A DNA stretch of 29,377 bases from a virus, in the IMG/VR virus record IMGVR_UViG_3300023049_000551, positions 1-29,377 of that record; one strand, given 5' to 3'. How positions within the stretch are numbered: the stretch's first letter is position 1; every line of letters starts with the position of its first letter. The notes beneath the pieces were generated by a model, which was not told the DNA's origin, searched no databases, and saw nothing but the letters and a program-made list of their open reading frames with translations. Positions 1 to 29,377 of this stretch are shown here, piece after piece. A program made the position numbers and the translations under genes.

Positions 1-318
1 TGGACAACCTTCTAGTGATTTTAAGCCATTTCCAGGGCAATCAAAATCACCACTTACTCTTTGTGGACAACCTTCTAATGTTTCTAATTTATTATAAGCA
101 CAATCAAAATGACCATTTACATAATTAAATTTAAGTGGTAAGTATTCTAAATTTCTGCTATCTAATTCAACATCACCATCAACATCAATACTTAAATCGT
201 CATTGATAGTGTAGTTTTTTATTCTATATTTTTTACACACTTCTATAACTTCCTCTCTTGTAGTTGGGAAGTTAGGGCTGTTGCTTTCAAATATTTTATA
301 AGGTTTTATATGTTTCAT
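1..318 (-). CDS. Leucine-rich-repeat protein with capsid-leader-like N-terminus (partial)
   Basis: The first 106 codons are in the window and the gene runs off the left edge. The protein begins MKHIKPYKIFE|SNSP, which resembles the leader shared by four other proteins here (see 5707, 6228, 18622, 19251). After a short linker it shows a stretch typical of phage leucine-rich-repeat proteins: a D-V-D-G-D-V-E-L start, then repeats of the form L-x-x-L-x-G-C-P-x-x-V-x-G-x-F-D-C-x-x-N. At least one and a half repeats are visible before the edge. Such repeats usually make a curved protein-binding surface; the partner is unknown. The start is supported by a TTAATATATA box ending 4 nt upstream. The repeat class is clear; the function is not. 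Confidence 0.75.
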   Translation of the reverse strand, partial: MKHIKPYKIFESNSPNFPTTREEVIEVCKKYRIKNYTINDDLSIDVDGDVELDSRNLEYLPLKFNYVNGHFDCAYNKLETLEGCPQRVSGDFDCPGNGLKSLEGCP

Positions 319-322
319 AACC

Positions 323-332
323 TATATATTAA
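323..332 (-). promoter_or_regulatory. Candidate phage late promoter box
   Basis: TTAATATATA on the minus strand, 4 nt before the ATG of the leucine-rich-repeat gene. It is one of nine exact copies found just upstream of genes in this window. The role as a gp55-type late -10 element is inferred. Confidence 0.5.
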
Positions 333-351
333 ATAGGTAAGTTGAGTTTGG

Positions 352-2046
352 TTAGGAATATATCCATTTCTTATTACCACAAGACCAGACTCTATAATGT
401 CCCATTTCTTCCATTATCTCATGCTCAAACTTATTCTTATCATAGCCCTGTCTTACAAGTTTATCTTTTCTCCAATTGAAACGATGTTGTCTTATCTTGT
501 TTACTACATACCAATAGCTAGGCTTTGACGTATGTGAATAGTTAAAGTCTAGTTTCTCATACAAATCTCCCTCTGATATCATATTGTCTGAATAAGATTG
601 AACTTCTATGTACTCATAATTATTTAAGAAATACTTAAATAATTTACTAGCACCACCAATCACTGTAGTATGTACCTTATTACAGAATCTTGTCAGCTCC
701 CACATACCTTCTTTATTTTTACCACCTAATGCGAGTCTTAGCTTAGAAAAGGTCATTAATGAACATATCTCATCGCCTAATATAAGTGCTAACCGAACAG
801 ATGATTTACAGTCACCTTGTAAGTGATTATCATCTAGAAATTTCTTGGATTCTAAGTAAGTTATTTCTTTAACATAACATTTTCTAGCACCAATTTTACT
901 TGATTTGTTTAATTTGTTTAAAATAAAAGATTTACATATATCTTTTTTTATATTCCAATCATCTTCCCATATAGTTATTAGTCTTATACCAATATCCTTA
1001 CATTTACTATATTTCTCTAAATGGTAGTTTTTACTTTTAAATTTATCACTATGCCAATACACACCATTAAATTCAAATCCTAAGTTTAACTCAGGTAAAT
1101 AAACATCTATCTCATTAGGATTTATAGCACTTCTATCATTTTGTATTATAGTACCAGTGTAGTTGTCTTTTATAAAATCATATAACTCTAACTCACATAA
1201 TGATGGCTTGCTATCTATCGGATGGCAAATTGTACATATTTTTCTATTATTATTAACTCTCCAATAGAATTGATAAGTTAGTATCTCAAAATGCTCCTCA
1301 CATTCTTTACAATTAAATAATAAGACTGTCTTATCCCCCTTTTTGATGTCTACAAATTCACTATTACTATCATCTGATATGTGAGATTTTATTCTAGACT
1401 TATAGTTTTCATAAAATTTATCAATAGTTTTTTTATGTATATCTTTATTAGACCATGGATGTTCTACACCATATCTATCAAGGGATGTTTTTTTATATGA
1501 TGCTTTGTATGCATCTATATTTTTCTTAAAAGACTCGACTCTTCTTTTTAAGATAACACTGCTTTTATTCGGATTATCAACGCCCCAATTTTTAAGTAAT
1601 GTTTTCTTTGATTTTGCCATTATATCTTTATTACCCATAGGAGAATTGTGACCATACCTCTGGTTGTTAGTCTTTATTGCCTTATCCTTTATTATTTTTG
1701 ACTCCGCTGGTGTTTTAGTCCCCCACTTACTTAAAGACTTTTGTTCTTTTTGTTTAATTATATTAGGATCAGATCCAATGCACTTGTTAGAGCAATAGTT
1801 ATAATAACCAAGAGTCTTATTCTTAAACTTTGTTGGCTTATAGCAGTTAATATTCTTACAAATTGGTAATTTGTTAATGTTATTTATACAAAGATATACT
1901 TTTTGTTTAAATGGTATATTATCAATATCGTTATCAACAGACCATTTCAGTATATATTCTAATTCTTTATGATGGTTTTTTAGCAAATAAGATTCTTTAC
2001 TCATCTTACCAGACTTATCTTCTTTCTTAAATATATTTAAATCCAT
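352..2046 (-). CDS. Vsr-like (EDxHD-type) homing endonuclease with YG-V-x-P repeats
   Basis: 564 residues. The N-terminal third has cysteine pairs that could bind zinc (C63/C68, C85/C89) and then four or so short repeats of the form W/Y-G-V-x-N/H-P about 22-40 residues apart (roughly 108-200), thought to act as DNA-binding modules. A second zinc knuckle follows (C246/C249, C271/C274). The nuclease core spans about 285-365: EIDVYLPELNLGFEFNG, then YWHSD, giving D314, E325 and H332, as in the Vsr/I-Bth0305I family. A C-terminal domain (about 385-510) contains RFCNK and GGASKL motifs shared with the protein at 24297. The gene sits alone between the sheath terminator and the leucine-rich-repeat gene, as expected for a free-standing mobile gene. 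It probably nicks or cuts a nearby site in phages lacking it; the target is unknown. Confidence 0.8.
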   Translation of the reverse strand: MDLNIFKKEDKSGKMSKESYLLKNHHKELEYILKWSVDNDIDNIPFKQKVYLCINNINKLPICKNINCYKPTKFKNKTLGYYNYCSNKCIGSDPNIIKQKEQKSLSKWGTKTPAESKIIKDKAIKTNNQRYGHNSPMGNKDIMAKSKKTLLKNWGVDNPNKSSVILKRRVESFKKNIDAYKASYKKTSLDRYGVEHPWSNKDIHKKTIDKFYENYKSRIKSHISDDSNSEFVDIKKGDKTVLLFNCKECEEHFEILTYQFYWRVNNNRKICTICHPIDSKPSLCELELYDFIKDNYTGTIIQNDRSAINPNEIDVYLPELNLGFEFNGVYWHSDKFKSKNYHLEKYSKCKDIGIRLITIWEDDWNIKKDICKSFILNKLNKSSKIGARKCYVKEITYLESKKFLDDNHLQGDCKSSVRLALILGDEICSLMTFSKLRLALGGKNKEGMWELTRFCNKVHTTVIGGASKLFKYFLNNYEYIEVQSYSDNMISEGDLYEKLDFNYSHTSKPSYWYVVNKIRQHRFNWRKDKLVRQGYDKNKFEHEIMEEMGHYRVWSCGNKKWIYS

Positions 2047-2096
2047 AATACATATTGTTTTATATATATATCAAATATGCCTATTTTGTTTTAATA

Positions 2097-2129
2097 AAAA
2101 AGGGGATTATTTCAAATAATCCCCTTTTT
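2097..2129 (-). terminator. Intrinsic terminator of the tail sheath gene
   Basis: A perfect 15-bp stem (AAAAAGGGGATTATT with AATAATCCCCTTTTT) around a TCA loop, 11 nt after the sheath stop codon and followed on the minus strand by a T-run. The symmetric A and T flanks would allow termination on both strands. Confidence 0.9.
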
Positions 2130-2139
2130 ATTTTTATTA

Positions 2140-5100
2140 TTATCTATTTATAAATCCACCTGCTGATATAGCACCAGTTCTAAGGATAGTAATGTTATTA
2201 ACAATAATACCCATACCCTTGATTGGCTCAACAAACGTGTCAAGTACACCAATTTGGTTATCTATTATCTCTGGTGTGTTATTTTCATCATCCATCTTAT
2301 TAAAGAAGTTGAATAAACCATTCTTACTCACATAAGTCTCACATATAACATCTGCTCTTAGTTTAATTTCTGCTCTAACGTCAGGAGTATTATACTTCCA
2401 TTGGTAATCCAATAACATATTAGATAATTCTCTTTCAAGTTCTATAAGAACCTCTCTAACATGTATAAAAGATAGTGCAGAATTAAACAATGTTTGTGCA
2501 GTGTTCTCTGTCTCAATTATATATCCTCTATTTCTTTTGAAAACAATAGGGTTAATTTGTGCTTGATTTAAGAACTCAATATCTTCTTTAGTAAAGTCCA
2601 TTTCTAGACCTGTGATATTTGTTATTCTACCATTTGTAACACCAGCTGCTATTGTCCAAGGTGTAATAGATGTTATATTAGAAATATGCTTTCTCATATA
2701 AGTTGTAGCCACATAAGATGCTGGTGGCATCTCTAATGGACGACCATTATCATTTACAGTAACATAAGGTGTAAAATATCCAACCGATGTATCACCTAAT
2801 CCTTGTGGGAATGAATATCCAACTGGATTTAGACTTTCTTTATTACCACCATCTGCTAAGAACTCAACACTTAATACACCTTCCAAATCTGTAAAGTTTG
2901 GCGATTTTTTAAACTGTCTTAAAGAAGGCATGTTTATAAATCCAAATGCATCTAATCTATCTCCGCAAATATCTACCAATTGAGATTTAGAATTTTCTAC
3001 TAATCCAAGTCCAAAAGAGTCAATTAAATATCTAAAATCAATAGCTTCTTTATTAGTTACTGCTTTAAATAAGGGAGTTCCTTTAGCTACTAAGTTTAGT
3101 ATTCTATTTTGAGTTTCTTCTGTACCATCTGGTAATGAAGACTCCTTTACTTTAAATCCTTCAAAAACTAAACCTTTATATGTATTAGCATAATTATCTA
3201 CTGATACAAATCTTGTTGTTTGTCTATCACCATTAAAATCTTCTTTTAATATTTCAGAATCACAAGTAAGTTCAACTAAATTAGTAGTAGTATTATATCT
3301 TCTTTTAGAAATAATCCTAGTTAATTCTCTAGGAGTTTTTGTAGATTTCAAGAAATCGCCTATTCTAACCTCAGTATATCTAGACCCATCTATTAATACC
3401 TTATTAGGTGTCTCAATGTAATTAACATCATCCTCTAATTCTAGAGTTTGTTTTAAATTACCAAGTTTTGATTTAACTGTAATAGATTTAGTTAAGTTAT
3501 CACCGTCAATTGCCTCAGTCGCTAACATATCTTTACCAGTTGATTCAAAAATCATATCGCCATTAGCCTCTAAGTACATTTTCATAAATACACCATTCTC
3601 AACACCAACTTGGTCAAATGAATCTCTTGTGTTTATAACTCCGTCATTAAATGCATCGTAGAAATCAGAATATTTACCAATTACACCTTCTTCGTTTGAT
3701 GCTACCTCTCCTTTAGTTTTAGCACCTTCTGATCCTAATATAAATTCATTATCTACTGTATAGAATACTAAGTATCCAGCAAGAACATCCACTAGTTGTG
3801 TTTCTGTTAATGGTGTATTCAATGTAAACTTCTTATTCTGGCTAGTAGAAGTAATTATATCTTCTATTGTTACATTTGCTAAGCTAACATTAAAACCAGT
3901 AGAGCCTAAGCTCATAAGGACTTTATCTTTGTTAACATTATCAATTACACTAACCAATCTGTTAAACATCTTAAATCTTCTAGATTGTTGGTAATTAGAA
4001 AGAGATACTGTTGTTGCAGTATCTAAAAATTCAATTTCAAATTTACCATTCTCTGTATAACTTACGCTATAATCAACACCAATCACCAAGTCTACAAAGC
4101 CAGCTACATCGACTGTTATGTCTTGTATATTTGATGACTCCGTAAATTCTGTACTATCTATAACTATTTCAATTTTACCTAATGCTAATTCAGTAATTGC
4201 TACAGGCATATTATTTTCATCATCACTATTCTTTAATGCTATTTCACCCTTTGTATTAACAGTTGCTACCGAACTATATGATACTGGACCACTAGTAGCC
4301 TCTGGGTATTGTGAAGCATCTAAGATTAATGTATAAGAACCATCAGTGATATCTATTTTTCTATCCCCAATAACTACAAATGCACCTTCAATAGCTTCAT
4401 ATGTTAATTCTATATTGCTAGCAGTTATAACGAAATCAGTTCTTGTTAATCCAAAAGTTGATCCCTCTGCAAAATATGCTGTTCTATTATTACCGTTTTC
4501 AATATTGCCCTCTACTAATGGAGCAGGTGAAACATCAGTATCTGTAAACGCATGTGATGCTTGACCTGTGTAATTTGTTACACCACCCATTATAGCAGTT
4601 ACATTACCAGGCAAGTCTAAAGGAGTTTGAATAAATTCAATTTCCTCTTTTAAAGTTTCATTATAAGACAAAAAGTCAATTGATTCTACATCTTCATCAG
4701 TTGTAGTATTTCCTAACAAGTCAATTAAACCATTATAAGAATCAACCTCTACTGCATCATTATTAAATGCACAGAATAAGCCAGTTCTATCAGTATCTCT
4801 GTTTATAATAGTTTCTATAAATATGTTATTTCCATTTGTATCTCTGAAAAAAGGAATAAGTGAAAGACCTTCATAGTATTCTAGAAGATTAATATTTCTA
4901 TCATTAGCAAAATCTCTTACTCTTTCTTTTATAAGACCATTATTATTGAAATAGCTACTCCATCTGTTATCAACCGCTAGTGATTGGTAATCTGACCAAT
5001 CCCCACTTACTAAAACAACATCTACTAGGTAGTCTGCTGCGTAGTCTTTACTAGATACATATGGTGGTATTCTATCTTCTGACCCGTACCATTCTAACAA

Positions 5101-5631
5101 AGTTCTATCAAATCCACTTAGTCTTGATTTAAAAACGAATGCAGTTACTGTCTTATCAGATAGGTTTGTTAAGCTAAATGCTCTTTGATTATCATCTGTT
5201 AAGTTTAAGAAAGATTCAGTATCCCTTCTCCAAAAGCCTGTTGTGTCGAAAACTCTTCTATAAGGTCCTTCTTTCAAAACATCATTATTTGTACCAGCAG
5301 AAGCTGACAATGTTTTAAATTTAATTGTGTCTAATTCGTCATTAGTTGAGAGTAAATTCAATGCAAAAACTGGTGAAGTTTCTAACATCTTAGAAATCGT
5401 TCTATGAAAGAATGATCCTTTTCTTTCCATACCTCTGTCTATTTGTCCAAAAACTGATTCTAAATCATTTATATTTGTCAATCTTACTGGTGTGTTAACT
5501 GGTCCTTTTTTAGAAGTACCTATAACGAGGTTAGTTATCCCATCTACTGTTGGTGATGAATTTACTGACTGATCAAATTCTTCTATGAATATACCTGGTC
5601 TTTTGTACTTGCCAATTTGAATATTTGCCAT
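2140..5631 (-). CDS. 18: Contractile tail sheath protein (T4 gp18 family), extra-long
   Basis: The sheath surrounds the tail tube and contracts to drive it through the host envelope. The N-terminus has the family pattern PGIFIEEFDQS, then an early TNLVIGTSKKGP strand. The C-terminal 200 residues are typical of sheath proteins: SITPWTIAAG, GLEMDFTKED, an NRGYIIETENTAQ segment, VREVLIELERELS and the closing GMGIIVNNITILRTGAI. At 1163 residues it is almost twice T4 gp18 (about 660). The extra length lies mainly between about 360 and 850 and is beta-rich, so it probably forms added domains on the outside of the tail. The gene stands alone, with AT-rich promoter-like sequence upstream and a strong terminator downstream. 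The family call is secure; the role of the insertion is not. Confidence 0.93.
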   Translation of the reverse strand: MANIQIGKYKRPGIFIEEFDQSVNSSPTVDGITNLVIGTSKKGPVNTPVRLTNINDLESVFGQIDRGMERKGSFFHRTISKMLETSPVFALNLLSTNDELDTIKFKTLSASAGTNNDVLKEGPYRRVFDTTGFWRRDTESFLNLTDDNQRAFSLTNLSDKTVTAFVFKSRLSGFDRTLLEWYGSEDRIPPYVSSKDYAADYLVDVVLVSGDWSDYQSLAVDNRWSSYFNNNGLIKERVRDFANDRNINLLEYYEGLSLIPFFRDTNGNNIFIETIINRDTDRTGLFCAFNNDAVEVDSYNGLIDLLGNTTTDEDVESIDFLSYNETLKEEIEFIQTPLDLPGNVTAIMGGVTNYTGQASHAFTDTDVSPAPLVEGNIENGNNRTAYFAEGSTFGLTRTDFVITASNIELTYEAIEGAFVVIGDRKIDITDGSYTLILDASQYPEATSGPVSYSSVATVNTKGEIALKNSDDENNMPVAITELALGKIEIVIDSTEFTESSNIQDITVDVAGFVDLVIGVDYSVSYTENGKFEIEFLDTATTVSLSNYQQSRRFKMFNRLVSVIDNVNKDKVLMSLGSTGFNVSLANVTIEDIITSTSQNKKFTLNTPLTETQLVDVLAGYLVFYTVDNEFILGSEGAKTKGEVASNEEGVIGKYSDFYDAFNDGVINTRDSFDQVGVENGVFMKMYLEANGDMIFESTGKDMLATEAIDGDNLTKSITVKSKLGNLKQTLELEDDVNYIETPNKVLIDGSRYTEVRIGDFLKSTKTPRELTRIISKRRYNTTTNLVELTCDSEILKEDFNGDRQTTRFVSVDNYANTYKGLVFEGFKVKESSLPDGTEETQNRILNLVAKGTPLFKAVTNKEAIDFRYLIDSFGLGLVENSKSQLVDICGDRLDAFGFINMPSLRQFKKSPNFTDLEGVLSVEFLADGGNKESLNPVGYSFPQGLGDTSVGYFTPYVTVNDNGRPLEMPPASYVATTYMRKHISNITSITPWTIAAGVTNGRITNITGLEMDFTKEDIEFLNQAQINPIVFKRNRGYIIETENTAQTLFNSALSFIHVREVLIELERELSNMLLDYQWKYNTPDVRAEIKLRADVICETYVSKNGLFNFFNKMDDENNTPEIIDNQIGVLDTFVEPIKGMGIIVNNITILRTGAISAGGFINR

Positions 5632-5706
5632 ATTTTCTATTTAATTTTTTTATTTAGTATATATATAAAAACTAAAAAATGACATTTTTTCTATTTTGGA
5701 TAATAG

Positions 5707-6231
5707 CTATTTAATTTTAGATATCCAATCTTTAATATCTTGTTCTATATTATCCATTTTCTCTTTGTGACTTTTCTCTAATACAGGTAATTTTTTACTA
5801 GCATCATTAATATCTTTTTTAATTTTAATTATTTGATCATTGACTTTGCTTATTCTATCACTTATATCTTTTGAGATATCATCACTAGCATCTGATAGTC
5901 TATCCTTTAACTCATTTTTTTCTATCGATTTATCAGTTTCTCTCTTTTTTAACTTCTCAATACTTCTAGTTATACTAGCTATACTAGAGTAACTAACTAG
6001 AAATGGGTTTGTATCTTCATCAGTCCCAATTACCTTATCTAAATCATCTTTAATACTACCATTTTCTAGATCTTGATAAATTTTATCTATTTTTGATTTA
6101 TTAGAGTTATAATATGATATTTGTGTCTTTACTCTGTCTAATTTTTCTTTAGATAGTTTAACATCTTCACTATCACTATCCTCAACTTCAAAATCTTCTA
6201 AGAATAGTTTATACTTTTTTAAATGTTTCAT
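5707..6231 (-). CDS. Coiled-coil protein with capsid-leader-like N-terminus
   Basis: 174 residues, very rich in Lys, Asp, Glu and Ile, predicted almost wholly helical with long coiled coils (about 20-60 and 85-170). It starts MKHLKKYKLFLE|DFEVED, which fits the leader found on other proteins here, with a possible cut after E12. Its ATG overlaps the stop codon of the 752-residue gene upstream (ATGA), so the two are translationally coupled and probably work together. A head-internal or scaffold-type role is an inference from the leader and the helical composition. No homologous family is recognised. Confidence 0.7.
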   Translation of the reverse strand: MKHLKKYKLFLEDFEVEDSDSEDVKLSKEKLDRVKTQISYYNSNKSKIDKIYQDLENGSIKDDLDKVIGTDEDTNPFLVSYSSIASITRSIEKLKKRETDKSIEKNELKDRLSDASDDISKDISDRISKVNDQIIKIKKDINDASKKLPVLEKSHKEKMDNIEQDIKDWISKIK

Positions 6232-8486
6232 TTAAATTTTTCTTTTAAATCTTTATAGTTTTTAGAATCCATTGGCCCAAATGCTGTTTTCTCTAAGTCA
6301 GTAAACTTGATAGGTTCTTTATTGTTATCAACTAATTGAAATATGTTCCTAACATCTTTCAAGTCTTTAAAGTTTTTAGCTATAGTTCTTTCATTGTTTG
6401 TGTTAAACATATCAATATTAACTGCTGCTACTTTAATATCAGAACCAGGGGTTATATCGAATAAATCTCTATCCATCTTACCAAAAAACATTGGTTTAGG
6501 TCTTAATTCAACATTTTTTATCTTACCAGCTTTAATATTATAGTCTTGGTCTAAGTATTTAGAAAAGTTTAAAAATGTTTCTGAATACTTAACATACACA
6601 TCTTCATCCTCCACTTTAATAACAATAAGGTAAAACATTAATTGCTTTCCTAACAACATACCATATATTGTTCCTTCTGTATCAGTTATTTTACTAACCT
6701 CTTCAAAATAAGTGTCTATTACTTCTTTATCAACTTGTGTATTATCTTTAACAGTAGTTTTATCACTATCTTGTGAGTCTTCATTATCTTTACCAACTGT
6801 TATGTTGTCAGATCCTATTTTCTTAGGTATCACATCTATTCCAAAGTATTCTTTAAAAAATACACTTTGAGCATTTCCTTTATAAAGCTTTTCCCCATCT
6901 AGAAGTTTTTGTATAAAACTAAGAAGTATTTTACCACCACCTTTAACCTTTCTACCATCACCCAATTCTATTTCAGTATCTTTGTCAAATAAAGCTTTAT
7001 ATTTATTATCCCTAATAATATCCTGTATCTTATCCTCAAATTTATTGAATACTTTGTTTATTATAAATGGTCCACCACCAGGATTATCTGGAGTTCCTAC
7101 ATTAGATCCTAAATTAGTATACCTTCTAAACACATTATTAGAGACTTTACCACCACTTCTACCAGAAGGTATAGTTTGTGTTGTATAAACCTTAAAAGCC
7201 TTGTTAAACAGCTTTACTATGCTTAATATTGGATCTATTTCAATTTTTTTAATATCTTTTGTAGAATTCTCAACAATATCTTTAATATCATCAGCCTTAC
7301 TCTTGTCAACAATCCAATTATCTAATACTACGTTTTTATAAAAGAATTTTTGAATTTCTTTCCCATTCGTAGATTTTTCATATACCTTCATAAAGGCATT
7401 ATATTTAATTATTTTGCTCTCGTTTTTAGAATCTATGCCTGTATCAACTATTCTCTTAAATAACTTATTAAACTTCTTAATAGAACTACCAAAGTCGCCA
7501 TCTAGTTCTGTTTCTGGTATGCCCATTAATTTTTTAGCAAAATTTGATATCTTACTAGCTATAGACACCCTTTCACTTTCACTAGAATCTATATCAGCAC
7601 TTTCATTAAATTTATTGCTAAATTTTTTGTATGCTAATTGAAGCTTTCTTCCTAAGTCAATCCAGTATTTTTTAGATTTGCCATCACTATATAGTTTTTT
7701 TAGATTTGTTAGAAAATTTTTATCTAGCTTAATGCCATTTTCTTCTGATACTAGTTCTTGTATCTGCTTACTTAGCTTGATGTACTGTTTGTGTTCTCTT
7801 GACATACCTTCTATAGCTGCATCTTCATCACTAACTTTATTAGATACGCTAGGTACTCTAGGAACATTTTTATATTCTTCTTCAAGTTCTTCTGCCTTCT
7901 CTAGTATATCGGTTATTATGTCTATTAATTTAACCACCTCTTGATGATCTAAATCTGTTTCTTCCTCTGAATCATCGCTTTCAGTTTCAGTTTCATCTTT
8001 ATCCCCATCATCATTAGTAGAATCACTTTTAATATCTTTTAAATATTCTTCAAAATTAAGAAGGCTTTCTTCTAATTCTTTTTTAATACTAGCTCTATCG
8101 TTCTTAAATTCATCCATTTCAGATATATAATCTAAAAGGTTCTCTACATTTTCTTTTATTTTACTTATAGACTCTTCATTGTCAATTATTTCTTTTAGCT
8201 TACCCAATAAAAATGATATTTTAAAAAAGTTAAATTCATCTTCTTGCTCACTTCCCTCTATAGCACCAGATGCTAACAATATTTCAAATTCACTATCTAT
8301 GCCTTTAGCTATTGCCTCAATCCTATTAACATTATAATTAACTGTAAATCTCCTAGCTATAGAATTGAACATTCTACCCACTAATGAATCTCCCCAATTT
8401 ATGTCATTGCCCAATGGTCCTGATGATCCACCTGACATGTCAAATGCTTCACTTAAGTATATATTTTTTCTTTTTAGGTATTTCAT
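6228..8486 (-). CDS. Large unknown protein with capsid-leader-like N-terminus
   Basis: 752 residues, not recognised. The N-terminus MKYLKRKNIYLSE|AFDM ends in LSE|A, which matches the (L/I)xE cleavage rule of T4-type prohead proteases. The N-terminal 150 residues are helical; an acidic, low-complexity stretch rich in D, E, S and T covers about 153-180; more helical segments follow to about 440. A Gly-rich stretch near 450-480 (SGRSGGK, NPGGGPF) leads into a C-terminal part with beta character (about 600-710). No membrane segment or catalytic motif is seen. It is the first gene of a two-gene operon with 5707-6231 and carries a TTAATATATA box 15 nt upstream, so it is probably made late. A virion, probably head-internal, protein is the best guess. 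Confidence 0.65.
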   Translation of the reverse strand: MKYLKRKNIYLSEAFDMSGGSSGPLGNDINWGDSLVGRMFNSIARRFTVNYNVNRIEAIAKGIDSEFEILLASGAIEGSEQEDEFNFFKISFLLGKLKEIIDNEESISKIKENVENLLDYISEMDEFKNDRASIKKELEESLLNFEEYLKDIKSDSTNDDGDKDETETESDDSEEETDLDHQEVVKLIDIITDILEKAEELEEEYKNVPRVPSVSNKVSDEDAAIEGMSREHKQYIKLSKQIQELVSEENGIKLDKNFLTNLKKLYSDGKSKKYWIDLGRKLQLAYKKFSNKFNESADIDSSESERVSIASKISNFAKKLMGIPETELDGDFGSSIKKFNKLFKRIVDTGIDSKNESKIIKYNAFMKVYEKSTNGKEIQKFFYKNVVLDNWIVDKSKADDIKDIVENSTKDIKKIEIDPILSIVKLFNKAFKVYTTQTIPSGRSGGKVSNNVFRRYTNLGSNVGTPDNPGGGPFIINKVFNKFEDKIQDIIRDNKYKALFDKDTEIELGDGRKVKGGGKILLSFIQKLLDGEKLYKGNAQSVFFKEYFGIDVIPKKIGSDNITVGKDNEDSQDSDKTTVKDNTQVDKEVIDTYFEEVSKITDTEGTIYGMLLGKQLMFYLIVIKVEDEDVYVKYSETFLNFSKYLDQDYNIKAGKIKNVELRPKPMFFGKMDRDLFDITPGSDIKVAAVNIDMFNTNNERTIAKNFKDLKDVRNIFQLVDNNKEPIKFTDLEKTAFGPMDSKNYKDLKEKFK

Positions 8487-8501
8487 ATATGAATTTTTTT
8501 A

Positions 8502-8511
8502 TATATATTAA
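8502..8511 (-). promoter_or_regulatory. Candidate phage late promoter box
   Basis: TTAATATATA on the minus strand, 15 nt upstream of the 752-residue protein gene. Same 10-mer as at 323, 10024, 18590, 19236, 20248, 21903, 22875 and 27044. Confidence 0.45.
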
Positions 8512-8533
8512 AAATAAAAGACTTGTTTTATTT

Positions 8534-8561
8534 TTTGATGTCAATATATTTGTTATATTTG
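8534..8561 (+). promoter_or_regulatory. Host-type (Bacteroidota) promoter
   Basis: TTTG at 8534-8537 and TATATTTG at 8554-8561, 16 nt apart, match the Bacteroidota primary sigma consensus (TTTG / TAnnTTTG), though the spacing is slightly short. The expected start site lies about 17 nt before the ATG at 8585. This suggests early expression by unmodified host polymerase. Confidence 0.6.
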
Positions 8562-8584
8562 TATCAAACCTTAAAACTATTATT

Positions 8585-8950
8585 ATGATTATTTGTATAG
8601 ATTTAACAGAGATGAGAGATAAAGAATACAGAATACTTCAAGATAAGTATCCTGCTTTATCACCAGATGGTATAAAAAATGCTCAGAAAGCTGGGTTTAG
8701 TAAAGTATGGATAACTACGAAGGATGAAGAGTACAGAATAGTTGCCTTTACACATCCAAAATCTTCTAAGGAAGTTTCAGTAATTGATATTGAAATGTTT
8801 TTGGAAACTATACAACCAGAAAATTTCCAAGATATTGAAGAAGGTATAATAGATAGTCTTGACACTGACGAAATTCTTGATAAAATATCAAGATTAGGTA
8901 TAGATAAGATATCATTAATTGAAAAAGAATTTCTAGACAAAAGCCTATAA
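8585..8950 (+). CDS. Unknown small protein, probably early
   Basis: 121 residues beginning MIICIDLTEMRDKEYRILQ. A longer frame opens at 8384, but that extension overlaps the start of the opposite-strand 752-residue gene and lies upstream of the host-type promoter at 8534-8561, so the ATG at 8585 is preferred. The protein is acidic and mixed alpha/beta, with a central segment (about 30-60) that looks like strand-turn-strand and a helical C-terminus rich in D, I and L. A strong terminator follows, so it is a single-gene unit. No family recognised. Confidence 0.7.
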   Translation: MIICIDLTEMRDKEYRILQDKYPALSPDGIKNAQKAGFSKVWITTKDEEYRIVAFTHPKSSKEVSVIDIEMFLETIQPENFQDIEEGIIDSLDTDEILDKISRLGIDKISLIEKEFLDKSL

Positions 8951-8980
8951 ATACTGATGTTATTTAGTACATAAAGTGAT

Positions 8981-9018
8981 AAAAAAAGCCAAAATAATAT
9001 TATTTTGGCTTTTTTTAT
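8981..9018 (+). terminator. Strong intrinsic terminator
   Basis: An uninterrupted 18-bp inverted repeat (AAAAAAAGCCAAAATAAT and its complement) starting 30 nt after the stop at 8950, ending in a T-run. The symmetric arms could stop transcription from both sides. Confidence 0.88.
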
Positions 9019-9117
9019 TATATTTTTTTTAATATGTTAATTTTTATCCATAAAATAGATTTTAGATAAAAAGCAATATTAAAATGATAATATATAAAAG
9101 TGTAAATTAATAACAAG

Positions 9118-9402
9118 ATGAAATTTAAACAGATTACTTACAAAGATAAAGCCTATAAAAATATTGATACGATAGTAGAGATACTTAAAGAAGAGGAATT
9201 CTATTGGTTAATAGACTCCGAAATTTCCAACGCAGTTATAGAAATAAGAAAGAATACTCTAATATGGCATGATGGTGTTTACCTAAGTGGTAATTGGCAT
9301 TATGGTGTATTTAAAGGGGGTGAATTTTATGGTAATTGGTTAAATGGAATTTTTGAAGATGGGCTTTTTAGTGGTAAGTGGAACAGTGGATTAAGAATAT
9401 AA
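9118..9402 (+). CDS. MORN-like repeat small protein
   Basis: 94 residues. The first half is a mixed helical segment; the second half (about 50-92) is built of short repeats of the type G-x-F/W-x-x-G-x-F-x-G-x-W, for example GVFKGGEFYGNW then GIFEDGLFSGKW. These resemble MORN repeats, which fold as stacked beta hairpins and usually mediate binding. It is the first of two plus-strand genes (gap of 24 nt to the next). A variant of the late box (ATAATATATA) lies about 20 nt upstream. Function unknown. Confidence 0.65.
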   Translation: MKFKQITYKDKAYKNIDTIVEILKEEEFYWLIDSEISNAVIEIRKNTLIWHDGVYLSGNWHYGVFKGGEFYGNWLNGIFEDGLFSGKWNSGLRI

Positions 9403-9426
9403 GAGTATAAAAAATAATAGATAGCT

Positions 9427-9882
9427 ATGAAAAAAAGAAAAACTTTGGTTAAGATGAATTTATCAGATATAGTTTTTAATGATAATATAGTATCTATTTA
9501 TAAAACAGAATGTGGTTATTTCTTTGAAATTGGTGAACAAATAACAGATGATGTAGCAGAAGCAGTATCGATATTAATGAAAAGGGTCGATTCAACAGAT
9601 AGTATATGGAAAACTAGATTGGACGATTTTAAGAAATATTCAGTAATCCCAGAAAAAAGTTTGTACTGGTTATCAGGTGGTCAAAAAGAGTGGGATACAC
9701 TTGTAAACTACAATAAGCCGTGGTGTGAATCATATATACATTTTCAAGAAAAGTTTGGAACTATGATAGTTGAAGCAGTAGAGAATTCAAAGACATTAGC
9801 AGATGTAAAATCTATATTTGAATATGAGCTAAATTTACTTAACATATATGAATTTGCACTAAGCGAAAGTCTAATAAAATGA
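9427..9882 (+). CDS. Unknown 151-residue protein
   Basis: The protein starts MKKRKTLVKMNLSDIVF and shows no recognised domain. An N-terminal beta-rich region (about 10-45) includes CGYFFEIGEQ, followed by helices and a Trp-rich middle (SIWKTRL, LYWLSGGQKEWD, KPWCESY). No signal peptide or membrane segment is seen. It lies 24 nt after the MORN-like gene and probably shares its transcript. The frame is well filled and has no competing overlapping frame. Confidence 0.65.
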   Translation: MKKRKTLVKMNLSDIVFNDNIVSIYKTECGYFFEIGEQITDDVAEAVSILMKRVDSTDSIWKTRLDDFKKYSVIPEKSLYWLSGGQKEWDTLVNYNKPWCESYIHFQEKFGTMIVEAVENSKTLADVKSIFEYELNLLNIYEFALSESLIK

Positions 9883-10020
9883 AAATTTTATATTAAATAT
9901 ATTTATATATCATGATGTTGCATGTTTTTGTAAGTAAAAAGGATTTATTTTAACTAAAATTCTATACAAGTACAAAATTTATATTATAATATCTATATAG
10001 TCATGATCTTGCATGTTTTT
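9882..10020. repeat. Imperfect 48-nt direct repeat, possible operator pair
   Basis: Copies at 9882-9929 and 9974-10020 share an AT-rich left part and a well-kept right end (TCATGATnTTGCATGTTTTT, 9910-9929 and 10001-10020, one mismatch). Two CATG half-sites 6 nt apart lie inside each. The second copy ends 3 nt before the late box of the gene at 10038. The role is inferred; it may be a regulator site or a simple duplication. Confidence 0.6.
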
Positions 10021-10023
10021 TAA

Positions 10024-10033
10024 TTAATATATA
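10024..10033 (+). promoter_or_regulatory. Candidate phage late promoter box
   Basis: TTAATATATA ending 4 nt before the ATG at 10038 and just after the second copy of the CATG repeat. Confidence 0.5.
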
Positions 10034-10037
10034 GATT

Positions 10038-10289
10038 ATGGATAGAGAAAATAAAAAAAGATTAGTGTGTAATAATCCTTGGTGCAAAGCTCCCTTTTAC
10101 TATGATATTGATAAAGCAATAGAAAAAGATGGAAAAAGTGTATTTCCAAAGGAATGTAGTAAATGCAAAAGCTTTAACTCACAAACAAGTGGTGGAGTAA
10201 CATGGGAAGATAGAGAATATGAAGATGAACCAAAGGGTGGTGGACAAGAGGAAATAAGGTATACTGAAACTAATAAATATAGCAAATAA
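10038..10289 (+). CDS. Small zinc-ribbon protein
   Basis: 83 residues with four cysteines arranged as C-x4-C (CNNPWC) and C-x2-C (CSKC) about 25 residues apart, a plausible zinc ribbon. The C-terminal 30 residues are hydrophilic and probably disordered (GGGQEE). It is the first gene of a pair with 10291-11142 (1-nt gap), so the two are cotranscribed. Zinc ribbons of this size often bind DNA or a partner protein. The specific role is unknown. Confidence 0.7.
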   Translation: MDRENKKRLVCNNPWCKAPFYYDIDKAIEKDGKSVFPKECSKCKSFNSQTSGGVTWEDREYEDEPKGGGQEEIRYTETNKYSK

Positions 10290-10290
10290 T

Positions 10291-11142
10291 ATGAAGGCAC
10301 ATTTTTTTGACATTGATACACTTATTAAGATAGATAATTCAGTATGGTTAGTCTCTAAGAATAAACCTTCGATACCCATCATTAAATTAACTGAATCAGA
10401 ATTCAATTTAATAAAAAAAGGTATCTATAAGAAATATAATTCTATGCTTAATATTGATGATGTTGGATATTGGCTACCAGAAAACCTTTACAACACACTA
10501 AAGATTAAGAGTAAAAGTATGAAGTTCAACATAACTGACCTATCATTCTCCTTACAAGAATTTATGAATACAAGTATTATAGAAAATTTAGACTACACTA
10601 TCTATAAGAAGCATTTTCAGCACCTTAGAAACAAAAACGATGATATATACATAATATGTTCTAAAAAAAGTAAAAGTAGCTACAAAACGATTATAGATAG
10701 CTTAGAGAAGGAATTGGGTGATATGAATCTAGTAGTAAAAGATTATTACTTTCTATCAGAAACATTCTATAATAGAGATAAAGATTATATCTCATATCTA
10801 AAAACAAGACTCTTATTACAACATTTGTTCGGTTATAAAACTGATGGTGAGAAATTTACAGATACAGTTGTTGAGAATTATAACACAGTCCACTTTTATG
10901 ATGAAAATAAAAAATCTATTGATTTGGCTATTAATATAAACGATGTGTTTACCACAATAATGAGTAATACTAGCGATGATATAAAAAATAATATCCATGA
11001 CATTACGAATAGAGTAGATAAATACGTTATGGTTAGGGAGGTAACATATAACCAAAGAAACATCTTTAAACAAAAAGATATTCTAATACATGCTAATAAT
11101 TTAGTGAAAACTTTTGAAACATTTAAGTACTTAAAAATATAA
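10291..11142 (+). CDS. HAD-like phage protein
   Basis: 283 residues. The start MKAHFFDIDTLI has the DxD of HAD motif I (D7, D9). A segment IYIICSKKS at about 118 resembles motif II (strand then Ser), and TVHFYDENKKSIDLA at about 200 resembles the acidic motif IV. The order and spacing fit a HAD phosphatase with a helical cap in the first half, although the match is weak and the second acidic residue is a Glu. Substrate unknown. Its stop codon touches the stop of the opposite-strand gene at 11143 with no gap. Confidence 0.6.
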   Translation: MKAHFFDIDTLIKIDNSVWLVSKNKPSIPIIKLTESEFNLIKKGIYKKYNSMLNIDDVGYWLPENLYNTLKIKSKSMKFNITDLSFSLQEFMNTSIIENLDYTIYKKHFQHLRNKNDDIYIICSKKSKSSYKTIIDSLEKELGDMNLVVKDYYFLSETFYNRDKDYISYLKTRLLLQHLFGYKTDGEKFTDTVVENYNTVHFYDENKKSIDLAININDVFTTIMSNTSDDIKNNIHDITNRVDKYVMVREVTYNQRNIFKQKDILIHANNLVKTFETFKYLKI

Positions 11143-11793
11143 TTACTTCTTTTTACCCTTACTTTCTTTTTTATTATTACTCTCTTTCATCATTGCTCCT
11201 TTTATAAGGTCATTTAGTTTTCTATTATCAACAATATCACCATCACCTTGTGAATCTTTCGCTTTATCAGATTGTGACTCTAAAACCTCTGAATTTTCAA
11301 TATCGTCTAATCCCATATCTGTTCTTAGATTCTTATAGAACTTTTCTAAGTCAGTTCTTTGTGTGGATAGAAATTTAGAGTTTTCCCTAACCTGCACAAT
11401 AGTCTGGTTAACAACTTCGTGCATTCTAGCTGAGCTTTCCCCATTATCAATTTGGCGTAGTTGGTTAAGGAAGTTTTTTCTAGTCATTTTAGCCAAGAAT
11501 ATAGCCTCTGAATATACCATAGCATCTTCCTTCATCTTATTTTTTATATAAGGATGTTGTTTTAGTTTTGGAACATCACTTAGGTATAAGTCTATAAGTG
11601 AACTTAAAACCTCCACTGATTGCTGTGATGATGTGCTTAAATCTGCATCATAATCATACAAGCTTATCTCACCAAGGTCTGGTAAATCTTCTGCTTCTGC
11701 CAAATGTTTTGATATATCAAAATCATTATTCTCCCCTTGTATTTGATCAAATTCGTCTTGTATCCTACTTTTTTCTTTATCTGTTTTAGACAT
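11143..11793 (-). CDS. Probable small terminase subunit (T4 gp16-like)
   Basis: 216 residues, helical, with acidic N-terminal and lysine-rich C-terminal tails. In T4 the small terminase binds DNA and regulates the packaging motor. Two stretches resemble T4 gp16 from memory: an early EDLPDLGEISLYDYD region (compare gp16 near its start) and a central SSARMHEVVNQTIVQVREN helix (compare the gp16 segment SPRHMEVFATLMGQMTTTN). The gene is divergent from terL across a shared AT-rich promoter region, which also fits. Longer than T4 gp16 (164). The call needs a profile search; an unrelated helical protein remains possible. Confidence 0.5.
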   Translation of the reverse strand: MSKTDKEKSRIQDEFDQIQGENNDFDISKHLAEAEDLPDLGEISLYDYDADLSTSSQQSVEVLSSLIDLYLSDVPKLKQHPYIKNKMKEDAMVYSEAIFLAKMTRKNFLNQLRQIDNGESSARMHEVVNQTIVQVRENSKFLSTQRTDLEKFYKNLRTDMGLDDIENSEVLESQSDKAKDSQGDGDIVDNRKLNDLIKGAMMKESNNKKESKGKKK

Positions 11794-11806
11794 AGAGCTG
11801 TTTTTT

Positions 11807-11819
11807 TATAATATATATA
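11807..11819. promoter_or_regulatory. Divergent AT-rich late-promoter-like box
   Basis: TATAATATATATA lies between the divergent small- and large-terminase genes. It is a variant of the TTAATATATA box and reads similarly on both strands, so it could serve both genes. The spacing to the ATGs is 13 and 16 nt. Confidence 0.35.
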
Positions 11820-11835
11820 AAAAAATAAGTCGCTT

Positions 11836-12351
11836 ATGGCAAAGATTAAGAAAGAAAGACAAATGGTATTTAGTAGTGAGAACGTTACCGAGGCTACTGA
11901 TAAGATAAATGATGGTATAGTACTAAAAAGGTTTCAAAATCCTTGGCTTAAAAACGAAATAGGGTTAAGAAGATCAGGTCTTACATTTAAGATGACAAGT
12001 GCCGAACAAGGAGAATACATTAAATGTGCACTAGATATACACCATTTTACCGAAAAATACTGTAAGGTGAAAAGAGAAGATGGTTCTATTGGAGCAATAA
12101 CACTTAGAGACTATCAAGCTGACATATTAGATAATTTTGTTGATAATCGATTCAATATATTAATGGCTAGTAGGCAGGTGGGTAAGTGCTTGACCTTCAA
12201 CACTTTATGCGAAATTAAGAGCAAGGAAATTAGAAAAGAATATAGAATTGGTAAACTATATTACTACATGCTTAAGCAAGAAAGATCACTAACATTATTA
12301 GAAAAAATAAAAATTAAACTATATGATATTTTATTTTTGCTAGAAAAATAA
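11836..12351 (+). CDS. terL: Large terminase N-terminal fragment fused to N-intein
   Basis: 171 residues. Residues 1-117 are the N-terminus of the T4 gp17-type packaging motor, including LRDYQADILD and the ATPase P-loop start ASRQVGK. At residue 118 the P-loop is interrupted by CLTFNTLCEI, a clear intein block A with the essential Cys1. The remaining 54 residues are intein and end in an amphipathic helix (TLLEKIKIKLYDILFLLEK), after which a true stop occurs. The expected Thr of GKT appears only in the next terL ORF (13886), directly after an intein C-terminal HN. Thus the fragment must be joined by protein trans-splicing to give an active ATPase. An AT-rich late-type box lies upstream. Confidence 0.93.
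   Translation: MAKIKKERQMVFSSENVTEATDKINDGIVLKRFQNPWLKNEIGLRRSGLTFKMTSAEQGEYIKCALDIHHFTEKYCKVKREDGSIGAITLRDYQADILDNFVDNRFNILMASRQVGKCLTFNTLCEIKSKEIRKEYRIGKLYYYMLKQERSLTLLEKIKIKLYDILFLLEK
12187..12348 (+). other. Split intein, N-terminal fragment (54 residues)
   Basis: Starts with Cys1 (codon 12187-12189) in block A, CLTFNTLCEI. It has no block B and so is much shorter than a normal N-intein. The split therefore falls between blocks A and B, as in the atypically split AceL-type TerL inteins. The C-terminal helix probably pairs with the N-terminal helix of the partner fragment at 13436. Confidence 0.9.
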
Positions 12352-12421
12352 TTTACCTATTTGATAACAAGCCAACATCTTTTTATATATAAAAGCATTT
12401 AATAATAAAACAGAATAAATT

Positions 12422-13417
12422 ATGATAATAAATGATAATAAAGAAACTGTAACATGTAGAATATGTGGTGAGCAATGTAAAAGAATATATGGTAAACATT
12501 TAAAATTTGCACATAATAATATGACTACTAAAGAATATAAAGAATTGTACGAAGGTGCTCCTATAATGGCATTATCAGATAAGGCTAAGACAACAATTAA
12601 AAGTGGTAAGCATATGAAGACAGAAAAGTATAAAAAAATGTTTGCAGATAAAATAAGAGGCAGAAAAAATCCTAATCACAAAGAAAATACAACTGAATTA
12701 GAAAGAAAATCGAGAAGTCCATTTTCAAAGAACTTTTCAAAATATGAAGGTATAGAGAATATAGAGAAGCATATAAGTATTTTTGCAAAGGAAGCTATTA
12801 AGGATAGAATATCAGATACTACTTTAGAATACTATTTACTGAAAGGTTATGATGAGGAAACATCTAAAAAGATGCTTAGTGAAAGACAAAGTACATTTTC
12901 TCTAAAAAAATGTGTAGAAAAATATGGTGATGTTGGTGGTAAGAAAAGATGGCTAGATAGACAAACACTTTGGCAGAAAAATTTGGCAGAAAATGGTAAT
13001 ATGAAATGTGGCTATTCTGAAATATCACAAGACCTATTTAAAAAGATAAGTAAGATTTATACAGATAATGAACTAAAACGTGTACACTATGCAATAAAAA
13101 ATAAAGAGTTCTTTATATCAGTTAAAGATGTAGGATTTTTCTCATATGACTTCACTGATAGAAAAAGAATGAAAATTATCGAATACAATGGTGATTTATA
13201 CCATGCAAATCCTAAAACTTTCAAAGAGAACGATTACCCACATCCTTTCTATAAAGAAAGTGGGCCTACTGCAAGGGAAATATGGGATAAAGATAATTTA
13301 AAAATAAATATTGCTAAATCAAAAGGATTTGATATTCTAATAATATGGGATACTGAATATAAAAGCAAAAAAGATTTAACTATTAAAAAATGTATAGATT
13401 TTTTAAATAATGTATAG
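12422..13417 (+). CDS. Vsr-like homing endonuclease within the fractured terL gene
   Basis: 331 residues. The N-terminus has a zinc finger of the MucR-like kind (C12-x2-C15, H26, H31). A middle region (about 60-230) is rich in Lys and contains a KYGDVGGKKRW motif. The C-terminal nuclease core has YDFTDRKRMKIIEYNGDLYH (D243, E254, H261), then REIWDKDN and ILIIWDTE, as in Vsr/EDxHD nucleases. The gene has its own start and stop and sits exactly between the two split-intein halves, 70 nt after the first and 18 nt before the second. This is the 'fractured gene' arrangement reported from marine metagenomes. It probably cuts intein-free terL alleles and so spreads the whole cassette. Confidence 0.88.
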   Translation: MIINDNKETVTCRICGEQCKRIYGKHLKFAHNNMTTKEYKELYEGAPIMALSDKAKTTIKSGKHMKTEKYKKMFADKIRGRKNPNHKENTTELERKSRSPFSKNFSKYEGIENIEKHISIFAKEAIKDRISDTTLEYYLLKGYDEETSKKMLSERQSTFSLKKCVEKYGDVGGKKRWLDRQTLWQKNLAENGNMKCGYSEISQDLFKKISKIYTDNELKRVHYAIKNKEFFISVKDVGFFSYDFTDRKRMKIIEYNGDLYHANPKTFKENDYPHPFYKESGPTAREIWDKDNLKINIAKSKGFDILIIWDTEYKSKKDLTIKKCIDFLNNV

Positions 13418-13435
13418 ATAAAAATAATAAAAAAA

Positions 13436-13885
13436 ATGATTACACTTCTTAAAAAAATATTGATTGAGTTGATAGAAAAATCTATTGAGTTGATAGAAAA
13501 ATACCAATATAGAAATGTATCATTGGATGAGGATGATATTTCTAAAAAAATATTAAAATCTATATCTTTAATAGATATTAGAGTAAAGACTGATACTGGA
13601 TATGAGGCAGTATCAGAGATACATTTAACACAACCATTTAATCATTATAATATCAAAACTATTGACGGTCTTAGCTTAACTTGTGCAGATAATCATATAT
13701 TATTTGATGAATATTTTGATGAAGTATTCTGTAAAGAATTAAAAATAGGCGATACTATAAAGACCAAAAATGGCAATAGTATTGTGAAGCATATAAAAAA
13801 GGAAGATTATAAATCATCTATGTTTGATTTATCGGTAGACCATCAGAATCATAGGTTCTACACAAATGGAATACTTTCACACAAT
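13436..13885 (+). other. Split intein, C-terminal fragment (150 residues)
   Basis: Contains block B (LTCADNHILF), block F (MFDLSVDHQNHRFYTNGIL) and block G ending in His-Asn, with extein Thr as the +1 nucleophile at 13886. Being 150 residues it holds most of the intein fold. It starts with an extra amphipathic helix (MITLLKKILIELIEK and so on) that mirrors the last helix of the N fragment. Confidence 0.9.
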
Positions 13886-16783
13886 ACTATATCTGCTTCT
13901 ATATTTATGCTTCATACAATACTATTCAATAATGATAAAAACATTATGATTGTAGCTAACAAGGGAGATACATCAGTTGAGATTGTTGACAAGATAAAAT
14001 CCATTTATTCATTACTACCATTTTTTTTAAAACCTGGTATAAAAACATGGAATCAAAAATCACTAACATTTGACAATGGTTGTCGTATTAAGACCTCTGC
14101 TAGGACAAAGACTCCAGCTATTGGTTTTACTATTGATGTTCTTTATTTAGATGAATTTGCACATATTCCTTCAAACATAATAGAACCATATTATACTGCG
14201 GTTTTTCCAACAGTATCTGCAATAAAAAACTCTAAAATAATAATCACATCTACACCAAATGGTATGAATTTATTTCATAAATTACTTACTAATGCAGAAC
14301 GACCAGCTGGTGACCCACAAAGAAACAACTACACCCCCATGAGGGTTTACTGGTATCAAGTCCCTGGTAGGTTTGTTACATATATAAGGCTTAATGATCA
14401 TAAATTATACGAAAACAAAATAGAAAAGGATGATATTCTTAATCAAGTACATAATAAATGGGGTGCTGATACTAAGGTCGAAATGAGTTGGAGTGTTGAT
14501 TTACAAAAATATGTAATCGAGGTTTATAATAATGATTATTGTCATGATGAGGATGTTGTTGGATTTAATATAAAAACACCCGATGGGAAAGAGATATCTA
14601 TACTAGAGTTAGCAGAACTTACTACATGGAAGGATGAGGCAATAAAAGATATTGGTGGAGAAGATGCTTTTAACCAAGAATACGGTCTTAGATTTGTAAA
14701 TGCTAGTAAATCTTTACTAAGTGAAAATATTATAGACCATTTATTGAATAATAAAATTCTTTATGAGTGGGAGGAGATATATGAATTTGAAGATAAGCTA
14801 AATTTTTCCTATGAAAATTTAAAATGGGTTGATGATTATGATATATACAACCCTATAAAAAGAAAAGAATATAAAATAGTCTTATCAATTGACCTTGCAG
14901 AGGGATTAGGTCAAGATTTTTCTGTTATAAACATATTCAGAATAAGTAATAAAAGTAGAGAGGTCATAGATATACAAAAAGAAAAGTATTCATCAATAAA
15001 GGATTTTTTCAAACTAGAACAAATTGGGATATATCGAAGTAATATAATATCTATTAAACAAATGTCAGAATTGCTTTATATATTAGCTTTTGAATATTTT
15101 AATCCAGATAACCTTAAAATAGTTTTAGAACTTAACAACTATGGAAATACATTACTAGCAGAACTACCTCATGTTTTTGATGGTATTAATGATTATGGTT
15201 CTTCTGTATTTGTTAGATATAAGCACAGAATAGATTCACCAGAAGAAAAGGTAGGACTTAAAGTAACAAGTTTAAAAAATTTACTTATAAAAGACTACCA
15301 ATCTCTAATGCTTAGTAAATCTTTCTCAATAAATAATGAAGACACCATAAGGGAAATAACCACATTTGTAAAACATACAACTAGTTCTGGTAATATAAAA
15401 TATGCAGCAGATAATGGAAACGATGATTGCGTTTTGCCAAACACTCTTATAAAGACTATAAATGGTTATAAAAGAATAAAAGATATCAAATTAGGTGAGT
15501 TGGTGTTAACACATTTAGGAAATTACAAACCAGTAACAAATATATGTAAAAAAGATTTTGATGGTGTTATGCACAGAATCAAATTTAGAGGCCAACCTAG
15601 CTTAGATATAACATATAACCATCCTATATATGTTCCAAAAAATGACTACTCAAAGAAAAATAGAAAGAATTATAATAATTATCTTAAGCGAGAGTGGATT
15701 TTACCAAGTGACATTTCTAATAAATCTAGGTGTGTTGTTATAAAATCACCTCTATATACTGGTGATGTTAATAATATCAAATATCAAGAATTATTTGAAA
15801 GGAATAAATATTCTCCGTCATCTAATTTTAAAATAAAGGAAATAGAACTAGATAATAATTTTGCTAAGTTTTTAGGCTTATTCTTAGCAGATGGTAACAG
15901 TTATAAACCATCTCATAATACTTACCGAATAACTTTAGCCTTTAATGATAAAGATTTAACTCTTATTGATGAAATGAAGGATATAATAAATAACTGGAAT
16001 TTAAAATATCATGTACAGAATAGAAATAATTGCACTACTGTGATATTTTATAATAGATTCTTATGGGAAATATTTTCTAAATGCTATGATGAAGATAAAG
16101 AGAAAATATTCCCCGAAATGCTCTATAACAAACTAGATAAAGAGAAAATGTCCCTAGTCCTAGATTATTGGATAAAGGGAGATGGTTGGCTCTGTGAAAC
16201 ACCTGGTAAGACTAAACATTACATAGGATGTTCAACTAGTTTTCAACTAGCATTGACTATGAGAGATATATCTATATCATTAGACAAACATGCAGTAATA
16301 TCCTATAATAAAAGACATAGATATGGTAAGCCTACGAAAAGCCAATATTGGGTATCTATTTATGAAGATAGTTTAGAAAGGTCATGTATGAGAAAGATTT
16401 CTGATTTTGAATATTCGTCAGTACTACAAAGAAATGAAAAGTATAATTATACTGGAACAACTTATAATTTAGAAGTAGAGGATGATAATAGTTATGTAGC
16501 AAATGGGATAGTTGTACATAATTGTGTCATGACTATTGTAAATGCTACATCTATATTCGAAAAGAACGAGTTTACAGAGATGATACACGAATGGATGAAC
16601 AAACATGTTGATAAGGAAATAGTTGATTACATAAATGAGTGTATGAAGAAATCTGATTATATAGAAAGTAATGATTACACACACTTTTTAGATGTGAAGA
16701 AAAAAACACTTGGTTCTAGAACTGGTGGTGGATATGGTCAGAGCAAATATAAGTCAAGTAGTGGATATGGAAGACGCAGGTAA
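13436..16783 (+). CDS. terL: C-intein + large terminase body + LAGLIDADG intein
   Basis: 1115 residues in four parts. 1-150: C-terminal half of the split intein, ending GILSHN. 151-664: terminase, starting with the T of the P-loop, with Walker B LYLDE (236-240), the coupling motif TSTPNG (271-276), nuclease motifs SIDLAEG (D486) and VLELNNYG (E565), and NGNDD (663-664). 665-1029: a full intein with LAGLIDADG endonuclease motifs. 1030-1115: the last 86 residues of terminase, ending in a Gly/Ser/Arg-rich tail. The mature protein after both splicing steps would be 717 residues (117+514+86), against about 610 for T4 gp17. It powers DNA packaging into the prohead and cuts the concatemer. Confidence 0.93.
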   Translation: MITLLKKILIELIEKSIELIEKYQYRNVSLDEDDISKKILKSISLIDIRVKTDTGYEAVSEIHLTQPFNHYNIKTIDGLSLTCADNHILFDEYFDEVFCKELKIGDTIKTKNGNSIVKHIKKEDYKSSMFDLSVDHQNHRFYTNGILSHNTISASIFMLHTILFNNDKNIMIVANKGDTSVEIVDKIKSIYSLLPFFLKPGIKTWNQKSLTFDNGCRIKTSARTKTPAIGFTIDVLYLDEFAHIPSNIIEPYYTAVFPTVSAIKNSKIIITSTPNGMNLFHKLLTNAERPAGDPQRNNYTPMRVYWYQVPGRFVTYIRLNDHKLYENKIEKDDILNQVHNKWGADTKVEMSWSVDLQKYVIEVYNNDYCHDEDVVGFNIKTPDGKEISILELAELTTWKDEAIKDIGGEDAFNQEYGLRFVNASKSLLSENIIDHLLNNKILYEWEEIYEFEDKLNFSYENLKWVDDYDIYNPIKRKEYKIVLSIDLAEGLGQDFSVINIFRISNKSREVIDIQKEKYSSIKDFFKLEQIGIYRSNIISIKQMSELLYILAFEYFNPDNLKIVLELNNYGNTLLAELPHVFDGINDYGSSVFVRYKHRIDSPEEKVGLKVTSLKNLLIKDYQSLMLSKSFSINNEDTIREITTFVKHTTSSGNIKYAADNGNDDCVLPNTLIKTINGYKRIKDIKLGELVLTHLGNYKPVTNICKKDFDGVMHRIKFRGQPSLDITYNHPIYVPKNDYSKKNRKNYNNYLKREWILPSDISNKSRCVVIKSPLYTGDVNNIKYQELFERNKYSPSSNFKIKEIELDNNFAKFLGLFLADGNSYKPSHNTYRITLAFNDKDLTLIDEMKDIINNWNLKYHVQNRNNCTTVIFYNRFLWEIFSKCYDEDKEKIFPEMLYNKLDKEKMSLVLDYWIKGDGWLCETPGKTKHYIGCSTSFQLALTMRDISISLDKHAVISYNKRHRYGKPTKSQYWVSIYEDSLERSCMRKISDFEYSSVLQRNEKYNYTGTTYNLEVEDDNSYVANGIVVHNCVMTIVNATSIFEKNEFTEMIHEWMNKHVDKEIVDYINECMKKSDYIESNDYTHFLDVKKKTLGSRTGGGYGQSKYKSSSGYGRRR
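13463..13502 (+). repeat. 21-bp tandem repeat adding one heptad
   Basis: ATTGAGTTGATAGAAAAAT occurs twice (13463-13481 and 13484-13502), with a period of 21 bp. It encodes IELIEKS then IELIEKY, that is, exactly one seven-residue heptad duplicated in the dimerising helix of the split-intein C fragment. Confidence 0.92.
15428..16522 (+). other. LAGLIDADG intein in the terminase nuclease motif
   Basis: 365 residues. Block A is CVLPNTLIKT, block B includes LDITYNHPIYV, and the ending is NSYVANGIVVHN followed by extein Cys. Two LAGLIDADG helices are visible, FLGLFLADGN and LVLDYWIKGDG. Splicing and homing residues all appear intact. The insertion is immediately after the catalytic Asp-Asp of the RNase H-like nuclease, so splicing restores NDD|CVM. 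Confidence 0.93.
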
Positions 16784-16787
16784 TCAG

Positions 16788-17066
16788 CTAGTTTTCCTCC
16801 ATAGTAACAAGCAGTCCATTATTTGACAATTTTTCTTTCATACTAGAAATAGTCTCATAATCACCATACTTAACATCACAAATACCTTTAAAGTGCACAA
16901 TGTGTGCACATTGATTTGCTTGTTCTTTTTCATGTCCACATATATTTATCAAACACTTAATAACATGTTCAAATGAATTATGGGAGTCATTGTGTAAATC
17001 TAGTCTATATGGACTAGATAATATTTCTTCTACTTCTGTCTTAGTTTCTTCTTTTATCTTTGTCAT
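16788..17066 (-). CDS. clpS: ClpS-like Clp protease adaptor
   Basis: 92 residues covering a whole ClpS core: YRLDLHNDSHNSFEHVI (the N-D pair that binds the N-terminal amino group), a CGHEKEQANQCAHIVHFKG helix-turn with the conserved His, then CDVKYGDYE and a final LLVTMEEN strand. ClpS delivers N-degron proteins to ClpAP/ClpCP; a phage copy could steer host proteolysis or shield phage proteins. It is the second gene of an operon with the HAD gene (5-nt gap), driven by a host-type promoter at 17599-17629, so it is probably early. It is convergent with terL, 4 nt apart, with no visible terminator. Confidence 0.85.
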   Translation of the reverse strand: MTKIKEETKTEVEEILSSPYRLDLHNDSHNSFEHVIKCLINICGHEKEQANQCAHIVHFKGICDVKYGDYETISSMKEKLSNNGLLVTMEEN

Positions 17067-17071
17067 AGCTA

Positions 17072-17590
17072 TTAATTAAATGTTTTTATAGTTTTGTTAA
17101 TTGAGTCGATTATTGTAATCTTTATCTTTTGTGTTTCTCCCCACCTAGCGAATTTTTCTAAATGCTCAGCCCTATCATCATACATAGTGAAGTGTTCACA
17201 TTTAGTATTTTCTATTTGATTTTCAAATAGCTTTACTTTAAATGTAAATGTATCGTGACCACTACATAAATGAACCTCATCAAAGGACATATTGTGGCTT
17301 CTAATAATTTCTTCAACACGGGATCTCATTCCCATTACTCTATTCTGTCTCCCAGTAGCCACAATGACGTAAGAATCTGGTCTAGCAACTGCCCTTAGAT
17401 ATTCTTCATAAATCCAATCAACCTTTGGTATATCAAATACACTAGTATCTAAAGAGTCAGGCTTACCCCACCAACCTCGGTGTCCCCAATCCTCACCAGT
17501 CTTTTCTTTCCATATAACTTTACCTTCTTTTGGCTCTGGTGTTAAGCACAGTGTTTTATCAAAATCAAAACAGTATAATTCTCTAATCAT
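17072..17590 (-). CDS. HAD phosphatase of the RNA-repair 'Swiss army knife' type
   Basis: 172 residues from the ATG at 17590. The longer start at 17629 lies upstream of the promoter -7 box and is rejected. Motifs: LYCFDFDKTL (D9, D11), a Trp-rich cap segment (WKEKTGEDWGHRGWWGKP), IVATGR (motif II) and TMYDDRAEHLEKF (motif IV). This pattern matches the HAD_SAK group, linked by sequence analysis to nucleic-acid or RNA end repair. It precedes clpS in a two-gene early operon. With the kinase/phosphatase at 26063 it could serve RNA repair, but the substrate is not known. Confidence 0.8.
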   Translation of the reverse strand: MIRELYCFDFDKTLCLTPEPKEGKVIWKEKTGEDWGHRGWWGKPDSLDTSVFDIPKVDWIYEEYLRAVARPDSYVIVATGRQNRVMGMRSRVEEIIRSHNMSFDEVHLCSGHDTFTFKVKLFENQIENTKCEHFTMYDDRAEHLEKFARWGETQKIKITIIDSINKTIKTFN

Positions 17591-17598
17591 TTTTTTGA

Positions 17599-17629
17599 CA
17601 AATATATAAATAATATGTGGATAATGCAA
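17599..17629 (-). promoter_or_regulatory. Host-type (Bacteroidota) promoter
   Basis: On the minus strand TTG (17627-17629), 20 nt, then TATATTTG (17599-17606), a near-ideal TTG/TAnnTTTG pair. The -7 box ends 8 nt before the ATG of the HAD gene, so the transcript would have almost no leader. Confidence 0.75.
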
Positions 17630-17659
17630 TATAATATATAAGAAAAAAAAATAAAATAT

Positions 17660-18073
17660 ATGAAATTAGATAATAAATCAATACTAATAACAGTCTTATT
17701 CTTTCTATTAGTATTTTTTATATACAAGGAATATTTCGAAACAGATGATTCATACAAGGAAGATATAGAAAGGCTTAATGCTAAAAATGAGAGTCTTATA
17801 GCCAAAAGAGATTCCTTGACATTTGAATTAGATAGTATAAAGGGAGAATATGTTTTATTAAAAGAAATGGATAGTATACTTTCTACAAAGATAGAACAAA
17901 GCCAAGATTCTATAATACAAGCTAAGAGAGAAGCATATCTTAGTAAGAAATTATTAAAATCTCTGCAAGCTAAAATAGAAAAGAATAAAAAAGAAATAGA
18001 TAGCCTAAATAAAGCACCTGATAAAAGTGATGAGAGATTGCTTAAATCTTTAAAAATAAAATTAAATAAATGA
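17660..18073 (+). CDS. Membrane-anchored coiled-coil protein (inner-membrane spanin candidate)
   Basis: 137 residues. An N-terminal membrane segment (about 8-22, ILITVLFFLLVFFIY) is followed by a long, charged coiled coil (about 30-137) with regular heptads rich in Leu, Ile, Lys and Glu. That is the layout of Rz-type i-spanins, which join the two membranes during lysis. Its stop overlaps the start of the next gene (ATGA), which also encodes an exported coiled-coil protein. No lysin or holin is adjacent, so the spanin role is an inference from topology; a DivIC-like or other structural membrane protein is possible. Confidence 0.6.
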   Translation: MKLDNKSILITVLFFLLVFFIYKEYFETDDSYKEDIERLNAKNESLIAKRDSLTFELDSIKGEYVLLKEMDSILSTKIEQSQDSIIQAKREAYLSKKLLKSLQAKIEKNKKEIDSLNKAPDKSDERLLKSLKIKLNK

Positions 18074-18567
18074 GAAAAAAAATAATAATAACTTTGATAG
18101 CCATCCTATCAACATTTGCTCTATATGGTCAAGATTATCCTAAATATGAAAAAGATTCTTTAGGTAATCAATATGTTGTTATAACAATGGAACAAGCTAG
18201 ATATGTTGATACTAAGTTAGATATACTAGAACTTATGGAAAAGAATGACATATTAGGACAAGGCTTGGATTCAATAACAATAAGGGTTGTAAATGATTTA
18301 GAGAAAGTTATAGGTGAGCAAGAGATACAAATAACCAATTTATTTGAGTTAGTAAACAATAAAGACGAACAAATATTAAACTTACAATCACAAATAGCTA
18401 ATAATATGTTAATAGAAGAAACTTATAGATCACAAGTTGGTAATTTAAATACTAAAGTTGATATATATGAAACACAAGTCGATAAATTAGAGAAAAAAGT
18501 GTTTTGGGGTGGTATTAGTAGTATTATTGTTATAATAGGTGCATTCTTAATTGGTGGATCATTATAG
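18070..18567 (+). CDS. Exported coiled-coil protein with C-terminal membrane segment
   Basis: 165 residues. The N-terminus is a signal peptide (MRKKIIITLIAILSTFALYG, likely cut before Gln21), with no lipobox cysteine. A coiled coil of about 40-140 follows, then a hydrophobic Gly/Ile-rich segment at the C-terminus (ISSIIVIIGAFLIGGSL). It overlaps the preceding gene by 4 nt, so the pair is coupled. If it is the outer partner of a spanin, the C-terminal anchor instead of a lipid anchor is unusual. Role inferred from topology only. Confidence 0.6.
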   Translation: MRKKIIITLIAILSTFALYGQDYPKYEKDSLGNQYVVITMEQARYVDTKLDILELMEKNDILGQGLDSITIRVVNDLEKVIGEQEIQITNLFELVNNKDEQILNLQSQIANNMLIEETYRSQVGNLNTKVDIYETQVDKLEKKVFWGGISSIIVIIGAFLIGGSL

Positions 18568-18589
18568 CGAAAAAAGAGAGTTTAAGATA

Positions 18590-18599
18590 TTAATATATA
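18590..18599 (+). promoter_or_regulatory. Candidate phage late promoter box
   Basis: TTAATATATA, 22 nt before the ATG at 18622, leaving an A-rich leader. Confidence 0.4.
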
Positions 18600-18621
18600 A
18601 ATTATAAAAATAACAAAAAAT

Positions 18622-19182
18622 ATGAAACGCATTCAAAATTTCGAATCACATAGAACAGATAAGAAAGTTAGTAAAGACAAAACACCAAATATAAACGAAA
18701 ATGTATTTCAAGTAGAAGATACATATAAAGTTAGAACAACTATTGATGTTCCTAAAAGTCTTATAAACGCTTATAGTAAGAAAGTAAAAGATGAAACAGG
18801 TGAGGACTTAAAGAAACTTTTTGGCGATTTCGACATTGCAGAAGAGTTAGTTAAGCATGTTGCTAAAAAGTTCTTAGATAATGACATACTATCTTCAAGA
18901 GCCTTGATAGGTGGTGATAGTGAAGGTGATCAAGTACAAACACAACCTCAAATCCAAACACAAATGGATGGTAGTCAAGAAGAGATGCAAGATGAAACAC
19001 AAATGCAAGGTGGTCAAGAAGAGACGCAAGACGAAACACAAATTCAAGCTGAAGAAGGATTTGACAAAGCACAAATGCAAGATGAAGAAGACCAAACACA
19101 ACAAGACCAAACACAACAAGCACAAGACGAAGAAGGGTTTGAAGATGTAGAGGAAGATGATGATGAAGATTTGCCAATATAA
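18622..19182 (+). CDS. Acidic Gln/Glu-rich protein with capsid-leader-like N-terminus
   Basis: 186 residues. It starts MKRIQNFE|SHRTDKK, nearly the same leader as the next gene (FESxRTD in both). A mixed region (about 30-100) contains RTTIDVPKSLINAYSKK and helices. From about 105 the sequence is low-complexity, with repeats of Q, E, D and T (for example DETQMQ, EETQDE) and an acidic end (EEDDDEDLP). Acidic, leader-bearing proteins of this size recall T4 prohead-core components, but no family is recognised. A terminator follows directly. Confidence 0.65.
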   Translation: MKRIQNFESHRTDKKVSKDKTPNINENVFQVEDTYKVRTTIDVPKSLINAYSKKVKDETGEDLKKLFGDFDIAEELVKHVAKKFLDNDILSSRALIGGDSEGDQVQTQPQIQTQMDGSQEEMQDETQMQGGQEETQDETQIQAEEGFDKAQMQDEEDQTQQDQTQQAQDEEGFEDVEEDDDEDLPI

Positions 19183-19205
19183 TAATTAAAAGTACCAAAT
19201 AAATT

Positions 19206-19237
19206 AAATCCCTGTCAAAGAAATGATGGGGATTTTT
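19206..19237 (+). terminator. Intrinsic terminator
   Basis: A 12-bp stem (AAATCCCTGTCA with TGATGGGGATTT, two G-U pairs) around AAGAAA, followed by T's. It lies 24 nt after the stop at 19182, and the T-run runs directly into the late box of the next gene. Confidence 0.75.
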
Positions 19238-19245
19238 AATATATA
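19236..19245 (+). promoter_or_regulatory. Candidate phage late promoter box
   Basis: TTAATATATA ending 5 nt before the ATG at 19251 and overlapping the T-run of the preceding terminator. Confidence 0.5.
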
Positions 19246-19250
19246 ATACT

Positions 19251-19865
19251 ATGAAATACATAAATACATTTGAAAGTAATAGAACTGATGATATTCTTAT
19301 AATCGTTGATGTTCAAAAAAGTTTTAAAAAGTATTTTACTGATAATTATGTTAAGGAATTAAAAAAGTATTGTAATGAATTTGATGAGGTGTTCCAAATA
19401 TGGGATAATCACATAAATGGTAAAGTGGGGAACGAATATTTATTTGATCATGACCCAGAAATAAATATTGAGCAGGATTTATATCATTTTCCTAACCAAA
19501 CTGAAATTATAGAAAAAAGGTATAACTATGATGTTAGTGTAGATTACTATAAAAAGATATTAGATAAAAACACCTATGATAACATAAAGAATAAAGAAAG
19601 TAATGATAAACTAAATAAAGGTGATATATTCAAAACAACTAAGGGAACTGCAATTGTATATATTGGAAATAATCATAAATGGTTTCAAATCCCTAAAAAA
19701 CTATATAAAAGACTAAGTAATGATAAGTATAGAAGATATGTTATAGTAGGTGGTTCTGATACTGAATGTCTAGAAGATGTTTATATTTCTAGTAAATCGA
19801 TTGGTGTTGATATATCTAGAAACAAAGGATATATATACTCTGGTAAAAATTGTCCTATTAAATAA
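19251..19865 (+). CDS. Isochorismatase-like cysteine hydrolase with capsid-leader-like N-terminus
   Basis: 204 residues. A leader MKYINTFE|SNRTD comes directly before the first strand of the hydrolase fold (ILIIVDVQKSF, D20). The remaining triad members fit: K89 in EIIEKRYNYD and C173 in IVGGSDTECLEDVYI. WDNH (D52, H54) matches the metal-binding site of nicotinamidases. Between K89 and C173 is an extra stretch (about 105-155) with GDIFKTTKGTAIVYIGN. The family includes nicotinamidases, isochorismatases and related amidohydrolases; the substrate is not evident. The leader suggests the enzyme is packaged in the head and delivered with the DNA, by analogy with T4 Alt. A late box lies 5 nt upstream. 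Confidence 0.8.
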   Translation: MKYINTFESNRTDDILIIVDVQKSFKKYFTDNYVKELKKYCNEFDEVFQIWDNHINGKVGNEYLFDHDPEINIEQDLYHFPNQTEIIEKRYNYDVSVDYYKKILDKNTYDNIKNKESNDKLNKGDIFKTTKGTAIVYIGNNHKWFQIPKKLYKRLSNDKYRRYVIVGGSDTECLEDVYISSKSIGVDISRNKGYIYSGKNCPIK

Positions 19866-20243
19866 TTATAGTACGCTGGCAAATATCTCTATGTCTCTTA
19901 TCTTAAAACCAATTACCATATATTCTTGAAACCTATCAGGATCTTCAAAAAATTCAACTTTAAGTTCATACTCAATGTTATCAACCTCTGGAATATAGTC
20001 TGCTATTTGTGCTTTAATATCCCCCTCTATAAATTCGGCAGATAATTTAGTTTCGTACAATAGGTTTGGTAAATCAGCACCAAAATTAGGATCGCCTAAT
20101 AAATCACCCTTATTTGTGAATATTATCATCTCGTACTTCTGCACAATAACTCTTATGACATCATCTTCAACCAATTCTATGTTGTTAAAACTAGGATGCC
20201 CAGGGTATTTTATGTAAAAATCGGTAAAACTAAGTGATGCCAT
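19866..20243 (-). CDS. 25: Baseplate wedge protein (T4 gp25 / GPW_gp25 family)
   Basis: 125 residues, the full length expected. The family signature is seen in the middle: IIFTNKGDLLGDPNFGADLPNLL, followed by a helix and then IADYIPEVDNIEYELKVEF strands. gp25 forms the lysozyme-like core that links baseplate wedges to the sheath and starts contraction. Its stop codon abuts that of the cysteine hydrolase on the other strand with no gap. A TTAATATATA box lies 4 nt before its ATG, supporting late expression. Confidence 0.88.
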   Translation of the reverse strand: MASLSFTDFYIKYPGHPSFNNIELVEDDVIRVIVQKYEMIIFTNKGDLLGDPNFGADLPNLLYETKLSAEFIEGDIKAQIADYIPEVDNIEYELKVEFFEDPDRFQEYMVIGFKIRDIEIFASVL

Positions 20244-20272
20244 TGTTTATATATTAATTTTGTTTATCTTTG
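20243..20272 (+). promoter_or_regulatory. Host-type (Bacteroidota) promoter
   Basis: TTG at 20243-20245, 19 nt, TATCTTTG at 20265-20272: a full match to the TTG/TAnnTTTG consensus. It faces the interrupted HNH gene, ending 19 nt before its ATG, and its -33 box overlaps the gp25 start on the other strand. Confidence 0.75.
20248..20257 (-). promoter_or_regulatory. Candidate phage late promoter box (gp25)
   Basis: TTAATATATA on the minus strand, 4 nt before the gp25 ATG. It lies inside the spacer of the opposite-facing host-type promoter, so the two promoters overlap. Confidence 0.5.
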
Positions 20273-20291
20273 CATATAAAATATATAGAAT

Positions 20292-20888
20292 ATGAAAGTA
20301 TTATAAAATTTTAAAGAATTAAAAGAAACACAAAAAGCTAAAGTATTTAAATATAAAATATTTAAAACAGAGCCTCTTGAAAACCTATATAAATACAAAG
20401 ATCATAGGAGACTACAAACATTCTATCACAAAGGTGTTAAATGTGTAGAATGTGGACACGTAGGAACACAAATAGGTCATGGATTAGATAAGGCAGGGAA
20501 CATTCATATTGACATATATGATGACAACCTTTATCCATTAAACGTTGACCACATTATCCCTAAGTCTAAGGGCGGTGCTAATCATATTGATAATTACCAA
20601 CCAATGTGTTATGGATGTAATAACAAAAAGGGTAATGGTGATGAAATTAAGCGAGTGAAAACTAAGAGGCAAATAAAGAACGAATTAAAAAAGTGGTTAA
20701 GCGAAAATAGAAAGGCTCAAGATATTAAAGTGGGTGATTTTATATACAAGGCTACTTATGGTGAAGAATTAGGTGTTGTAAATAAGATAATAGAACACAC
20801 ACATCATAAAGGAAATGTAGGTGTTATGGTAGTTGGTAATGATGTATCTATATACACATCTTCACATGTATTTAAAAAATTAGATTAA
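20292..20888 (+). pseudogene. HNH endonuclease gene with in-frame stop at codon 5
   Basis: From the ATG at 20292 the frame reads MKVL, then TAA (20304-20306), then NFKELKETQKAK and 193 open codons to the stop at 20888. The open part encodes a complete HNH nuclease: a CVECG zinc pair, NVDHIIPKSKGGANHIDNYQPMCYGCNNKKGN (H, N and second Cys pair), and a small C-terminal domain with a GDFIYKATYG strand. The only later ATG (20604) lies inside the HNH motif and cannot start a working enzyme. So the gene is either inactivated by a nonsense change, starts at a non-ATG codon, or is affected by a sequence error. A good host-type promoter still precedes it, and its end overlaps gp44 by 9 nt. It may be a homing endonuclease in decay. 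Confidence 0.7.
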
Positions 20889-21845
20889 AATTTTTCTAAG
20901 TTTACCAATTACTGTTAGACCAAGAACTATAGGATCAGTCGAGTTTTCTAATAAATTAGAATAGTCAGATATTATAAAATTACACTCAAATAATTTATCT
21001 ATATTTTTGTTTCCATCAATTGACCAATCTATGAATGGCTTACCTAAAAGCTTAATCATAACATCTATTCTTTCAGAGCCAAATTTAGACATCAAAAAAT
21101 GATATATTTGCTCATAATCTAGTTCGGAATTATACAGTACCTCATAAAGTTCTAGTTTAACCACGTTTGATACATTAGATGAACTAGAAGATGTGCCACC
21201 TGTTCTTATATAACTTTGAACCTCCTCGATTGTTGATCTAAAGTCTGGGAATTTCTTTGTTACTATTTTTATTAGATCCTCTTTGGGTATAGTATTACCT
21301 TCGCTTGGTAATATTTCGTTTTGAATTTTTTTGAAAATTTCTTTTTTTAAAAACTTTTCTTCCTCTATATTCTCACAATCAAAATTTATCTGTGGGATTC
21401 TAGACTTTATACCATCCGATATCTTATTGATATGGTTCGTGGTTATTATAAATCTAACACCATTTTTACTATATTTTTCAATGAATGCTTTAAATGCATC
21501 CTGAAATTGTATAGAAACTCTCTCAAACTCATCTAAAAAAACATATTTAGTTCCATCACCAGCATCTATCATTGGTGTGAATCTACAAAAATCCTCTATT
21601 TCATTCCTAAGTACATCAATGGATGTGTATAAGGAACTATTTATCTCTATATAAGGTTTATCTTTTGTGTATCTACCAACCAGTATCCTAGATAATGATG
21701 TTTTCCCAGTTCCGTAATGTCCATAGAATATATAATTTCCTTCTATCCCATTTTCAAAATGTTTTTTAATTCTAGGAAGAAGTATCATATCTTCTACCTT
21801 TTTAGGTCTCCACTTCTCCCATAGGAGTAATTTGTTCACACTCAT
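20880..21845 (-). CDS. 44: Sliding-clamp loader ATPase (T4 gp44 family)
   Basis: 321 residues. AAA+ motifs in order: the N-terminal LWEKWRPKKVEDMIL signature, Walker A GHYGTGKT (42-49), Walker B VFLDEFE (102-108), sensor 1 FIITTNH (132-138) and SRI (148-150) in place of the usual SRC. A lid domain and a helical C-terminal collar domain follow, with a Ser/Thr-rich linker at about 225-235. gp44 and gp62 load the sliding clamp, which in T4 serves both DNA synthesis and late transcription. No late box precedes it, fitting earlier expression. Confidence 0.88.
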   Translation of the reverse strand: MSVNKLLLWEKWRPKKVEDMILLPRIKKHFENGIEGNYIFYGHYGTGKTSLSRILVGRYTKDKPYIEINSSLYTSIDVLRNEIEDFCRFTPMIDAGDGTKYVFLDEFERVSIQFQDAFKAFIEKYSKNGVRFIITTNHINKISDGIKSRIPQINFDCENIEEEKFLKKEIFKKIQNEILPSEGNTIPKEDLIKIVTKKFPDFRSTIEEVQSYIRTGGTSSSSSNVSNVVKLELYEVLYNSELDYEQIYHFLMSKFGSERIDVMIKLLGKPFIDWSIDGNKNIDKLFECNFIISDYSNLLENSTDPIVLGLTVIGKLRKILI

Positions 21846-21902
21846 GTCTTTTTGTTTAGTATTGTATACATTACTTATTAATTAGATTAGAGAAAGTTTA
21901 AT

Positions 21903-21912
21903 TTAATATATA
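21903..21912 (+). promoter_or_regulatory. Candidate phage late promoter box
   Basis: TTAATATATA ending 5 nt before the ATG at 21918, which supports that start over the internal Met at codon 8. Confidence 0.5.
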
Positions 21913-21917
21913 AAAAT

Positions 21918-22850
21918 ATGATAGGAAATAGAAAAAACATGGATGACACATTCTTTAGAGACTTAACAGTTTGTGTATTAGATACACTTGAGGGTAGCCT
22001 AAGATGGGTAAATAGATTCTCATCTGGTGATTATGCAGTTGAGGTACCAATGTATTACTCTATGACGGGTGATGAGAGGTTTTTATTAGACAGTTTCCAA
22101 GATGATATAGCATCTGGTAGTAGAAAAGTTGAACTAAACACGGATATTATACCAAGAGGACATATATCCCTTAAATCATTTAATGTAAGATCTGATGAAT
22201 TTGCAAATCCAAATGTTTGGTTAAGAACAGTAGTTGAGAATAAAATAGAGGTTAGAAAAACACTTAATAGAGTAAGAGCAGTACCTGTAAGTGTATTATA
22301 TGACCTAGAAATAACGTTAGCTAATGAAATAGACACATTTAAGTGTAGTCAAGCACTATTGGATACACTTTGGTTATATAGATTTATGTATTTTGAGCAT
22401 AACTATATGAACATAGATGCAGTTCTTTTAACACCAGATGAATCTAATATAGAAATAACTCGTGAAAAGGACTTATCTTCAAGTAATGAAATAAAAATGT
22501 CAATATCATTTGAGGTACAAACATACTACCCAGCGTTTAGAAAAGACAAAATAGACACACCTGGTTATACTAAAGAGGGAGATGGTATGACTGACCAAAA
22601 CGGTTATCAAACAACTGGTGGATATAGTGATTACTTTAGTCCTGATCAAGATTTTGTAGGTAATCCAGGGGGTAAGGGTAGCTTTACAGACAAGAGTAGT
22701 TGGCCTTATGTTAATTCAGAAGATGGATACTCCATTAGTCCTAAGAAAAGTAAGTGGTACAACAATATACTAAAAGCAAGAGAAAGGAATGCTCCACAAG
22801 ATAGCAATCCTAACGGAGAATCCCCAAGTGATAGACAAAATAATAAATAA
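21918..22850 (+). CDS. Probable tail completion / sheath stabiliser (T4 gp15-like)
   Basis: 310 residues. The order of motifs resembles T4 gp15 from memory: a helix followed by VEVPMYYS, a stretch ending in IIPRGHISLKSFNV (compare the LPR motif), VRAVPVSVLYDLEITLAN and a long helix ending in LWLYRFMYFEHNYM. gp15 caps the sheath and binds the neck. The last 80 residues are Gly/Ser/Asp-rich and probably disordered, an addition beyond the T4 protein (272). A late box lies 5 nt upstream. A different tail terminator family is possible. Confidence 0.5.
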   Translation: MIGNRKNMDDTFFRDLTVCVLDTLEGSLRWVNRFSSGDYAVEVPMYYSMTGDERFLLDSFQDDIASGSRKVELNTDIIPRGHISLKSFNVRSDEFANPNVWLRTVVENKIEVRKTLNRVRAVPVSVLYDLEITLANEIDTFKCSQALLDTLWLYRFMYFEHNYMNIDAVLLTPDESNIEITREKDLSSSNEIKMSISFEVQTYYPAFRKDKIDTPGYTKEGDGMTDQNGYQTTGGYSDYFSPDQDFVGNPGGKGSFTDKSSWPYVNSEDGYSISPKKSKWYNNILKARERNAPQDSNPNGESPSDRQNNK

Positions 22851-22874
22851 ATAGAAAAAAATGGCTTTTTGCTA

Positions 22875-22884
22875 TTAATATATA
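22875..22884 (+). promoter_or_regulatory. Candidate phage late promoter box
   Basis: TTAATATATA, 30 nt before the ATG at 22915. Confidence 0.4.
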
Positions 22885-22914
22885 CAATATAGAAAAAAAA
22901 TAAAATAATAACAC

Positions 22915-24201
22915 ATGAAGAATCTTAAACTAGAGTTGTTTAACTTCAAAAGAGAACTTTCGCTTGATCAAGAAGAAATCTCTAATATAGTAGAGGGACA
23001 TATGAATGTTTGTAACGATGAATCAGAGAAAAATATTATTACTTCTTTGAATGAAAGGTTGAAACCTTATACATACGACAAACAAGTAAAATCTCTGCTA
23101 GAAGGGTTAAACACCGATATGGATGAGTATCAACTTTTATACGAACTTAAAAACTTGTATAATGTTCTTAATTCCAAAAACCAAGGAGAATTATATAGAC
23201 AGCCTATAAACGTTCTTCTAGAAACAATTAACCTTCAATCAGACCAAGACAGAATGTCAAAAGTTCTTAATGAGTTATCGATATATGAGTGGGTGCCAGA
23301 GATAAAACTATTTGTACATAACTTAACTTCTTCACCTGAGAAAAAATCAAATTTACTTAGTGGTGGTCAGGGAGAGTCAGTTCACACAATAGTAGAACAA
23401 GTAGAGAATGGTCATATAGCACTTGTCAAAGATTCATGGTTTCTATTAACAGAAGATGCAATTGAGAAAACACTATTAGAAGATCATATAAAAGAAGAAT
23501 CAGAACTTAGAAAATTAAGATTGATTGAATCTGCTATGACATATGCTCAAATAGATAATGATAAAATAAATTTTAGAATTTCTGAACATTTAACTATAGG
23601 TCTTGGTGTAGATAATAAATCTATTTATATTAATGATGATGAACTTGAAGATGAAAGTACATTAGAATCATTATTTAATTCACCTATTATACCAATTATA
23701 AACAAGAACTTCTATCCAGTTATTCAAGAAGTTGCTAAAAATATGGATAAATTTGTAGAACTAGACGTTGTTAAAAAAATTGATAACTTAATAAATCCTT
23801 ATTTAGAATGTTATGCCTTTAACTATAAGAACGCAACCTTCTTATATAGATGTGATGAGAGATATGGAAATAGCTTCTTTCAATTTGAATCTGCAATCGA
23901 ATTAGTAAATGAAGTCCGAAACGAACTTAACTACGATTTAACTTATTTTTATGAGAATAAGTTGGGTAAAGAAACAATGGTTAAGAGAAAACTAGAAGAT
24001 AAGGAAAGAGAAATCACTTTAAAACTAGAGGATGTCAATTTTAACATTGAAAAAGTAAAGGGTTCTATACAAATGATTGGGGAGTCTACTACACTTTCTA
24101 CTGCATTGGTAAATCTAGAGAAAAGACATAAAAATCTTAAGTCCGAATTAGGTGGGGTAAAAGAACTTCAATATAATGAAAAAGTGAAGTTAAGTAAATA
24201 A
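22915..24201 (+). CDS. Unknown 428-residue protein, probably virion-associated
   Basis: The protein starts MKNLKLELFNFKRELSLDQEE; its first residues only partly resemble the capsid leader. The N-terminal 200 residues look all-helical with a Ser/Gly break near 150 (LLSGGQGES). A central mixed part (about 220-340) includes INFRISEHLTIGLGVDN and a beta-rich FNYKNATFLYRCDERYGNS. The last 80 residues are a coiled coil. It follows the gp15-like gene with its own late box and ends at a strong terminator, so late expression is likely. No family recognised. Confidence 0.6.
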   Translation: MKNLKLELFNFKRELSLDQEEISNIVEGHMNVCNDESEKNIITSLNERLKPYTYDKQVKSLLEGLNTDMDEYQLLYELKNLYNVLNSKNQGELYRQPINVLLETINLQSDQDRMSKVLNELSIYEWVPEIKLFVHNLTSSPEKKSNLLSGGQGESVHTIVEQVENGHIALVKDSWFLLTEDAIEKTLLEDHIKEESELRKLRLIESAMTYAQIDNDKINFRISEHLTIGLGVDNKSIYINDDELEDESTLESLFNSPIIPIINKNFYPVIQEVAKNMDKFVELDVVKKIDNLINPYLECYAFNYKNATFLYRCDERYGNSFFQFESAIELVNEVRNELNYDLTYFYENKLGKETMVKRKLEDKEREITLKLEDVNFNIEKVKGSIQMIGESTTLSTALVNLEKRHKNLKSELGGVKELQYNEKVKLSK

Positions 24202-24220
24202 ATACATTAAAAGTTTTTAA

Positions 24221-24254
24221 ATTAAAAAGCTCTTGTTATTCAAGAGCTTTTTTT
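24221..24254 (+). terminator. Intrinsic terminator, first copy of a repeated element
   Basis: A 12-bp stem (AAAAAGCTCTTG with CAAGAGCTTTTT) around TTATT, ending in seven T's, 19 nt after the stop at 24201. The 33 nt at 24221-24253 are identical to 26029-26061 at the far end of the following endonuclease gene. Confidence 0.9.
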
Positions 24255-24296
24255 GTTTGAAACTTCCAAAGACAAATTGCATATAAGAATTAAGCT

Positions 24297-26033
24297 ATGA
24301 TAATAAAAAAGACCATAACAATAAAGACCAAAGGGTGTAGAAAGATAAAATATTATAAATCACTTGGGTATGAAGTTCATAAAGATGAAATAGAAATAAA
24401 AATAGAACATATATCCAAGGGATCAAGACTCGATGTGGATGTATCTTGTGATTTTTGTAACAAGGAAGTCAATATACAGATAAAAGAGTATTTTAGAAAT
24501 ATATCAAATGGTAGTAAGTATGCCTGTTGTATGAAGTGTGGATCTCTAAAGGCTAAAGAAACTAGTATAAAAAAATACGGTGTAGACCACCCTATGATGC
24601 TAGAAGAAATACAAGAAAGCGTTAAAAAGACCAATATAGAAAAATATGGTGTTGAATACTTACAACAATCAAAAAAAATAAGAAAAAAGTCATCCCAAAC
24701 ATTAATTGATAAGTATGGAGTAGACCATATATCTAAATCAAAGCATTTTAAAAATAAATTTAAAGAAACTTGTCTTAAAAATCATGGTGTCGAGTATCCA
24801 ATGATGTCAAAAAAAGTAAGAGATAAATCAAGGACTACAAACATAAGAAAATATGGTGTTGAAAATCCTTCAATGTTAGAAAGTGTTAGACAAAGTGTTA
24901 ATAAGACTAATAAGGATAGGTATGGTCAATCTAACTATTTACTATCTGATGATTTTAAAACAAAAAATAAAAAGACTATGTCTAATAAATGGGATTCTGA
25001 TAATATTATGAAATCTGATATATTCAGACCAGGAAAGTTCTCAATATCTAGTGATGATAATTACATTAAGTATATTGATAATGGTATCTCTTTGATGAGG
25101 TGTTACAAAGAACATGATTATAAAATACATATAGATAATTATTTAAAAAGGTCAAGGTCTAACCTACCACTTTGTACTACATGTTATCCCATAAGCAGTT
25201 CACAATCAATAAAAGAGAAAGAACTACTAGAATATATAACTTCTAAATATAATGGTTCTATAATAAAATCTTATAGAGATGGTTTAGAAATAGATGTTTA
25301 CTTACCAGAACTTAATATAGGTTTTGAATTTAATGGATTATACTGGCATTCAGAAGAATATAAAGAAAAAAACTATCACTATGATAAGAGTAAATATTTT
25401 CTTGATAAAGGAATCAGAATAATACATATATGGGAAGATGATTGGGTAAATAATATAGAAATACTAAAATCACAAATATGTAACTGGTTGAGTATAAGTA
25501 ATAAAATAGGTGCTAGAAAATGTGTTATAAAAGAAATAAAAAATACGAAGATTGTAACTAATTTCTTAGACAAAAATCATATACAGGGAAGAGCAAAATC
25601 CTCACTAAAATTGGGACTGTACCACAATGAAGAATTGGTTAGTATAATGACCTTTGATCATTTAGAAGGTAGAAAAAGAATGATGAGTGATGAGTGGAAT
25701 CTTAACAGATTCTGTAATAAAAAGAATACTTCTGTAATTGGAGGTGCTAGTAAATTATTGAGTTATTTCGTTAAAAATCACAGTCCCAAAAGATTAATAA
25801 GTTATGCTGATAGCGACTGGTCTGATGGTGGTCTATATAAAAACTTAGGATTTGTGAAAATTAAAGAAACAAAACCAGACTATAAATATATCGTTGGTTG
25901 TAAGAGAATACATAAGTCAAATTATAAAAAATCTAATTTAAATACAAATCTAACAGAAAGTAAATTTATGAAAGATAATAACTATAAGAAGATATGGGAC
26001 TGTGGTAAAATAAAATTTGAGAAAAAATATTAA
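24297..26033 (+). CDS. Vsr-like (EDxHD-type) homing endonuclease with YG-V repeats
   Basis: 578 residues. The N-terminus includes CRKIKYYKSLGYEV (shared with the protein at 28395) and a zinc knuckle (C51/C54, C78/C81). Six or seven short K-Y-G-V-x-H/N-P repeats cover about 92-235. The nuclease core spans about 305-395: EIDVYLPELNIGFEFNG, YWHSE and WEDDW, giving D333, E344 and H351. A C-terminal domain with RFCNKK and IGGASKLLSY matches that of the protein at 352. The gene lies between two identical terminators, so it appears to have been inserted as a cassette between the 428-residue gene and the kinase gene. Target site unknown. Confidence 0.82.
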   Translation: MIIKKTITIKTKGCRKIKYYKSLGYEVHKDEIEIKIEHISKGSRLDVDVSCDFCNKEVNIQIKEYFRNISNGSKYACCMKCGSLKAKETSIKKYGVDHPMMLEEIQESVKKTNIEKYGVEYLQQSKKIRKKSSQTLIDKYGVDHISKSKHFKNKFKETCLKNHGVEYPMMSKKVRDKSRTTNIRKYGVENPSMLESVRQSVNKTNKDRYGQSNYLLSDDFKTKNKKTMSNKWDSDNIMKSDIFRPGKFSISSDDNYIKYIDNGISLMRCYKEHDYKIHIDNYLKRSRSNLPLCTTCYPISSSQSIKEKELLEYITSKYNGSIIKSYRDGLEIDVYLPELNIGFEFNGLYWHSEEYKEKNYHYDKSKYFLDKGIRIIHIWEDDWVNNIEILKSQICNWLSISNKIGARKCVIKEIKNTKIVTNFLDKNHIQGRAKSSLKLGLYHNEELVSIMTFDHLEGRKRMMSDEWNLNRFCNKKNTSVIGGASKLLSYFVKNHSPKRLISYADSDWSDGGLYKNLGFVKIKETKPDYKYIVGCKRIHKSNYKKSNLNTNLTESKFMKDNNYKKIWDCGKIKFEKKY

Positions 26034-26062
26034 AAAGCTCTTGTTATTCAAGAGCTTTTTTG
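26029..26062 (+). terminator. Intrinsic terminator, second copy of a repeated element
   Basis: Same 33 nt as 24221-24253, here including the TAA stop of the endonuclease gene, with six T's. It also separates that gene from the opposite-strand kinase/phosphatase gene, which ends at 26063. Confidence 0.9.
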
Positions 26063-26974
26063 TTATACAAAACCATCTGTGAGAAATTCTGATACGTGTA
26101 TAGGATTCATATCATAATCTCTTACTTTTTCTAGAGTAGAGTGTGTGTCTTCTATAAGACATACATCCCTTTTCTCTAGCTTTAACTTTAATCTAAGATT
26201 ATCTAACATCTCTGCTTTGTGCCTACCCGAATTTACAAAAAATCTCTTATCCTTGTCTATGTTGAAATGCTTATCTAACCACTCATTTTTATCTATATAC
26301 GAAAGTGAATTTGGAATTGCTGATAATATATAGATATTTCTTCCTTCTTCTTTTAATTTTTCTAGTTTATCAATTACGGGGTTTACTGGTAATAGCGTTT
26401 TGAATATTTCATTATTAACAAAATCTACTTTGTCCTCATATGTAGGTAGTAAAGATAATCCAGCTATAACACCATCCATATCTACAAATATGTTTTTATT
26501 AGAAAAGTGATTAACAACAGTTGAAATATCACAAATTTCTGATATTCTATTAAATTGTATATTCTCTTTGGCTGCTTTTCTTATTATATCAATGTGTGGT
26601 ACTTTCCTCTCACGTTTTTCATTTCTGCTAAGACATACTTGTAAAGGGGTTTTGATATGAATTAATTCTGTTTTATACCCATTGTCCTTAAGCATATTAA
26701 TTATTCTGATGGTATAGCTATTGTTAATACCACCACCATCCATAACAATCTTAGACAACCCTTGTTTAGCTAGAGTAATTATCTCTTCCTCTGCCATTTT
26801 TGTACTCCACAAATGCACATGTTCTGGGACGTTGTGATTATAGTCAGGGTGTGTTAGCTTTATATTATCAGCAGATACAACCTTAATACCAACCCAGTCT
26901 TTTTTCTTTCTAGATTCAATATACATAGATTTACCTGACAATGGCAACCCTATAAATATAAATGCTTTTTTCAT
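26063..26974 (-). CDS. pseT: Polynucleotide 5'-kinase / 3'-phosphatase (T4 PseT-like)
   Basis: 303 residues, almost the same length as T4 Pnkp (301). The N-terminal kinase domain has Walker A GLPLSGKS (K15, S16), VSADNIK (D36) and an Arg-rich lid (SRNEKRERK). The C-terminal HAD phosphatase domain has IFVDMDGVIAG (D165, D167), ILSAIP (motif II) and CLIEDTHS (motif IV). These positions line up with those of the T4 enzyme as remembered. It repairs RNA (and DNA) ends, for example after tRNA cleavage by host defences; a matching RNA ligase is not in this window. A host-type promoter lies upstream, suggesting early expression. Confidence 0.85.
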   Translation of the reverse strand: MKKAFIFIGLPLSGKSMYIESRKKKDWVGIKVVSADNIKLTHPDYNHNVPEHVHLWSTKMAEEEIITLAKQGLSKIVMDGGGINNSYTIRIINMLKDNGYKTELIHIKTPLQVCLSRNEKRERKVPHIDIIRKAAKENIQFNRISEICDISTVVNHFSNKNIFVDMDGVIAGLSLLPTYEDKVDFVNNEIFKTLLPVNPVIDKLEKLKEEGRNIYILSAIPNSLSYIDKNEWLDKHFNIDKDKRFFVNSGRHKAEMLDNLRLKLKLEKRDVCLIEDTHSTLEKVRDYDMNPIHVSEFLTDGFV

Positions 26975-26989
26975 ATTTTAAGTTTTATA

Positions 26990-27022
26990 CAAATATAATA
27001 AAAATAAACTACTTATCACCAA
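26990..27022 (-). promoter_or_regulatory. Host-type (Bacteroidota) promoter
   Basis: On the minus strand TTG (27020-27022), 22 nt, then TATATTTG (26990-26997), 15 nt upstream of the kinase/phosphatase ATG. The spacing is at the long end of the usual range. Confidence 0.55.
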
Positions 27023-27043
27023 TTATTTGTTACATATTTTAAC

Positions 27044-27053
27044 TTAATATATA
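27044..27053 (+). promoter_or_regulatory. Candidate phage late promoter box
   Basis: TTAATATATA ending 6 nt before the ATG of the endonuclease gene at 27060. The same transcript would carry the gp55 gene. Confidence 0.45.
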
Positions 27054-27059
27054 GCCTAT

Positions 27060-27971
27060 ATGAAAAAAGCAAACTTTTATGAAGAAGTTACAGAACTAAT
27101 TAATTATAATTTTTCATATTTCGAATATACTAACAATACAACTAAATCCATTATAGTCTGCAATAAACACAAAACTAAATTTTCTAGAAACTTAAAACAA
27201 ATAAGAAAAGGCAACCTGTGTCCATTATGCTCTACAAAAGTAAAGACAACAGATAAATTCATACAAGAGTCTAAGAGAGTATGGGGAGAACATAAATGGG
27301 ATTATTCAAAAACTATGTACAAGTGTTCTAGGAGTAAATTAACAATAGGTTGCCGAAGTCATGGTACTTATTTTCAAATTTATCCTAAACAACATCTAAA
27401 CCAAGAAAAAGATTGTGATGTATGTAAAAGGGCAAAACTACAAGCTGACTTTATAGATAGTTCTAAAAGTATATGGGGAGAACATAAATGGGATTATTCT
27501 AATGTTAATTATACAAATAACAAAACACATGTTGATATAATATGTGTTAAGCATGGCATTTTTAGCCAAAGACCTGATAATCACTTATATAACATGAATG
27601 GATGTCCAGACTGTAATAAGTCAAAGGGGGAGAGTATGATAAGTATTTTTCTAGACAAAAATAAAATATTATATGAATTTCAAAAATCCTTTAATGGTTG
27701 TGTAAATAAGCTTCCTTTAAGATTTGATTTCTATATACCAAAATACAATATTTGTATTGAATATAATGGTGAACAACACTATAAGCCAGTAAAATACTTT
27801 GGTGGTGTTAAAAATTTGGAATATAATAGAAAAAAAGATAAGATAAAACAAGAATTTTGTGCAAATAATAGAATAAATCTATTAATAATCAAATATGACG
27901 AATCTGTTAATGAAAAGTTAAAACTTATTGATAAAAATATATATAATATATATAAAAATAATAGAACATAA
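27060..27971 (+). CDS. Zinc-module homing endonuclease
   Basis: 303 residues. Three zinc modules are seen: an N-terminal one (C34, H37, C54, C57), and two related ones each with a WGEHKWDYS motif followed by C-x-x-H-G and C-x-x-C (about 71-122 and 133-185). The nuclease core follows: KGESMISIFLD (E191), RFDFYIPKYNICIEYNGEQHY (D223, E234, H240), then YFGG and LLIIKYDE. The gene ends directly at the gp55 ATG, with no gap, and carries its own late box. The two central modules share an identical 28-nt stretch, pointing to a recent internal duplication. Confidence 0.8.
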   Translation: MKKANFYEEVTELINYNFSYFEYTNNTTKSIIVCNKHKTKFSRNLKQIRKGNLCPLCSTKVKTTDKFIQESKRVWGEHKWDYSKTMYKCSRSKLTIGCRSHGTYFQIYPKQHLNQEKDCDVCKRAKLQADFIDSSKSIWGEHKWDYSNVNYTNNKTHVDIICVKHGIFSQRPDNHLYNMNGCPDCNKSKGESMISIFLDKNKILYEFQKSFNGCVNKLPLRFDFYIPKYNICIEYNGEQHYKPVKYFGGVKNLEYNRKKDKIKQEFCANNRINLLIIKYDESVNEKLKLIDKNIYNIYKNNRT

Positions 27972-28337
27972 ATGTATTTAAACAACAAAGAACTATATGT
28001 AGAAATAATAGTATCAAAAGCAAGAGGTAAGCTTACTAGAAAGGCTGAGAAGATGCTAGAATTACTAGGAAATAAAACCATTAAGAAAATGAGGTACTGG
28101 TCAAATGATGATAAAATGGATTGCTACCAATCGGGCGTTTTAGACATGTACCAAAATTGGTATAACTTTAACGAAGCTAAGTCAGTAAATGCCTTTGCAT
28201 ACTTCACAGAAATATTTAAACGAGGGTTAGCTAAGGGATTTAATGAACTCTATAAAAAGAAAGGCGATGGTGATAATCTAATAAAGGTACTATCAATAGA
28301 GGGTTCTAACGATGGTAATGGTATTCATTCTCTATAA
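27972..28337 (+). CDS. 55: Late-transcription sigma factor (T4 gp55-like)
   Basis: 121 residues. The N-terminus MYLNNKELYVEIIVSKA matches the start of gp55 (T4 NNKELLQAI), and MDCYQSGVLDMYQNWYNFNEAKSVNAFAYFTEIFKRGLAKGF (in two halves, about 49-67 and 68-90) resembles its sigma region-2-like core. gp55 directs host RNA polymerase to late promoters. T4 gp55 is 185 residues; this copy lacks most of the C-terminal part and no clear sliding-clamp-binding tail is seen. The ATG follows the stop of the endonuclease gene with no gap, and another endonuclease gene begins 57 nt downstream. Confidence 0.8.
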   Translation: MYLNNKELYVEIIVSKARGKLTRKAEKMLELLGNKTIKKMRYWSNDDKMDCYQSGVLDMYQNWYNFNEAKSVNAFAYFTEIFKRGLAKGFNELYKKKGDGDNLIKVLSIEGSNDGNGIHSL

Positions 28338-28394
28338 TTTATATTTTCACACCCTTTAGCAACAACTCTTTTAGATATATAGATATAACATATA

Positions 28395-29377
28395 ATGATA
28401 AAAGAAAAAAAGATAAAGATAAAGGGTCACTCTAGGAATATAAAATATTACAAATCATTTGGATATGATATTAGTGTTGGTAAATATATAGATATAAGCG
28501 TAGAACACTTGTCTAAGGGAACTTCATCTAAGATTACATGTATATGCCAAAACTGTAACAAAGAAGTCTCTAATGGCTTTAAAGACTACTGGAATTACAC
28601 GAATGGTCTAAGTGGGATATATTATTGCAACTCTTGTAAAAAGATAAAATCTGAAAAGACTTCTCTTAAAAAGTATGGTGTTAAAAATCCAATGCAATCA
28701 GAAGAAGTTAAACAAACTCTTAAGAAAAGCCTTCTAGACAAATATAATGTTTCCCACTATTCTAAGACGAAAGAATGGAAGGATAAGTTCGTACAAACAT
28801 CTTTAGATAGGTATGGTGTTACTAATCCTTCTAAGTCTATTGACGTTATTAACAAAATAAAAGAAACTAATCAAAAGAACTTAGGTGTAGACTGGTCTAT
28901 GCAAAGTAAATCGACTATATCCAAATCAAGAAAATCATTTAATGATAAATATGGTGTAGATTGGATATCCAAATCAGACTACTATAAAGACAAAATAAAA
29001 GAAACTTCTATAGAGAAATGGGGTGTTAGTAATTATTCAAAAACTATAGAATATAAAGAGAAGGTAAAATCTACAAATTTTTCAAACTGGGGTGGGCATC
29101 CTTCTAAGAATGAAAATTTTAAGTTAAAGGCAAAGAATACTAAACAGAGAAAAACATTTAAAAGATATGCAGAACTAATATCAGGTAAGTATATACTTAA
29201 TTCATATAAAAATGAGACATTCTCATTAATGCATAAAGAATGTAATAATACCTTTGATATAAACAAAGGTTTATTAAGAGCAAGGTTTAACTCATGTAAG
29301 ATGATATGTACACAATGCAACCCAGTTGGTGTATTATATTCTAACCTCGAAACACAAGTTGGTTCTTTTATAGAGAG
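28395..29377 (+). CDS. Vsr-like homing endonuclease, N-terminal part (runs off the window)
   Basis: 327 codons are open to the right edge with no stop. It begins MIKEKKIKIKGHSRNIKYYK and is a close relative of the protein at 24297: the same N-terminus, a zinc knuckle (C-x2-C pairs at about 54-57 and 78-81) and eight or so repeats of the form Y/W-G-V-x-N/D-P/W. After the repeats the second zinc knuckle ends CTQCNPVG, followed by NLETQVGSFIE, the start of the nuclease domain. The catalytic core itself is outside the window. It lies 57 nt after gp55. Confidence 0.8.
   Translation, partial: MIKEKKIKIKGHSRNIKYYKSFGYDISVGKYIDISVEHLSKGTSSKITCICQNCNKEVSNGFKDYWNYTNGLSGIYYCNSCKKIKSEKTSLKKYGVKNPMQSEEVKQTLKKSLLDKYNVSHYSKTKEWKDKFVQTSLDRYGVTNPSKSIDVINKIKETNQKNLGVDWSMQSKSTISKSRKSFNDKYGVDWISKSDYYKDKIKETSIEKWGVSNYSKTIEYKEKVKSTNFSNWGGHPSKNENFKLKAKNTKQRKTFKRYAELISGKYILNSYKNETFSLMHKECNNTFDINKGLLRARFNSCKMICTQCNPVGVLYSNLETQVGSFIE

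What the first reader, a model, noticed from the sequence alone, without database searches (positions are those of the whole stretch)
11836..16783. Large terminase gene fractured by a split intein with a Vsr-like endonuclease gene between the halves
Seen: the P-loop ASRQVGK is followed by intein block A (CLTFNTLCEI) and a stop; the next terL ORF begins with intein blocks B, F and G ending in HN|T, so trans-splicing restores GKT. A complete zinc-finger Vsr-like nuclease gene lies between the halves. Known: this 'fractured gene' layout and its nuclease family were reported from marine metagenomes for other phage genes. Inferred: the nuclease spreads the split gene, and packaging depends on two separately translated proteins.
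Basis: partly seen in the sequence, partly recalled or inferred. Interest (0 to 1): 0.85.

Follow-up and report, generated by a model that had tools for sequence, protein, structure and literature searches.

The report
Phage packaging motor split by intein
A large phage makes its DNA-packaging motor as two separate proteins whose ends carry halves of a self-splicing element that should join them, and comparison with dozens of relatives shows that this element and the DNA-cutting gene lying between its halves have recently moved as one unit between phages.

Summary
terL is broken inside Walker A (ASRQVGK|T). The N-half ends in a 54-aa IntN (12187-12348), the C-half begins with a 150-aa IntC (13436-13885, ..SHN|T), and a 331-aa zinc-finger, Vsr/EDxHD-type nuclease gene lies between them. 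Both halves are conserved and under purifying selection in dozens of IMG/VR contigs. Empty sites at exactly K|T exist. An AF2 model of an unsplit relative matches VidaL, gp41-1 and Cat inteins. The nuclease model weakly matches Vsr and I-Bth0305I.

Mobility is well supported. In L010 vs L110 the exteins are saturated at silent sites, yet the 1.6-kb cassette is ~99-100% identical, switching within ~30 bp of both junctions. Relatives show a homing cycle: empty, nuclease-loaded, nuclease decayed (remnants in the gap), re-fused in cis, and halves dispersed (12 kb apart in the 735-kb phage, ~173 kb in cultured Salicola phage SCTP-2). Trans-splicing and DNA cutting are inferred.

Fractured genes, split TerL inteins (AceL, GOS) and P-loop TerL inteins are all known. 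This is a new variant: P-loop site, block A/B split with helical arms.

The parts
11836..12186 (+). TerL N-extein (117 aa), ends in Walker A ..ASRQVGK
   Evidence: contiguous with the C-extein in intein-free relatives L012, L014, L015
12187..12348 (+). IntN (54 aa): block A with Cys1 (CLTFNTLCEI) plus C-terminal helix LTLLEKIKIKLYDILFLLEK; stop at 12349-12351
   Evidence: Cys1 invariant in 16 aligned rows; dN/dS 0.02 vs L004
12422..13417 (+). Free-standing homing-endonuclease-like gene (331 aa): Ros/MucR-type zinc finger at residues 7-45, Vsr/EDxHD-type catalytic domain at about 220-325
13436..13885 (+). IntC (150 aa): N-terminal helical arm, block B (LTCADNHI), block F (MFDLSVDHQNHRFYTN), block G (GILSHN)
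   Evidence: A84, D85, H87, H149 and N150 invariant in the 15-row alignment A4
13886..15427 (+). TerL C-extein part 1 (514 aa), begins with Thr+1 of Walker A; rest of ATPase and most of nuclease domain
15428..16522 (+).
   Evidence: absent from L011/L039 with near-identical flanks
16523..16780 (+). TerL C-extein part 2 (86 aa), stop at 16781-16783

Best explanation
The terL gene carries a mobile split-intein cassette at the K|T bond of Walker A. It is made of IntN, a separate Vsr-like homing endonuclease gene, and IntC. Proposed working: the N-half protein (ATPase start + IntN) and the C-half protein (IntC + the rest of TerL) are translated separately. IntN (block A) docks into IntC (blocks B, F, G), helped by the helical arms at the break. 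Cys1, Asn150 and Thr+1 then carry out trans-splicing and restore GKT. A second, cis intein at GNDD|C must also splice out. The nuclease recognises the intact P-loop codons of intein-free or differently loaded terL in co-infecting phages, cuts, and repair copies the whole ~1.7-kb cassette in. Shown here: anatomy, conservation, selection, exact insertion, recent cassette transfer, repeated loss of the nuclease. Inferred: trans-splicing chemistry, helper role of the arms, cleavage by this nuclease.
For: ORFs and junctions. Empty sites joined exactly at K|T in L012 and in the 634- and 642-kb phages. IntC profile finds VidaL 6vgv E=7e-11, gp41-1 6qaz 2e-10, CatC 6dsl 6e-9 in PDB. AF2 of the cis relative L155 (pLDDT 93) matches VidaL, gp41-1 and Cat as top Foldseek hits. 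Catalytic residues conserved. dN/dS of IntN and IntC about 0.02-0.2 in most informative pairs, also without the nuclease. L010 vs L110: IntN dS 0, nuclease dS 0.01, IntC dS 0.08 while the exteins are saturated (pS 0.75-0.86), with identity switching within ~30 bp of each junction. Window vs L011: exteins 99-100% aa identical, IntN 29%, IntC 52%. Nuclease C-terminal remnants in HEN-free gaps of L123, L130, L136, L141, L161, L168 (0-1 of 200 shuffles as good). Nuclease: invariant D243, E254, G257, mostly E229, H261, D291; profile hits I-Bth0305I 3r3p E=0.09, Ros 2jsp, Vsr 1odg/1vsr/1cw0; Foldseek Vsr prob 0.99 and I-Bth0305I prob 0.98.
Against: No experiment. Nuclease-to-Vsr matches are below conventional significance by E-value (0.06-0.5). 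Some relatives depart from the usual C-terminal residues (735-kb phage ..NLN|T; 462-kb phage ..SSQ|T; L141 ..SSN|T), so a few may splice poorly. The helical arms are a single ~50-residue helix in the AF2 model of L155, so the helper role is unproven. Recombination by other routes could also move the cassette.
Confidence: 0.9

Rival explanations
1. A group I or II intron with a nuclease ORF interrupts terL, and the intein-like ends are only read-through.
For: Introns with free-standing nucleases do split phage terL (ICP1, PMC10448857).
Against: No Rfam match in 11000-17500 down to E=1. Both ends align as intein protein with catalytic residues and low dN/dS. Contiguous cis inteins exist in relatives. 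Halves lie around antisense genes or kilobases apart in relatives.
Confidence: 0.02
2. The split terL is a decaying pseudogene, and a second intact terL serves the virus.
For: A second TerL-like ORF exists in the 735-kb and 462-kb phages. The window record is only 29 kb, so the rest of this virus is unseen.
Against: dN/dS in exteins about 0.03-0.1 and in intein halves mostly 0.02-0.2. Same arrangement kept in dozens of diverse contigs. The only TerL N-half match in the 634- and 642-kb relatives is their intact terL.
Confidence: 0.04
3. The halves work as two non-covalently associated subunits without splicing.
For: Helical arms could hold the halves together; some relatives have altered C-terminal residues.
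Against: The break lies between Lys and Thr of Walker A; the intein would have to stay in the ATP site. Cys1 and Asn are conserved in nearly all members.
Confidence: 0.04
4. The cassette is no longer mobile, and recent movement came from ordinary phage recombination rather than nuclease-driven homing.
For: Many relatives have lost the nuclease (15 minimum HEN state changes on a 55-row tree).
Against: In L010/L110 the transferred tract ends within ~30 bp of the insertion site on both sides while flanks are saturated, the pattern expected of homing.
Confidence: 0.15

Closest known systems
Fractured genes: split inteins with a free-standing nuclease of the EDxHD/Vsr-like family (Dassa et al. 2009, NAR 37:2560; cited in PMC10448857; text not held here)
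   Same: Host gene broken inside an intein with a separate Vsr-like nuclease gene between the halves.
   Different: Host gene is terL at Walker A; split lies between blocks A and B; relatives show nuclease loss, re-fusion and dispersal.
AceL-TerL, GOS-TerL and the consensus Cat intein (PMC11766414; PDB 6dsl)
   Same: Natural atypical split inteins in phage TerL with short IntN; IntC homologous (CatC E=6e-9).
   Different: Those have 25-37-aa IntN and Cys+1; here 54-aa IntN, 150-aa IntC and Thr+1 at GK|T. In Vibrio phage Va1 a Cys+1 split TerL intein sits at ..NFE|C, a different place; that this is the AceL/GOS site rests on my memory.
VidaL intein (PDB 6vgv/6vgw)
   Same: Best sequence and fold match.
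   Different: About 28% identity; no evidence that it belongs to the same insertion site.
TerL P-loop inteins in cis: mycobacteriophage TerL1-a (PMC5050341); Ackermannviridae such as Salmonella phage Marshall and Klebsiella phage 0507-KN2-1
   Same: Same K|T insertion bond (KN2-1 read directly); homologous IntC in Ackermannviridae (34-41% identity).
   Different: Contiguous mini-intein within one ORF.
I-Bth0305I / E. coli Vsr nuclease fold (PDB 3r3p, 1cw0, 1vsr)
   Same: Catalytic domain motif spacing and predicted fold.
   Different: Ros/MucR-like zinc finger added at the N-terminus; similarity weak; the related gene in Campylobacter phage CP21 sits among DNA-polymerase gene fragments.

Membership tests
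Split intein (HINT family) | Block A nucleophile Cys/Ser at position 1 directly after the N-extein | tested here: met
   Cys1 invariant
Split intein (HINT family) | Block B TxxH-like motif, blocks F and G with C-terminal His-Asn and a Cys/Ser/Thr +1 | tested here: met
   LTCADNHI, MFDLSVDHQNHRFYTNGILSHN|T
Split intein (HINT family) | HINT fold | tested here: met
   AF2 of cis relative L155, Foldseek top hits all inteins; the split window pair itself was not co-folded
Split intein (HINT family) | Halves on separate polypeptides and splicing in trans | tested here: inconclusive
   Separate ORFs shown; splicing not testable here
Fractured gene | Free-standing nuclease gene between the two intein-gene halves | tested here: met
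EDxHD / Vsr-like homing endonuclease | E-D-x-H-D catalytic residues in a Vsr-like core | tested here: met
   E229 18/22, D243 22/22, H261 21/22, D291 16/22 (E in 5); assignment of these columns to Vsr residues partly from memory, aligned
EDxHD / Vsr-like homing endonuclease | Significant sequence or fold match | tested here: inconclusive
   3r3p E=0.09, Vsr E about 0.5; Foldseek prob 0.98-0.99, E 0.06-0.12
EDxHD / Vsr-like homing endonuclease | Cuts the intein-free allele | not testable with these tools
   needs purified protein
AceL/GOS-TerL atypical split inteins | Cys+1 and IntN of 25-37 aa | tested here: not met
   Thr+1, IntN 54 aa; not filed as a member of that allele group
P-loop TerL intein (site a) | Insertion between Lys and Thr of Walker A | tested here: met
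   ASRQVGK|T, empty sites L012, L014, L015
Group I/II intron | Catalytic RNA fold | tested here: not met
   no Rfam match

The most novel reading that the evidence does not exclude
A split-intein homing element with a full observable life cycle in one essential phage gene: nuclease-driven spread, nuclease decay, re-fusion into a cis intein, and permanent dispersal of the two gene halves (12 kb in the 735-kb phage, ~173 kb in SCTP-2), so that packaging-motor assembly in some giant phages requires expression from two distant loci. The conserved helical arms at the break would be an association device specific to this class.
Probability: 0.5. Interest if true: 0.75.

Novelty: new variant of a known kind. 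Interest (0 to 1): 0.62.

Why it matters
It gives closely related loci in every stage of the homing cycle for a fractured essential gene, including direct evidence of recent, junction-precise transfer and of re-fusion. How split inteins arise and persist can thus be tested in one family. The family should also supply many new split-intein pairs with an unusual split site, and a cultured phage (SCTP-2) in which one TerL half lies far from the other.

Tried and rejected
Group I/II intron: no Rfam hit. Assembly artefact or frameshift: excluded by repeated independent contigs and by the intervening ORF. phmmer of the nuclease alone against PDB gave nothing useful; only the profile search brought up I-Bth0305I, Ros and Vsr. 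Pfam gave only a sub-threshold ROS_MUCR hit for the nuclease; DUF559/MTES_1575 hits appear only in relatives. The genome-contig scan gave one distant hit, no host. Direct repeats around the cassette: nothing convincing. Dassa 2009 and the GOS-TerL paper are not held. Alignment A7 misaligned the IntN fragments and was not used; A5, used for AF2, has IntN tails misplaced in some rows.
Full report
OBSERVATION. The N-half (171 aa) runs to ..NILMASRQVGK, then CLTFNTLCEIKSKEIRKEYRIGKLYYYMLKQERSLTLLEKIKIKLYDILFLLEK and a stop. The C-half (1115 aa) starts with a helical arm, then intein blocks B, F and G ending SHN, then TISAS.. and the rest of TerL. PHROGs calls both halves terminase large subunit. 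A 331-aa nuclease gene lies between.

INSERTION SITE. Intein-free relatives join the two exteins exactly at K|T: L012 and the 634-kb and 642-kb phages LR745206 and LR756502. Rfam finds no intron RNA in 11000-17500.

INTEIN IDENTITY. A profile of 15 IntC sequences finds VidaL (E 7e-11), gp41-1 (2e-10) and the Cat consensus intein (6e-9) among solved structures. Two kinds of unsplit relative exist. In Ackermannviridae (Klebsiella phage 0507-KN2-1) a cis mini-intein sits at the same bond; it is annotated as an intein in Salmonella phage Marshall. In IMG/VR, L155, L156-158 and L172 carry a cis form that retains the helical region found at the break in the split forms. The AF2 model of the L155 intein (pLDDT 93, pTM 0.64) has the intein strands plus a long helix (residues 21-70) where the split forms are broken; VidaL, gp41-1 and Cat are the first three distinct PDB matches. 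The break therefore lies between blocks A and B, inside this helical insertion.

NUCLEASE. N-terminal Ros/MucR-like zinc finger (Pfam E 1.6e-4, below the family's cut-off; Ros 2jsp). In the C-terminal domain D243, E254 and G257 are invariant in 22 sequences, and E229, H261 and D291 are mostly kept. Profile and fold searches bring up I-Bth0305I and Vsr, with probabilities 0.98-0.99 but E-values of only 0.06-0.5. Relatives of the same nuclease occur among the DNA-polymerase gene fragments of Campylobacter phage CP21 and in Aeromonas phages.

MOBILITY. L010 and L110 have TerL exteins with saturated silent sites (pS 0.75-0.86), yet IntN has no silent or replacement difference, the nuclease has dS 0.01 and IntC 0.08. 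Identity jumps to ~1.0 within about 30 bp of the left junction and falls again within about 30 bp of the right one. Against the near-identical phage L011, the window's cassette differs (IntN 29%, IntC 52% aa identity) while exteins are 99-100% identical; the nuclease gene is mosaic, about 95% identical over its first half and about 60% over its second; and intein 2 is missing in L011 with near-identical flanks.

SELECTION. dN/dS is about 0.02-0.2 in IntN and IntC for most informative pairs, and about 0.1-0.4 in the nuclease-free group L115/L118/L120. Window vs L011 and L110 vs L034 give 0.4-0.6, where alleles of different descent are compared and silent sites are near saturation.

LIFE CYCLE. 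Of 83 surveyed contigs (some near-duplicates; classes set by HMM hits), 47 have the nuclease between the halves, 15 are split without it, 6 have other inserts, 5 are in cis, 9 are cut off or undetermined, 1 has a nuclease fragment. Other inserts include an antisense 574-576-aa DUF7487/homing-endonuclease-like gene (L034, L118, L137) and, in L044, a run of antisense phage genes. Six of eleven tested nuclease-free gaps keep a recognisable nuclease C-terminus. On a quick 55-row intein tree the presence of the nuclease changes at least 15 times, and the cis form appears twice, each time beside a nuclease-bearing split form with SH-aLRT 96 and 99. I read this as repeated nuclease loss and two re-fusions; the root is not known, so the direction of re-fusion is inferred. 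In the 735-kb phage LR756501 the halves are about 12.4 kb apart with some 19 ORFs between. In Salicola phage SCTP-2 the N-half lies about 173 kb from the C-half, and its C-half ORF itself appears to end in another IntN-like sequence.

PRIOR KNOWLEDGE. Fractured genes with Vsr-like nucleases (Dassa 2009, via PMC10448857), atypical split TerL inteins AceL and GOS (PMC11766414), P-loop TerL inteins (PMC5050341) and a split PolB in a jumbo phage (PMC6892783) are all reported. In the papers I could search I found no report of a split intein at the TerL K|T bond; the two most relevant papers were not readable here, so priority is not established.

SHOWN vs INFERRED. Shown: anatomy, homology, exact insertion, selection, recent junction-precise transfer, nuclease remnants, dispersal. 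Inferred: trans-splicing, role of the helical arms, cleavage by this nuclease, host. The record is only 29 kb, so nothing is known of the rest of this virus.

Noticed in passing
15428-16522: Second contiguous LAGLIDADG-type intein in the TerL nuclease domain; also in L044 (52% identical) and partly in L140; absent in L011 with near-identical flanks.
   Followed up: partly
352-2046 (-), 24297-26033 (+), 27060-27971 (+), 28395-29375 (+): Four further homing-endonuclease-like genes (PHROGs 3339/559/12131) in one 29-kb window.
   Followed up: no
L088 (Salicola phage SCTP-2): The TerL C-half ORF (PBI_SCTP2_267) ends after ..SISLLY in an IntN-like sequence CLDGETTVKLRDKESGE.., so TerL may be encoded in three pieces; the last piece was not found.
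   Followed up: partly
L089 (Vibrio phage Va1) 2149-5566: terL split at ..NFE|C with a Vsr-like nuclease domain fused in frame upstream of IntC in the second ORF.
   Followed up: partly
L016 and L018: 735-kb phage intein ends NLN|T and 462-kb phage intein ends SSQ|T: departures from the usual His-Asn.
   Followed up: no
window 13886-15427 vs L011: Silent divergence of this extein is only 0.02 against 0.13 in the N-extein, possibly a co-conversion tract between the two intein sites.
   Followed up: no
16788-17066 (-): Small protein with a weak PHROGs match to an ATP-dependent protease family (phrog_27368), next to terL in several relatives.
   Followed up: no

Follow-up and report, generated by a model that had tools for sequence, protein, structure and literature searches.

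A split intein in a phage TerL gene with a predicted helix hairpin at its atypical break point

Few natural atypically split inteins have been described, and these include AceL-TerL, GOS-TerL, Cat and VidaL, in which the N-terminal fragments (IntN) range from 15 to 37 residues and the chain is interrupted at either of two sites, S1 or S2 (passages of PMC13014065 and PMC11766414). AceL-TerL, GOS-TerL and Cat, with an IntN of 25–37 residues (PMC11766414 and PMC13014065, in part), are split after helix alpha-1, at S2, and VidaL, the IntN of which spans 16 residues, is split at S1 (PMC13014065, in part). In contrast, the intein described here has an IntN of 54 residues and belongs to a family of which dozens of N/C pairs were found. 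It also differs from canonical split inteins (DnaE, gp41 and NrdJ), which are interrupted at the endonuclease site into fragments of about 100 and 35 residues. Split gp41 and NrdJ inteins, reportedly described by Dassa in 2009, are said to carry a homing-type nuclease ORF between the gene halves, a feature shared with the present intein, and to be split at the canonical position with no hairpin.

The window, i.e. the whole stretch of DNA analysed, comes from a virus record and spans 29,377 bases. It carries TerL, the large terminase gene of a T4-like phage, as two ORFs (11836–12351 and 13436–16783). The first-pass annotation had placed the break between blocks A and B, leaving 54 + 150 residues, in agreement with the coordinates below; the N-intein is closed by a stop codon at 12349, and the C-intein ends in ...SHN/T. 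The features of the locus are as follows.

11836–12186, + strand: TerL N-extein, 117 residues, ending in the Walker A motif ...NRFNILMASRQVGK (PHROG terminase match; continuation ...ASRQVGKTISASIFMLHTILF in the uninterrupted relative L185).
12187–12348, + strand: N-intein, 54 residues, with Cys1, block A, helix alpha-1 and hairpin helix 1 (from sequence and homologues).
12292–12348, + strand: hairpin helix 1 (TLLEKIKIKLYDILFLLEK), aligned to helix 97–112 of model m6a26ed809649.
12422–13417, + strand: free-standing, nuclease-like gap ORF, 331 residues, with a Ros/MucR-like finger and a Vsr/DUF559-like nuclease; probable homing endonuclease.
13436–13885, + strand: C-intein, 150 residues, with hairpin helix 2, block B (CADNH), block F, block G (SHN) and Thr at +1 (Pfam Intein_splicing).
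13436–13501, + strand: C head, 22 residues, hairpin helix 2, of equal length in 27/72 pairs and aligned to helix 115–128 of model m6a26ed809649.
13463–13502, + strand: tandem repeat, period 21 bp, 1.9 copies, 100% (IELIEKS/IELIEK), with no net length change relative to relatives.
13886–16783, + strand: TerL C-extein, beginning with TISASIFMLHTILF and holding a second, contiguous intein at 15428–16522.

The insertion point lies in the Walker A motif, at the Lys/Thr junction between ASRQVGK and TISAS, and consequently ATP binding is expected to be impaired in TerL before splicing. In the first ORF ...NRFNILMASRQVGK is followed by CLTFNT..., and in the second ...YTNGILSHN is followed by TISASIFMLHTILF. 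In L185, a phage record with an uninterrupted TerL, ...ASRQVGKTISASIFMLHTILF spans the insertion region, and joining the exteins of the window precisely restores the ASRQVGKTISAS of this empty-site relative. Cys1, the C-terminal SHN and Thr at +1 are the residues of a class 1 intein. Block B has its His, while the Thr position of the TxxH motif is occupied by Ala (ADNH), an exchange common to the CADNH of the window and the CAFNH of VidaL. Pfam (Intein_splicing) and NCBIfam recognise intein regions in the second TerL ORF, and the Hint fold is supported through the model of an unsplit homologue, L075, rather than through the window's own halves, as this model matches many inteins at Z > 13. Judged by its sequence, this TerL element belongs to the class 1 inteins and is split at an atypical position; splicing is predicted.

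A different reading, in which the two ORFs are joined in RNA and no protein trans-splicing takes place, has a precedent in the RNA splicing of phage terminase genes elsewhere (ICP1; PMC10448857, in part). It is extremely improbable here, as intein blocks are present in both halves and contiguous homologues encode the same intein. An intron was rejected since no Rfam match above threshold was found in the window, the only match in the region being a chance one to a CRISPR repeat.

The second intein of the TerL C-extein (15428–16522) is contiguous and 365 residues long, with a LAGLIDADG-like stretch inside it, inserted at NGNDD/C...VVHN/C; judging by context, the insertion site is presumably near the nuclease active site.

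Among solved structures, VidaL (6vgv) is the best match both in sequence (E 7e-13) and, through the L075 model, in fold (Z 18.9). A sequence profile made from the C fragments aligns with VidaL, gp41-1 and CatC only downstream of the C head: the VidaL match starts at position 47, and the CatC match covers only positions 43–150. The helices flanking the break therefore seem to have been added to the fold that these inteins share. Contiguous TerL mini-inteins are found in Ackermannviridae (Vi01, KWBSE43-6, VAP7, LIMEstone1 and 3M); these interrupt the same Walker A GK/T site and have a homologous C part. Unlike the window intein, these five are single chains of 159–179 residues in which, by reading, the hydrophobic helix pair between helix alpha-1 and the next strand is absent. 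Relative to the TerL inteins already known to be split atypically, the family of the window intein appears to have an extra helix pair at the break.

Relatives were sought in viral contigs, the C-intein and unsplit members serving as queries, with alignment scans covering the best 80 of 436 and the best 80 of 483 relatives. A similar C part occurs in 318 phage records. Parsing yielded 161 rows, 94 of which are distinct: 72 N/C pairs with the same site and split, 4 unsplit inteins, and C fragments with no N part found on the locus. The N fragment measures 46–72 residues in 71 of the 72 pairs and 27 residues in the remaining one (L069), compared with 15–37 residues in the short-IntN group of AceL, GOS, VidaL and PolB16. 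The C fragment of Salicola phage SCTP-2 (L175) has no head. A scan of genome contigs returned seven loci, and the three that were read (L086–L088) have no hairpin head.

The four unsplit inteins occupy the same TerL site, each as one open frame (L075, 194 residues; L080, 197; L160, 203; L170, 192). L160 is identical on three contigs, and the others come from one contig each. In all four, an N-type helix is directly followed by a C-type helix, e.g. LTFIEKLKYSLWKLYEYTVKHIILFLIQFLERIENR, and the length of the chain, 192–203 residues, compares with a median of 204 for N plus C in split pairs. The first-pass annotation had proposed a helix that was duplicated at the break, with one copy enlarged by a heptad, and that became a docking device, possibly through Lys/Glu pairing. 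As both helices are present in the unsplit homologues (4/4), there was no duplication at the break, which is a gap in a chain of equal length, and helix duplication was rejected on this ground.

The duplication model draws on the likeness of the N tail of the window, TLLEKIKIKLYDILFLLEK, to its C head, MITLLKKILIELIEKSIELIEK (alignment score 35; p about 0.02 when the window's C head is shuffled), and on the recurrence of 19 bp at period 21. By reading, helices flank the break in every one of the 72 pairs except L069; a regular expression for the N-tail helix picked up 61/72, and most of the other 11 (e.g. L079 and L121, not L069) have the helix when read. By reading, the hydrophobic pattern of LTLLEKIKIKLYDILFLLEK recurs in nearly all N tails, and the pattern LIELIEKYEYR in the C heads. 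Helix-to-helix likeness at p < 0.05 is found in only 11% of the 72 pairs, and is strongest in the clade L045/L051/L055. Hence, of the suggestion that the flanking helices are two copies of one helix, the helices hold and the likeness is weak. In the clade formed by L051, L055, L044 and L045, the N tail resembles the C head beyond shuffles (scores 27–58, p < 0.02), and this likeness possibly reflects convergence or an older relation between the two helices.

The repeat identified by Tandem Repeats Finder has the period of 21 that had been claimed for it, and is beyond chance, as the longest runs at periods 18, 21 and 24 were 7–14 in 60 Markov-2 simulations of 29 kb; the exact recurrence is 19 bp, not a perfect 21 bp. 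The C head comprises 22 residues before Y-x-Y-R in 27 of the 72 distinct pairs (range 8–29), and this length is common to the window and its near relatives L027, L010, L012, L014, L028 and L029. In the alignment, the first heptad of the window lies ungapped opposite a different heptad of the relatives. Because the C head is equally long in relatives, the helix was not enlarged by the repeat, and heptad enlargement was discarded. By sequence comparison, the repeat is a local change within helix 2 with no net lengthening.

The charges do not fit a pairing of a Lys-rich with a Glu-rich helix either. In the window, the N tail has a net charge of +1 and the C head of 0 (22 residues) or +1 (with YQYR). 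Among the 72 pairs, the N tail is positive in 62 (mean +2.6) and the C head is negative in only 6 (mean +1.5); complementarity is not conserved, and charge pairing was therefore rejected. With both helices in unsplit homologues, an unchanged C-head length and charges that are not complementary, the duplication model as a whole is very improbable. For the window taken alone, the hydrophobic (amphipathic) moments of the two helices are not significant (p 0.21 and 0.056). Covariation between the helices, measured as mutual information in 70 of the 72 pairs (L069 and L169 left out), rises above expectation when the alphabet is reduced (8 pairs among the top 40 vs 2.3 expected), the top pair tracking the subfamily division, and shows no enrichment with the full alphabet (3 of the top 40 vs 2.3 expected).

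The unsplit L075 was modelled with AlphaFold2 from a 46-row alignment (mean pLDDT 84.2, pTM 0.67). The model superimposes on VidaL 6vgv with a Z of 18.9 (rmsd 1.8, 139 residues). Terminases and inteins are among the matches of a BFVD fold search, which carries no decisive weight. Helix alpha-1 is found at 81–92 and is followed by helices at 97–112 and 115–128, which correspond in the alignment to the N tail and the C head, the break falling at 113–114. In L101, both ORFs are in one frame and separated by 21 bases; read through two stops, this locus gives a model (mean pLDDT 84.8, pTM 0.73) with helices at 99–116 and 125–148, the gap forming a loop. In these models, two helices are inserted in the intein fold where helix alpha-1 would otherwise lead into the next beta strand, and the break lies at the tip of this insertion. 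Both place one helix on each side of the break in a plausible hairpin-like arrangement, the short loops suggesting helix–helix contact.

Docking of the fragments by hydrophobic packing of helix 1 on helix 2 is likely but unproven. It is plausible, as the helices flank the break, are missing by reading in the five contiguous Ackermannviridae inteins, and are predicted on the two sides of the break in both AlphaFold2 models. The position of the helix pair at the break, its occurrence throughout the family and the modelled helices favour a docking device, and conserved charge pairing drops out. Alternatively, the helices may not dock but pack elsewhere, each against the rest of its fragment, the nuclease protein or TerL, e.g. 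for the solubility of the fragment. The helices are rich in hydrophobic residues, their charge pairing is not conserved, and the contact between them on which docking depends is deduced from models; yet they sit exactly at the break, are missing in related contiguous inteins, and are kept both after re-fusion and where there is no nuclease, so that non-docking helices are rather unlikely.

The ORFs found in the gap differ between loci, and most resemble the 331-residue ORF of the window. The N end of the latter is weakly Ros/MucR-like, and the C end of its family is weakly similar to Vsr, DUF559 and MTES_1575; ROS_MUCR was matched by 11, MTES_1575 by 10 and DUF559 by 8 of 20 members. Weak matches in the PDB are 3r3p (E 0.13), listed as a mobile intron protein and which we take to be I-Bth0305I, and Vsr (E 2). 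These sequence likenesses make the gap ORF of the window a probable homing endonuclease. L015, L016, L040 and L058 carry instead a gap ORF of 574–576 residues on the opposite strand, with a DUF7487 match in the two that were scanned (L015 and L058), and a DUF7487 ORF, this one on the same strand, occupies the gap of L083. Its presence in the TerL gap at two loci, L015 and L058, makes DUF7487 a probable family of homing-type nucleases. Two long free-standing DUF7487 ORFs with a Vsr-like motif (FNGVYWHS..., ITIWEDDW) also lie elsewhere in the window, at 352–2046 (- strand) and 24297–26033 (+ strand). Two further ORFs of the window are on the + strand. One, at 27060–27971 (303 residues), has repeated zinc-finger-like modules and a nuclease-like IEYNGEQHY, with no Pfam match at E <= 0.1. 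The other, short and at 9118–9402, has repeated G-x-W/F motifs (LSGNWHYGVFKGGEFYGNWLNGIFEDGLFSGKWN).

Nuclease remnants (E < 0.05) were detected in 20 of the 26 locus records in which the gap or overlap is under 330 bases, corresponding to 13 of 16 distinct loci once repeated or identical ones are grouped. The smallest gaps measure 21 (L101), 14 (L134) and -5 bases (L110), and these shrinking gaps are a series of states towards fusion. In L110 (2911–3724), the tail of the N-intein continues directly into what is left of the nuclease C-terminus (...LDWNKDPKQTLKKCIKFLND) and overlaps the start of the C-intein; L110 is a nuclease deletion preserved in situ.

Trees were built from only 106 to 129 columns and leave many forks unresolved. 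With outgroup rows, the hairpin family is set apart from the Ackermannviridae inteins with a support of 100/98, and the hairpin appears to have had a single origin in this clade, at or near the time of the split. The 4 unsplit members are scattered, and a single clade for them is rejected (p-AU 0.00015). Without outgroups, split rows number 86 of 90, and the starred branches force 4 changes. L075 neighbours the split L061, L160 the split L169, and L170 the split L024 and L025, all with starred support. Re-fusion was deduced by equal-cost parsimony, and counts are biased to split rows because sampling began from a split query. Under this scheme, at least four lineages seem to have rejoined their halves at the tip of the hairpin, both helices being kept. 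No report of natural re-fusion of split inteins was found among the titles and abstract openings of the open-licence literature.

The order could also be the reverse, the hairpin having come first, in a contiguous intein the tip of which was broken many times independently by invading nucleases, with the four unsplit members as leftovers. A hairpin tip would, on general grounds, tolerate breaks, the outgroup inteins are mostly contiguous, and the nuclease ORFs of the gap come from at least two families. Against this, few and scattered rows are unsplit, three of them adjoin split rows, and independent splits cost far more changes than re-fusions, though the split query biases this count. We consider a hairpin-first origin unlikely. 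The separate places of the unsplit members on the tree suggest that the likely order is split and hairpin gain, followed by nuclease genes that come and go, and by repeated re-fusion.

Under the split-first account, TerL would gain ATPase function only after trans-splicing of the halves. Helix 1 would come with the N fragment and helix 2 with the C fragment; once brought together, these hydrophobic helices would most likely restore the hairpin and offer an additional docking surface, and closure of the Hint fold would allow ASRQVGK to be ligated to TISAS. The gap would serve as a landing site for several nuclease genes, lost repeatedly, and the halves would have rejoined at the hairpin tip in four or more separate lineages, with both helices retained. 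We assign a probability of about 0.68 to this account taken whole, comprising a split TerL intein, docking through the hairpin, a single origin of the hairpin, nuclease turnover and at least four re-fusions.

An extra paired helix at the break could be useful for orthogonal protein ligation. The unsplit members make the order of split, hairpin, nuclease and re-fusion testable. More tentatively, the hairpin may be a zipper that evolved when the intein broke and stabilised the split, with nuclease invasion, nuclease loss and repeated re-fusion forming a cycle at one place. If true, such a cycle would mean that split inteins can return to the contiguous form, and can do so repeatedly at a single place.
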